Source: Cordylochernes scorpioides
Lineage: Eukaryota > Arthropoda > Arachnida > Pseudoscorpiones > Chernetidae
DNA: 64,000 bases
Assembly (NCBI GenBank): GCA_030710605.1
Contig: CP092881.1
Coordinates: forward strand, 71,229,118-71,293,117
Reading direction: 5' to 3'
The stretch's first letter is position 1. Every line of letters starts with the position of its first letter. The notes beneath the pieces were generated by a model, which did no database searches, was not told the origin of the DNA, and was given only the letters and a program-made list of their open reading frames with translations. A program made the position numbers and the translations under genes. Shown piece after piece: positions 1-64,000 of the stretch.

Positions 1-128
1 GTTGTACTTTTGTTAGAATCGGGGGACATTGTAGCATTTATTTTGGAAAAAAAAGAGCCCAATGTGGGATTTAATCCCGAGTCGAAGTGGTCGAAAACCA
101 ACGGTTTAGACCTCCCTTCCACTGACCT
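1..128 (-). mobile_element. tRNA-derived SINE, 5' part, cut by window edge
   Basis: Read on the minus strand, 128 down to about 56 matches the tRNA-like head of the SINE copies at 14.45 and 51.37 kb: a GGTCTAAACCGTTGG block followed by a degenerate B box (GGGATTAAATCCC in place of GGTTCGATTCC). Positions 56-1 match the SINE body that follows the head in those copies (CCCCCGATTCT). The 3' half lies outside the window. The B box has lost its consensus, so this is an old, probably silent copy. Confidence 0.75.
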
Positions 129-717
129 CCTTTATGATGTTTTAGATACACACAGTCTAAATTGATTACATATACAAGGTGTCAGTTTATCCAGAAAATG
201 TCACCATACATGCGACAAACCAATGTTTATGCACTTCCAGAGAGCCAGACGACTGTAACGTGAGCTCCCCACCAGATAACCCCCCGACATGAGATTTCAA
301 ATTCTGTTTGAAGTCCAAATCCCCTGGTTCAAGATTAATCCAAATCTCCTGGAAGCGGCGGCGGGATGATTAACGAGGGTCGAGATTAGGTTGGCAGCGC
401 CGTCTGTCGTCTGCGAAATTTCAATTTTCGTTTGCTTGCCCCAACAAATCGACTGTTAGTCCTTTGTGTTGATTTCCAGTAGAGAGCTCTACAGTTCAAG
501 AATCTCTAAGATAAACAGTTAGACACCAAGAATGGTATCTAAGCTGTCTATCTCACCCAGACAACATACGTGAAGGACATTAAGATGATCATAGTATCTT
601 CAAAGATGTAGCTTGAATATTCACCTACTAGATGCTGAAGCCTTGAGACGCATCCTTGTGGCTGATATCAGGTAAGAATTACAACGATGAGTTAAAATAA
701 ATTTGGAAAAAAATAAC
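129..717. other. Unassigned sequence
   Basis: No open frame with protein-like composition, RNA gene or repeat recognised. Moderately G+C-richer than the flanks around 240-440. The words CGTCTGTCGTCTGCGAA near 400 reappear in altered form near 54550, so part of it may be a dispersed repeat. Confidence 0.3.
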
Positions 718-872
718 AACGATTGAAGAGGAGTGTCTTATAAAAACTTTATTTGCAAGTTTTCGGACGTCTTTCTACAGGTTTTACAATAGTACAAGCT
801 GTAAAGCCAGTAGAAGGACGTCTGAAAGCTTGCGAATAAAGTTCGTATAAGACACTCCTCTTCAATCCTCGT
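718..872. repeat. Fold-back element with hammerhead-like motif in both arms
   Basis: Two ~65-nt arms (about 718-782 and 808-872) are inverted copies separated by a ~25-nt loop. Each arm, read outward, carries a C-box (CAGTAGA or CTGTAGA), a helix II remnant (GGACGTC or GACGTCC), GAAA, then GCTT or ACTT and an A-rich run. This order is the same as in the fold-backs at 17.15, 28.23, 46.5, 49.84 and 51.73 kb. The helix II hairpin has collapsed here, so self-cleavage is not expected. Relation to Penelope-like pseudo-LTRs is inferred, not shown. Confidence 0.65.
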
Positions 873-1049
873 TATATTTTGCTATTTCTATTCGAAGAGT
901 TCAATTTAGTCAATAAATAAATTTTATTTCGATCAAGGTTCTGAACCTAGTTTTTACAGAGACGCTCAAGATGATTAGAAAATATAGTTTTCAGAATATA
1001 TTCTACATTCCTAAATTACTATTTCCTAAACATATTTATTGTGTATACT

Positions 1050-1222
1050 GTGTGTATATAAAAATGTGAAATTGGAGAGAAACATTTATAAATAATGTAA
1101 AAAAATACAAATGTGAAATTATAATGGAATAAGGTGGATAAACTATGAAAAAGGCATCTCCTTATCGTGCAACTGTTGCATACATACAATCAATTGCATG
1201 ATAAGGAGATGCGCCTTTTTCT
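1050..1222. repeat. Short fold-back of the hammerhead family, core deleted
   Basis: Arms at 1146-1174 and about 1196-1222 (AAAAAGGCATCTCCTTATCG and its inverse) are the outer arms of the larger elements at 28961-29182 and 48533-48811. The upstream 1050-1145 stretch resembles the sequence just outside the arm in those copies (TTACAAATGTGA-like), so the element includes a one-sided extension. The inner arm and the ribozyme are missing. Confidence 0.7.
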
Positions 1223-2990
1223 TAATTCAAAACTAAGTTTCAAACAAAATCAACGTTCAATAAGACAGTTCAATAGAGAGACAGCTATCCACAGTTCATA
1301 AGAACAGGTGCCTCTTCGAGCCAATTTGTGACAAAAACTTCCAGAAATCCGAGAAGAGAGCGGAGACAAAGAATTCTTTGAAGTTCGCCTCGAAGAAAAT
1401 CGGGCCATTTCTGAAATAGAATTTTCCTCGCGCAATCTCCTCGGCCAAATTGAAATAAATTTGCCTCAAGATGGGCGCTCGGAATGGATGGGGACGAGAT
1501 AAAATACTTTCCTAGACAATATCAAAATAGATTCTTCGTCTTCTTAAGAAGGGACTTAGTCAAAGTAGCCGAACCCATTACTTCTTATCAGTCTGAGCTC
1601 CTCTAATCGTCACTTAAACAGATTCCTTGTCACTTCAGAACTGTGCCGGGGAAACATCCCAGTCGCACTTATCTCATGTCATTTAAGTCTGTAGCTATGT
1701 CTACATTTGATTCCTGTTCACCTCTACACAAGTTAACACATATATATCAACATATAATTTGTTGTTGTCTGGGGAATTCCTATATTATAAGATACGAGAC
1801 AATATTTCACAGCAGCACATACTCCTCTGATTGAACGGAATCTATCGACGGAGTGGAGGAAATAACCAAACTATATTTACCTCTATATCAAGTTGTGAGA
1901 GGATGATATTCATATACCATAAGATGCACCTTTCTCTTTATTTCGCATCAGAACGATGCACATGTTTATCACCATAGTAAAATACCTTTGCTAGTGATGA
2001 TCAAGAAAATATTACAAAACCATTTTTGGAAAATTCATATTATATCAAAGACTTTATAAAAAGGAGACAGTTTTCCGAGTGAGCATGTTCTCTAAAATCA
2101 GTTTCAGGCTTAAGTGAGTGACGTGGCTACTGAGCAATCCGACAGTGAAACATGTCCCATATTATAGAGTTGTTACTCCACACAATAATAGCCAGAGTCC
2201 CCACCAATCAGCCAGATAAAAATATCAAGCCGCTAATGGACTCTGAGAGTACTTTATTTTCTTTCAAATTCCTCGTTTGCGGGACCCAGAAAGCCATGCG
2301 GGGGAGTCGTCGAGGAATGTTTCCTCAGAACTATGAAGAAAAAAAAAGTCCCTTCCTATCTTTGGGCCTTCCTGCATGCCCGCCTGCTTTTTATCAAACT
2401 CCGGGCTGCCCAGGCCTGATACCTTTATTACGGTCCTTCGTCTATATCGGTCGGATTAGGGGATGTGGGCTGGTATAGAAAAACCGACGATTCAAACGTT
2501 TTCGACATATTTTATATTACATTTTATTATATTTATATGTGCACCTATCTGTGTGGTTACATTTCTTGATATTAAAAAGGAATATGTTCTTTATTTTATA
2601 ATTTAATATTTAAATCTATATATTATTTTATATGACAAGCAATCCAGGGTAAGTATTTTGTACCATTTTTATTTCTCTAGTTTTTTTGCTTACACCCTCT
2701 TCAACATAAGTAAATAATTATCTGAAAGTTATACTTCTAGGTACTCCTGTTTAAGGGGAGGGGGCATGTTATCACGAAATATAGAGATATAACATTGGTA
2801 CAAGAAACTTAACCCTGGATTATTCATTGGTATTATTAAATTATAAGTCAGGGCACACACGAAAGTTTATAATTAATGTTCTTTATATTTATTTAATGTT
2901 GAGTGATAGATAATCATTGATTTGATATATAAAAGTTGAGCTGAAAACAGAGAAGTGAAAGGATTTAATATAAAAACTCAGAATGTCCTC
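1223..2990. other. Unassigned sequence with a G+C-rich patch
   Basis: Mostly A+T-rich. Positions 2152-2478 contain a 108-codon open frame and are G+C-richer than the flanks, but the predicted peptide has no recognisable domain and unbalanced composition, so it is not called a gene. No RNA gene or clear repeat seen. Confidence 0.3.
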
Positions 2991-2993
2991 CCG

Positions 2994-3442
2994 GGAGTGA
3001 CTCCAAGCAAGAAAGACTTAAGAATGAGTTGAAAAGAAGTGAAAGTACTCGGCTAAGAGAGGAATCCACTCAAGTAGAGTCCAGTGACCTGGAATCCTGG
3101 TGAGAGGTCAGTTGCTGCTCTACACTAGGAACTAAGAGTGTCGCCTGAGAGTGACTTAAAACAAGAAAGACCGAAGAAGGAGCAGAAAAGATGTGAGAGT
3201 ACTCGGCCAAGAGAGTGTACTCAAGTGGCGCCCAGTGACCTGGAATCCTGGTGACAGGTTAGTTGCTGCTCTACACTAGAAACAAAGAGTGTCTGCCTGA
3301 GAGTGACTTCAAGCAAGAAAGACCGAAGATGGAGTAGAAATGATGTGATAGGAAAGTTCCATCTCAGAAGAGGAGTCCATTAAAGTAGCGCCCAGTGACC
3401 TGATATCTTGGTGGCAGTTCAGTTGTTGCTCTACATCTTCAG
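2994..3442. repeat. 152-bp tandem repeat, three units
   Basis: Unit starts marked by GAGTGACT(C/T) followed by AGCAAGAAAGAC at about 2996, 3148 and 3299, giving a period of about 152 bp. Each unit ends with GTTGCTGCTCTACAC. Units differ by many substitutions, so the array is old. Confidence 0.85.
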
Positions 3443-5100
3443 ACTCTAACAATCTTCGCAGTTCTTTTTATCTCTATATATACAAATCTACCTAATTTAT
3501 ATCTAATCAACAACACTTATTCTATCTGTATTATATTTAATTATTTCCATTGAAGCTTTAATCTTCTTCTATTTTGAGAAATGGCATTCCAACCTAATGG
3601 TGAGTTAACTGATAATCCCGTTGTATTTAAACAGTCACCATCTAATGGGATAATTCTCCGCTATATTTGGGATTTACTCATTACATGAATATAATATTAT
3701 GATCAATATAAAATAAATAACGTGATAGATTGTCAAATTTTTAAAGGAGAGTCTCGCCAATAATACATATTCCAATATCCATTATAGTAGAGGCAATAAA
3801 TATTGGTGAGAATATAGTTTGAGTCGTTCATTGATTCTCTTCAGTACAACATTGAAATACAAATCTTATAGATCCAGTCTAGGACCATAAAGTAAAATTA
3901 GCCAGAGCTTATCCAGAGCGATGGTATATCAAAAAGGGGGTTGTGCTCAGGATGCCTCCCATGAACGACCGCCTTCTTGAGAGAACCCACGGTAAAATCT
4001 AAAATGACTCCAACTGATACCCTCCAAAGGAAGACCAGCTCCAAGAGAGGCTCTGTCTTGAAGTATTATCTTGTGTAGGAGGTTCTACTGACGGTGTTAC
4101 GACATCCTTTCAATTGTATAAAATGCCGTTCAACACCAATCCCAATATAAATACCATTTACACAGTTCACACACCTACTGTACATTACTTCAATTGAAGA
4201 GATAGAGAAGACACAAGTTCGAACATTAAAATGAGTTTAGTGATACTTTAAAAGAAGATAAATATTGTACTTTCACGGGCTCTCTGTTTTTAATAGAATA
4301 GAAGCGACAAAAATACCATTGACCATTTATTCCACGAATACAAACACTGGTGGGGAGATCGAGCTTTACAGAGCCTGGAATCAGGTTTCCCAGTTTTCGA
4401 CCCGCGGGGCGACACCTGGAAGTCTGTCTGCCTCTATTTATTTGGACTCGGCTGATTTATTTCCCTGGGTGGGACCTACCCCCACACACTTCGGTAAATT
4501 GGGGAGAGCGACTTTATTTGGGTCCAGCGTTCCATGGAATTTTATACCACCGCCGTGTGTGTGGTTATCCCTCCATCTTTCTAACTGAGCTCGAATAAAC
4601 AGTGGTATGAAGTTTACATGCATTGGTTTATATAAAAAACTCCACCTTTGCCGGTCCCAAGCCCGGATGAAAAAGGGAGAGCAGTAACAAGCTCACTAAA
4701 AAACCTGGGTTCAGCTGGCCTGGCTGATAGTACCCTGTAAGGGCTCCTGATACAGAGATACAGGATGAGCAGCGTTTGTACTCCATGTTAGGAGCGGCTG
4801 CACATGGTGTCTGTTCCTCATGTCAGAGGCGGCCATTTCTTTTGGAGCTAAGTCGGCCTGTCACTGAGTAGTGCTTCCAGTCTTTAATGAAAAAGGCAGA
4901 CGCATTCTACTTCGCCCAGTGTGGAGATAAGAAAGAAGAAGATATATAAAATTAACAGGCTATCCAACTTATAGGAAAATATACCGTTACCTAGCTATCC
5001 AACCACTATATGTAGATACAACTACAAGCATACACTATCACAGTCGAAACTGAAAAATAACAGAATGTAATTGCCAAACAACAACAAGGCAATCAAAGAG
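3443..5100. other. Unassigned; possible old LINE segment near 4650-4920
   Basis: 3443-4260 is A+T-rich with nothing recognised. 4265-4600 is G+C-richer with overlapping open frames in both strands but no known domain. 4650-4920 contains GGTCCCAAGCCCGGATG, which resembles a segment I associate with RTE-type LINEs in other animals; this is recollection, not a search result. Confidence 0.25.
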
Positions 5101-5104
5101 ACAC

Positions 5105-5216
5105 AATCTGAGCGACAATGACCAAGCTATACACCTGAAAGACAATGACAAAGCTATACACCTGAAAGACAATGACAAAGCTATACACCTGAAAGACAAT
5201 GACCAAGCTATAACAA
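5105..5216. repeat. 27-bp tandem repeat, about four units
   Basis: Four consecutive copies of a 27-bp unit containing GACAATGACAAAGCTATAC, nearly identical to each other (C/A difference at one site). Confidence 0.9.
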
Positions 5217-5284
5217 GCTTTCATTCTCCTATAAATTCCAACAAAAGTTGTCTTCAAATAAGAACAATGGGGACACCACCCAAT

Positions 5285-5460
5285 TTCTCAGAAATTTCCG
5301 AGCTAATCAATTAACCTAAATAATTCTAACAATATTATTAATGCTAATTGATAGAAATAATTATCAATCAACATGCAAAATAATACTAATTATCCGCTCC
5401 TTGTAATAATATAAAATTATGGTAATTATGGTTGATTGATCACGAGTCCATAACCTTTAT
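5285..5460. promoter_or_regulatory. TAAT-rich block, possible homeodomain-site cluster
   Basis: Dense in homeodomain-type cores (TAATTA-like, CAATTA, TTGATTGAT). It includes a partly dyad segment, AATTGATAG followed by AATTATCAATCAA. It lies outside the recognised repeats. Regulatory function is speculation from motif density in A+T-rich DNA. Confidence 0.15.
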
Positions 5461-5611
5461 TGTTTTTCTCCAAAACCTTCATTGATTTTGCTTAATAAAA
5501 TGATACCATAAAGTCGAGAGGTCTTGTAGTGTTATTCATCATACTATCTTTTATATATTATACCAGACATTCATCAAGTTATGTTATGCTGATATGCTAC
5601 ATTATTTTGTT

Positions 5612-5889
5612 TAAATTATAAAACTATTTTAGAGGCGTAAGATTCTTTTTTTAAATAAAACAATTTCTACTGTCCTTACTGCGATGGAAAAATTAAAGGG
5701 AGGGCCTGGCTCATCAGTGGTGAACCCTCCCAGCGGTTTCGCCAGTTTAATCTACCATACCGCTGTTATATTGCATTTTTGGAACTGATGAGCCAAGCCC
5801 TCCCTTTAATTTTTCCATCGCAGTAAGGACAGTAGAAATTGTTTTATTCAAAAAAAGAATCTTACGCCTCTAAAATAGTTTTATAATTT
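5612..5889. mobile_element. Fold-back element, CTACTG/CAGTAG family, copy 1 (near-perfect)
   Basis: Arms of more than 100 bp (outermost AAATTATAAAACTATTTTAG and its inverse) enclose an asymmetric centre. Read outward, each arm has GGGAGGG / CCCTCCC with CTGATGAGCCAAG between, then a CATCGCAGTAAGGACAGTAG block. The left arm also preserves GGCGAAACCGC on the minus strand. The best-preserved member of a family with about ten copies in the window. Followed at 5890 by a short AACAGATGGCGCGCTAG segment that also flanks the copy at 59.4 kb. No transposase and no clear target duplication seen. Confidence 0.8.
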
Positions 5890-6640
5890 GATAACAGATG
5901 GCGCGCTAGTGCATCGTAACATTATTTTGTTTATTGATGATATTCATTGAGAAATATTAGTGCAGACTCCAACACTTTTTGAAAGAAAAGAATGACAAAG
6001 GCTTTCGATATTACTACCGTTTAGAGGTGAAAACAATGTATACTGGTAAAATTGAAGTTTTACATTCCTATTTTATTATTAATTGTTAGTATGTTCAATT
6101 TATATAAAGGGTTTTCTTCAAATTAAGTTAACAAATCTTTATGTTTGAACAAAATTTCAAAGTTATCATAAAATATATTCCCAAAACACAGCCATTTTAT
6201 GATATGTGCATCTCCATCTATAGTAGTTCTAAGAGGATCATTCAAAACACAATTTATAAGTTCCTGTTACAGAGATTAAAACTTGTAATGAATATAAGCC
6301 TTTTATAAAAAAAATTCCGCCCTATTTAGAAGTGAAGACTTTTTGTATTCGAAGAGATTTATCCCAACCTGACAATATGGATATTTGGACCCTGGATATG
6401 TAAATTGAAAATAAAGCGTAAAGGTTAGAGCAGAAAAGATACGAGTATATTGAAGTTTAAAAGGTTCCACGTCAAAGCATTGTAAAAAATTATATTTCTG
6501 TTCGAAGTATGTTAATGAAATACTATGAAATGTGGATGGTAGATTTTCATCGGCGTAAGTTTTCACTTGAGAGAGTTTGTGAATTAATAGAAAAGAGAAG
6601 AATATTTTTATTTTAAAACATCATAAATAACATCTATACC
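5890..6640. other. Unassigned A+T-rich sequence
   Basis: No gene, RNA or clear repeat recognised after the short flank shared with the 59.4-kb element. Confidence 0.3.
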
Positions 6641-6677
6641 TCTTTATGAAAATATAGAAATCCATAAATAAATCTTT

Positions 6678-6908
6678 AATTAAAAAGTCATATATTAGAT
6701 CAAAATATCATTTATTTTACCAATATTTCAGTTGGCTGAACGCCAGCTTTTATCAAAGTATTATAACATATCAATATGTTAATTACAAGGTTAAATTAAT
6801 TACAGGTTAATATGTTATAACACCTTTATAAAGGTTGGCGTTCAGCCAACTGGAATATTGGTAAAATAAATTATATTTTGATCAAATATATGTCTTTTTA
6901 ATTAAATA
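6678..6908. mobile_element. Fold-back element, GTTGGC/GCCAAC family, copy 1
   Basis: Inverted arms beginning ATTAAAAAG and ending TTTTTAATTAAA enclose about 60 nt of unique centre. Read on the plus strand, the right arm carries an A-box remnant, a 6-bp hairpin GTTGGC-GTTCA-GCCAAC, TGGAA in place of GAAA, then ATAT and TGGTAAAATAAA. The layout parallels a minimal hammerhead with a 2-bp helix III. Related copies lie at 58.88, 59.83 and 62.24 kb. Confidence 0.75.
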
Positions 6909-7575
6909 CCTCTTTGGGTTAAACCTTTTTTTAAAGAACGAAGATATTTAGGGAGATACTTCCTTTATATGCTCGAAGACACAATGTATCAACAGGGGGA
7001 TTATTCATTATTATATTCTCTATATATACTCAAATATACGACAGTATACGAATAAGTCGGCAGTGATGTCGCGGACAGCTCTGTAGGCTGTCAACTCTCC
7101 TAATGACGACAGTATATGGAGACGATGAAGGTATATCACACCTTTGTGACGCAGTCGTAGGGAAGCATTCTAGACATGTAGGCCAGATCTACCTGGAGAT
7201 ACAGGAATTCAGTGGAAAGAACATCTGTGCTACATGGCCAGGACAACAGATACCTCGCATAGCTTCAGATGTCTCCTCCAGGTCTACACAGCCGCAATAA
7301 CGACTATGAATGACCGAAATGGACACTCAGATGGACTTGGAAAAGGCTTCTTGGCCGCATGTTTAGTCCGGCTTAACTAACTTCCAGAATTCCTGTAATA
7401 ACGTACTAGGTAGATGGAGCGTAGAATTTCACCAATTGCGTAGATTGACTTTATTATTCTTAGAATCACTCGAAGCTATCTAGGTCATTCGTCATTTCCT
7501 TCCCGAGAATTTTATTAAATTCTCTTCCACACGTAAGGGCGAAACGCTTCTTGTGTACGGTTTTTATTATTAACG
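6909..7575. other. Unassigned sequence
   Basis: 7100-7380 is G+C-richer and has a 65-codon open frame at 7103-7300 with no recognisable domain. Nothing else identified. Confidence 0.25.
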
Positions 7576-7798
7576 ATGGGAGTCGCTGGAAGGATGGTCT
7601 AAACCGTTGGTTTTCGACCAATTCGACCCGGGATTAAAATCCCGCATTGGGAACTTTTTTCTGATTAAAGAAAAAATGTTCCAATGGCCCTCGATTCTTG
7701 AAAAGGTCTAACCCCACCGGCGAGTGTAAGTAACCAAACGGGGCTCTGCCACATTTGTAAGTGCAAAGTCGAACTGCTTCTAACATGTGTATGTGTAA
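7576..7798 (+). mobile_element. tRNA-derived SINE, 3' truncated
   Basis: Starts with GGAAGGATGGTCTAAACCG, has a decayed B box (GGGATTAAAATCCC), an A/T-rich linker and the body words AGTAACCAAACGGGGCTCTG and AAGTGCAAAGTCGAACTG. The last ~100 nt of the full-length copy at 51.37 kb are missing. Confidence 0.8.
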
Positions 7799-7868
7799 TC
7801 ACTTTACTTTTTTATTAAAGAGTTTCAGGTTAGATAACCCAGTTTTGTTGTTTTCTTAACAAGTGTAT
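7797..7868 (+). repeat. Dispersed repeat, copy 1
   Basis: About 70 nt shared with 8733-8808, including TTATTAAAGAGTTTCAGGTT versus TCATTGAAGAGTATTAGGTT and a common TGTTGTTTTCTTAACAA end. Origin unknown. Confidence 0.6.
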
Positions 7869-8732
7869 GACGCCCCAAGAGCCGATTGTTAAATCTCTCG
7901 CCGTTAAACATTTGAAATATGTATTTAAATATATTAGGAAAGTTCATTCCAAAATTTTTAAAAATAGATACTTTTATTTATTCTTTTTATTATATATACA
8001 TACTCTCTTCATAATATATATATTAATAATATAATATAAATATATATATTAGTGTATTACAAGATATTCCATTTGTGGTGAATAAATATTTATCTTACGC
8101 CGGGTTTATCATGTATTTCTGAGAAAACAGAGGAAATCTCTTGCATCTGGGTTCTATAACTTTGAAATATTGCATGTAAAATTTGCATTTTGAAATAAGT
8201 TATTGTAACGAGGAGGTAGTGTGAGAAATATGCGCATTAATAATATAAATGTGAATTTCAGCAAATAACGGTGGTAGCTCTGTGGAGGAATATATTTCCC
8301 GGCTGGATGAGAAATCTTCCTTCTGGCCTGAAGGAAATTGAATTTGATGTTTTTATATTAAGGAGTACACATGTAACTCTTTTTGTAGTGTAAAATAGAG
8401 TTGAGAGGTTTTACATCGACGGCGTGGTACATATGTAGCTCTGCTGAAAGAATACCTTTCAATCGTGTAAGTAAACGTTGCGTATGGTAGACTGTCGTCT
8501 ATCAGACAAAATATTAACCTTGAATATTCAATTATTGAATTATGGCGACCTGGTTAACTGAAGTACAGCCTCTATCAGGCCGTCGAGGGATAATTCAAAC
8601 GTGGTTGGCTTTTCTGATTAATTTAAGTGAGTATATAATGACCAAAAAAGTCTGTAAAATCTACCAAAATCATGAATTTCACTATTCCTTTACATTATAT
8701 ATGGAATGGCATATATGTAGAGCATTTAATAT
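7869..8732. other. Unassigned A+T-rich sequence
   Basis: Contains a TA-rich block at 7990-8060. No gene or structured RNA recognised. Confidence 0.3.
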
Positions 8733-8808
8733 GTATTTACTTTACCTTTTCATTGAAGAGTATTAGGTTCCATACCCCAGTTTCTGTTGTTTTCTTAACA
8801 ACAAACAG
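8733..8808 (+). repeat. Dispersed repeat, copy 2
   Basis: Partner of 7797-7868; see that entry for the shared words. It directly precedes a fold-back element. Confidence 0.6.
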
Positions 8809-8816
8809 TTAATGTA

Positions 8817-9055
8817 AATTCGAAACTATTATAGACGCGTATGATTCTCTTAAAAATTAAACAATTTCTACTGCCCTTACTGCAATGGAAAAATTACTGG
8901 GAGGGCCTGGATCATCAGTGGTGAACCCTCCCAACGGTTTTACCAGTTTAATCTACCATACCGCTGTTATATTTCATTTTTGGAACTTCCTTTTATAGTT
9001 TAAACAATTTCTACTGCCCTTACTGCAACGGAAAAATTAAAGGAATGGCGCACTG
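8817..9055. mobile_element. Fold-back element, CTACTG/CAGTAG family, copy 2 (rearranged)
   Basis: The left arm (8817-8990) matches copy 1 including GGGAGGGCCTGGATCATCAG. The expected inverted right arm is replaced by a direct repeat of the arm start (AACAATTTCTACTGCCCTTA at about 8864 and 9003). A template switch or recombination inside the element would explain this. Confidence 0.7.
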
Positions 9056-9630
9056 AGGTATTATAATATAACAGTGAATGTGTTGCTAAATTCCAGGGTT
9101 TAGTTGCCCAGACAAGAGATAGAACAAACCAGATCTTTTTCTCTCTATATGTGGTGAGCTGTGTAATGTAAAATTGGTTTGAGACTTCCCGTAAGATGTT
9201 GTGAAACCTCAGGTGTTTTTACAAATGTAGAGTTGGTTACTGTCAAAGCGTTTCTGGGTCGAGATGAAAATTAGACGGTTCAAAGTTATTCAAATTGACT
9301 ATTCCTGGCATGGACACCATGTAACAACATATGCTCTAGCCACTCTTCTGATATTACTAGTTCCTCAAACCACTGGAGCTCCGTGCGCTATGTTTGCTCG
9401 ATGAAATTTGCTGCCTCCCCAAACATACGTTGTAGAATACAATAGTAAAAAGTCGGATGGCCACCTGGAGTCTCTATTAAAACGGTCCGTTCCCAATGGG
9501 CCAGTTCTATTCTAATGGGATGTTAGTGCGGTGATTTGGGGAACAGCCGTTGAAAAGCCGAGGACAATGGTGGGCAGGTGCTGGCGCGGCGGAGCCTTTG
9601 TACGGCGAGGACGTCACCGTACCGCGTTAC
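9056..9630. other. Unassigned sequence
   Basis: No gene recognised. 9540-9625 is G+C-rich and merges into the following array. Confidence 0.3.
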
Positions 9631-9635
9631 CTTAT

Positions 9636-10432
9636 GTCACTTTGTAAGTTACCCTATATCCCTGGCAACTTCCCCTATGTCACCTTACAAGTTGATTTAC
9701 ATACCTTGCACAAGTTCCCCCTCGTCACCTAACAAGTTGATTTATAAACCTTGCACAAGTTCCCCCACGTCACCTTACAATTTGATTTATAAACCTTACA
9801 AGTTACTTTACGTCACCTTATAAGTTAATTTATAAACCTTACAAGTTCCTCTATGTCACTTTGCAAGTTGATTTACATACCTTGCACGTTCCTCTAAGTC
9901 ACCTTTCAAGTTGATTTATAAACCTTACAAGTTACTTTACGTCACCTTGTAAGTTAATTTATAAACTTTACAAGTTCCCCTACGTCACCTTGTAAGTTGA
10001 TTTACATACATTGCAAGTTCCTCTAAGTCACCTTAGAAGTTGATTTATACACCTTTTAAAAAGAGAGTTACTCTACGTCTTTTTACAAGTTGATTTATAA
10101 ACCTTACAAGTTTCCCTATGTCACCTTTCAAGTTGATTTAAATACATAGAAAGTTTTCCTATGTCACTTTGCAAATAGATTTACATACCTATTTGATTTT
10201 TATTAGCCTATACCACCTTGCAAGTTGGTTTACATACATACAAAGTTACCCTATGTCACTTTCAAATTTTTAAACATAAATAGCACGTTATCCAACGACA
10301 CCTTTCAAGTTGATTTGCATACATAACAAGTATCCCTACGTCAACTTGAGAGTTGATCCACATACTTTACAAATTACTCTACTTCGCAAGTTGTTCTACC
10401 TACTTTACAAGTTAAGGTCGCGTTTCCCTACG
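9636..10432. repeat. ~45-bp degenerate tandem repeat
   Basis: Alternating words TACAAGTTGATTTA(T/C)A and CAAGTTCC(C/T)CTA(C/T)GTCACC repeat with a period of roughly 45 bp over 800 bp. Divergence rises toward the right end. Short open frames at 9550-9823 are by-products of the array. Confidence 0.85.
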
Positions 10433-10770
10433 TCACAATGCTACCTTGTCTCGTCCCTGTGACGCTACCAATTATATACCGTAGTATGTCAACTACGAGA
10501 CAATATACTTTAGATTTATATTGCATCGCACTTACATTTATCCTTCATAACATTTTAATATATGAAATTAATGTACAAATATTTTCTTCATTTAAAATAA
10601 ATATGTTTAATATTATATCGGGTAGATTATAATTATTCTTTTTATCGAGTATTCGCTTAGCGAAAATAAGCTGCCACGAGGTAATGGAAACCAAAGAGGT
10701 TACTCCGAGCGTCACATCAATGTCCCACATGTCCCCTGGGCCAGGCCATCTAATTAGTCCGTGTGACACT

Positions 10771-11540
10771 CAGTCCCCCGCGGTGATACCATCTCACAGT
10801 GTTGATACCACAGTGGCACTGGGTGTTGTCACTGACGTTGTTTACTTTAGTTGGTCGTCTTAGGACATCTGAGTCTTTCTCAGTCCCCCGCGGTGATACC
10901 ATCTCACAGTGTTGATACCACAGTGGCACTGGTTGATGTCACTGACGTTGTTTACTTTAGTTGGATATCTCAGGACATCTAGGTCTTTCTCAGTCCCCCG
11001 CGGTGATACCATCTCACAGTGTTGATACCACAGTGGCACTGGTTGTTGTCACTGACGTTGTTTACTTTAGTTGGATATCTCAGGACATCTAGGTCTTTCT
11101 CAGTCCCCCGCGGTGATACCATCTCACAGTGTTGATACCACAGTTGCACTGGTTGTTGTCACTGACGTTGTTTACTTTAGTTGGATGTCTTAGGACATCT
11201 GAGTCTTTCTCAGTCCCCCGCGGTGATACCATCTCACAGTGTTGATACCACAGTTGCACTGGTTGTTGTCACTGACGTTGTTTACTTTAGTTGGATGTCT
11301 TAGGACATCTGAGTCTTTCTCAGTCCCCCGCGGTGATACCATCTCACAGTGTTGATACCACAGTTGCACTGGTTGTTGTCACTGACGTTGTTTACTTTAG
11401 TTGGATGTCTTAGGACATCTGAGTCTTTCTCAGTCCCCCGCGGTGATACCATCTCACAGTGTTGATACCACAGTGGCACTGGTTGATGTCACTGACGTTG
11501 TTTACGCACTCTAGTTGGATTTCTCAGGACATCTGAGTCT
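10771..11540. repeat. 110-bp tandem repeat, seven units, exact period
   Basis: Unit start CAGTCCCCCGCGGTGATACC occurs at 10771, 10881, 10991, 11101, 11211, 11321 and 11431, exactly 110 bp apart. Units differ at only a few sites (for example GAGTCTTTCT versus AGGTCTTTCT, and GTGGCACTGG versus GTTGCACTGG). The last unit has a small insertion near 11505. It is markedly G+C-richer than the window, with a CCGCGG site in every unit. Confidence 0.95.
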
Positions 11541-11975
11541 CCAACAGTGTCTTCACGACACCAGTACCAGCTATTCCACCACTTCTGCAGCAGTTATGGT
11601 AGGTACCTGCAGGCATTATTTGGCACAATCTTATTTCGTTGCACCTCCTCTCCATTTCCTTAGTAAATAGCGTGGTTATACAAAGTTAATTCGCATTTAA
11701 TAAATAATTAATCTGGATGGATCCTTGAGATGTGGCCACTATAAAGGGAGACACGACTAACTTGAGGAAAATAAATCAATATATACGTGTATATAATCAG
11801 AGATACCACCGAACATGTACACAGTCCTCACTTTTGACCCAGGCCACATTAAAATTAACACTAAACATCTCGAGAAATATAATCCTGAACATAATCAAAT
11901 TCTGTGCGCCTCTCGAAGACCCACGCGAGGTTGGATAAGATGATTGACTTTGTGCATCTAACACTGTGATGATCG
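11541..11975. other. Unassigned sequence
   Basis: No gene recognised; one short open frame without known domain at 11732-11938. Confidence 0.25.
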
Positions 11976-12182
11976 CTAGTGAGTTTTATTCACGTTTAGA
12001 TAGTGCCACACACAGTATGACTGCAGTGCCCGCCAGCCCACGATGTCGCCTGGAGATAAGTAATTGGCGAGGGCCCGGCCACATCCGGGGCCATGAATGG
12101 GGTCTTGTGCCACGGCAATTACGGCGTGGGACTTGACGGAGCGCAGGGTAAACATCGTTCTCGGTACCCTGCGATACCCCAC
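11976..12182 (-). CDS. Unrecognised open frame, possible exon or relic
   Basis: A 68-codon minus-strand frame with G+C-rich, balanced codon use in an A+T-rich setting. The peptide starts MGYRRVPRTMFTLRSVKSHA and includes AVAQDPIHGPGCGRALANY. A one-base shift near residue 50 would lead into a hydrophobic tail in the next frame, so a frameshifted relic is possible. I recognise no family. There is a GTAAGT just upstream on the same strand. It may be a decayed exon, a transposon fragment or chance. Confidence 0.2.
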   Translation of the reverse strand: MGYRRVPRTMFTLRSVKSHAVIAVAQDPIHGPGCGRALANYLSPGDIVGWRALQSYCVWHYLNVNKTH

Positions 12183-12630
12183 TTACACACGAGGAGTCGT
12201 ATGGGCGACCATATTATTGCCACTCGTATTGATGTAGTTCGGACTTCTTGACTTACCTATAAGTTAGGCTTTAACAGGATTGCTACATCCCACGCCACCA
12301 CAAAGGAATAGTGCTGTAATGAGCGATGGCATAGTATTGTATAGTATACTGTACTGACACCATTATCACGGCACTAAAAACATAGAGAGAGAGATATTTA
12401 AATCTATATATGTTCAATCAAATTCATTGAAAAAACAAACAATTCAAACAAAAATACAACAAAATTATACATTTTAAATAAAATTTGTTATACATGAACG
12501 ATCTCCTACAGTAGAGAAATCTGTAATTCATTATCTGTCACGCGTCGCTTTGTAATTGGGCAGCCTGTTTTAGCTAGTGCTTGCTGTTCCCAATACTCGC
12601 ATGTGCGATGTCGAGGAATTTGTAAAGAAT
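12183..12630. other. Unassigned A+T-rich sequence
   Basis: Nothing recognised on either strand. Confidence 0.3.
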
Positions 12631-12633
12631 AGT

Positions 12634-13945
12634 CTACTGCTCAGGCGTAATCAGATCGAGGACCTCCTCCCTGACATCGCGGCCCATATCTTCTATCTCG
12701 TACCTTTCAATTTCTTCATATAGGGCGTGTAGGAAGGATTCGGTAGCTTGTTTATCAAATAGTAAAACTATTTGATCGTAAGTGGTTTGAGGATGCTGTT
12801 TAGTTTGGGCCTTGGGAGTTAAAGACTGGTTGAACGGGTCATTCTTGTTACGTAACTCCTTGGTAATTAAAAATAGAACCATGACTATTGTGCTCTAAAT
12901 CATAAATTAAATAAATCACTATATCAAATAAATCACTAAATCAATTAAATCAATACTGCCAATTTTCCCCTGTGTCCAAAAAGTACTCTGCCCTGGGTTC
13001 GGTGGTCCAAACTCTGCTAGCTTCTGCTTGTACTGTACGATCCACCCAACTTAGGCAACTGCAGTTCCAGCATTCTTTGGTCACGCAGTGGACAACTCCC
13101 TCTTCTCTCTCTCCTTGGCAGGGGTCGCTGTTACGCAGTGTTGGTCGAGGAGGACGCTGGAGGAGATTGCAATGGGCTGACGCTCGGCGCCGGTGCAGAA
13201 TGCTCGGTAACTGGAGTCTACTGGGGAGTGAAGGAACGGTTTTCCCGCTGCGAATAATGGTATCTGCTTGATGGTGTCAGAATCCCCCGCACTCGTTGTA
13301 GGCACTGTTGATTCGCGGGAAGGCGTGGGCTGGGAGGATAGAGGCGTCTACACCGGTCAACTCCTGGAGTCCTGAAGATGGGCAGGACGACTCCCGTAGG
13401 TTCCCAAGTAGTATGTAGCTCACCGATGCCACACTGGCGGCGTTACATCTACTACACTTAAAACTGTAGGTAATGTAGGCAGGCTCATTTGGAGATGATC
13501 ACCATCTTGGGAGAAAGCTGGTGAAGTTTCCATTCTTGATTCGATAGAATGAAGGACTCCATGTTGCCGGTTGTCCAGGTGTAGCCACACCGATGGATGC
13601 AATTTCGTGTAACCGGGAGGCAACTCTGCAGTAGGGCCGCAGCGCCGCGACCATGTCTTCATCTTCGAAATAAAGTGGTAGATTCCGAATTATTATATTT
13701 TCTTCACTTTTCCTATATGGGAAGGCTCTCAGGAGGGTAGTTCCGATGGTGAGGCCCTCCTCAACCAGGTTCTCCGCCAGGTCGACGCTGGAGAGGCTGA
13801 CCAATACCTGGCCGGGCATCCTTATCAGTCAGTACACAGGAAACCTGTCCAGCATCTGTTCCAGCGCCTTCATATATTGGACTGAATGGAATTCCAAGCT
13901 TCACTTGACGAAGCAGCACTGGTCGAATGTTGCAGGTGCCTACCT
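12634..13945 (-). pseudogene. Decayed retroelement ORF1 (RRM/zinc-knuckle, Tx1-like LINE type)
   Basis: The best-preserved part is 13499-13819 (minus). Its peptide contains LVEEGLTIGTTLLRAFPYRK followed by EENIIIRNLPLYFEDEDMV and AALRPYCRV, the pattern of the RNA-binding ORF1 protein of Tx1/L1-like LINEs. The sequence shifts frame at about 13560 and continues as GDHLQMSLPTLPTVLSVVDV at 13420-13500, then toward a damaged CCHC-like knuckle near 13400. An upstream stop interrupts the frame near 13828. 12634-12882 is an open 82-codon segment with an acidic end and could be the C-terminal tail of the same ORF. Stops and frameshifts show that it is dead. Family assignment rests on remembered protein patterns. 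Confidence 0.45.
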
Positions 13946-14455
13946 AGTCTTGACAAGTCTTGATGCTGTTTGCTGATTTTTATTCTCTTTGGTGGAATTG
14001 TCTTTCCCTCCTTAGTTGTTGAGGTGACCTTGCTGCGATGGAATGAGCCTTCGGAGGCTTCTACTCAGTGTCCTCCAAATTTTCATAGGTTTGCATTTTT
14101 TTTGCACCGCCGCGGCTCATCATGAACAACTTTACATCACCGTTAATTGTTTCAGCATTTAAAGAAAATATTCGTTGATTTATTTTCCTTCAATATAAAT
14201 CGATGTGTCCTGATGAATCCTTGATGGAAACATCACCATCATGTAGGGCGTGATCCTGGCTCTCAGCCAATACGGATTACTTATTTCCATCATCTCCACC
14301 GCCGAAGCTCACGCGCCTCATGCGGTCAAGAAAGAGAATCATTCCAATATATATTCCACAGTTAAGAATTATCGCCACCCTAGCTTCCTACATATAATGA
14401 AATAGATACATGAATAAAGTACATTGAATAATAGAAATATGAAGAAAAGAAAAAG
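13946..14455. other. Unassigned sequence, possibly flank of the ORF1 relic
   Basis: Nothing coding recognised. Confidence 0.25.
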
Positions 14456-14750
14456 GGGTTCGGTGGAAAGATGGTCTAAACAGTTGGTTTTAGACCGCTA
14501 CGATTCCGGGTTCGATTCCCGCATTGGGCACTTTTTTTCTGATTTAATAAAAAAAAATTCCAATGGCCCCTGAATCTTGCAGATATTCAACATCACCAGC
14601 GAGTGCAAGTAACCAAACGGGGCTCTAGCACATAAGTGCAAAGTCAAACAGCTTTCACCGTGTGTAGACATGTGGTGCACTTACAGTAAAAGCAGTCTCT
14701 AACTACCCACCATGATTATAATGGTCTGTACCACGTGTACTAGGGATAAG
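14456..14750 (+). mobile_element. tRNA-derived SINE, near full length
   Basis: Head GGTTCGGTGGAAAGATGG-TCTAAAC, a good B box (GGGTTCGATTCCC) at about 14507-14519, a T-rich linker, then a conserved body (AAGTAACCAAACGGGGCTCT, GTAGACATGTGGTGCACTTA) and a 3' end ACTAGGGATAAGCAAAAATA. The same order is seen at 51371-51668. Box A is only approximate. The source tRNA cannot be named from the sequence. Confidence 0.85.
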
Positions 14751-16037
14751 CAAAAATATATATACATATATTAAGGAATGAATTTATTGCTTATAACTTG
14801 GCTTTTACGAAACTATATTTCTACATTCTTTACATTATTATTTTACCAACTCAATATTCACCAAAATAGCAAAGTAAAAACAAATTCTATTCACCAGTAA
14901 TGTAAAGAAATATATATATATATATATGTTATATTAGAATATTATTTTATTCAAAATTATATTTCATCGATTCAAATACTCTGTTAAATCGACCGCCAGA
15001 GGTCACGCTTCCCCTATAAAAACTCATTGTTGTTGTTTCCCAATGGCCGACTCTAACCTTTTGTAAATTATGTAAATGAGTTGTTCATTTTTTCATTCTT
15101 AGGCCTTAAGCCAGACAGTACTTTTACCAAATTATGTTTTTCATATATATTCCTTAGCTCAAATAAATAAATCTCTGTTCAAAACTATTTTATAATTCCC
15201 ACGACTGCAAAACAATATCGTTAACATACTCATGGATACCAAAATCAAACAACAAATAATAATTCAATAAAAAATAATCAAGAATCAACAGAAAACACTC
15301 ATTTTTCTCATATTAAATATATATTTATACATAAATATATTTATTTATCTCCTTATATCAACTTCTAGATTTATTTTAAAATTTGGAAAAGAGAAAGTGA
15401 AAAGTTTTTAGTAGTTTTGCTCAGCAAATGGAGCCCGTGTTCAATGACAAACGTGGAAAAGCTCTTTATTTTTTTCAATTTGCCGCTAAGAAATGTTGAG
15501 GTTTGGGTACAACGTTGTGGATATCGACTTTTAGCGCCGGAGCAAACTATTGGTTTGGTTGGTCTTTTTCTTGCCGGTAAAATTGGCGAACAATGTCTGG
15601 ACGTGCCAGTTCGAACATGCCTAGAAGGAAGTACTAGAATATCGAGGAATTATGGAAATCATCGGCTCTATGAATATGATAACTGTACGAAAAAGTGAAA
15701 TTGTATAAGCTTATGATTTTGCTTTGTTTTAAAAATGAATCGATGTTGGTTCCATATGCTTGAATTGAATATTACACCTTAGTTTACATATATTTTATTG
15801 CTTAAAAAGGAATACAACAAGACAAAAAAACTACAATTGCAAATGATTTGATAACTAACCAACTAAAAAAAATATATATATATATTAAAAATAAAAAGGC
15901 ATATCCTGACCAGGAGTACATGTTCTTTTCAGAAGGCAGAGCGCTATCTTTTTTTAAAAATATCAACACCCGACCTACTTATTTTTTATTTTTTTTCTAT
16001 TGTTTTTTTTTTCATATATATATCAAAATGATATATT
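14751..16037. other. Unassigned A+T-rich sequence; two small repeat fragments
   Basis: An open frame of 93 codons at 15417-15698 (+) has no recognisable domain. 15896-15985 carries the words ATATCCTGACCAGGAGTACA and CAGAGCGCTATC that belong to the arm of the fold-back family at 19.37 and 47.84 kb. ACTAGGGATAAGC at 16038 is the SINE 3' end without its body. Confidence 0.4.
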
Positions 16038-16483
16038 ACTAGGGATAAGCGAAAATAAAAAATAATAGTAATAGTAAATATCCCATTGAGACCAATGAGT
16101 AATATATTTCATCAGAGTATCAATTAGTAATATGAAATATTTCATTTGGATTAATGGGTAATAGATAAATGCCCCATTGAGCAATTGTTTACTTAACATC
16201 AATGAGGGAAATGCTTAAACATACTAAAGACAAATAATTATATGTAAATTTGTGAAATATTTATAATTATATATATAGACTATTAACCCATCGCATATAA
16301 TTTTGAGGCAACTAAAGTGAAAATATATTTGCATCACCAGCACATTAAACAATTTATAAACATCTGGAGGAAATCACTTAGAAGCCATTTTGCTAATGTA
16401 ATTGTACCTATTTATAGACGCTGACATATCTTACTTCTTACATTTTGTAAATTCTTTAGTTATTTTATAATTAATAGTAGTTG

Positions 16484-16660
16484 CAAAGGTCCAACCCACC
16501 AACGAATGCAAGTAAACAAGCGGGGCTCTGGCACATTTGTAAGTGCAAAGGTCAAAGTGCTTTTCAGATGTGTAGACATGTGGTGCACTTACAGTAAAAC
16601 TGTAACACCTTATCCACCATGATTATCATGTCCTGTACCACGTATACTAGGGATAATAAT
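16484..16660 (+). mobile_element. tRNA-derived SINE, 5' truncated
   Basis: Body and 3' end only: CCAACGAATGCAAGTAAACA, TGTAGACATGTGGTGCACTT and GTATACTAGGGATAA. The tRNA-like head is absent. Confidence 0.8.
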
Positions 16661-17150
16661 GATAAAAAACATAAAAATATGTCCATAAAACTATTTATTA
16701 TAGATGCTAGGGAAAATCTGAACTAAAATGAAACATTGGAACAAATTAACCTGCAACCGTTATGATTTACTTATCCAATGTCAACAATGAACATTTCTCT
16801 AACATTTTTTCCGTTGTCTATTCCAGTAGAAAGGTTTACAAAACACGAAAGCTTGAAGGATGTTTGATAAAATAATAAATTTATCCTCGGAGACTGCGTT
16901 TTATTTTAACTTTAATATTTGATATATCTCAAAGAATTACCTGAAATGAAATAATCAAAGAAAAGGTTTACTGATACAGATAACTATATTTTTATTTAAC
17001 AGTATACGTAAGAAAGAGAAAAGAAATACTAAAAGGAAATCCGGGAAAACGTCCACAAAGAAGGTAAATATGAATTGCTTGCATTGGCTGCTGGAATAAT
17101 ATCCCCAAGTAGTAAGCTAAACAATGACCTCTATTCAGTAAAATATATCA
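16661..17150. other. Unassigned A+T-rich sequence
   Basis: Nothing recognised. Confidence 0.3.
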
Positions 17151-17697
17151 AGCCTCTAGAGAGAATTTCTTTTAGAAACCTTTTTATTCTCTAACTTTCG
17201 GTAACCAACGCCCTTCTACGGGAGAAAACATGGTATACACCTATCTCCCGATTTACACGATAGATACGTTCCCGAGAAAAACGTGTAAATCGAAAAAATG
17301 AATGTCTTATTTTAAATCTTTCAAACCAGCCATGACTTACCAAAAAATTTGGCTTATTTTCAGTTGAAGAAGAAGATGTGTGTGTGGCAATTGCTCTACA
17401 ATTTTTTCGTATAGTATTTCGTTAGTATAGTGCGATAAAAAATTTTTAAAAACCTATTTGGAAAACCGTGTAAAAGCAAAAACGTGTAAAACAAGTACCG
17501 TGTAAATCGGGGGATTGGTGTACTAATTCTTCAATAGAACACGAATTAAATACATATAATCGGATACTATTTTACATAATTTAACTCGTGTTTTATTGGT
17601 GAAACATTATACCATGTTTTATCCTGCAGAAGGGCGTCCGTACCCGAAAGCTAGAGAATAAAAAATGTTTTGAAAAGATTCTTTTCCCTGAAGGCCT
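17151..17697. mobile_element. Fold-back element with hammerhead-like arms, interrupted by a MITE
   Basis: Left arm 17151-17237 and right arm about 17585-17697 are inverted copies. Read outward, each arm has CTGCAGA or CCGTAGA, AGGGCGT, a loop, ACCCGAAAGC or ACCGAAAG, then AGAGAATAAAAA. The order matches core box, helix II, GAAA and short helix III of a hammerhead. The inner part includes an inverted AATAGAACACGAATTAAAT segment. A Tigger-like MITE (17238-17520) sits inside, so the fold-back is the older element. Confidence 0.75.
17238..17520. mobile_element. Tigger/pogo-like MITE, 283 bp, nested
   Basis: Terminal inverted repeats CACCTATCTCCCGATTTACA and CACCAATCCCCCGATTTACA (the second read from the right end), flanked on both sides by TA. 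No transposase. A shorter internal inverted pair (CGTGTAAATCGA / CCGTGTAAA) is present. TA target use and 'CA...' termini fit pogo/Tigger-type elements; family assignment is by analogy. Confidence 0.8.
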
Positions 17698-17757
17698 GGT
17701 ATTCTTACTCAGTATTGATACAAGGGAATATTTTACTGAATTGTTTCATGTACACTG

Positions 17758-17970
17758 TGTCACAAGGAAATTACCGAAGAACTCCACCCTCACCTGCTTA
17801 ATTGTACAGTCCTTGATGCAGAGAGGAAGGCCCTATATCAACAAATTAAATGTACCAACATTTCACCCTACGTATTGCTTTCCAAAATATCAGCAAACAA
17901 ATCTCAGGCAATAGCTTACTATAAATATTTTAAATCATCATTATGTAAGGACCAGTCAACAAGTGAATGA
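17758..17970 (+). pseudogene. LINE ORF2 C-terminal relic (zinc-binding tail)
   Basis: A 70-codon open stretch without a start codon, ending in TGA at 17968-17970. It contains ELHPHLLNCTVLDAERKAL, which resembles the H-L-L-x-C-x-x-L-x-x-x-R segment at the C-terminus of LINE reverse transcriptases. The first cysteine pair expected upstream is incomplete. It is probably a 5'-truncated, decayed insertion. Confidence 0.4.
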
Positions 17971-18092
17971 TTTTGAGACAAAGAGTAAAGCCAGTTAAAT
18001 TTCTATTTCACTACCTATGTAAATAACACAAGATGATTATTACCTTACCCAATTGGGAGAATCTGTATGGAGCAAGTCCCTAATAAAGGCTT

Positions 18093-18118
18093 TTGTGTGT
18101 GTGTCTGTGTGTGTGTAT
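18093..18118. repeat. (TG)n microsatellite
   Basis: Short interrupted run of TG dinucleotides. Confidence 0.8.
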
Positions 18119-18249
18119 TGTCTCTATATTTTATCTTTAATAGGAATCAGAATTATTTTACTGACTGGGTGTATTATTATTATTTATTTAAGTAACCCAG
18201 GTTCCTGGAGCGTACAGAAGTCGCCAACTACCCGGGATGTCCTTCTGAC

Positions 18250-18528
18250 CTAAGTCGTCTTGGATTTATATACAATGCCAGTGGAAGTCCAATTAATGAG
18301 GTGTTGCCAGGCAGATTTCTTTCTTGGGAGATTTTCTAGGGATGCTGGACATATGTTGGTGATACCTAGGAGAGTGGCTGTCTGGAATCTTTGGTATTGG
18401 AAGGTTGGGCAAGTGAAGAGGAGGTGGTCTACGGTTTGGTCTTCATCTTGGCAGTGGGGGCAAATTGGGTCTTCTTTCGATACCGTTGCAAGGTCTGCCT
18501 GAATGTAGCCATGGCCGACTGGGTGTAT
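18250..18528 (-). pseudogene. LINE ORF2 C-terminal relic with intact zinc-binding motif
   Basis: Minus-strand open stretch of 92 codons ending in TAG at 18250-18252, bounded upstream by an in-frame TAG at 18529-18531 and lacking a start codon. The peptide has ICPHCQDEDQTVDHLLFTC, a C-x2-C-x8-H-x4-C arrangement typical of the tail of non-LTR (Jockey/R1-like) reverse transcriptases, preceded by VGHGYIQADLATV. It is followed by about 50 residues to the natural-looking stop, so the 3' end of the ORF is probably native. 5' truncation is usual for LINE insertions. Confidence 0.75.
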
Positions 18529-18971
18529 CTATATACTTACATTATATATAGTGGCTCACCTGGGGCACGCGACCTGCTGCGTGCTTCACGGCAAAATACC
18601 TCGTAAAAGATGGAAGATTGGTCCATCGAAATATCGGATTAATAAATAATCGTATTAAAATCCAAAATAAGCCTTATTTTTTAAAATATACATTATATAA
18701 TGTACTTCTACCTCATGATTACTGTAAATGTAATTTATTCCATTTCTATTCGTTCATTACACATACTCAATGAGTAACATACTGGATTGATGTTAATTCT
18801 ATTGGATTGTAAAGAAGGTTCGTTCGTTTTTGTATCCCTTTGTTTTATAACGGTTTTTGTTGTTATACAGTAAAGTGTTTATATTCTTTAAATATTACTT
18901 GTTCTGCTCTACAAACCTGTATTATTATTTTTTTTTTTTTTTGAAAAACGTATTTTTTTTCAGGCTTGAAA

Positions 18972-19143
18972 ATGGAATATCCAGGAAGCAAAAAATCAAC
19001 ATTTTCGACATCTGCTTTTCTTCGCTTTTCATCGAGGTCAAAAAGCAGCCGAAGTAGCTCGGGACATATGCAACGTGTATGGGAAAGGTGTCATAGGGGA
19101 GCGAGCAGCATAAAAATGGTTTGCAAAGTTGAAAAAACGGCGA
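18972..19143 (+). pseudogene. Mariner transposase N-terminal relic
   Basis: Begins at an ATG, has a one-base deletion within the first few codons, then reads IQEAKNQ and HFRHLLFFAFHRGQKAAEV, then ARDICNVYGKGVIGERAA, a stop codon and KWFAKLKK. This is the N-terminal helix-turn-helix region of mariner transposases (HTH_48 type). Everything after about residue 56 is missing; unrelated A+T-rich sequence follows. The frameshift and stop make it non-functional. No terminal inverted repeat is evident, so this is a truncated fragment. Confidence 0.85.
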
Positions 19144-19365
19144 TATATATGTACTTTCTAATTACTTTCTGTTCTTTCTTGTAACTTAACTCACATGTAC
19201 ATTGTAAGAGCATTAAACATTCATTCATGCTATCTTACAATGACCAACATTTTTATCACAATATGAAACTAAATTGTGCCACGGAATACATGTTTGCATA
19301 TCTAAAAAAAATGACAATAAAAATAAAATAATAAAAAGGTAAGGTGTTTGTATTAAAATAAAAAA

Positions 19366-19690
19366 GCATATCCTGACTACGAGAACATGATCTATTTAGA
19401 TGGCAGAGCGCCATCTAGTGGAAAAGATATCAACTAAACGTTGATTTAACCTGTTCCATGATATTTGGCCAACCCATTTTTTTGATAAAACAAGAAAGGC
19501 CAACCACGAATTTGATTCGGGTTTTTGACCTTCGTTAGGGTAATGTGGTTGTACCACTACGACAAAAATGTTTTGGTCCCAGAGGCCTCACTAGTAAAGC
19601 ATTTTTCTAGTGTGATTCGCAGCGCTATCATTCTGATACAAAATTAGAAGGAGATGTGCCTTCTTGGTAGATAAATATGCCTTCTTGGTA
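19366..19690 (-). mobile_element. Hammerhead-family element, decayed copy
   Basis: Left part (19366-19432) carries ATATCCTGACTACGAGAACA and GGCAGAGCGCCATCTAGTGG-AAAAGATATCAAC, as in the arms at 47.09 and 47.84 kb. The middle (19460-19560) is the inverse of the loop of the intact element at 48.5 kb, including a decayed hammerhead on the minus strand. The rest (19560-19690, ACTAGTAAAGC) matches 48330-48420. The closing right arm is lost. Confidence 0.65.
19507..19546 (-). ncRNA. Decayed hammerhead ribozyme
   Basis: Minus strand reads CTAACGA (core CTGATGA with two changes), a 3-bp helix II GGT/ACC, CGAAT in place of CGAAA, a ruined helix III, then TCGTGGTTGG, which matches the helix I 3' strand of the intact copy. 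Similarity continues into the flank (CCTTTCTTG). Core substitutions predict no self-cleavage. Confidence 0.6.
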
Positions 19691-19792
19691 GATAAATACA
19701 AATTAGTGAAGTACAAATAATTAAATAAAATACAAAGAAATGACGGAAATAATTTTCCCAATATGCAATAATTGAAAAATAAAAAGAAGAGA

Positions 19793-19868
19793 ATTCCGAC
19801 ACTCGAACGGGCGGTCGGTTATATCTCAGTCGATGCTCTGAGCCATTAAGCTACGATGGATATAAGGC
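19793..19868 (-). other. tRNA-like sequence, possible SINE head
   Basis: Minus strand has GTAGCTTAATGG, resembling a D-arm/A box, and CCCGTTCGAGTGTCGG, resembling a B box. The acceptor ends do not pair, so it is not a functional tRNA gene. Confidence 0.3.
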
Positions 19869-20133
19869 ATTCAATCTCTGCAAACTGATTGGCTGGGTAA
19901 GGTCACGTGACAACAGAAGACTGATCAGGGAGCGAATAACACTCTAAATATATATGTACCTACATACATAGAAACATCAAGGCATATATTATATAGGATT
20001 CAGATAATTTTCTTATATACTATTTTTTAATATTGATGTTATTTTTATATATAGTTTGTGTACAAACCTTTTTGCTCTATGCTCGCAATACAAATGGAAC
20101 TTGAGTTTAGTGCATGAGAATTGTATTAATATA

Positions 20134-20371
20134 CAGTAAACTCGCCTATAACGCGATTAATGTGTTCCGTGTTGTATGAAATCGCGTTATAGGAATTCGC
20201 GTTGTACGAAATAAAACTTGTATAACGCGAATGTTGTTAGGATAATTTTTAGGGACAAATATCATGTATTTTATTTTATAACGCGTTATACGAAAATTCG
20301 CGTTGTATGAATAAATTTGTCGCAATTTTTTTATCGCGTTGTAAAAACTCGCGTTATAGGAGAGTCTACTG
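20134..20371. mobile_element. Tigger/pogo-like MITE, 238 bp
   Basis: Termini CAGTAAACTCGCCTATAACG and, from the right, CAGTAGACTCTCCTATAACG, each flanked by TA. The inside contains several more inverted or direct copies of the CGCGTTATA word. No transposase. Confidence 0.9.
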
Positions 20372-20814
20372 TACAATATATACACTCATTATTCAAACTT
20401 ATTCTACTGGAACCGTTTTTTCCGTTTAAGTGTAAATGTACTTGATAATTTATGTATACAATGAACTTAGTATATCGGGATTTGATATTTTCATCACTTA
20501 TTTCGGGTTTATCCTATATGTATACACTTTTACATTATATATAAACATTTGTCCTTTCTGTAAATTTACTTTTGAAAAATTATACATTTTTGCGCTTGGG
20601 ATTCTTTTTCACTGAATATTAAATGTATTGGTGTTAGGCATTTTCTGAATATGTATTTTTTAAAACGACATTTGAAAATTATATCGCATGTGTTTCTTTT
20701 AAACGAAAAATCGATTTTTTTTCAAGAAAAAATAACGATTATTTCTAACCTTAGAGATGAAGTATGAAAGGATGAATTGTGAAGAGTAATGATAAACGGA
20801 AAAATAAAAGTGTC

Positions 20815-20872
20815 CAGGGTTGGGAATCAAACCCACAGTGTTCCGCTTACCGGGCATTATGTATTTTATCGT
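20815..20872 (-). other. tRNA-like head, possible SINE fragment
   Basis: Minus strand has GGGTTTGATTCCCAACCCTG, a B-box and T-arm-like hairpin, with CATAATGCCCGGTAAGCGG upstream. No complete cloverleaf. Confidence 0.35.
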
Positions 20873-21150
20873 ACTGCATATTGAAAATTTAGCTAAAGTC
20901 CAACATTTCTGATAAAAGTGTTGATAAGCAAGCAGTCTTCCAATACATATAGAGACAAATTGAGACTATAGAGACATTATATAGATAATGGGTTAGTAGG
21001 TCTACGGACAATAATATTTGGGGAGAAGGTTTTCTCTACCGGGGCGTCGAGTCCCCGAGGCTTAGAAGAGACCGATAACAATTTGATTAGTTGTTTTTTT
21101 GGAGGCAGAGGAGGTTTAATGGTGGGAGGAATCGATTGGATGTGCGGCCA
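20873..21150. other. Unassigned sequence
   Basis: Nothing recognised before the array begins. Confidence 0.25.
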
Positions 21151-21154
21151 GGCG

Positions 21155-22535
21155 CAGCTTTTATACGCTCTAAACTGGGTGTATAGGTGTATATAGGAGT
21201 TATTTACATACCTCTACGTCTTTGCAGCTTTTATATGCCGTAAACTGGGTGTATAGAACTTATTTACATACCACTAGTCTTGTAAGATACAACTTTTATA
21301 CGCTCTAAACTGGGTGTATAGGTGTGTATAGGAGTTATTTACATACCTCTACATCTTTGCAGATTTTATACGCCCAAACCTGGGTGTATAGGACTTATTT
21401 ACATACCTCTACGTCTTGTAGGGTACAGCTTTTATACGCTCTAAACTGGGTGTATAGGAGTTATTTACATACCTCTACGTCTTTGCAGCTTTTATATGCC
21501 GTAAACTGGGTGTATAGAACTTATTTACATACCACTAGTCTTGTAAGGTACAACTTTTATACGCTCTAAACTGGGTGTATAGGTGTGTATAGGAGTTATT
21601 TACATACCTCTACATCTTTGCAGATTTTATACGCCCAAACCTGGGTGTATAGGACTTATTTACATACCTCTACGTCTTGTAGGGTACAGCTTTTATACGC
21701 TCTAAACTGGGTGTATAGGAGTTATTTACATACCTCCACGTCTTTGCAGATTTTATACGCCCAAAACTGGGTGTATAGGACTTATTTACATACCTCTACG
21801 TCTTGTAGGGTACAGCCTTTATACGCTTTAAACTGGGTGTATAGGATTTAAATGAAATATCTCTACGTCTTATAGGGTGCCGTTTTTATACGCTCTAAAC
21901 TGGTTGTATACGACTTATTTACATGAATCTACGTTTTGTAGGGTGCATTTTTTATACGCTCTAAACTGGGTGTATAGGACTTATTTACATACCTCTACGT
22001 CTTGTAGGGTACAGCTTGTATACGCTCTAAACTGGGTGTATGTGAGATATTTACATATCTATATGTCTTTTAGGATTCAATTTTATACGCTCTAAACTGG
22101 GTTATAGTACTTATTTACATACCTCTACGTCTTTTCAGCTTTTATATACCCAAAACTGGGTGTGTAGGAGTTGTACACATACCTCCACGTCTTGTAGGAT
22201 TCAATATTTTATACGCTCTAAACTGAGTGTATAGGTGTGTATAGGACTTATTTAAATACCTCTACGTCTTTCAGTTTTTATATACCCAAAACTGGGTGTG
22301 TAGGAGTTGTACACATCCCTCTACGTCTTTACAGCTTTTATACGCTCTAAACTGAGTGTATAGGTGTGTATAGTACTTATTTACATACCTCTACGTCTTT
22401 TCAGCTTTTATATACCCAAAACTGGGTGTATAGGAGTTGTACACATACCTCCACGTCTTGTAGGATTCAATTTTATACGCTCTAAACTGGGTGTATAGGA
22501 GTTATTTAATACCTTCACGTCTTTTAAGGTGGGAA
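21155..22535. repeat. ~65-bp tandem repeat with 261-bp higher-order unit
   Basis: Monomers contain TATACGCTCTAAACTGGGTG and TTATTTACATACCTCTACGT. A block of about four monomers at 21324 recurs almost identically 261 bp later at 21585. Because the common monomer is close to a multiple of three, long spurious frames (WVYRTYLHTSTS-type) stay open across it. Right-hand monomers are more diverged. Confidence 0.95.
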
Positions 22536-24010
22536 TAAAACCAAACACAATGGATTTATATAATGTAAAGAAGCGCCATCTGGCCATCGTTTTAACAGAG
22601 TTATTCTATAATATATATTTTCAAAAATATATATGTAACAGGAGTTATATAGAGAGAAGATGAATACGTAGTTGAGTCGTGCTCTGTAGTTGTGCACCCA
22701 ACTGTAGCATTTAAATATTCAGCAGGTAAATGGGCACGGCCAGGGAAACCAATTTGGCCCAAATAAACCAGATTAGGTGCAGCGGGGAAATGTTTAAAAC
22801 TTCTTTCTGGTTTAATTTAAATTATTTTAACTACGCTGTGCACTCGCCATGTAATCCGCCCGGAGGAATTATTTTGAAGGGAAAAAATAATTTACCGACT
22901 TCACTGTGAAGGTTATTTTCTTACTTCAAAATTAAATAATTTGCCTGGAGTAAAGAAAGATACATTTTTATTTCTTTTTATTTTGAGGACAAGTGCTTCT
23001 GTCAAACTACGCAGGGATGGCTGCCTGGCTGGCCCCTAAGGATTTCATTAAAAACAACGGCAAGACCCGAACATGTTATTTCTGCTTCATATTGTTTTAT
23101 TGATAACTTGAAGAACTTAAATATTAATTTAATTATTTTTATCTAATATATTAGTTGATGACGTTTGAAGTTTGCAACAAAAAGATAAAATGTGCACCGC
23201 TTGTGTCCGCAATGTGTCCTTTAACAAGCCAAACTAGTGGGGTAGCACTCCACCAACTTGGGAAATTTCGGAATACAATCTGGATACCATAGTTTCCTCC
23301 TGGCTATAAAATTTCAGGGCGGTTTCATAATATCCAACATTGGAATAAAGATTTGTACTTGGTCTCCGTTCTAAATTCGATTTCACCAATTCTTGAGTAT
23401 TCTCCACAATTCCCATTAAACAAAAGATTACAGTAGAATTTTAAAATGGTCTCAGTTCTGAAATTTCTCGCGTCAGGTTGGTACCTTCACCACAACCCCC
23501 AAATATGCCGTATACACATGTGTACCAACAAAATTGTAAGTTCTAGGTACTAGGTTCACACTAGAGACACCCAACTTGGCTCACTAGATTCTCTTATGAT
23601 ACAAACTGAAACCGGAATTCCCAACAACTTCCTTATTTAGATTTTCTACACCCGTTGAGTTTCAGCTGAAATTGTGAATTCTCTACACGTTCAATACCAG
23701 CTTCTCCAGCTGTAGACGTAGACATACCGCCCACACACGTATTCAAGTCACAGCTGCGGTGGGCCACACATGTGCTGCAGGTGCTTTACATCTCAACATC
23801 ACACTCAACGGTTCCACTGAACCGCACGCGCCAAGCTGTACACACAGCTCTCTGTGCACATGGTATACATTCTTACATTAATTTGAAGCAAAGAGACTCT
23901 TGCATCTATTCATAAAAATCTCTTGAAAAAAAAAACGTATAACAAAAATAATATTCAACTAAAATTAAGCATGACCTCTGAAATATTAATAGATGATTGA
24001 AAATATAATA
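22536..24010. other. Unassigned sequence
   Basis: No repeats recognised except the word GCGCCATCTGG at about 22573, which recurs in fold-back elements. 22800-22935 has TTAATTTAAATTATTTTAA and other TAAT-type words. A 60-codon minus frame at 23234-23416 has reasonable composition but no recognisable domain. Confidence 0.3.
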
Positions 24011-24027
24011 TTCAATTTCGAAAGGTA

Positions 24028-24182
24028 CAATGTTCTTCAAATTAAAGACACTTCGGCCAGTGAATCTTTTTTTATTGTCTCGACGTTTCGACAAAAATCT
24101 TTTGTCCTCGTCATTTGTCCAAACGTCGAGGCAATAAAAAAGATTTATTAGCCGAAAGTCTCTCCAATTTGAAGAACTATGA
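24028..24182. mobile_element. Fold-back element carrying a Penelope-type hammerhead
   Basis: Arms 24028-24090 and 24115-24181 are inverted (TTCTTCAAATTAAAGAC, CGACGTTT, and their inverses). The loop and adjacent arm hold a hammerhead-like motif on the minus strand, described separately. The compact arm-ribozyme-arm plan resembles the inverted pseudo-LTRs of Penelope-like elements. Confidence 0.65.
24086..24125 (-). ncRNA. Hammerhead-like ribozyme motif, Penelope type
   Basis: Minus strand: TGACGA core with C3 replaced by A, helix II formed by GGACAAAA / TTTTTGTC, then GAAAC, a minimal 2-bp helix III (AC/GU) and a GUC cleavage triplet, then GAGACAATAAA. All catalytic boxes except C3 are present. 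Helix I pairing is weak: the strand before the core, TTTGGACAA, does not match GAGACAA well. Activity is uncertain. Confidence 0.55.
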
Positions 24183-24220
24183 ATGCCGGCTGGCCAGGCA
24201 GCCTCTATCTTTACAATAAG

Positions 24221-24394
24221 TACAAGGTTGTCCAAAAAGTTCTTAAACATTTGCCAAAAGTTGAAATACCAATATTATTCGACGCTATGTATGATGTCTT
24301 TGTATTATGTATAAAGTAATTTATTATGTATTCGCCGTAATAATATTATTCGCCAAGTAATAAGAAAAACACAAACTTTTGGGACAGCCTTATA
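24221..24394. mobile_element. Mariner-like MITE
   Basis: Left end TACAAGGTTGTCCAAAAAGT, right end (inverted) TATAAGGCTGTCCCAAAAGT, with TA on both sides. Internal sequence is non-coding. Related ends occur at 57.28-57.71 kb. Confidence 0.7.
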
Positions 24395-24630
24395 TCACAA
24401 CCCCTAATCTCTTTCTCCAAAACACAGAAAACACCCATCACATTCAATCTTGACTGGTGTTAGGAGTTTAGAGGTAGGAGTGTAAGAGGCTTGTGCCATA
24501 CTGAGAGTATATAGAAAGATCATTACACCTAGTTCCTTACTTCCAAGTAGTACCATCAATTCAGCAGAAATATTCAGAGAATATCGACAAAAATTGACAC
24601 TAGAAGAAACTCAGCGATCGAACCACCAAC
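24395..24630. other. Unassigned sequence
   Basis: Nothing recognised. Confidence 0.25.
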
Positions 24631-24632
24631 AC

Positions 24633-24870
24633 TGTCTAAAAGAGACAAAGGTCGCCTCACCCGTCAAAATAGACGTCGAAAACTAGACGCCATCTATTTC
24701 AGTTTGTCAAATATGGTGTTGTGGCTATGTCACCAACCCGAAGCCGCTAGTTTGCGACGACGGTCAATATATGGCGTCTAGTTTTGACGTCTATTTTGAC
24801 GGAAGAGGCGACCTTTGTCTCTTTTAGATCACTATCCTCCCGGCAAAATTTTGACCAATACTGTGTTACT
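24633..24870. mobile_element. Fold-back element, GTCGCC/GGCGAC family, copy 1
   Basis: Arms AAAGAGACAAAGGTCGCCTC at 24637 and its inverse near 24807-24828 enclose a loop. The loop words GGTGTTGTGG and CGCTAGT also occur in the hammerhead-family fragments at 48.3 kb, and the loop has ACCAACCCGAAGC, which could be a ruined ribozyme. An extension outside the right arm (ATCCTCCCGGCAAAATTTTG) is also found, inverted, beside the copy at 38.2 kb. Confidence 0.65.
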
Positions 24871-25296
24871 GATTACTAGCTTATTCATTGGTATTCTTAC
24901 ACATTTTCGACTTTCTCTTTGGACTATGGTACGGATCTTTGCTCTAAAATACCGATTTTTAAGAACTACAAATATTATAAATACATTACCTGATATATCT
25001 TCGATTAAAAATTAACTAACAATCTGAGTTTAACTCCATCTTTAGAATATAACTAAGAATAAAAATAACCCTTAGAATCCCAACATTACTGAGGAGTATT
25101 GAGCATCCAGGAATAAATGTGAATATATCCGCACTACGGTGAAGATCTATGTGGCCCGGTTGAAGCGACACATCACTAAACAACGTGTTCCACCATTAAT
25201 CGCCGCCCAAGCTATGCCGGTATAATTAATATCCATTAGAGGTTTTTAAGTCGCGGCAGCCTGGCTATCTGAGATAACGGCGTTACCGGCACTTTA
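24871..25296. other. Unassigned sequence
   Basis: No gene recognised; the array starts at its right edge. Confidence 0.25.
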
Positions 25297-26512
25297 TTTA
25301 GCTCGCTCCTTCTTCTCTAACTATACTGTAGCTCTATCTACCTATACTTTAGATTCTACTTGTGCTGTATTTAGCTCGCTCCTTCTTCTCTAACTATACT
25401 GTAGCTCTATCTACCTATACTTTAGATTCTACTTGTGCTGTATTTAGCTCGCTCCTTCTTCTCTAACTATACTGTAGCTGTATCTACCTATACTTTAGAT
25501 TCTACTTGTGCTGTATTTAGCTCGCTCCTTCTTCTCTAACTATACTGTAGCTGTATCTACCTATACTTTAGATTCTACTTGTGCTGTATTTAGCTCGCTC
25601 CTTCTTCTCTAACTATACTGTAGCTGTATCTACCTATACTTTAGATTCTACTTGTGCTGTATTTAGCTCGCTCCTTCTTCTCTAACTATACTGAAGCTGT
25701 ATCTACCTATACTTTAGATTCTACTTGTGCTGTATTTAGCTCGCTCCTTCTTCTCTAACTATACTGTAGCTGTATCTACCTATACTTTAGATTCTACTTG
25801 TGCTGTATTTAGCTCGCTCCTTCTTCTCTAACTATACTGTAGCTGTATCTACCTATACTTTAGATTCTACTTGTGCTGTATTTAGCTCGCTCCTTCTTCT
25901 CTAACTATACTGTAGCTGTATCTACCTATACTTTAGATTCTACTTGTGCTGTATTTAGCTCGCTCCTTCTTCTCTAACTATACTGTAGCTGTATCTACCT
26001 ATACTTTAGATTCTACTTGTGCTGTATTTAGCTCGCTCCTTCTTCTCTAACTATACTGTAGCTGTATCTACCTATACTTTAGATTCTACTTGTGCTGTAT
26101 TTAGCTCGCTCCTTCTTCTCTAACTATACTGTAGCTGTATCTACCTATACTTTAGATTCTACTTGTGCTGTATTTAGCTCGCTCCTTCTTCTCTAACTAT
26201 ACTGTAGCTGTATCTACCTATACTTTAGATTCTACTTTTGCTGTATTTAGCTCGCTCCTTCTTCTCTAACTATACTGTAGCTGTATCTACCTATACTTTA
26301 GATTCTACTTGTGCTGTATTTAGCTCGCTCCTTCTTCTCTAACTATACTGTAGCTGTATCTACCTATACTTTAGATTCTACTTGTGCTGTATTTAGCTCG
26401 CTCCTTCTTCTCTAACTATACTGTAGCTGTATCTACCTATACTTTAGATTCTACTTGTGCTGTATTTAGCTCGCTCCTTCTTCTCTAACTATACTGTAGC
26501 TGTGCGCTGTAT
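25297..26512. repeat. 73-bp tandem repeat, about 16.5 nearly identical units
   Basis: GCTCGCTCCTTCTTCTCTAA recurs every 73 bp from 25301 to 26469. Variation is limited to rare single changes (GTAGCTC versus GTAGCTG in the first two units, a GAAGCTG unit, and one TTTTGCTG). Such uniformity indicates very recent expansion or strong homogenisation. Confidence 0.97.
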
Positions 26513-27130
26513 TTATATATACTGTAGCTGTGCTGTATCTACGTATACTGTAGCTGTGCTCAATCCTCCTAGCTTCCTCTGGTTCTTCTCTAATTATACT
26601 GTACCTGCGAGCTGCATCTACCTATACTGTAGCTGTGCTGTATCTACCCATACTGTAGCTGTGCTTTATCTATCTATACTGTAGCTGTGCTTTATCTATC
26701 TATACTGTAGCTGTGCTGTATCTACCCATACTGTAGCTGTGCTTTATCTACCTCGCTTTTTCTGGTTCTTTTATAACTATACTGTATCTTCTACCTGTGC
26801 TGTGTCTACCAATACTGTAGCTGTGCTGTATCTACCTGCTCCTTCTTGTTCTTCTCTAACTATACTGTACCTTTGCCGTATCTACCTATACTGTAGCTGT
26901 GCTGTATCTACCTGCTCCTTCTTGTTATTCTCTAACTATACTGCACCTTTGCCGTATCTACCTATACTGTAGCTGTGATGTAACTAATTATACTGTAATT
27001 TCTACATGTGCTGTATCTACCTTTACTGTAGCTTCTACTCGTGCTGTATTTACCTCGCCCCTGCTATTTCTTCTCTAACCATAATATAGCTATGCTGTAT
27101 CTACCTATACTATAACTTCTTTTTTTACCT
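26513..27130. repeat. Degenerate pyrimidine-rich continuation of the 73-bp array
   Basis: Words TATACTGTAGCTGTGCTGTA and TCTACCTATACTG recur at irregular 25-70 bp spacing, derived from the 73-bp unit. Frames open across it are repeat artefacts. Confidence 0.8.
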
Positions 27131-28225
27131 GTATTACCTCTTCTTGTTTCTACCTATACTCTATTTCTTTTCTACTATCTGTATTTTCATTATTTAAATA
27201 CCCATACTACATCTTTCTGTTCCTTCCTGTACTTCCTATTTTACCTCATGATTTACCTATTCTTTTTAATACCTGTATTTTCTTTTTTTACTATATGTAC
27301 TACCTCTTTCTATTTCTAACTGTACTTCCATTTTTGAATGCCATATTTATTTTTCTTGAGACTATCCGCTCTACCTCTTCTTATTTCTACTTGTAAACCA
27401 TTTAAACTTGTATACTTCTTGTTAGCACGTTTTCTTTTAACTTTCTTCTAGAAAGAACGAGCTGACTCACTTCGATTCAATTCGATTTATTTCAAACAAC
27501 AAAAAAGAATTACACTAAGATTTAATGCAATTTAGTTGTATTTATAACATAAAAGAAAAAAGAGACTATATTAACACAAAAAAAAAGAAGAAAAAAACAA
27601 CAAAAAGAATGATGATAAGTAACAATAAAATTATATGAATATGAATTATAATTAATTAATAAAATACAATAATAATAATTTAAAAAAAACTAGCACTTCT
27701 CTTTTTGTACTACTTGTACTTTCTCTTCCTTGTATCTACTTATACATCCCCTTCTTGTTATTCATATGTAATCATTCTTATTCTTCCTTTAACACTCTCA
27801 TTACTCTTCTTTCTATATCTTTATATCTTTACTGTATTTCCTTTTTTTCTGTACTTTTTATTTGCTCTATTTATTAACAGTTGAACAAACAAGACACACT
27901 ATATCCGATCTGGATAATTGCGCGTGAAACTATTTACAATAATTGTAGTAGAGTAGGTAACAGAATTAACAAAAAGAAAATAAAGAATTAAGAGAAATAG
28001 CAGTGAATAAACAAATACATTAAACAAATATGCAACAACATAAGCAGATAGAAGAAATCGCAAAGTAGTTATTTACAATATGTTGAGCAATGGTGGAAGT
28101 TGATTTAATGAAGTTATCTGTAATAATTAGTATCGTGGAGAGAGAAAGTTGACCAAATTTTATTCTATTCTATCTCTTACAGGCATCGAAGTTACAATAA
28201 TATCAATATAGAGTAAAAAATATAT
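27131..28225. other. Unassigned low-complexity A+T-rich sequence
   Basis: Pyrimidine-rich decay of the array to about 27420, then A-rich low-complexity sequence (27530-27690) and more pyrimidine-rich sequence. No gene recognised. Confidence 0.4.
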
Positions 28226-28565
28226 CAGACCTCCAGGGAAAAGTATCTTTTCAAAACATTTTTATTTTCTAGCTTTCAGGCTCGAATTCCCTTCTACAGG
28301 AGAAAAACATGGTATAATAATTCGCCAATAGAACACGAATTTGGCGAAACCGCTGAGAGGGTTCACTACTGATGAGCCAAGCCCTTTCATTTAATAACTC
28401 ATATCATTGCAGTAAGGTCTGTAGAGATAATATTTGATGATATTTAAAAGAAACGCATTGCCAGTAAATTTATTTGTGTAAAATTGTAACGATAGATGGC
28501 AATTAAATTGAATTTACTAATAGAACACGAGTTAAAATATTATCCGATAATATTTTACACAATTT
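28226..28565. mobile_element. Composite of two fold-back families
   Basis: 28226-28333 is one arm of the 17.15-kb family (inverse reading: CTGTAGAAGGG, CTGAAAGC, AGAAAATAAAAA). 28334-28425 is the right half of the CTACTG/CAGTAG family (GGCGAAACCGCTGAGAGGG, CTGATGAGCCAAG, CATTGCAGTAAGG). After 28500 the AATAGAACACGAGTTAAA segment of the first family resumes. The second family therefore appears to have inserted into, or recombined with, the first. Confidence 0.6.
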
Positions 28566-28960
28566 TATAAAAATTCTGTCGATATTTAAAAAAATGCATA
28601 TTAACTATTATATCAATGAAGATCAAACAATCAAAAAATATATTTATATCTATTAAGAGGACAAACAAATAAATAAATTTAAGCCTCTAGGGCATAACTA
28701 ATGAAGAAATGAATACATATTACATATTAAAGATTTTAAATGTTTTTAAAGTAGAAACAACAACAATGAATTTTTTCTCCCGCGCGTGCATCCGATAGTA
28801 AGATAATAAAATGACAACAAAGATTTTTATTAAGACATAAATTAATAGTCTTGTGTGTGTCCCAGAGTCCAAGAAAGAGAGAGAAAGAAGAAAGCTACAG
28901 CAAGAAAAATAGCCATCAGTTATAAAGTCTTAGTGGAAAAGACATAACAAATACTGCGTG
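28566..28960. other. Unassigned A+T-rich sequence
   Basis: Nothing recognised. Confidence 0.3.
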
Positions 28961-29250
28961 TATTATGAAAAAGGAATCTCCTTATCGTGGAACTGAGAGT
29001 TGCTGATGGCTTGCGCCATCTATTGGAATAAATATCAACTATTCTTGATTAATCATAAATAAGTATTTGGCCAATTCAGGAATAATTAAAAATCAACGAA
29101 AATAGTTGATATTTATTCCGATAGATGGCGCAATCCATCAGCAACTCTCAGTTTCACGATAAGGAGATACCTTTTTCATAATTTATGCACCTTATCCCAG
29201 TACAATATAACATTTTTACTATTTTTTCACAATGCGTGTGTTTTAGTCAT
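28961..29250. mobile_element. Hammerhead-family fold-back, ribozyme deleted
   Basis: Arms 28961-29037 and 29097-29182 match those of the element at 48.5 kb (AAAAAGGAATCTCCTTATCG; GATATTTATTCCGATAGATG). The loop lacks the ~50 nt that hold the hammerhead in the 48.5-kb copy; the junction lies at a TTCT direct repeat. The one-sided tail continues to about 29250 (CACCTTATCCCAGTACAATA) as the inverse of 48450-48535. Confidence 0.85.
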
Positions 29251-29729
29251 ATATTTTTTTTTTATTTGCCAACTTTTCTCTCGAAATTAATAACTGCTGG
29301 TATAAATTTCTAAAACTTCTCTAGCGAACAAAAATTAAGGAAATTCACGAAGCAATAAGGTGGCGCCCCGCAGTCAACACACTGCACCTTCTATCAACTT
29401 ATAACCAAGAATTGGGATGTTAACAACATTACATTTTCCACAATAACCTACACACGAAATATCTCGCAGATTAGAACTTATTTCTTATAAAATTACATGT
29501 AAACTAAATGCAAATTTTAATTTAAAACGTTTAAGATGTAAATTAAATAATGGCAATTAAGGTTAATTTCACATTAAATTGATTAATTTGGATGCAGAGT
29601 GTTTTTATTATAATTAGGATAATTTAGAGCTTTTTATAATTATTACGGTTGTTAGTTAATTTTTTAAATATATTTTTAGATCTGTTGTATGGAAGGTGCA
29701 TCGCTGTTGCCAAATAACGCACACACAAT
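29251..29729. other. Unassigned; TAAT-rich stretch 29500-29680
   Basis: 29500-29680 is dense in TTAATT/ATTAA words (for example GGCAATTAAGGTTAATTTC), lies outside recognised repeats, and is the unique sequence nearest the protein gene on its left. No gene found. Confidence 0.3.
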
Positions 29730-29732
29730 ATA

Positions 29733-29923
29733 CACTCATGGACAAAACTCAAGGATGTTGTACCTTTTAGCATGTATATCGGGATTCAGACAATAACTCT
29801 GAAAGATATTACAGTGACCTTTATTGAAGACTTGAGATAACCAAGTTTGAACAAAAATTGCCTCTAAAAAAAAAAAAAAGACAACCGGCGACATCACTCT
29901 TCATTCCTTAAGTTTTATGAGTG
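29733..29923. mobile_element. Tc1/mariner-like MITE, 191 bp
   Basis: Ends CACTCATGGACAAAACTCAA and (from the right) CACTCATAAAACTTAAGGAA, flanked by TA. Contains TATCGGGATTCAGACAATAA, shared with copies at 38.85 and 54.86 kb. No transposase. Confidence 0.85.
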
Positions 29924-30492
29924 TATATATTTCTAGAGAAAAAGTGCATCTCTGTTAAAATATAATTTCCTATTCAAAAATGAAATATTATAATTTCATT
30001 GCAAATGGTAAAAGGTTTTATTTAACAACTATAATAAACTTATTTTTTACTACTCTTGAATGTTATTATCAAGAAACTGGTTTTAAATACAACTGCAAAA
30101 AGGATGAAAAAGAAGTTTGAATCAGAAATTGTCGAGATGCAAAGATAATTTACCAAATCAGTGTTGGAAGTGCGGTCGGTTATATTAGAACGTGGCAAAT
30201 AGCTCAATGACGAAAGATACAAACGTTCTTTAAATGCTTATTCTCTCTCTCAGCATAGAGAAATAATCTGGGCAAAAATCTCTAAAAATATTTGGAAAGT
30301 TACCAAGGGGACCAAACACTGTCTTTAAATTCTGAAAAAAAAAATCTGAAATTATATTGAAAGTTCAAAATTCTCTCTCTGAAAATTTGAAACAGTTGAT
30401 AATTTGTGAAATTTATTTCCAAATGCAGAAGGAGGGAGGCGAACCGTGCCAGCTGTGAAGGATGCACCAACGGGTAGGTCCTGTGAGGCTCC
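29924..30492. other. 5' flank of the membrane-protein gene
   Basis: A+T-rich, with no recognised repeat after 29930. No clear TATA or initiator could be chosen. The stretch 30230-30380 is CTCTCT-rich. Confidence 0.3.
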
Positions 30493-31089
30493 ATGTCTCT
30501 TCGGGAGAACCCCGCCATAGCAGCTCCATCCACGCTCAGTATCCTCCACGCAAACGCTAAGCGATACCCACACAAAGACATAGAAGATCAGACTGCGGAT
30601 GGTTCTGAATTTCCCTCTGAGCTCTTTCGATTCCTCATCTACATGCGGATTGTCCAGACGTTGGTAGGCATCACTCTGATTGTGATTGGGCTGCAGGAGT
30701 GGGAGTCGCTGGCACACCACTGTCACCCCCTCGTCTACACCAGCTCTGCGGCTGGCTTCTTCATCATTCTCTGCGGCCTCGTCTCCACAGTGATCTTCTG
30801 TGAGAACTGGACCTTCCAGAAGAACTGGAGGCCACAGACAAAGCCCTTCACCTGCTTCGAACGCTTAATTATTGTATCATTCTGGACTATCGCCGTTTTC
30901 ACGACCATACTGATGTTGGTATGGGACATGAATATCTTGAAAACGGGGGCCAGGAGTCCGTTCTTCATTGCATTCGTACTGACACAGGGTTTCCTGGGTT
31001 TTGTCTTCCTCTCTATCGCCCTGGCTAGCGGCTGGGTGGCCTTTGTGTACTTCAACTACGACTCCAGGAGGATGGCTGAGGAGAGATGA
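30493..31089 (+). CDS. Four-helix (MARVEL-like) membrane protein, function unknown
   Basis: 198 codons, intronless, ATG at 30493 preceded by an in-frame TGA at 30484-30486, stop TGA at 31087-31089. G+C content and codon balance differ sharply from the A+T-rich surroundings. Hydrophobic segments lie at about residues 45-67, 84-103, 124-145 and 156-188, with a polar 44-residue N-terminus and a short basic C-terminus (SRRMAEER). This predicts four membrane spans with both ends cytoplasmic. A Trp/His/Cys loop (EWESLAHHCHPL) follows the first span. The plan is that of MARVEL-type or small tetraspan proteins, but the CCG and other tetraspanin signatures are absent and I do not recognise the family. 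An AATAAA follows the stop by 14 nt. The only convincing intact protein gene here; it could also be a recent retrocopy or the last exon of a longer gene. Confidence 0.85.
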   Translation: MSLRENPAIAAPSTLSILHANAKRYPHKDIEDQTADGSEFPSELFRFLIYMRIVQTLVGITLIVIGLQEWESLAHHCHPLVYTSSAAGFFIILCGLVSTVIFCENWTFQKNWRPQTKPFTCFERLIIVSFWTIAVFTTILMLVWDMNILKTGARSPFFIAFVLTQGFLGFVFLSIALASGWVAFVYFNYDSRRMAEER

Positions 31090-31102
31090 CCACTCTACCA
31101 AC

Positions 31103-31108
31103 AATAAA
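31103..31108 (+). terminator. Poly(A) signal AATAAA of the membrane-protein gene
   Basis: AATAAA 14 nt past the stop codon. The 3' UTR would be unusually short; other signals further downstream cannot be excluded. Confidence 0.5.
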
Positions 31109-31835
31109 TGATATTCTAATTCTAAAAACCTTCAGGAGAAGACTAAAACGATTCAAAGAGACAATGGAGTTTTGTTCATCATCATGATGGTAGACATTCA
31201 CCGATTTCTCTAAAGGTAGTTCAAGGATAGACATAGGGAGGGAAGAGCAGGCATCTACATATTGTAACACGCGCCCAAGGGCATCCAATGATTCAATGTG
31301 GACCAACGCCATCGATCAGTTGAAATGAGACGCCCGACTTAGTTATTTGGGCTGATATTGATCTAGATAGAAACTGAAATTGTTTTTTCGTCTAATTATT
31401 TGTTATTTCTATTACTAGGCCAACCAACTGTGTCGACATAAAGACATAATTCGATACAGGATAAGATTCTGTCAAAAAGGTATATGGAGTGGAGATGATA
31501 ACATAGCAATATACATTACAGGGAAACAAGAAGGTTTGTTCTCCCATCATAATAGACTCTAAAATCTACGCTTCGACCATCTCAGCAATTTATGAAACTG
31601 GTCGATTACAATACTAGATTTGCCTATACATAACGCTTACCTGAAGAAAATGGTTCCGAGCTAGATTTGTTTGCGTCTATTTGGACGGAAAAGTTACCTT
31701 TCTTTGAAAGATTTCTTCACGGCAAAACTTCCCTAGTTTATTATCCAATATGAAACAGAGAGGACAAGTGGATCAGTTTAAGGAGTAAATAGCCGTATGG
31801 TCTACACAGAATCTACCAATTCTGAAACACACAGC
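31109..31835. other. 3' flank of the gene, unassigned
   Basis: No domain recognised in the short frames. The words GTCTATTTGGACGG near 31675 recall arms of the GTCGCC family. Confidence 0.3.
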
Positions 31836-31839
31836 ATAA

Positions 31840-32310
31840 CTCCCACCGATCCAGCGATACAGAAAGTAAGGAAAGAGAAAGGACAAGTGGGTCAGTTGGA
31901 GATGGTTCACACAGAATCTACCATTGCTGACAATTCCAAACGTATCCAGCGATACAAAAGAAATAGAGAGGACAAGTATGTCAGTTGGAGATGGTCTGCT
32001 CAGAACCTACCAATGCTGACAATTCCACCAATCCAGAGATACAGAAGGTAAGGAAACAGAGAAGACAAGTGGGTCAGTTGGAGAAGTAAACCGCCGGATG
32101 TTCACAGAATCTACCAATGCTGACAATTCCACCAATTTAGAGGTACAGAAGGTAAGGAAACAGAGAAGACAAGTGGGTCAGTTGGAGAAGTAAACAGTCG
32201 GATGGTCTACACAGAATCTACCAATTCTGACAATTCCACCAATTTAAAGGTACAGAAGGTAAGGAAACAGAGAAGACAAGTGGGTCAGTTGGAGAAGTAA
32301 ACAGCCGGGA
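31840..32310. repeat. ~105-bp tandem repeat, about 4.5 units
   Basis: Units marked by GTACAGAAGGTAAGGAAACA near 31856, 31951, 32038, 32143 and 32249, each with CAAGTGGGTCAGTTGGAGA and AATCTACCAATGCTGACAAT. Spacing varies (87-106 bp). Confidence 0.9.
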
Positions 32311-32934
32311 GATAAGATCCACCACAATAAGCATCTGGCCTCACTCCGCCTTATCTCCTGGCAACTCTCTCTGCCGTTCTTACGGCCGCGAGAGGTCGAC
32401 GCTCTGTGTTCTAAATTAACATTTAGATATCAATGAATATTTAAAGTGTGTTCGGTTCAGAGGCGTTTTATAATTCACAAACTATTGCAACGTGGAAGCA
32501 ATTATTTCTATAAAAATCAATATATTCCTTTAAAATGTTTTCACTTTCATATTTTATTTATATTTCATATATTCAGTTGGTAAATTGTTTATTCTATAAA
32601 CTGAGGATAATAAATGAGAGGCTGGGTAATCTCTCTGCGGTGAACAATCGCGGCCAATGCCATGAACACATAGCTCAGCTTGTTGCTCTATAGCCTCCGT
32701 TTATTTGAACTAATTTGGCCGCTCCATTGAACTGATAAGAATAATTGGACTAGATTGCACTAGGAAGGATAGTTTTACCCGTTCCCGTCATACAGCATTG
32801 TGAACTATAGGAAGGGCGACATAATGGTCGGTGGGTCAATTGGACTATAGCGCATTGAAATAGCCTCTATCTTAATAGTGGGTTTTTTCAACGTATAAGA
32901 AAAGTGGTAATATGGTATTCCTATATTGCAATGT
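32311..32934. other. Unassigned sequence
   Basis: Unique-looking. 32630-32760 has moderate complexity (GCGGCCAATGCCATGAACAC). No gene recognised. Confidence 0.3.
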
Positions 32935-34342
32935 TTTTCTAAATTCGAAACCAATGTTTGAGAGAATCCCGTTATTCCAGGATTGTCTCAAGACGCAACG
33001 TTCGAAGCTAATGTTAGAAAAACTCAATCCCGTTATCCTGGCATTGTCTCAAGGTGCAACGTTCGAAGCTAATGTTCGAAAGACTCCATCCCCTTATCCC
33101 GAGTTTGTCTCAAGGCGCAAAGTTCGAAGCTAATGTTCTAAAGACTCTATCCTCTTATCCCGAGATTGTATCAAGGCGCAACGTTCGAAGCTAATGTTCG
33201 AAAGACTCCATCCCCTTATCCCGAGTTTGTCTCAAGGCGCAAAGTTCGAAGCTAATGTTCTAAAGACTCTATCCTCTTATCCCGAGATTGTATCAAGGCG
33301 CAACGTTCGAAGCTAATGTTCGAAAGACTCCATCCCCTTATCCCGAGTTTGTCTCAAGGCGCAAAGTTCGAAGCTAATGTTCTAAAGACTCTATCCTCTT
33401 ATCCCGAGATTGTATCAAGGCGCAACGTTCGAAGCTAATGTTCGAAAGACTCCATCCCGTTATTCCAGGATTGTATCAAGGCGTAACGTTCGAAGCTAAT
33501 GTTCGAAAGACTCCTCCCGTTATCCCGGGATTGTCTCAAGGCGCAATGTTCGAAGCTAATATTCGAAAGACTCCATCCCGTTATCCCGGCATTGTCTCAA
33601 GGCGCAACGTTCGAAGCTAATGTTCGAAAGACTCCCTCCCCTTATTCCGAGTTTGTCTCAAGGCGCAAAGTTCGAAACTAATGTTCGAAAGACTCCATCC
33701 CGTTATCCCGGGATTGTCTCAAGGCGTAACGTTCGAATCTAATGTTCGAAAGACTCCATCCCGTTATCCCGGCATTGTCTCAAGGCGCGACGTTCGAAGC
33801 TAATGTTCGAAAGACTCCATCCCGTTATCCCTGGATTGTATCAAGGCGTAACGTTCGAAGCTAATGTTCGAAAGACTCCATCCCGTTATCCCGGGATTGT
33901 CTCAAGGCGCAACGTTCGAAGCTAATATTCGAAAGACTCCATCCCGTTATCCCAGGATTGTATCAAGGCGCAACGTTCGAAGCTAATGTTCGAAAGACTC
34001 CATCCCGTTATCCCAGGATTGTATCGAGCCGCAACGTTCGAAGCTAATATTCGAAAGACTCCATCCCGTTATCCCAGGATTGTATCAAAACGCAACGTTC
34101 GAAGCTAATGTTCGAAAGACTCCATCCCGTTATCCCAGGATTGTATCGAGCCGCAACGTTCGAAGCTAATGTTCGAAAGACTCCATCCCGTTATCCCGGC
34201 ATTGTCTCAAGGAGCAATGTTCGAAGCTAATGTTCGAAAGACTCCATCCCGTTATACTGTCAATGCCACAAGGCGCAACGTTCGAAGCAAATGTTCGGCA
34301 GTATTCCACTCCGTTATCCCGGCATTGTCTCAAGATCCACGA
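32935..34342. repeat. 61-bp tandem repeat, about 23 units
   Basis: Unit contains GTTCGAAGCTAATGTTCGAA and CATCCCGTTATCCC. Spacing is 61 bp where counted (33181, 33242, 33303). At 33000-33430 a 122-bp two-monomer unit (TTCGAAAG type alternating with TTCTAAAG type) repeats three times. The two TTCGAA sites per monomer make a potential dyad. Open frames in both strands are artefacts. Confidence 0.95.
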
Positions 34343-34344
34343 AG

Positions 34345-34788
34345 GCCTAATGAAATCAAGAAGAAGAGAAGTCACAACCAATAATCTCGACGCCAGATGT
34401 GACCCAGCTAAACGGCCACACCAATGTGCCCCCAGGGAGGAGAGTTCCTGAAGGGAATTGCCTTAATTTATTTTCTCTTTCTCTCAGTGTGTTTTTACTG
34501 GGCCCGAGCTTTCTTGGCTTAGTGGCCTGGGGTATGGAACTGAGAAAATGGAAAATTCAGTGATTCTTCCAGAAGTAAAATAAGAATAAACCATAACTCT
34601 GGTATTATATTATAATAAAAGCAAAGGTTTTGTTCGGAATATTCATTACGAAATAATGATATCAAAAGAAAGGTCCCGTCACCAGTATAAATAGACAAGA
34701 AATAGAATTCAGACGTTAACTATTGGCGATCTCAGCAATTTGGAAAATCCAGGTCGATACTATTTCTCCGACAAAATCTGAAAACCGT
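34345..34788. other. Unassigned sequence
   Basis: Nothing recognised. Confidence 0.3.
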
Positions 34789-34789
34789 T

Positions 34790-35430
34790 TTGAGCTGACG
34801 ATTGCCACAGACACCTAAACCACAGATGTATTGGGCTGACGAGTGTCACAGACATTGGAAATATGGATGCTTTGGACCGACGATCGTCACAGACGCCGAA
34901 ACCACAGCTGTCTAGGGCTGACGAGTGCCACATGGATGCTTTGGAATGATGAGCGCTACAACCCTCAAACATACGGTGTCTTAGACTGATAAATTCCACA
35001 ATCCCAGAAACTACATCCACTTTAGATTAACTAGTTCCATAGTTACTGAAACTATGACGGCCTTGGACTGACAAGTGCCATAGTTCCAAAAGAAGAATAA
35101 AAGGAGCACAAATGTCTTGGACTAAAGATGTGTCATAGTGTCAAAAAAAACTGTCTTGGACTGGAGGTTCCATAGTGTTAAAAAGACACGACCGTATTTG
35201 ATTGACGATGATCCATAGTTTCAAAAGAAAAGAAAAACATTCTTGTACTGATGAGTTGCTACAGTAAAAAAACACAAATGCCTTGGATTGACGAGATGAC
35301 ATTGTTAAAAAAACGCAACTGTCTTAAGCTGACAAGGTGACATAGTTAAAAAAAAACTCCGACCATCTTAGACTTACGAGGGGCCATAGTTACTTTAAAA
35401 ATACCACGGCCCTTCTAGACTGACGAGCGC
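34790..35430. repeat. Highly degenerate ~40-60-bp tandem repeat with CTGACGAG words
   Basis: The word CTTGGACTGACGAGTGCCA (with variants) recurs at about 34795, 34836, 34878, 34916, 35070, 35155, 35200, 35290, 35330 and 35420. On the left the spacing is about 41 bp. The array has diverged almost beyond recognition. Confidence 0.7.
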
Positions 35431-35802
35431 TCCAGAAATCATGGATTTAAGGTGGAACCTTTAAATTCCTGGTGAGGTGGCAGGCGACCTGTTTAGCTAA
35501 ACAGGATCTTTCAAACCTGAAAGGTTCAGGTTCCTAATATATATTATTGTTTCCCTTTTTTATTTTTGATTACCTTTTCTTGTATAATATGTTTATAACT
35601 ATTTCTGTTTTTAAAAAATGTAAATCGACGCAATTATCCCTAGCAGGGATATCGCGTTTTGTGTGTTGAAATAAATGAAATAAAGAGACTTCTATATACA
35701 GTTACGAGCGTCATTCTTCGTCGCCTCTGTCACGGTTTGCTTTTTTTTTTTTTGGAATGGCGCCCTCCTATTGGTCGGCTACGATCACGCCACCTTTGCC
35801 CC
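35431..35802. other. Unassigned sequence
   Basis: Includes GTCACGGTTTGCTTTT near 35730, which recurs as GTCACCGTTTGCTTTT just before the tRNA-like sequence at 35858; this is a local duplication. Confidence 0.35.
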
Positions 35803-35822
35803 CCCCCCCCCCCCCCCCCCCC
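35803..35822. repeat. Poly(C) tract
   Basis: An unbroken run of about 24 C, striking in an A+T-rich region. Length may be affected by sequencing or assembly error. Confidence 0.9.
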
Positions 35823-35864
35823 ATCATTTGGTGCCGCCAATGCGCGAGACACTTCTGTCACCGT

Positions 35865-35945
35865 TTGCTTTTGGTTCAGTGGTAGAATGCTCGCCTCCAC
35901 GCGGGCGCCCCGGGTTCGATTCCCGGCCGATGCATTTTTTTTTTT
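35865..35945 (+). pseudogene. tRNA-Gly-like pseudogene or tRNA-derived SINE head
   Basis: TGGTTCAGTGGTAGAATGCT (D arm and A box), GCTCGC-CTCCAC-GCGGGC (anticodon arm with a six-base loop, one short) and GGGTTCGATTCCCGGCCGAT (T arm and B box, acceptor 3' strand) match eukaryotic tRNA-Gly. The 5' acceptor strand (TTGCTTT) cannot pair with CCGATGC. A T-run follows directly, as for Pol III termination. Both defects argue against a working tRNA. Confidence 0.75.
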
Positions 35946-36014
35946 ACAAGAATGACATACACGGCGCCAATTTATAATTGTAACGAATAGTATTTTAATA
36001 AAAGCATTTAATCG

Positions 36015-36050
36015 GGTAAACCCCGGGCGTTGCCCGGGTCATTCGGCTAG
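36015..36050 (+). mobile_element. Helitron 3' end
   Basis: A G+C hairpin CCCGGGC-GTT-GCCCGGG about 10 nt before a terminal CTAG followed by T, the layout of a Helitron 3' terminus. It closely matches the end of the complete element at 47832. The 5' end of this copy was not located. Confidence 0.75.
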
Positions 36051-36477
36051 TCTTGATAGATGGAGGAGTTGGGAGTATCGGGAAGAGTCGGGAAGTGATG
36101 TATTTATACATTTTATAAAAGATATTGATGAAATACCAAATTATATCAGAATTTTAGAATATAACATTAGTATATATTTAAGCCTACACTTCTCTAAGAC
36201 CATTAACACAACCAGAGAGAATGTGACAAACGTAGGGAGGATGACGTTCGACGTCCACCAGGTCCCGGCTCTATATTTAGATATAGGTGAAAGAAAACAT
36301 ACCTCCACTCATCGCCAATCAAGAGCGTCCAAATTTGGTGTTCTTGAGAAATCTCAAGTGTTTCCAGCCATGTGTGTCTTGAGCTATTTGTCTAAGGCTT
36401 ATCTTAATTTACATTATGTATTTTTTTTCATCAAGAAGTCTTCTGTGTTGGTTTGACGTATTCGTGACGACGATGCG
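36051..36477. other. Unassigned sequence
   Basis: No gene recognised; a 77-codon open frame at 36223-36456 has no known domain. Confidence 0.25.
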
Positions 36478-37277
36478 TATTAAAACGCTATTAACGCTAT
36501 ATAAACGCTATTAACGCTATATAAACGTTATTAAATGCTATATAAATGCTGTTAAACGCTATAAAAACGCTATTAAACGTTATTAAATGCTATATAAACG
36601 CTGTTAAACGCTATAAAAACGCTATTAAACGCTATTAAATGCTATATAAACGCTGTTAAACGCTATAAAAATGCTATTAAACGTTATTAAATGCTATATA
36701 AACGCTGTTAAACGCTATAAAAATGCTATTAAACGTTATTAAATGCTATATAAATGCTGTTAAACGCTATAAAAACGCTATTAAACGCTATTAAATGCTA
36801 TATAAATGCTGTTAAACGCTATAAAAACGCTATTAAACGTTATTAAATGCTATATAAATGCTGTTAAACGCTATAAAAACGCTATATAAACGTTATTAAA
36901 TGCTATATAAATGCTGTTAAACGCTATAAAAACGCTATTAAACGTTATTAAATGCTATATAAACGCTGTTAAACGCTATAAAAACGCTATTAAACGCTAT
37001 TAAATGCTATATAAACGCTGTTAAACGCTATAAAAATGCTATTAAACGGTATTAAATGCTATATAAATGCTGTTAAACGCTATAAAAACGCTATCTATTA
37101 AACGCTATTAAATGCTATATAAATGCTGTTAAACGCTATAAAAACGCTATTAAACGTTATTAAATGCTATATAAATGCTGTTAAACGCTATAAAAACGCT
37201 ATTAAACGCTATTAAATGCTATATAAACGCTGTTAAACGCTATAAAAATGCTATTAAACACTACTAAAACGCTATAT
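36478..37277. repeat. 52-bp tandem repeat built from a ~10-bp word
   Basis: Composed of AACGCTATTA-like decamers. Five variants make a 52-bp unit containing ATTAAATGCTATATAAA-type and TGTTAAACGCTATAAAAACG words, repeated about 14-15 times. One unit has a CTAT insertion near 37090. Confidence 0.95.
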
Positions 37278-38160
37278 TTTTTATAATTTAATGCTACCGA
37301 GCATACACGTCCGTGTCACACAATGGCGGGGCTTATTGAAATGGTATAGAATGTTACCGCAAATAGTTGACGATTCACAATTTCTAGACAAAACTCTGAT
37401 GGGATCTTTCAAAGTTTCCCACACAATGATTTGTCATTCATTCTATAATGTTAATAATTGATTTTTCTTACTAATCACTCCAACACAGCATGTTGGCTTT
37501 GTTCACACTTCTGGCCTGTCTTTTTAACTAAATTGTCTGGAGGAGGACTCTCTCAAGATGGAAGAGCCTCCCTTCCTGTGAACAGTTTTTATATTTAATC
37601 ACCAAATTGTAAATAATTACATTTTCTTTGTATAATTTCTCATTAATTTTTGTAACAATTTAGTAAGAGTATCAATAAAATATTTCGAATTGTCTCTAAC
37701 TAAATGGGAACCAAGAAATACAACAATCTTAGTTGGTTTGGCATGTTCAACCTGCTGGTTTCTGCCTGAACTCTACGTGATACAAATTTACTTATTATTT
37801 AGGGGTATATACACCTATGCGTTTCTTTTTCTATAAATCATTGAAACTACCACTGCAAGCTCATACGGCGAGATAGAAAATATTAGTTTGTAGCTCATCT
37901 CAGTGGTGAATTTTCTCTGTGTTTACTCAAAACTTCAAACTCAAAAAAGGAAAAACAAACCCACCTTGAATATCAAACAAGCCAGAAAAAACCTTCTCTA
38001 GAACAATATCCCCAAGGACCTGAGGACCCAATGACATCAATATAAAATATAATTGTAAATGAACAAACCCTGTACATCCCCCACAGTATATTGTAAATAT
38101 GATGATCTAGGTTGCTCTTTTTGAGCGGCACTTAATAAAGTTATTTGGAGAGAGAGACAG
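37278..38160. other. Unassigned A+T-rich sequence
   Basis: No gene or RNA recognised. Confidence 0.3.
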
Positions 38161-38162
38161 CT

Positions 38163-38302
38163 CTACTATTGATGTAAATTTTGCCGGGAGGATATTGATC
38201 TTAAAAGACAAAAGTCGCTTTTCCCGTCAAATAGATGGCGTTTAATTTTTAAGTTTAATTTGACGGGAAAGGCGACTTTTGTCTTTTTAGCTCTAATATT
38301 AT
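38163..38302. mobile_element. Fold-back element, GTCGCC/GGCGAC family, copy 2 (no core)
   Basis: Arms AAAGACAAAAGTCGCTTTTC (38199) and its inverse (to about 38299) are separated by only a short loop; inner words TTTCCCGTCAAAT match. The left flank (TTTGCCGGGAGGATATTGAT) is the inverse of the extension beside copy 1 at 24.84 kb, confirming a one-sided tail. Confidence 0.75.
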
Positions 38303-38849
38303 ATTGGATTGTTTTGCTATATAATCTGCAAATTCTTATATGTCTCTCTCTTTTCCAAATAAATTGTAAACGATATGTGAAAAACAATCCGTTATTAGAA
38401 TAGAGCGCCTCCCTCTAAATATAGAAAATCTGGGATTGCCGAAAATTCTGGATTTTCCAAGACATTGCGACATTTTGGTATCAAGAAAATAGACAATCAG
38501 GATTTCTATCTGATCCCATTTCCACCTTCATTGTATATATCTACATATAAAGTCCTGTGTGACAGTGAAGTTGTCTGGAACAGGATAAAGAGTGGGCTAA
38601 GAAATCTCCATATCCCTCCTTAGAGCCTCTCAGGTAGGCAAACACGCGGATAGACGTGCGATACGCTCGCTATCTTATCCCCGGCTCAGGATTCCCCATG
38701 GTGGTCACAAGGTCAGTCTTATCCTGATAGCACGGACGTTTGCGCTGGTTCGAACTGAGCCAATATGCAAATACAGCGGCTTCGTGTGTATTCGATATTT
38801 ATAATTTCTGATGGATTGATGATATGTTATGTATATATGAGAATATATA
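38303..38849. other. Unassigned; G+C-richer patch 38580-38790
   Basis: The G+C-richer patch (CGCTATCTTATCCCCGGCTC) contains no frame or RNA that I recognise. Confidence 0.3.
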
Positions 38850-38851
38850 TA

Positions 38852-39055
38852 TACTCATGGAAAAACTGAATAAAGTTTCATATTATGATGTCGCCGTCGT
38901 CTGTTATATATTTTTTCTTTTTAAGGAGATTGTTCATACTTTGTTAACCCGTGAATCTTCAATAAAGGTCACTGTAATATCTTTCAGAATTATTGTCTAA
39001 ATCCCGATATACATGCTAAAAGATGCAACTTACTTAAGTTTTGTCTATGAGTGTT
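38852..39055. mobile_element. Tc1/mariner-like MITE, same family as 29733-29923
   Basis: Left end ACTCATGGAAAAACTGAA and right end TTAAGTTTTGTCTATGAGTG. The inside shares AAATCCCGATATACATGCTA with its relatives. Confidence 0.75.
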
Positions 39056-39730
39056 TATTTTGGGGCTACTTTGTAACTGCTTGAGCCCTTCAAACGTTCG
39101 TTTGGTTGTTAGGTTTTTCATTAACAGAATTTAAAATGGTTTTTAATCCTCACATTATCAAATGTGTTTTTGCACGTCTCATCATTTTTATTTCCATTTA
39201 AAAAATCACGTATTTAGGAAACAGTTGAGATTTGTAAACCAATAAATAGAATTGAATGATATATTCTGTAGGATATCATGACATGCCAGCTGAGCTCTGT
39301 ATTCCTATTCAGAGAGAAATTCCAGATAAGAGACGGCAACTGTGTTCTATAGATAAGTTATAAACATTCAAGCGAGAGTAGAAGTGGGAGTGAAGATATC
39401 TAGCACGGTGACAAATATAGAAACTGTGTCCAGTGGCAAAGAGAGGCCACACGAGGTAAAAAAAAACAGTTATTAGTCAAAGAGTAAAAAAAAAACACTT
39501 CTCACAGATCTCACACGTCGACCGTATGTAAAGTGTTTCTATTCTTGTTTTTTCTCCCGTCTCTCCTTATATCTTTTTACAATCACACGTTGGGACACAA
39601 ACTGCTTTAATGTAACTTCAGTATTCGGTCATATAATTATCCTAAACTTTTTATTATTATTTTATTTACTTTTTATATATATCATATATAAAATCTAAAC
39701 GGGTTGAATACAATATACAATTATATATAC
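39056..39730. other. Unassigned A+T-rich sequence
   Basis: No gene recognised. Confidence 0.3.
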
Positions 39731-39732
39731 AA

Positions 39733-39810
39733 GTCGGTGGACGAGTAGGTAACACCCTCGTTTCCCGACAGTCATGAACCGGGATTGAATCCCGCGTTAA
39801 AATTTTGTTT
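39733..39810 (+). mobile_element. tRNA-related SINE head
   Basis: GTCGGTGGACGAGTAGGTAA resembles the SINE head start (GTCGGTGGAAGGATGGTCTA), and CCGGGATTGAATCCCGCG is a B-box/T-arm-like hairpin. The body differs from the main SINE family. Confidence 0.45.
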
Positions 39811-40104
39811 AATAGGTGAATAACCTTCACATATTATTCATTGTTCCAATTATCATAAACTAGGTTGCTTTTGTTGAGCGGTACCTAATAAAGTGATTTT
39901 GAACAATATACAGCATATTATTTTAGATTTTTCACTCAGATATATCGGGATAAAAATGCAAACTATTTTCAGAGAGGATATTCTATAAAGACGTCTTGGA
40001 TCACTGACTGACCTCGTGTTTATCTCGCTGGTTGTTTGCATCGCGGCCCCATTGTGTCACTCTAACGTCGACTAATGTAGACAATACACAACACTTGGTG
40101 TGGA

Positions 40105-42958
40105 CACATCTACTGTAGCTGACGTAGTACATACATAGAACATCATTGTTGTGAACATAAATACAACCATATTGTTGGAAAATCTACTGTATCTGACGTC
40201 GTACATACATAGAACATCATTGTTGTGAACATAAATAGAACCTGATTGTTGGAAAATCTACTGTATCTGACGTCGTAGATACAAAGAACATCATTGTTGT
40301 GAACATAAATAGAACCACGTTGTTGTAAAATCTACTGTAGCTGACGTCGTAGATACATAGAATATCATTGTTGTGAACATAAATACAACCACGTTGTTGT
40401 AAAATCTACTGTAGCTGACGTCGTACATACATAGAACATCATTGTTGTGAACATAAATACAACCTTATTGTTGGAAAATCTACTGTATCTGACGTCGTAG
40501 ATACAAAGAACATCATTGTTGTGAACATAAATAGAACCACGTTGTTGTAAAATCTACTGTAGCTGACGTCGTAGATACATAGAATATCATTGTTGTGAAC
40601 ATAAATACAACCACGTTGTTGTAAAATCTACTGTAGCTGACGTCGTAGATACATAGAACATCATTGTTGTGAACATAAATAGAACCTGAATTTTGGAAAA
40701 TCTACTGTAGCTGACGTCGTACATACATAGAACATCATTGTTGTATACTTAAATAGAACCTGAATTTTGGAAAATCTACTGTAGCTGACGTCGTAGATAT
40801 ATAGAACATCATTGTTGTGAACATAAATAGAACCACGTTGTTAGAAAATCTACTGTAGCTGACGTCGTACATACATAGAACATCATTGTTGTGAACACAA
40901 ATAGAACCTGATTGTTGGAAAATCTACAGCAGCTGAAGACGTACATACATAGAACATCATTATTGTGCACATTAATAGACACACGTTGTTAGAAAATCTA
41001 CTGTATCTGACGTCGTAGATACATAGAACATCATTGTTGTGAGCATAAATAGAACCTGATTGTTGGAAAATCTACTGTAGCTGACGTCGTAGATACAAAG
41101 AACATCATTGTTGTGAACATAAATAGAACCACATTGTTGAAAAATCTACTGTAGCTCACGTCGTACATACATAGAACATCATTGTTGTGAACATAAATAC
41201 AACCATATTGTTGGAAAATCTACTGTATCTGACGTCGTACATACATAGAACATCATTGTTGTGAACATAAATACAACCATATTGTTGGAAATTCTACTGT
41301 AGCTGACGTCGTACATACATAGAACATCATTGTTGTGAACATAAATACAACCATATTGTTGGAAAATCTACTGTATCTGACGTCGTAGATACATAGAACA
41401 TCATTGTTGTGAACATAAATAGAACCTGAATTTTGGAAAATCTACTGTAGCTGACGTCGTACATACATAGAACATCATTGTTGTATACTTAAATAGAACC
41501 TGAATTTTGGAAAATCTACTGTAGCTGACGTCGTAGATATATAGAACATCATTGTTGTGAGCATAAATAGAACCTGATTGTTGGAAAATCTACTGTAGCT
41601 GACGTCGTAGATACAAAGAACATCATTGTTGTGAACATAAATAGAACCACATTGTTGAAAAATCTACTGTAGCTCACGTCGTACATACATAGAACATCAT
41701 TGTTGTGAACATAAATACAACCATATTGTTGGAAAATCTACTGTATCTGACGTCGTACATACAAAGAACATCATTGTTGTGAACATAAATAGAACCACGT
41801 TGTTGTAAAATCTACTGTAGCTGACGTCGTAGATACATAGAATATCATTGTTGTGAACATAAATACAACCACGTTGTTGTAAAATCTACTGTAGCTGACG
41901 TCGTAGATACATAGAACATCATTGTTGTGAACATAAATACAACCATATTGTTGGAAAATCTACTGTATCTGACGTCGTACATACATAGAACATCATTGTT
42001 GTGAACATAAATACAACCATATTGTTGGAAATTCTACTGTAGCTGACCTCGTACATACATAGAACATCATTGTTGTATACTTAAATAGAACCTGAATTTT
42101 GGAAAATCTACTGTAGCTGACGTCGTACATACATAGAACATCATTGTTGTATACTTAAATAGAACCTGAATTTTGGAAAATCTACTGTAGCTGACGTCGT
42201 AGATATATAGAACATCATTGTTGTGAACATAAATAGAACCACGTTGTTAGAAAATCTACTGTAGCTGACGTTGTACATACATAGAACATCATTGTTGTGA
42301 ACACAAATAGAACCTGATTGTTGGAAAATCTACAGCAGCTGAAGACGTACATACATAGAACATCATTATTGTGCACATTAATAGACACACGTTGTTAGAA
42401 ATTCTACTGTAGCTGACGTCGTACATACATAGAACATCATTGTTGTGAGCATAAATAGAACCTGATTGTTGGAAAATCTACTGTAGCTGACGTCGTAGAT
42501 ACAAAGAACATCATTGTTGTGAACATAAATAGAACCACATTGTTGAAAAATCTACTGTAGCTCACGTCGTACATACATAGAACATCATTGTTGTGAACAT
42601 AAATACAACCATATTGTTGGAAAATCTACTGTATCTGACGTCGTACATACATAGAACATCATTGTTGTGAACATAAATACAACCATATTGTTGGAAATTC
42701 TACTGTAGCTGACGTCGTACATACATAGAACATCATTGTTGTGAACATAAATAGAACCTGATTGTTGGAAAATCTACTGTATCTGACGTCGTAGATACAT
42801 AGAACATCATTGTTGTGAACATAAATAGAACCTGATTGTTGGAAAATCTACTGTAGCTGATGTCGTAGATACATAGAACTACATTGTTGTGAACATAAAT
42901 AGAACCTGATTGTTGGAAAATCTACTGTAGCTGATGTCGTAGATACAAAGAACAACAG
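40105..42958. repeat. 74-bp tandem repeat, about 38 units, with higher-order structure
   Basis: Unit contains AAATCTACTGTAGCTGACGT, CATAGAACATCATTGTTGTG and AATAGAACC; CTACTGT starts at 40110 and 40184 give 74 bp. A rare variant monomer (CTACAGCAGCTGAAGAC) occurs only at 40924 and 42330, exactly 19 x 74 = 1,406 bp apart, and the monomers around both copies agree in order, so a 19-monomer block was duplicated. Another variant (TTGTATACTTAAATAG) also recurs in matching positions. Confidence 0.97.
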
Positions 42959-43710
42959 CGTGGGTGAATCTACTGTGATTAATGTAAATACAACATCGTA
43001 CACTTTAGAATAAACACAATGTGAATGTTTTAGGAATTGTTAAAGTAAGTTTCCAATATAACATCCTGATTAATGTAGTTTGAAGTGAATTATGATAAGA
43101 AATTGATGTTCCGTCAATTCTAGAAGGGTAATCAGAGATCTTAGGGACGCAATCTTTCGACTTCTTATGTTATTCCATATCAGACTAGAACTTAATCTGT
43201 TCTTTAATTCTTCTTTGTAAGCTACTGAGTCCACGATGTTACCTAGACTAAAAAAAACGCCATAATAACCATTTTACCTGTCTTATATTTCAATATCTTA
43301 TATTCTTACAACACAATAGTTTCATAATACAGTGACTGAGATGACATATATAGGTAAATGACTTACTTTTAAAGAAAATAAGACAATAGCCAAAATAAAA
43401 ATAAACAAGAACTTGAGGATCCCACCTAATCTTAGCTTGTACAGTGAAGTGGACCCAGGAGGAACTCTGAACCTCAAAAATAGACAGCATTAAACAACAC
43501 TAACAAGATTTAGAACAGGCCATATCAAATCATGAAGAGAGAAAATAATAACAAAATCTATACCATTGCCCAAAATTTAACTTGGCACCTGCAGCTTCAG
43601 AACACATTTTGGCTTGTATGAGATGCACTAAACAGGACCTTTGGGAAAACCGCTGCTTATCAATAAACAGATCTAATAGCATAGACTTTATGGAATTTGT
43701 GTAATCTTTG
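42959..43710. other. Unassigned A+T-rich sequence
   Basis: Short minus-strand frames with no known domain. Nothing else recognised. Confidence 0.3.
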
Positions 43711-43718
43711 CACAAGGG

Positions 43719-43924
43719 TAGGAGTCGGCAAATCTTTGAGTCGGAAGAGTCAAAAAATACAATTTATAAAATATCAAAGTTTTTAAAGAGCCACACATTT
43801 TTTTCTTGCCAACAATAAATAGTACTCCCATAAATAATATTTACGTATGGAACTATATAAAGAGCCGCAGCTTCACATTCAAAGAGCCGCATGTGGCTCA
43901 CGAGCCGCATTTTGCCGACCTCTG
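43719..43924. mobile_element. hAT-type MITE, 206 bp, with 8-bp target duplication
   Basis: CACAAGGG at 43711-43718 and 43925-43932 is an exact 8-bp target duplication. Ends are TAGGAGTCGGCAAA and (inverse) CAGAGGTCGGCAAAA. The interior has repeated AAAGAGCCGCA and GTGGCTCACGAGCCGCA, familiar from hAT (Charlie-like) elements in many animals. Non-coding, so mobilised in trans. Confidence 0.92.
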
Positions 43925-43932
43925 CACAAGGG

Positions 43933-45545
43933 GAAAAGAAACAAGAACAAGACAGATATAGGGAGGTTCTCTCAGCGATGTGGCCAGTTCTCAGTACAGG
44001 TGTAGCTGTTAGGTTTGCCAGTGCGTTATCGATGTAACGTAGATTACAGGTACCTTCCTCTCTCTTAAGTAAACACGTCCGTGATGGATTGCGGTATGTC
44101 CCGGGTTGGCTGAGGTCCCAGCCGTCCACGCTCCGGTGGGATTGGACGGCGGCCATGTTGACGTGACACCGGGTATGACCCGTTGGTTGAGGAATGCTAA
44201 GCGAGAAGCTTCGTGATTAAATTCTGAGAATAAACTCATAAATTACTCAACACAAATCTGTTTCTAAAGAAATCGATCAATATTTATAAATACATATTTT
44301 CACTTGTCAGATTCAACACAATTCACAATGGTTGAAATATTCAACTAAATAAAGAAGAAATTGAACATTGAACCTTATAGTAAGCACAAATCTGATATTC
44401 AATTCTCACTAATTAATAAACCAAAAATTTATGTCTTTCAAATTATTCATTCTATTTAAATATTCAAATTGTGTTTCCTGTTTAAAAATCCAATTTATTA
44501 AAATTCTCTCGACGTGTGTTCAATTCAATATTGAAATATTAGAATTAATTGGGCATTCTACGATGGCTTCAATTTAACTGAGGACAATTTCGGATCCCTT
44601 TCTTGATGAATAAATCGTTTTTACGAACCTTGGGTGCTAAATATTCAAGTGTCACAAACCCGTGCTTATTCTTCCGTGTTAATGTACACTGATATATTGA
44701 CAAAAGATTGGAGTGAATCTTGCCAATCGCTTGGAGAGAGCTATTTATTTTTTCATTTCCTTTTATCCAAATGCGCATTTCAATTGTTCCTATCTAGGAT
44801 TGTCAAGAGCAGCAATCAATGTATTACAAAAAAAAAACATATTATGCTTCCTCACAGATCAACCAATATATAAGCTGTAAGCAAGTAGTAATCAGTATAA
44901 AAGTCTGTATGTATATATGTTTGTCGGCTATACACGTCCACAATACATAACTAATCTGGCTGAAGGTTTAACGGTCTATAGAATTGAATTTGGAAAAACT
45001 TATAGCAAATTTTCATGCTTCTATCTCAAATATCCTTCAAGTTATCGACAAATTCCCCTATTTAACTCGCAACCAGCCCCTCACTGCGGCAACTGAGAGA
45101 AATATGTCAAAGACAAGGAATCCAGCTGCGAGAGGATGACCCATGTTAATACAAAAATTAAAACGAAGTAAGGAAATAAAATTCTGTAAAAACACTTTAT
45201 CAGTTTAAAAAATCAAGATCTCTACAAATCAGCTCTACATTAGATAAGAAGTGACTTCAGCAAGCAGATTCACACAATAGGATGGTCGGGTAACAAGCCG
45301 ACATGAATCCAGTTGTGTTCTAATGGATCAGAATTGATGACACATTCTGAACTGCTGCTTCACCATATAGCTCGGCGGACATTATCTAATGTGAGTGTGG
45401 TACACACATGTGTGACTGATATTACTTTGAAATTATACTTAAAATCAATTCAAAGTTTTCATTACTTACGATTGATATAAGCTGAGAAAATCGTTATAAA
45501 ATAAAAATATGACTAAAATACACATATTTTTGTTATACAGCAAAT
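43933..45545. other. Unassigned; overlapping minus-strand frames 43.95-44.24 kb
   Basis: 43950-44230 is G+C-richer and open in two minus-strand frames without known domain. 44895-45010 (TATATGTTTGTCGGCTATAC) loosely resembles the start region of the Helitron at 47.2 kb. Otherwise featureless. Confidence 0.3.
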
Positions 45546-45547
45546 AA

Positions 45548-45966
45548 AAACATTAAGACGCGAATGTTTCTTACATACATCAATACGATGAAAACATATA
45601 AGGAGGGTTTGGCTAATCAGTGGTGAACCCTCCCAGCAGTTTCGCCTATATAATCTACCAGACTGCTTCTTTAGAGCTCTAATACTGTATTGGATCATTC
45701 TGCTTATATATGCTACACTGAGGTATGGAATCCTAGAAATGGTATTTAAACAAACAATAGACATAAGCTTTAGGGCAGTAGAATTACATTTAAATCCAAT
45801 TCAGTATTAGAACTCTATAGAAGTGGTCTGGTGGATTAAATTGGCAAAACCGATAGGAGAGTTCACCACTGATGAGCCAAGCCGTCCCAATATTTTTCAT
45901 CGCAGTAAGGACAGTAGGAGTTTGATTGATGTTTGAAAAGAAGCATTCGCGTCTTAATGTTTCCAT
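45548..45966. mobile_element. Fold-back element, CTACTG/CAGTAG family, copy 4
   Basis: Outer arms AAAACATTAAGACGCGAATG and its inverse; inner GGGTTTGGCTAATCAGTGG and CCACTGATGAGCCAAGCC; long internal inverted region with AGAGCTCTAATACTGTATTG. Shares its outer arm with the copies at 50.09, 60.75 and 63.45 kb (subfamily with AAGACGCGAATG arms). Confidence 0.8.
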
Positions 45967-46490
45967 CTGCTGTATATAGATTGCACGTTATTGTCTTATA
46001 TTATTTGGTATACCTCTCCATCAAGAATGTATATAGCTGATGGCCATTTTTCTTGTTGACATTTTCATTTATATTTACTTATTTATTTGTGGACTCTGAT
46101 ACGAGTCAGCTACCTTTATAACCATATTCAACTTTTAATATTTATACTTTCAATTTGTCACATTAGAATAAATATGAATATTGTGCCATCAATATATTCT
46201 GTTAATTTAGAGCTGCACTTCTCATTTTGTGAACTGAATGATGGGAGAGGCAATAGAGAAGCATGACGCTGGACTTACTTATCTTCATGCAGCTTTCTAG
46301 CTATATTCGTGGTGTACCAGTTTGGTCACTTTTTATCAGAATATCTGGAGGTCGTGAACTACGTTGACCAATCTGGGATAGCTTTAAACGCTATATCTTA
46401 CTCCAGAATCCTCAAATAATGAGCTAGTACAACATCGTTGTTTCCTCGTAGACAACAACCATCAAAAAATTGAAAAAGGTTTCCGGAATT
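45967..46490. other. Unassigned A+T-rich sequence
   Basis: Nothing recognised. Confidence 0.3.
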
Positions 46491-46556
46491 GAGTTTCTTT
46501 TTATTTCAAAACCATCTCAAGCTTTCGGCTATCTCTGCCCTTCTACAGGAGAACTT
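46490..46556 (-). repeat. Single arm with hammerhead-like motif
   Basis: Minus strand: CCTGTAGA, helix II AGGGC-AGAGATA-GCC, GAAA, GCTT, GAGATGG. A solitary arm of the family at 17.15 and 28.23 kb; no inverted partner follows. Confidence 0.6.
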
Positions 46557-47080
46557 ATATAATGGATGTAACGCCGCCTGATGCTTTAGTCCATTAGTCA
46601 AACAATTTCGATCATCTTTGTTCAGAAATAAGGATAACGCCAGTGCTGAGAGCAATCTCTTCAATGCAAAAATATCCAAACCATCAGGTTTTGAATTATT
46701 CTCAAAGGTGGTATCAAGACATAAAAGCTATACGCTCCACAGCGGGTATTTTTTCTTCAATAAAAAAGTTAACAATGTTGGAGAAGTTGACACGACTCAT
46801 CAACCCGATGTTGCAACAGGTCAACAAATATTTAGCGTGCAGACGAAGATGTTTGCTGTCGTGCTGTTGACACCCGCTGAATTATTCAGCCTCCACCCGT
46901 CGTCCTGTTGGCTCGAACTCTGGTGGTTGTCACAACCTAGCTCTTTGTAAGCCACTTCTTCCCTTCATCAAATAAGTTTTACTTGTTCTATAACTGAGTG
47001 TCCGTGAATATTTTTCATTTTGAAATCCTCAATATATACCCTCACAATTAGTTATATATCATTTAGTTGATTTCTATTCC
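46557..47080. other. Unassigned sequence
   Basis: Overlapping frames at 46618-46950 have no known domain. Confidence 0.25.
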
Positions 47081-47197
47081 ACACTAAATGGCGCTCTGCC
47101 ATCTAAAAGGCTCATGTGCTCGTGGTCAGGATATATGAATATTCATATATATATGAAAAACCAATAGGAAAAAAAATAAGTGGGGCAGGTGTTGATA

Positions 47198-47832
47198 TCT
47201 ATATATATAAAAATGAATGTTTGTATGTTTGTTGGTTGGTTTGTATGTCCGGTATACAAATTCGCAGTAGTTCACTAATTCAAACCAAAATTTCAATACA
47301 TAGGTAAAAAATAACGAGGATGACGATAGGCTATTTTAAAAAATATATAAATCAATTATTAAAACTATATATTCAAATTATTCTAAATAGCTCATCTAGA
47401 ACGCGGTGGAATCTGATGGCGGGGCGCGCCCATTGGACGGCCTGCGACACGTGGCTTCCCTGTGCGCGCGCATGCGCCGGGAAGGCACTCGCACGCCGGC
47501 AGCCGACGGGAGCTGTCGCTTGCTCGCCGGGAGTCAACGGGCGCGCGCATGCGCCGGGAAGCCACTCGCCCGCCGGCAGCCGACGGGAGCGGTCGCTTGC
47601 TCGCCGGGAGTCAACGGGCGCCGACATTTACTCGCTGACAGCCAACGGGCACATGTTTAATGTGTTTGAATAATACATTTAATCATGTAAACCCGGGCGT
47701 TGCCGGGCAACCCTAGGAAGCAAGATGTATACAAGGTGTAGACAAGATGAAGATCTAGATGAAGATTAAAACGTTTTTAAAATATATTCGCACTCGGGTA
47801 AAACCCGGGCGTTGCCCGGGCCATTCGTCTAG
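47198..47832 (+). mobile_element. Complete non-autonomous Helitron, 635 bp
   Basis: Starts TCTATATATATAAAAATG after an A, and ends with the hairpin CCCGGGC-GTT-GCCCGGG, then CATTCGT, CTAG and a T. This is the 5'-TC / 3'-hairpin-CTRR structure of Helitrons inserted at AT without target duplication. The inside (47400-47650) is very G+C-rich with a ~77-bp duplication (GCGCGCATGCGCCGGGAA, CCGGCAGCCGACGGGAGC). A second, imperfect copy of the end hairpin lies at about 47688. Open frames here are artefacts of G+C-richness. No Rep/helicase. Confidence 0.85.
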
Positions 47833-47925
47833 TTAAAAATAAAGAGAGCATATCCTGACCAGGAGTACATGTGCTTTACAGAACGCAGAGCGCCATCTGG
47901 TGGAACAGAAATCAAGAAAAGCCAT

Positions 47926-47965
47926 CCACGAACACGTTTCGCGCTGTTGGCGCTCGTCAATTCTG
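47926..47965 (-). ncRNA. Decayed hammerhead ribozyme
   Basis: Minus strand: TTGACGA (C3 changed to T), perfect helix II GCGC-CAACA-GCGC with the same loop as the intact copy, GAAA, 2-bp helix III in ACGTGT, GUU triplet, then CGTGG matching helix I 3' strand. The 5' strand of helix I is replaced (CAGAA), so helix I cannot form. The helix II change from GGGC/GCCC to GCGC/GCGC is a paired (compensatory) difference. Confidence 0.75.
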
Positions 47966-48247
47966 AAAAACACATGTGCTCCTGGTCAGGATGTGCATTA
48001 TTTGACTTTAATATATATATAAATGCATTCGTAGTTGAATAATTCGAAGCCCAAGGGACAAAAAAAAATCGAAGTAAAAACGGAAATTTTATTTATAGGG
48101 GCAATTCTAGGGACCAAGATAAATATTAGTATTAAAGACGTCTTCTAATTAAAGAGGTTCGAATTTTTCTAGTTCTACTGTATATTGGTAAATTCGACCG
48201 ATTCCATAACCTCCCTCGTAGGATGTTATGGAATCGAAGCTCTCTCC

Positions 48248-48285
48248 CTTGTACTGATAAAGATCCTAGCCCGAAACCATGGTAT
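48248..48285 (+). ncRNA. Possible decayed hammerhead
   Basis: CTGATAA, twelve nucleotides ending TAGCCC, then GAAACC and ATGGTATAC. Spacing of the two boxes is within one nucleotide of the intact copy, but helix II is not paired and G8 is lost. The downstream 48284-48420 segment is shared with the 19.37-kb element, supporting a common origin. Confidence 0.35.
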
Positions 48286-48449
48286 ACAGGTTGGCTTTAC
48301 CTTTGCCTAAATTTGCCAAACTGGTGTTGTGGATCATTACTTACCATCGCTAGTAAAGCTTTTCACTCTTGTGATAAAACAGTGCATCGTCCTGATGTAT
48401 AATTGAAGGGAGAGTCGCCTCATTGAGTACAAATATTTTTAAAGTATTT

Positions 48450-48811
48450 TTATTCATCACAAACTATTTTTACAAAATGAAAAATATGAAAAAAATGTTA
48501 CAAATGTGATATTGTACTGGGATAATGTGCATAAATTATGAAAAAGGCATCTCCTTATTGTGCAACTGAAAGTTGCTGATGGCTTTCGCCATCTATCGGA
48601 ATAAATATCAACTATTCTCGTTGCACCACGCTGATGAGGGCCAACAGCCCGAAACGCGTCCGTGGTTAGCTTTTCTTGATTAATCAAGAATGGGTATTTG
48701 ACCAATTCTGGAATAATTAAAAATCAACGAGAATAGTTGATATTTATTCCGATAGATGGCGCAAGCCAACAGCAACTTACAGTTGCACGATAAGGAGATG
48801 CCTTTTTCTTA
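48450..48811. mobile_element. Fold-back element with apparently intact hammerhead
   Basis: Arms 48540-48623 and about 48721-48805 (GGCATCTCCTTATTGTGCAA, GATGGC, ATCGGAATAAATATCAACTA and their inverses) form a ~78-bp, nearly perfect hairpin stem. The ~97-nt loop holds the ribozyme (48625-48670), a TCTTGATTAATCAAGA palindrome and an A-rich stretch. A one-sided tail (48450-48539, AATGTTACAAATGTGATATT) is conserved beside the 1.1- and 29.2-kb relatives. No protein is encoded. Arm-loop-arm plus tail resembles the inverted pseudo-LTR layout reported for Penelope-like elements. Confidence 0.9.
48623..48670 (+). ncRNA. Hammerhead ribozyme, type I, complete core
   Basis: Core box CTGATGA at 48631-48637, helix II G38-C50, G39-C49, G40-C48, C41-G47 (last digits of 486xx) with loop CAACA, GAAA at 48651-48654, helix III A54-U59 and C55-G58 with a two-base loop, C17 equivalent at 48660. 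Helix I pairs ACCACG (48625-48630) with CGTGGT (48661-48666), then continues after a two-base bulge as GC/GC. All invariant residues are present and the predicted cut is after GUC at 48660. The 2-bp helix III is typical of hammerheads in Penelope-like elements and retrozymes, which usually cleave best as dimers. Confidence 0.92.
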
Positions 48812-48997
48812 AAATAATAAATGTAATTTAAATATAAAACTATAATATTTTAGTAATCATTATAGTTTCGTTGAGTAAATTTGGTTCCAATCCCCATATG
48901 CAATGACAAAACAGAAAAATAAGTAACTTATGTTAATTTGCGTGTGGTAAATCGCTGCTAAAATATAAAGTGATCTGTATTTAACACAACTTAAACT

Positions 48998-49084
48998 AGA
49001 CATGTGGTGTACTTACAGTAAAAAGCAGTCGCCAACTTCTACCCACAATCATTATCATGGCCTGTGCCACGTGTACTAAAGATA
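48998..49084 (+). mobile_element. tRNA-derived SINE, 3' end only
   Basis: AGACATGTGGTGTACTTACA, AAGCAGTCGCCAACTTCTAC and GTGTACTAAAGATAA match the last ~85 nt of the SINE at 51.37 kb. Confidence 0.8.
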
Positions 49085-49835
49085 ATTTTAAAAAACCTAA
49101 ACAATACAATGTGTTTTCAATTATTTTTCTGACTGATAAAAATTAAGAATATATTTGGTAAAGCGCTCAGACAAATATTATATTAGTAGCGTTCAGTATA
49201 CTTCTTTCCCACAATGAAACATACTACTAATCCCATTATAGGAAAGATTTAGACAATTTCATAAGTTGAAGATAATTCCTGGATCATTAAATTATCAAAG
49301 TATAAAATTGTTAGGTGTAGAGTTATTGTAAGGTTTGTTTTATCAAGCAAATCTCTCGAGAATTTCTGCCCTTTCAAAAGAGTAAAAAGGTGAACTCTAA
49401 AAAACCTTACAACAAACTCTTCGCCTCTCGATTTTATATTTTTGATAATATTTATAGAATGTATCTATTGGAATGTTATTCAGTACTTGGAGCAATTCCG
49501 GCCTTTCTAGAGTCAAATATTCTTCTTTAAAATATTTCCATCATTAGCATATTAGTTTGGAATAAAGGAAACTATCATTTAGGAATAAATCTGAGGGAAA
49601 TAGGTTAGGAAGTAAAGGGTATTGCTTTTTCTGACAAAGCCAGAATGGATTAAGGTTTATGCAGCCGCTAATCATCATGGTGGAACAACACATATTGACT
49701 TTACCATATTTCCTTCCTATTTATTCCGTTTATCACTGCGAAATGGACATTTAAGAGTGCTATACATAATCGGTATATGTGAGAAATAGCTACTTAGAAA
49801 TTGTTTGAAAAAGGAACAATAAAATTCAGGTAAAG
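49085..49835. other. Unassigned A+T-rich sequence
   Basis: Includes a short inverted pair around 49325-49430 (GTAAGGTTTGTTTTAT / AAAAACCTTACAACAAA) that may be a minor fold-back. No gene recognised. Confidence 0.3.
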
Positions 49836-49837
49836 AA

Positions 49838-49992
49838 TTTCTTTTAATTTTGGTTTTTGCAAGTTTTCGAGCAATTTTTCTGTTCTTCAACGGGAAAATA
49901 TCAAGCTTGATATTGTACTTAGAGGTATTTTCTTGTTGAAGAGCAGAAAAATTGCTCCAAAGCTTGCAAAAACCAAAAAGAAACGCTTTACC
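49838..49992. mobile_element. Fold-back element with hammerhead-like arms
   Basis: Arms 49838-49898 and 49928-49990. Read outward, the right arm has CTTGTTGA, helix II GAGCA-GAAAAAT-TGCTC, CAAA, GCTT, GCAAAAACC. The left arm has CCGTTGA, GAACA-GAAAAAT-TGCTC and GAAAA. Box sequences deviate from the catalytic consensus, but the hairpin is retained in both arms. Confidence 0.65.
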
Positions 49993-50084
49993 TGTGTGTT
50001 GTGTGTGTGTTTTGTGTTTGTTGTGTGTTTTTTGAATTTTATTGTTCTTTTTTACAAATAATAGGAATATAACAAATTAAAAAA

Positions 50085-50405
50085 AACGTTAAGACTTTCT
50101 TTTCACAAATAAATCAAACTTCTACTGTCCTTACTGCGATTAAATAAATATAAAAAGCTTATGTCCATAGTTTTCTTGGAAACTATTTCTAAGATTCCAT
50201 CCTTCAGTGTAGTATATAAAAGCAGAATAATTTAATACAGTATTAGAGCTCTGAAGAAGCGGTCTGGTTGATTAAATTTGCGAAACCGCTGGGAGGGTTC
50301 ATCACTGATGAGTCAAGCCCTCCCAATATTTTTTCATCGCAGTAAGGACAGTAGAATTTTGATTTATTTGTGAAAAGAAACATTCGCGTCTTAATACTTT
50401 CAATT
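50085..50405. mobile_element. Fold-back element, CTACTG/CAGTAG family, copy 5
   Basis: Left arm shortened (CTTCTACTGTCCTTACTGCG at 50120); right arm complete (GCGAAACCGCTGGGAGGG, CACTGATGAGTCAAGCCC, CATCGCAGTAAGGACAGTAG, AAACATTCGCGTCTTAATAC). Inner inverted region as in copy 4. Confidence 0.8.
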
Positions 50406-50757
50406 GTTATATAAGGATGGATCTTTATTGCTTTGTATAAATAATCGGTATTCTATCTGGTGGCCAAGTCTCCTTTTTTCGCAGAATTTGACTAGACGGA
50501 CCATTTTTAGACGTTTATATCTAGCCATGTTTGAACCCTTCAAAAGCTGTCGTTCATTTAATCATATCTTTCAGGAACACATTTTTTTAAAACAATGGAA
50601 TACTTTCTTTCAATGTTTTTTTTTTTTTTTTATAGTTCCAAGTATACAAATTATTCTTACAAAAGTCAGTTTAAAATGTTTTCAGCGTCAATTAGTACCT
50701 ATTCACTCTAAATAAGACTTTGTGGATAAGATCCTTCACGCGTTTGATTCTTTTATA
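50406..50757. other. Unassigned sequence
   Basis: A 103-codon open frame at 50404-50715 (+) is Phe/Leu/Ile-rich from A+T-rich DNA and has no recognisable domain. Confidence 0.25.
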
Positions 50758-50759
50758 TA

Positions 50760-51033
50760 CACCCATACCTCGCTTTGCGTCGGGGTTATGTTCCAAAAAA
50801 ACACGACGCAAATTGAAACGACGCAAAGTTAAAATATGTGAAGGCGCAATCAAAAACAAAGGTGTTGCCATATTTTTAGGAAAAAAAATAAAAAATAAAA
50901 ATGAAGACTCGAATCCAAAACAACGTAACTTCGAACATCTAACGACGCACAGTGAAAATCAGTAAAAATTAAGCAGCGACGCAACTTCGAAAAAAAAACG
51001 CAAAACGAAACGACGCAAAGCGAGGTATTGGTG
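50760..51033. mobile_element. Tigger/pogo-like MITE, 274 bp
   Basis: Ends CACCCATACCTCGCTTTGCG and, from the right, CACCAATACCTCGCTTTGCG, flanked by TA. CATACCTCG resembles Tigger termini known in other animals. The interior carries several ACGACGCAAA words. The open frame at 50720-50965 is not a transposase. Confidence 0.9.
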
Positions 51034-51370
51034 TATATATTGCTGATTTTAATATAGTTTAGATTAATAATAATGTTTTTGTATATGGTTCAAATTTTAT
51101 TTATTTAGACATTCAGGGTACTTTCGGAACATTTAATTATTGTAATAGAATCTATAATAACCAAACAACAAAAAAAGCATGAACAGATGCATTGATATAT
51201 CAGAAACAATATGGACAAATACTATCCCATAGATGTAGGCACTCTTCTATACATAACAGAATAATTTTAAAATTTTGTTTTTCAAATAGAAATAATGTAT
51301 TTTTCTCTCCATATATAATAAGTATATAAAATATGTATAAAATAATAGGGTATTAAAGGGGTAATAAAGG
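51034..51370. other. Unassigned A+T-rich sequence
   Basis: Nothing recognised. Confidence 0.3.
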
Positions 51371-51672
51371 GGGTCGGTGGAAGGATGGTCTAAACCGTTG
51401 GTTTTTGACCGCTACGACCCGGGTTCGATTCCCGCATTGGACACTTTTTTATGTTTAAAAAGATAATGCTCCAATGGCCCCCGATTCTTGCAAAAGTCCA
51501 ACCCCACCAGCGAGTGCAAGTAACCAAACGGGGCTCTCGCACATTTGTAAGTGCAAAGTCGAACTGCTTTTCACATGTGTAGACATGTGGTGCACTTACA
51601 GTAAAAGTAGTCGCCTACTTCTACCCACCACGATTATCATGGCCTGTACCACGTGTACTAGGGATAAGCAAA
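51371..51672 (+). mobile_element. tRNA-derived SINE, full-length reference copy
   Basis: Head GGTCGGTGGAAGGATGG-TCTAAACCG, intact B box GGGTTCGATTCCC at about 51421-51433, short T/A linker, body AAGTAACCAAACGGGGCTCT, AAGTGCAAAGTCGAACTGC, ACATGTGGTGCACTTACAG, and 3' end CACGTGTACTAGGGATAAGC plus an A-rich run. Best-preserved copy of the family; a short open frame inside it is incidental. Confidence 0.9.
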
Positions 51673-51727
51673 ATAAAAGTGTATATAAATTGTATTTATT
51701 ATTAAGTTGTTAACGTGATAATCCTGT

Positions 51728-51785
51728 TGAGGACTGACAAGTCCCAAAGCTTGAAAATAAAAAAGGTTTTCACAAGAAACTAAGC
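51728..51785 (+). repeat. Hammerhead-like motif, solitary
   Basis: CCTGTTGA, helix II GGAC-TGACAA-GTCC (4 bp), CAAA, GCTT, GAAAATAAAAAAGG. Same layout as the arms at 17.64 and 46.5 kb. The core has A6-to-T and G12-to-C type changes, so activity is not expected. Confidence 0.5.
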
Positions 51786-52413
51786 CATGGAATCTTTATT
51801 TATTTTATTACATTTTTCATATTTATGGCTTATATAGGTAATAATTTCTCCTATCTTCCTATAACTAGGTTCCGAAACCTTGTAACTATAAACAAGAGTT
51901 TGGGCTAAGAGGTGTAATTTCTACTTCATTACAATGCGCAATTAGACAAAGGAAAATGCACAGAAATTACGTTTCCCAAATAAACAACACAACGGCATTT
52001 TGTAAACCTATTTCTGTGAATTATTCACTTACTTCAGCCATTTAGTAAAAACATCTTAGTTTATTTGACCTTGTAAACAATATTCTGATTTGATTTCTGA
52101 ATTTGTGACGAGACATATAAAAATAGGCTAATGAGCTCTCCTGTAACAAAAGACGTTGAGCCGGTGAAGAGACAAAGAGACGTCTCTCAGCAATGTTATT
52201 TTCAGACAAGGAGATCTTTGCCAGCTGTGATGCCGCTGACCCTACTGCTGTACTGTATTGTTAGCAAGGCACCGAGCACTTCTCCTTGGTCAAGGTCTGA
52301 ATAACTTAGTCCATTAACAATTAAGATAATTTAATTGACAACTTGTCAATACATGCAAAATACACAGTCTGCACTATTAAAAAAAGATAAATGCATTATA
52401 TATACCATGTACA
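51786..52413. other. Unassigned sequence
   Basis: 52140-52280 is G+C-richer, with nothing recognised; it directly precedes the short open frame below. Confidence 0.3.
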
Positions 52414-52533
52414 ATGAATATGGCGCCTCTGCCAGCGCTGCAGAGTTTGGTAGAGAATCACCAGCGGGTCTCCAACGACACCACGCATTTCACGATCTAC
52501 GAAGAATACGTAGATCACGTGCTTCGCCGCTGA
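52414..52533 (+). CDS. Short open frame, possible first coding exon
   Basis: 39 codons from an ATG (second ATG two codons later, in MAPLPALQSL), upstream in-frame stop at 52378, stop TGA at 52531-52533. The peptide VENHQRVSNDTTHFTIYEEY has balanced composition and third-position G/C preference, unlike neighbouring frames. If it is an exon, a GT at 52510 or 52518 could serve as donor. A perfect 8-bp inverted repeat (GATCTACG ... CGTAGATC) lies inside. No family recognised. Confidence 0.25.
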   Translation: MNMAPLPALQSLVENHQRVSNDTTHFTIYEEYVDHVLRR

Positions 52534-53228
52534 GAAGATGGTGATGGCGTGGTTCTCGAGACCACCTGAATAAATTAGACGTATAGTCAGTTCAATTTTT
52601 ATATTTCCAAAGGATTTCCTGGTCACTGAATTAAATGGAATTCATAAAGATTGTTTCACTTCATTTAAGTATTATTAATAGTCCTGGTTGATACTAAATG
52701 TAGCATAGATATTGTCGCGTAAAGTGTATCTACGCCCAGGCTTCTGCTTCGCCTAGACCTCCTAAACTTCTGGTCCCGAGAGAAGTTCGCTGACCTTTAT
52801 CTATATGGCGTCTTTCTACTCCTGACGGGAGGCTAACCGAGACCCGATGCTCGATCTAACACCAAAGAAGACTCAACACTAACTGGCTTGCACACACATT
52901 TTATATGAATACAGTACACTATTCAAGTAAGACATATTTACATATAAATTGATTAAACATAGAATAAATTTACATAATTGTTTACATATCACAAACAACA
53001 TATATACATAACTGTTTTCCGACAGAGATAGCAATTAATAGGAAGATAGTTACGTATGTCTTGTGTTGATGGAAATCATATCTCCGGACCTTCTCTCTTC
53101 TAGCTACTTGAATACAATATTCATGTGCCGAGATATATTAACAAAACAACAAATTTTCTCTTAGTGTTATAGAGTATTTATTTTAAAATAAGCCTTCAAA
53201 TTAGGAAATCAGAGTTCTTGGGGAAAAC
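52534..53228. other. Unassigned sequence
   Basis: No gene recognised; 52730-52870 is moderately G+C-rich. Confidence 0.3.
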
Positions 53229-53229
53229 G

Positions 53230-54466
53230 TAGAGTGTTATATCTGCGGCGATTGGATGTAAAAAGTTGGAGTGTCACAACAGAAGAGTGGGAACGCCTAG
53301 TGTTATTTCTATTTGACAAATGGATGTTAAAGGGTTTAGAGTGTTACAACAGAGAATTGGGAAAGACGAGTGTTAAAACAGGAACACTGAGTGTTACAAC
53401 TATACTACAAATGGGTGTTAACCGGTTTAGAGTGTTACAATAGAGGAACGTTGAATGTTGTATATATACTACAAATGGGTGTTAAACGGTTAGAATGTTA
53501 CAACAGAGGAGTGAGATGGCCGAGTGTTAAAACACAGGAACGCTGAGTGTTACAAAATACGACAAATGGGTGTTAAACGGTTAGAGTGTTACAACAGAGG
53601 AGTGAGATAGCCGAGTGTTAAAACACAGGAACGCTGAGTGTTACAAAATACGACAAATGGGTGTTAAACGGTTAGAGTGTTACAACAGAGGAGTGAGATA
53701 GCCGAGTGTTAAAACACAGGAACGCTGAGTGTTACAAAATACGACAAATGGGTGTTAAACGGTTAGAGTGTTACAACAGAGGAGTGAGATAGCCGAGTGT
53801 TAAAACACAGAAACGCTGAGTGTTACAAAATACGACAAATGGGTGTTAAACGGTTAGAGTGTTACAACAGAGGAGTGAGATAGCCGAGTGTTAAAACACA
53901 GGAACGCTGAGTGTTACAAAATACGACAAATGGGTGTTAAACGGTTAGAGTGTTACAAAAGAGGAGTGAGATAGCCGAGTGTTAAAACACAGGAACGCTT
54001 AGTGTTACAAATATACGACAAATGGGTGTTAAACGGTTAGAGTGTTACAACAGAGGAGTGAGATAGCCGAGTGTTAAAACACAGGAACGCTGAGTGTTAC
54101 AAAATACGACAAATGGGTGTTAAACGGTAAGTGTTACAACAGAGGAGTGAGATAACCGAGTGTTAAAACACAGGAACGCTGAGTGTTACAAAATACGACA
54201 AATGGGTGTTAAACGGTTGAAGTGTTACAACAGAGGTGTGAGATAGCCGGGTGTTAAAACACAGGAACGCTGAGTGTTACAAAATACGACAAATGGGTGC
54301 TAAACGGTTAGAGTGTTACAACAGAGGAGTGAGATAGCCGAGTGTTAAAACACAGGAACGCTGAGTGTTACAAAATACGACAAATGGGTGTTAAACGGTT
54401 GAAGTGTTACAACAGAGGTGTGAGATAGCCGGGTGTTAAAACACAGGAACGCTGAGTGTTACAACA
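53230..54466. repeat. 91-bp tandem repeat, about 13 units
   Basis: GTTACAACAGAGG starts at 53497, 53588 and 53679 give 91 bp. Each unit holds three GTGTTA-containing sub-blocks (GAGTGTTACAACAG, GAGTGTTAAAACACAGG, GTGTTAAACGG), so the unit itself grew from a ~30-bp repeat, still visible in the left, more diverged units. Confidence 0.95.
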
Positions 54467-54856
54467 ACAGTGACGATCGAAGAACCAGGACGTCATGTCT
54501 CGGACTGTCTTGGCGCCAACAATGTCGTCTGATTGATTCTAGCGCTGTCGTCTGCGAAGTTTTTATTGTCCGGGAATGAGGATAACTGCAGAGCCGAATT
54601 GTCTTTTGGTGGAAACATCGCGTCTGACGCTGTGACCCATGGAGTTTGATGATCCCACTCGGCGGCCAACTTTTCTGGTTTTATCCTAGGTAATGGTGTG
54701 TAGCTTCACCTTTAATATTTTTTATTCATAAGTATATACATATATTATTACACTTCGTAATTAGTTATCTTATTCAAATCTCTTTCTCCCACTTTACATA
54801 TTTATAATATTTATGAGTAGCAAAGGACATCTCTCGAATTCCCGGAACAGTAGGTA
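54467..54856. other. Unassigned sequence
   Basis: 54480-54690 is G+C-richer (GATCGAAGAACCAGGACGTC) with no recognised content; it has weak resemblance to 360-440. Confidence 0.3.
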
Positions 54857-54858
54857 TA

Positions 54859-55069
54859 CACTCATGGGCAAAACTTTAAGAAGGCCAGGGTCTTTAATGT
54901 TGCCATTTGACTGTTTTTTTTTTAAGGAAGCAGAGACAATTTTGTTCACATTTGGTTATTTCGTGTCTTGAATGAAGGTCCCTGTTTATCAAATATCTTT
55001 CACAGTTATTGTCTGAATCCCGATATACATGCTAAAATATACAACTTCCTTAAGTTTTGTCCATGAGTG
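54859..55069. mobile_element. Tc1/mariner-like MITE, same family as 29733-29923
   Basis: Left end CACTCATGGGCAAAACTTTA after TA; right end TTAAGTTTTGTCCATGAGTG before TA. Shares GAATCCCGATATACATGC with relatives. Confidence 0.85.
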
Positions 55070-55525
55070 TATCTTTCAGAGTTATTTTCTGAATCCCGAT
55101 ATGCATGCTAAAATATAAAACTTCCTTAAGTTTTGTCCATGAGTGTATCTTTCAGAGTTATTGTATGAATCCTGATATACATGTTAAAATATACAACTTC
55201 ATTAAGATTTGTCCATGAGTGTATTTTTCAGAGTTATTGTCTGAATCCTGATATACATGTTAAAATATACAAATTCATTAAGTTATGTCGATCAGTGTAT
55301 CTTTCAGATTCATTGTCTGAATCCTGATATATACATGTTAAAATATACAACTTCCTTAAGTTTTGTCCGTGAGTGTATCTTTCAGATTTATTGTCTGAAT
55401 CCTGATTAACATGCTAAAATATACAACTTCCTTAAGTTATGTCCATGAGTCTATCTTTCAGAGTTATTGTCTGAATCCTGATATACATGGTAAAAGGTAC
55501 AACTTCCTTTGTCCATGAGTGTATT
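55070..55525. repeat. 76-bp satellite derived from the MITE right end, about six units
   Basis: Units end at GAGTGT-type words at 55065, 55141, 55217, 55293, 55371, 55447 and 55517. Each is a copy of the last ~76 bp of the MITE (TCTTTCAGAGTTATTGTCTG ... TTAAGTTTTGTCCATGAG). The left end is not repeated. Confidence 0.92.
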
Positions 55526-55867
55526 TCAACTGGAGGTTTTGATTGGAAATAGTTGATAAAAGTAAAGAGAGAAAGATAAACCTGCCGTAAGTCTACTGTT
55601 ACCTTCTCAGATGACGGTGAGATGACCTGATTGTATATACCATATTTACTCCCGGTGTTTGTTTCGAGATGTTTGTGATGGAACTTAGTCTTATAAAACT
55701 TGAAAGAACTCACAACTAACATGGTCCAAGAGACAATATTTAATTGTTTAATTAATAAACAAGAAACCAACCTATTGATGTGTTTGGAACTTGAGTGTAT
55801 GCAAAAATTACATTTTGAATAGAGATACAAACTTTCTTTATATTCAAGAAAGATGACCATTTAAGCC
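55526..55867. other. Unassigned sequence
   Basis: A 142-codon minus frame (55432-55860) runs into the satellite and has no recognisable domain. Confidence 0.25.
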
Positions 55868-56068
55868 GCAAGTTTCATTTAAACATAAACAAACTTCTAC
55901 TGTCCTTACTGCAATGAAATTATATATTGGGAGGGCTTGGCTCATCAGTAGTGAACCCTCCCAGCGGTTTCGCCAATTTAATCTACCAGACCGCTTTATA
56001 TTTTTCATCGCAGTAAGGACAGTAGAAGAATGTGTTTTATTTTTAAAAGAAAATTGCGTACTTAAATA
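55868..56068. mobile_element. Fold-back element, CTACTG/CAGTAG family, copy 6
   Basis: CTTCTACTGTCCTTACTGCA, GGGAGGGCTTGGCTCATCAG, GGTTTCGCCAATTTAATC on the left; CATCGCAGTAAGGACAGTAG on the right. The right arm is shortened. Confidence 0.8.
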
Positions 56069-56838
56069 TTTTCTTTCTTGTGTATAAATGACGCGTTATT
56101 GTGCCCTCTAATCAATTTTCTTTATATTATAAACATTAGAAAGTTGGAGATGGAATATTGGGTCTTTTATTTGTTGCAAAGTCCGCAAGACTTCTCTCCA
56201 GAAGAAACAAAACGCCCCAATCAGGGAGTAAATTGAAGAGTTCACAATACCAACGGCCATGGATAGGTCAGTGATAAGTGTGTCTTATCCTCTCGCCTGC
56301 AGTGGCTATTTGGTGTAATAATAACCTGAGGAGTTTTGCAAGAAGTACATTTATTTTTAACTTTTGATACGCGAAAGGAAAAGTGAGTATAATGTTTATT
56401 GAGCTGTTTAGAAACACAGAGCACCTCACTGTATGCACGAACAACATCTGTGATTCAACCGTCCAGCTTGAAGGAAAATCACTAAAAAGACAGTTAAGAC
56501 CCTAATGATTACCGTGATTTTTCTCTAAAGGAACATGGACGTTCTTCCAACCATCCACAATGAAGGCAAATTACTAAAAATAAATTTCAAACCTCAATGA
56601 TTACCGGCAATATTTCCTCTAAAAGGACTTGGGCACTTTTCCACCACCGTGCCTCTTCGGCATATAACATGGTGTCAGAAACCTCTCAATCTTCAGGTAA
56701 AAAATACGATGATAGATGTAAGGCAAGAGTTCTATGATTACAATGACAATAACTTTTCAGCGCCCGAGGCCAAGAAAGCGACATCAATTTAAAATAACTC
56801 TAATTAAAAAAAAAAAAAAAACAGAAAATTTTGAGAGA
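56069..56838. other. Unassigned sequence
   Basis: A+T-rich, with an A-run at 56804-56821. No gene recognised. Confidence 0.3.
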
Positions 56839-56841
56839 AAT

Positions 56842-56946
56842 TCCGTGGAACCCTTCACGAATTTGTGTATCATCCTTGCGCAATGTCGATGCTGATCTTC
56901 TCTGTATCATTCCAATTTAAGTATGTGTACCGCCGAACAAGCGGGT
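56842..56946 (-). pseudogene. U6 spliceosomal snRNA pseudogene
   Basis: On the minus strand the order is GTTCGGCGGTACACATACTT, AAATTGGAATGATACAGAGA (with the catalytic ACAGAGA box), AGATCAGCATC (AGC triad), TTGCGCAAGGATGATACACA and AATTCGTGAAGGGTTCCAC. This follows U6 over nearly its whole ~105 nt with about a dozen substitutions. The terminal T-run needed for Pol III termination is absent (GGAATTTC instead), and there is no evident TATA about 25 nt upstream. A retro-inserted or decayed copy rather than a working gene is most likely. Confidence 0.9.
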
Positions 56947-57272
56947 GAGTGTGAAGTGTCATGTATGATGTAACGATAAGCAAACTACCCGGTGATGACA
57001 CCAAGCGACAGTTTCACAGAGTCAAAACCATCTTAACAACCCCTCTCAGCAAATAGACCCACACCAGTAAAGAGGCGACGTCAAGTCAAGAGGGAGCGTC
57101 ACCAGTACAAAAGCCCAGAAGAACTTCCCTCCATCCATCTTCCGGGAGATCGCGCGTCCGGCATAAATATTGCAGGCGATTTCCGGCGTGGTCTCCCCCA
57201 ACAGCCGGCAGTAACACAATGGTAGCAGAATATATAAAGTTGCCCTTAAAGTCCATAAACATATTATAAATT
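56947..57272. other. Unassigned sequence
   Basis: 57060-57210 is G+C-richer with no recognised domain in the minus-strand 65-codon frame. Confidence 0.3.
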
Positions 57273-57274
57273 AT

Positions 57275-57715
57275 ATTTTGCAAGTGTTTACAAACTTTTG
57301 GGACAACCTTGTAATTCTGAAATTTGGCCCACCTGCTGATTGGCCACCCTTGATATAAAACATCAGTGATTAAATCATTCTTCTATAAGAATTCTGTTAT
57401 AATTTACCAAGGTTACCAATATTACCAAGGTTGTTTCAAAAGTCCGTAAGCATTAAATAAATATGATTTATATTTTACAAGTGTTTACGGACTTTTGGGG
57501 CAATCTTGGTAATATTGGTAACTTGGTAATATTATAACAGAATTCTTATAGAAAAATGATTTAATCTATGATATTTTATATCAAGGATGGCCAATCAGCA
57601 GATCGGCAAAGTTTCAGAATTACAAGGTTGTTCCAAAAGTTTGTAAACACTTGCAAAATATAAATCCTTATCATAATAAGTTTACGAACTTTTAGGACAA
57701 CTTTGTAACATGGTG
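57275..57715. mobile_element. Nested mariner-like MITEs forming a long palindrome
   Basis: Outer arms 57275-57425 and 57520-57660 are inverted (GTGTTTACAAACTTTTGGGA, GAATTCTGTTATAAT). A second, inner inverted pair with the same end motif (CCAAGGTTGTTTCAAAAGTC and its inverse, 57429-57513) fills the loop, and a third end copy (57670-57712) follows. The end motif matches the MITE at 24.22 kb. Confidence 0.7.
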
Positions 57716-58875
57716 TGCGGAGAGCTTTTCATTTAATTCGGTTATTTTTAGCTACGCAATTATTTCCAGTAACGGGTTGGCACATAACCTTTGTTATTCA
57801 TCTCAAGATAATACAGTAGGTTGATAGAAGTCAGGATGGTTCCAAGTGAATTCAAGTTCTTCTTTCGACTCTCTCAGCTCAACTGTCAGTTAAAAAAGTT
57901 TCCAAAGAAACAATATAGGTATATCCTTTTCATCTTTACCTCAAAGTTCACCTTTTTACATTTTTATACAACCTAAAACATCATGTGTGTTCTCTAATAA
58001 TACTTCATTACAATTTTTTACACGATGATAATTTCGACCGGCAATGGTAAAATACTAAAATATGTGGAACACTCGATTTTGAAAGCAATGTGAAGCTCTA
58101 AAATATATTATCTAATAGGGCTGTTGCAATAGACAATCAGGACCAAACGTCATAAGGAAAGTACGCCACAGGATCTGACGTCTTACAGCCACAGATGGCG
58201 TTAAAGAAATCTCCCACTGGTATTCATTTATATTTATAGCAAGGCTCATTTGTAACATTCCCGTTTATTTGGTCTTTTTTATCAATTAATGCATATAAAT
58301 GCTTATCAAATCCTTAAAAAAAGTATACTCTAAGGGTAAATGTTGGAAATAAAATGTATTATTCGTAACTATTATGTTATTTAATGTATATATGATATGA
58401 TTAAATGAAGAATATATCTAAAATTAAATTGATATTTTATTCTGTGAATAACTCTGGAGCGTGCCAAATCGCCAACTGTTCTGATTATGCATTCTATTGA
58501 TATATAATATATTCACATGTTTGCGGTCAAGAAATGCCATTTTTGTTTTTAATATATATATTATTTATATATTCCAAAAAAAATGCATATATTAAATTTA
58601 TAATTATTTTATTGATCCAATATTTCAAGGGGCAACTCGCATCTCTTTATCGAGGATTTTTGTGTTTTCTACTAAAACATGCTAGAACGTGTACACCACT
58701 CTCGTTCTACAAGGCCAATGAAAGAATTGTATCTTTGATTTAAATATTACATTCAGTATATATACAGCTAACAATTATATATAATATTATAGATTAATAC
58801 CATTATTATTATTTTATCTACATATTGTGCGTGAAAGAGATATATGTATATTGAAAAAGAGCAATCCATAAATAG
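57716..58875. other. Unassigned A+T-rich sequence
   Basis: The short plus frame at 58534-58743 has no known domain. Word CAGATGGCGTTAAAG at 58192 is related to fold-back flanks. Confidence 0.3.
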
Positions 58876-58878
58876 ATA

Positions 58879-59068
58879 TTCAATTAAAAAGACATATATT
58901 GGATTAAAATATAATTTATTTTACAAATATTTGAGTTGGCTGAACGCCAACCTTTATCAAGGTGTTATATATAGAATATAATACCTTGAAAAAAATTGGT
59001 GTTCAGCCAACTCAAATATTTGTATAATAAATTATTTTTGATTCAATATATGTATTTTTAATTGAATA
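58879..59068. mobile_element. Fold-back element, GTTGGC/GCCAAC family, copy 2
   Basis: Arms ATTCAATTAAAAAGACATAT and inverse; hairpin words GTTGGCTGAACGCCAACC (left) and GGTGTTCAGCCAAC (right); loop only about 20 nt. Confidence 0.8.
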
Positions 59069-59398
59069 AATCATAGATTAAATAATACATCGATTATATT
59101 AATAAAAGTGATACATCTTCACTGAGAATTAATTTTCAATGAGAAAATATTTTTTACAACAACAAGACCATTTGTTCTTATAAAGAATCAACCGAGAAGA
59201 ATAGTTTATATTAAAAAAATATAAATATTAATATAATATAACATTAAAACTAATTCTGGACACATTTTACAAGTTTATTTGTGTCTTTTCTAACTTGTAG
59301 AGAGCCTATATTCAAAATCAAATGAAATCAAATATAAATAAATTATATATTTGAGATTTATAATACGATGCACTAGCGCGCCATCTGTTATTAAAATT
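59069..59398. other. Unassigned A+T-rich sequence
   Basis: Only the GCACTAGCGCGCCATCTG flank of the next element is recognised (59370-59388). Confidence 0.3.
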
Positions 59399-59660
59399 CT
59401 AAACTATTTTAAACGCGTAAGATTATTTTTGATATTAAAAACAATTTCAAATATAAAATACCCATTCCAAGAGTCTAGCAACAGTATCACTATAAAAGGA
59501 AGTTCCAAAAATGCAATATAACAGCAGTATGATAGATTAAACTGGCGAAACCGCTGGAAGGGTTCACCACTGATGAGCCAGGCCCTCCCTTTAATTTTTC
59601 CATTGCAGTAAGGGCAGTAGAAATTGTTTAATTTCAAAAAGAATATTACGCATTTAAAAT
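59399..59660. mobile_element. Fold-back element, CTACTG/CAGTAG family, copy 7
   Basis: Right arm well preserved (GGCGAAACCGCTGGAAGGG, CTGATGAGCCAGGCCCTC, GCAGTAAGGGCAGTAGAAAT). Left arm keeps only its outermost part. Same subfamily as copy 1 and with the same GCGCGCCATCTGTTAT flank. Confidence 0.75.
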
Positions 59661-59831
59661 AGTTTGAATTTTGATATATATTTGAGATATATGTTTTCTC
59701 CCTTACGTGTAATACACTTTCATTTAAGGATATCATGTAAATATGTAAAATGTGATATTTGAGAGATATAAGCTGAAGGGAGATAAATTCAGATATATTT
59801 ACTTTTTTCATTAAATTAAATAAACATAAAT

Positions 59832-59935
59832 ATTAATTAAAAAGAGGCATATATTGGAACAAAATATCATTTATTTCACCAATATTTCAGTTGGCTGAAC
59901 GGCAAACTCTATCAATGTATTATAACATATTATTG
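59832..59935. mobile_element. Fold-back element, GTTGGC/GCCAAC family, half copy
   Basis: Left arm only: AATTAAAAAGAGGCATATAT, CAATATTTCAGTTGGCTGAA, CGGCAAACTCTATCAATG. Confidence 0.7.
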
Positions 59936-60049
59936 TGTGTAATCAAAACTTTATTGGCCCTCTAAGACACTCAATTATCCAATGATTTACAAATTTTCGA
60001 AATATTATATTACAATTATAAACTGGGAGTTTATATTCATATATGTGTA

Positions 60050-60430
60050 ACAAATTTATACATTAGTAAATTAAATTTAATTGTCATCTATCGTTGAAAA
60101 TTTACACAAATAAATTTACTGGCAATGTGTTTCTTTTGAATATCATCAAATATTATCTCTACATATCTTACTGCAATGATATGAGTTATTGAATGAGAGG
60201 GCTTGACTCATCAGTAGTAAACTTATGTACATAGTTCACTAAACAGCCCTAAGCTGCCTTCCATAGAAAATACAGGGTATATCCCAAACCAATTCAATAC
60301 AATAGTAGAGCGGTCTAGAGATTAATTTGGCGAAACCGCTGAGAGGGTTCACTACTGATGAGCCAAGCCCTCTCATTCAATAACTCATATCATTGCAGTA
60401 AGGTCTGTAGATATAATATTTGATGAATTT
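60050..60430. mobile_element. Fold-back element, CTACTG/CAGTAG family, copy 8
   Basis: Arms AATATTATCTCTACATATCT and inverse; inner GAGAGGGCTTGACTCATCAG and GGCGAAACCGCTGAGAGGG with CTGATGAGCCAAGCCCTC. Same subfamily as the half copy at 28.33 kb (CATTGCAGTAAGGTCTGTAG). Confidence 0.8.
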
Positions 60431-60750
60431 TATATATGTTGTAGCAAACCTTTGAATGACACGACAATTTATTTGAGGCCTTAAAAAATTATAATCTGTA
60501 AATATAAAATGAAATAAATATTTTTCTATACAACATAAAAGTAGGGATGACACACTTGATTGTTATGGGCATTTTTTTTACAAACAGTTTGAAGTATTTC
60601 TCCACTTGACAGTTGAAGAGCGTCGTTGCTCGAAATCCCTCTGTTCAAATAATAAAAAAGATAAGTATTGTTTAATCTTTAATTTTGAAGTATTTGGATA
60701 TATTTGGAAGGATTATATAACCATCCTAATTAAAAGGTACATATAATACA
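60431..60750. other. Unassigned A+T-rich sequence
   Basis: Nothing recognised. Confidence 0.3.
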
Positions 60751-60751
60751 A

Positions 60752-61128
60752 ATGAAAACATTAAGACGCGAATGTTTCTTTTTTACAAATGAATCAAACT
60801 TCTACTGTTTTTACTACGATGAAAAAATATTGGGAGGGCTTGGATCATCAGTGGTAAACCTTCTCGCACAGTATCGTCAATTTAATCCACCAGACCGCTT
60901 CTTTAGAGCTCTAATACTGTATTGGATCATTCTGCTTATATATGCTACACTGAAGGGTGGAATTTTAGAAATGGTATTCAAGCTAAATATATATGGACAT
61001 AAGCTTTTAGGACTTTAGAATTGTATATAAATATTTGCCTCGAGCAATACTCTTCTGCCGTAAGGACAGTAGAAGTTTGATTTATTTGTGAAAAGAAACA
61101 TTTGCGTCTTAATATTTTCATTTGTTAT
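60752..61128. mobile_element. Fold-back element, CTACTG/CAGTAG family, copy 9
   Basis: Outer arms AAAACATTAAGACGCGAATG and inverse; GGGAGGGCTTGGATCATCAG on the left; right inner part replaced by unrelated sequence before CCGTAAGGACAGTAGAAG. An open frame at 60752-61018 runs through it by chance. Confidence 0.8.
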
Positions 61129-62230
61129 ATACATATTATATAATCTAAAAACTCAAATATTTCTATATTTTAAAAAATATATATTTTATTTTATTCATTG
61201 ATAATTTTACTTTTGTTATTATCGTTTTTAGAAAGACTTTCAGTTTTGTTGTAAATATGCGTAGTTAACATATCTATCCTTTTAAATCATTAATATAGGA
61301 TTAACTTTATAAATTCTATATAATGTGAAAATAACTAATGTGTAATCTTTCCTCAAAAGTAATTGAAAATAAAAGCTAATTGACGGTAAATAATTATCTT
61401 TTTCTTATCACGACTGCACCTCAACCCTTTATCTTATCGATCCTTTGTCTTATCAACCCTTTATCTAACAAAAACAACAAAATATTCATAACATATATAT
61501 GGCATGTTATTTCTTTGTATAAAAATACTTATATGCTAATATATAACACAATATAAATAACGAAATATATAACATTAATGTACCCTTCCAATTTATACTT
61601 TCATAACCTTTATTTAACTATCTGCTCACTACAGTATCTCTGTACATATCCGGGACTCACCTCTTGACTAGCTCTACTTACCAGACCCACCACTGAACCT
61701 TCTTCAGATGAGCCCGGAAAAGTTCCCAGATCGACTTGAACGGGCGATGTAAGTGTAACCCGTCCACATTTCGGGGCGGATGTTGTTGCTGTATATGCTA
61801 ATAGGCGACATTCATAAACTACAACTGGAGTATCTAGAACACCTCTAGTGACAATTTACTTGCTTTCTAGCGCAGAGACGGCGAAAGGAAGGACGCAATC
61901 AAATACTGTCAATTCAACCACCGCCAATACCCGAAGTTATCCACAATATTGCGCAAAAGAGTAAGTTTCAGAAACATCATTCATGTCAACTAGATATACA
62001 GAGATAGAGAATTTCATTTAGGTTCTTTAATTCAGTCTACTTTTCAAAATAAACTTCAATGATATAAATTGATTCATGTGTAGGCTTGTTGGCTTTTTAT
62101 ATCGATATCAACGCAGCGCTAAAGTTCACTCTATGAACCTCTTCAATAAAGAACGGCTATATCCTATATGTAAGCAATTTAAATATGAAAATACATCAAG
62201 ATGTTTTGAAAATAGAGAGAAATCCATAAA
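61129..62230. other. Unassigned; G+C-richer 61630-61930
   Basis: No coding or RNA signal recognised, including in the richer segment (CCCGGAAAAGTTCCCAGATC). Confidence 0.3.
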
Positions 62231-62233
62231 TAT

Positions 62234-62372
62234 ATCTAATTAAAAAGGTACATATTGGATCAAAATATAATTAATATATTGTAATACCTTGATAAAGGTT
62301 GGTGTTCAGCCAACTGAAATATTTGTAAAATAAATTATATTTTGATTCAATATATGTATTTTTAATTAAACA
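62234..62372. mobile_element. Fold-back element, GTTGGC/GCCAAC family, copy 4
   Basis: Right arm complete on the plus strand: CTTGATAAAGGTTGG, GTTC loop, AGCCAAC, TGAAA, TATT, TGTAAAATAAAT. The left arm has lost its hairpin (ATTAAAAAGGTACATATTGG then a deletion). Confidence 0.75.
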
Positions 62373-62538
62373 ACAAAATTGAATAAATTTTATATCAATA
62401 CAAAATTTAGATTTTATCTTTCTCAAACTAATACAACGTTCAATATATTTTCTGAGATATGTACCAAGCTTAATTGCTCCTGATAAATACACTACTTTGT
62501 TCTTCACAGGCAAGCGACCCTTTTTAAGTTTTCTCTTT

Positions 62539-62700
62539 GACTTGAGAGTTATAAATGATCCAACATGTGAATGCTGTCTAGATGTTGAAACACCATCTTT
62601 TGTTGGCTTGCCCTCTGACTAACCAAATTGTACTTGCTTACTTTGACATAATGCCATCTTTCTGTATATACTCAATCTTATGAAAACTTTGGCAAGTTTA
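62539..62700 (+). pseudogene. LINE ORF2 C-terminal relic
   Basis: Plus-strand frame gives INDPTCECCLDVETPS, the first half of a C-x2-C zinc motif as in the 18.25-kb relic. A frameshift then leads to LACPLTNQIVLAYFD in the next frame. The two halves together resemble the H/C tail region, with the His-Leu-Leu portion damaged. Confidence 0.4.
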
Positions 62701-62756
62701 GAGCTATTTGTACACAGATTTATAAATCACTACTAATTCATCGTGTAAATAATTAA

Positions 62757-62824
<68 letters not shown>
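62757..62824. repeat. (TA)n microsatellite
   Basis: About 33 uninterrupted TA dinucleotides. Confidence 0.98.
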
Positions 62825-62830
<6 letters not shown>

Positions 62831-63448
62831 TATAACACAATAGTCTGATAGACTTCGTGCTTCTGTAATAATAAAATAAAAATAAAAAAATGTGTAAACT
62901 TTAGCTGTTAGCTATGGGTTTTTATGTAAAAAGCAGGGTGATAGCTACACGGCTGACCAGTATATTTAGCACTCCAATACCAAAATGGAACTAACGTATC
63001 GAATCCACAACCCATCAAATCTAAACCTTCCAAAAGTCTATACAGTAAAATTTGGAATAGAATTCGTATTTTTTAGATAGAAAAAGGAAGGAATTTCTTT
63101 TCAGATCATTTATTATGAATAAGGCAAAACTCAAAAGTTTTACCAAGTTTATTTTATGAAAGTACATTTTTATCTTTAGAATTGACGGAAGGCACAAGAC
63201 GAAATATCTCAAGATGTATGAGTCAGGAACATGTCAGCAAAATGACTGACTCAGCCCATGGCGAGAATATCGAGCGAGGAAATCTCAACGCTAATTATTG
63301 TATAAGTGATACATCTTTAATAATAACTCATTTTAAAAGAAGGAAATATATAGCAGGCTCTATAATCCCTTTAGTTAACCTTTCTTATATTTAGGAGAAC
63401 TCTTATGAAACTATAAAAATAAAAACGAATATATAATATAATAAAAGA
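62825..63448. other. Unassigned A+T-rich sequence
   Basis: Nothing recognised. Confidence 0.3.
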
Positions 63449-63575
63449 AATGAAAAAATTAAGACGCGAATGTTTCCTTTCACAAATAAATCAAACTTCT
63501 ACTATCCTTACGGCGAAAAAAAATCTTGATTTATTTGTGAAAAGAAACATTCGAGTCTTAATATTTTTTTGTTGT
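63449..63575. mobile_element. Fold-back element, CTACTG/CAGTAG family, copy 10 (arms only)
   Basis: AAATTAAGACGCGAATGTTT, CAAACTTCTACTATCCTTAC and then directly TTGATTTATTTGTGAAAAG, AAACATTCGAGTCTTAATA. The central CTGATGAG region is gone. Followed by TAGATGGCGCGTTATTA, a flank shared with other copies. Confidence 0.8.
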
Positions 63576-64000
63576 TTTTTATATAGATGGCGCGTTATTA
63601 CTTTTTATTAATATATAAGAAGATGTATATATAAACATTAGTTTTATATCGAGAGTACAATGGAAGTGTACGTCCATAAAACTGAAAAGTTACAAGATGT
63701 ACCGTTTATAGCGATGTGTGTGTTGGGAATGGATAAATGTCGACATACCTCACAATACAGAAATGTATTTATCAAAAAACAAAACTTTTGTGAAAGCAGA
63801 GGCGAGAAATATCTCTCTGTATATGTGCTGGGTAATCAATTCTTCTAGCGGAAGTTTATTTTCCTCGGTGTGGGAAAATTACATTTGCGGCGTTAAAATC
63901 AAAAGGAGGAAAATACAATAGGAATTGATTGTGGAAAACAACGGGTTAGACTTGGGTTTTTCCTGGTAGGTTGGATTTGCGAAATACATACAGTGATAGT
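63576..64000. other. Unassigned sequence to window end
   Basis: Two short overlapping frames without known domain. AAACAACGGGTTAGAC at about 63937 vaguely resembles a SINE head. Confidence 0.25.

What the first reader, a model, noticed from the sequence alone, without database searches (positions are those of the whole stretch)
48533..48811. Apparently intact type I hammerhead ribozyme in the loop of a fold-back element
Seen: CTGATGA, a 4-bp helix II with CAACA loop, GAAA, a 2-bp helix III, GUC and a 6-bp helix I are all present at 48625-48666, inside a ~97-nt loop closed by a ~78-bp inverted repeat. Known: minimal helix III hammerheads are described in Penelope-like retroelements and retrozymes. 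Inference: a MITE-sized, non-coding hairpin element that carries a self-cleaving ribozyme, perhaps for processing a circular or multimeric RNA, would be an unusual or undescribed arrangement.
Basis: partly seen in the sequence, partly recalled or inferred. Interest (0 to 1): 0.92.

Follow-up and report, generated by a model that had tools for sequence, protein, structure and literature searches.

The report
Ribozyme retroelement inserted as inverted pair
The hairpin is one insertion of an abundant 338-base mobile element that carries a self-cutting hammerhead motif; the way its copies lie in the genome suggests that Penelope-type machinery copied it into both strands of the target DNA from two fixed start points.

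Summary
In detail: a hammerhead-like motif lies at 48625-48666 in the loop of an inverted repeat (48536-48623 / 48725-48812). It is not a MITE. It is one insertion (about 48490-48812) of a 338-nt non-coding hammerhead element, an animal-type retrozyme; the exact 29-nt core occurs 13,718 times in this 2.6-Gb genome (reversed-pattern control 0) and one array holds 5.65 near-identical monomers. The fold-back is an integration product: two cDNAs joined head to head, outer ends at two fixed positions 50 nt apart (B = m151, A = m201). Of 40 two-ended insertions with both ends classified, 37 pair A with B, 3 are B/B, none A/A. A Penelope-like element of the same genome (reverse transcriptase, GIY-YIG, own minimal hammerhead) shows the same rule in 6 of 6 complete fold-backs read by hand. 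This fits the in vitro Penelope protein that cuts and extends both strands from two start sites (PMC11167929), and bears on an open question: which machinery moves animal retrozymes. Cleavage, circles and dual priming are inferred. The window copy has one ribozyme with a 1-bp helix III capped by palindromic CGCG, so it probably needs a partner; its own target duplication is unclear.

The parts
48490..48812 (.). whole insertion of the 338-nt element: two head-to-head segments; target duplication unclear (best 6 nt, AAAATA)
48490..48623 (-). first cDNA segment, monomer m198 to m65; outer end is start site A (tail end)
48621..48812 (+). second cDNA segment, monomer m299 through the hammerhead to m152; outer end is start site B; overlaps the first by 3 nt (TTG) at the joint
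48490..48536 (-). tail (m198 to m152), present at this end only
48536..48623 (.). left arm of the inverted repeat
48725..48812 (.). right arm of the inverted repeat
48625..48666 (+). hammerhead motif: helix I 48625-48630/48661-48666, core 48631-48637, helix II 48638-48641/48647-48650, GAAA 48651-48654, palindromic CGCG 48655-48658, predicted cleavage after 48660
28962..29237 (.). second fold-back of the same element in the window (m153 to m70 minus, m10 to m208 plus): ends B and A, hammerhead 5' half missing
1094..1227 (.). third fold-back of the same element (m204 to m120 minus, m119 to m154 plus): ends A and B, no hammerhead
24033..24217 (.). fold-back of the Penelope-like pseudo-LTR (p397 to p318 minus, p336 to p434 plus): ends B and A
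47833..48011 (-). fold-back of a second, older hammerhead family; the hammerhead is cut by the joint (5' strand of helix I missing)

Best explanation
One insertion of a non-autonomous hammerhead retroelement (animal-type retrozyme, monomer 338 nt). Inferred cycle: read-through transcripts of tandem copies are cut by hammerheads, probably acting in pairs through the palindromic helix III, and ligated into a circle. The protein of a Penelope-like element binds the circle and cuts both target strands about 8-14 bp apart. One free 3' end is extended from start site A (m201), the other from start site B (m151), on either side of a small hairpin in the RNA. Each cDNA can stop early (27 nt in L070) or go round several times (5.65 laps in L058). 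The two cDNA ends are joined, which leaves a head-to-head inverted repeat between target duplications. Shown by sequence: the monomer, the arrays, the orientation, the fixed ends, the A/B pairing, the duplications, the variants shared between arms. Inferred: cleavage, the circle, the enzyme used, dual priming.
For: 13,718 core matches, control 0; spacing of 338 in an array. A/B in 18 of 20 (C1 set) and 19 of 20 (set) two-ended insertions with both ends classified; 0 of 66 insertions with both 5' ends outward; P = 2.9e-5 for 18 of 20 at the end frequencies of one-ended copies. Duplication score 8 or more in 43 of 66 insertions, and in 18 of 18 A/B insertions of the C1 set; mismatched flanks: median 2.55, 95th percentile 7.06. 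Monomers of one array 99.4-100% alike in L058, loci 94.2% on average. Opposite arms share 12 rare letters in the C1 set, control mean 0.3, maximum 2 in 300. The Penelope-like element has RT (PF00078, E 1.3e-8), GIY-YIG, minimal hammerhead, ends B and A about 35 nt apart, and A/B fold-backs in 6 of 6. Window: 4 of 4 fold-backs of the two elements have one A and one B end. Literature: both strands cut and extended, two start sites (PMC11167929).
Against: No significant sequence similarity between the 338-nt element and the Penelope-like pseudo-LTR. Three B/B insertions (L011, L034, L068) and 21 one-ended insertions in the C1 set. Shared rare letters show no signal in the set (3; control mean 0.45, maximum 5) and were seen in only 5 of 15 loci of the C1 set. 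The window copy's own duplication is unclear. PMC11167929 saw no difference in start site between the strands in vitro, no hammerhead-end reads, and insertion without hammerhead activity. No RNA data were available.
Confidence: 0.75

Rival explanations
1. The second arm arises by snap-back self-priming of one cDNA, or from an antisense template, as proposed for head-to-head Penelope copies of a rotifer (PMC3846280, Discussion passage).
For: Head-to-head copies; arms share variants; L055 has a palindromic joint m13|m13.
Against: Snap-back should give a palindrome at the joint and copy the first end, tail included; here the outer ends differ (A and B) in 37 of 40 and the joint positions of the arms differ, as in L065 (m143|m242), whose arms are 98-100% alike. 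An antisense template does not predict a fixed outer end.
Confidence: 0.1
2. The 338-nt element is moved by a LINE, and the inversions are LINE-1-like twin priming.
For: Target duplications and 5' inversions also occur in LINE insertions (general knowledge); filler or short overlaps at joints.
Against: LINE twin priming (recalled) inverts an upstream part from variable internal priming sites and leaves one fixed 3' end; here both outer ends are fixed and the arms cover the same part of the monomer. The Penelope-like element has the same paired ends. LINEs of this genome were not examined.
Confidence: 0.06
3. The 338-nt element is not a separate retrozyme but a piece of the pseudo-LTR of a Penelope-like family that I did not find, which multiplies as solo or tandem pseudo-LTRs.
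For: Hammerhead with very short helix III as in Penelope-like elements; same end rule; solo pseudo-LTR fold-backs of the found Penelope-like element exist.
Against: The pseudo-LTR of the fetched canonical loci has no significant similarity to the monomer (L087 tested); the L058 array is pure 338-nt repeats. But only six of 146 GIY-YIG matches were fetched there.
Confidence: 0.15
4. One reading: a MITE-like or TIR element with a ribozyme in its loop, which multiplies as a unit.
For: Size, hairpin shape, many copies with similar arms; joint m65|m299 in L001, L003 and L008, and with the ends exchanged in L006.
Against: 17 of 17 different joints in the C1 set; unlike outer ends; tandem and one-ended copies of the same sequence. 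The recurring joint comes from a set picked by similarity to this copy, and has a 3-nt overlap.
Confidence: 0.03

Closest known systems
Metazoan non-LTR retrozymes (PMC7229834, abstract and passages; PMC7761336, abstract and two sections)
   Same: Type I hammerhead in short tandem repeats of about 170-400 nt, GC below 50% (here 41%), no coding part, duplications longer than 4 bp, one-pair helix III with palindromic tetraloop as described for axolotl Amex1, highly self-paired circle (circular fold z -6.7)
   Different: Head-to-head insertions with paired A/B ends are not described in what I read; expression and circles untested here; host unnamed
Penelope-like elements with pseudo-LTR, tail and minimal hammerhead (PMC3846280 passages; PMC11167929 abstract and main text)
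   Same: Inverted pseudo-LTRs with a tail on one of them, short target duplications, two start sites that bound the tail, hammerhead near the start sites
   Different: The 338-nt element codes for nothing and shares no significant sequence with the Penelope-like element found here; A-B distance 50 nt against about 35 nt; B lies 151 nt after the cleavage site against 48 nt
LINE-1 twin-priming inversions (recalled, no paper read)
   Same: Inverted 5' part and target duplication
   Different: Both outer ends fixed here, arms cover the same sequence

Membership tests
Metazoan non-LTR retrozyme | Type I hammerhead motif | tested here: met
   24.1 bits, below gathering; 26.5 bits in 5 of 5 monomers of L058
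Metazoan non-LTR retrozyme | Short tandem repeats (about 170-400 nt), non-coding, GC below 50% | tested here: met
   338 nt, 5.65-monomer array; GC 0.41
Metazoan non-LTR retrozyme | Expressed as self-cleaved linear and circular RNA | not testable with these tools
   no RNA data
Penelope-like element (autonomous) | ORF with reverse transcriptase and GIY-YIG endonuclease within the element | tested here: not met
   monomer is non-coding; such an ORF exists elsewhere in the genome (L093 plus L083)
Penelope-type integration | Inverted segments, 3' ends outward, tail at one end, two start sites, short target duplications | tested here: met
MITE / TIR DNA element | Matching terminal inverted repeats and a common internal structure among copies | tested here: not met
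   ends A and B differ; 17 of 17 joints differ in the C1 set
Active hammerhead ribozyme | Self-cleavage after GUC | not testable with these tools
   sequence and two-sided changes only

The most novel reading that the evidence does not exclude
Each insertion begins with one circular RNA held between two Penelope-type reverse transcriptase subunits: one starts at the 3' side of a small RNA hairpin (A), the other at its 5' side (B), each priming from one strand of the same target. The fold-back is then the normal product of a paired, rolling-circle, double target-primed reverse transcription, and the same rule governs the autonomous element.
Probability: 0.45. Interest if true: 0.8.

Novelty: new variant of a known kind. 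Interest (0 to 1): 0.6.

Why it matters
PMC7761336 (section headed 7) says that animal retrozymes show no conserved motif from which the autonomous partner could be deduced. Paired fixed ends shared with a Penelope-like element of the same genome would be such a signature, and can be tested with one protein and one 338-nt RNA. The A/B pairing also offers a concrete alternative to self-priming for the head-to-head structure of Penelope insertions, and arrays that repeat one private variant suggest a circular template.

Tried and rejected
MITE/TIR reading: ends differ and joints vary. Snap-back and LINE-like twin priming: see rivals. Hammerhead-cleaved linear monomer as the main template: cDNA 5' ends are spread, 1 of 69 lies at m1 (L046), and the L058 array spans the cleavage site. 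Shared sequence between the 338-nt element and the Penelope-like pseudo-LTR: nothing significant. Alignment A1 of hammerhead sequences put the 3' strand of helix I out of register by one column, so pairs were counted by position in a script. L081 has GIY-YIG before the reverse transcriptase motifs (a Naiad-like order; name recalled) and was not used as the partner. A genome-wide count of head-to-head pairs by a gapped pattern was not accepted.

Full report
Observation. Rfam gives Hammerhead_HH9 with 24.1 bits, E 0.003, below its gathering score of 52; 5 of 5 hammerheads in the array L058 score 26.5 bits. Helix III is one A-U pair with palindromic CGCG, a form that PMC7229834 (passages) describes for axolotl Amex1, which cleaves poorly as a monomer and well as a dimer.

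What it belongs to. The 279-nt query found fold-back relatives on many contigs (40 of 2,454 candidates scored). Longer copies show that the arms continue into a tail, a linker and the next unit. The 29-nt core pattern gave 6,898 + 6,820 exact matches, reversed-pattern control 0. Five matches on C1 lie exactly 338 apart; this array (L058) begins inside the hammerhead, runs 1,911 nt (5.65 monomers) and stops at the tail end. I number the monomer from the base after the predicted cleavage site; CTTA ends at m151 and the tail at m201.

Sampling. One search listed 100 of 13,718 places, in order along C1. I read the loci of the first 58 of these 100 (L031-L080). After removing duplicate loci and rows under 84% best identity or 150 nt, 42 insertions remained (C1 set); the loci, which are biased towards copies like the window's, gave 24. 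The two near-identical L078 copies are both counted, as one-ended; the complex copies L055 and L067 count as one-ended; L068 was split into one unclassified and one B/B insertion, although joined at a wider gap its outer ends are A and B.

Ends. C1 set: 21 of 42 have two outward 3' ends: 18 A/B, 2 B/B (L034, L068), 1 with one end unclassified; the other 21 have one 3' end (14 B, 7 A). set: 23 of 24 are two-ended: 19 A/B, 1 B/B (L011), 3 with one end unclassified. None of the 66 has both 5' ends outward. With end frequencies as in one-ended copies, 18 or more of 20 has P = 2.9e-5. By eye, L061, L078 and L079 seem to carry a few bases of the other end, so two-ended insertions may be commoner than counted. 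Duplication scores: median 7.6 for own flanks, 2.55 for flanks paired at random (95th percentile 7.06, 99th 10.7); a raw score of 8 or more in 43 of 66 insertions, and in 18 of 18 A/B insertions of the C1 set but 13 of 19 of the set. The window copy itself has only a doubtful 6-nt duplication. In the window the three retrozyme fold-backs, the finding included, and one Penelope-like fold-back all have one A and one B end: 4 of 4 (read by hand).

Templates. Copies within one cDNA are 97.8% alike on average over 36 comparisons, 15 of them in L058; loci differ more, 94.2% over 8,537 comparisons. Non-consensus letters shared between opposite arms: 71 of 145 possible; within one cDNA 81 of 107; random pairs of loci 9%, maximum 15%. 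With rare letters only and one comparison per locus: C1 set 12 shared, in 5 of 15 loci, control mean 0.3, maximum 2; set 3 shared, in 3 of 16 loci, control mean 0.45, maximum 5, hence no signal there. L065 has arms of about two laps each that are 98-100% alike, yet 94% and 96% like the reference monomer, with the joint m143|m242. That fits one RNA variant copied twice, and not a snap-back. A source array that makes many copies of one variant would give the same sharing, so a single RNA molecule is not proven. Joints: 13 of 35 overlap by 1-10 nt, 5 are flush, 17 have 1-18 extra nt.

The partner. GIY-YIG: 146 matches among 150 scored of 17,015 candidates; by eye, 11 pairs of opposite matches within 5 kb all diverge. 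Six matches were fetched with about 1 kb: in 6 of 6 the frame ends about 70 codons after the domain, and in 5 of 6 a hammerhead with GAAACGUC (3) or GAAACGUU (2) follows about 300 nt later; L082 lacks it. Upstream of one of them (L083) the adjoining 1,500 bases (L093) hold a reverse transcriptase domain in the same frame (388 aa, PF00078, E 1.3e-8), which agrees with the 527-aa open frame; the other five were not checked for it. The pseudo-LTR ends at p397 (B) or near p431-434 (A). Related pseudo-LTR fold-backs, 78-90% like L085, in the retrozyme loci pair A with B in 6 of 6 complete cases (L017, L041, L058, L063, L064, L072; hand-read); L045 has one internal end and L007 has halves far apart, and both were left out; in L017 and L072 a retrozyme insertion lies between the halves. 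The 338-nt monomer shows no significant similarity to the pseudo-LTR of L087. Both have a small hairpin between B and A: AGUACAA..UUGUGCU in the monomer, UGCC..GGCA in the Penelope-like element (by eye).

Ribozyme conservation. Six divergent hammerhead sequences from loci of this genome (two of them close relatives) keep 6, 6, 6, 6, 6 and 5 of 6 inner helix I pairs and 4, 4, 4, 4, 4 and 2 of 4 helix II pairs, with two-sided changes at helix I pairs 1, 2, 3, 4 and 6 and at helix II pair 2. The weakest, from L051, also lacks the GUH. The helix III stretch is a palindrome in 4 of 6 (ACGCGU three times, ACCAUGGU once) and in the Penelope-like element (ACGU). These are sequences met in fetched loci, not a systematic sample.

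Literature. PMC3846280 (passages) describes inverted pseudo-LTRs with a tail optionally on one of them, and prefers self-priming on an antisense template. PMC11167929 (abstract and main text) shows a purified Penelope-like protein that cuts and extends both strands, with two start sites that bound the tail, but no difference in start site between the strands, and insertion that does not need hammerhead activity. PMC7761336 (abstract and two sections) states that no motif tells which element moves animal retrozymes. PMC12910113 (passages) added nothing. Eight searches listed no paper whose title or start of abstract describes an A/B end rule for retrozymes. Subscription papers, among them the first report of hammerheads in Penelope-like elements and a paper on a permuted Penelope clade, could not be read.

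Conclusion. The finding is a real hammerhead motif, probably dependent on a partner, inside an ordinary insertion of a very abundant retrozyme. The hairpin records how it inserted. The paired A/B ends, and their sharing with the Penelope-like element, are the new part as far as the searches above can tell.

Noticed in passing
window 47833-48011 (-): A second hammerhead family (helix II GCGC/GCGC) as a fold-back 480 bases from the finding, with the hammerhead cut at the joint; 4,510 candidates in the genome, 40 scored. Its CCACCAGATGGCGC resembles the CTCF consensus (recalled, untested).
   Followed up: partly
L081 1-6211 (G000:C1:8986400-8993000): A near-perfect inverted repeat of more than 6 kb around an ORF with GIY-YIG before the reverse transcriptase motifs (Naiad-like order, name recalled).
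   Followed up: partly
L048 1120-2042: The minus arm jumps from m278 to m54 and repeats a 115-nt lap twice: template skipping during copying, a small circle, or later duplication.
   Followed up: no
monomer m287-308, C1 set: 12 of 69 cDNA 5' ends lie here, beside a strong predicted hairpin; loci were chosen for the hammerhead core, which favours ends just beyond it.
   Followed up: no
L046 1730: One cDNA ends exactly at m1, the predicted hammerhead cleavage site, as a run-off on a cleaved RNA would.
   Followed up: no
L017 1376-2026; L072 1673-2209: Retrozyme insertions lie between the two halves of Penelope-like fold-backs, near their joint.
   Followed up: no
window 26001-28000: Strong strand asymmetry: GC skew -0.317, AT skew -0.248.
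   Followed up: no
window 56839-56948 (-): U6 spliceosomal RNA match, 74.6 bits.
   Followed up: no
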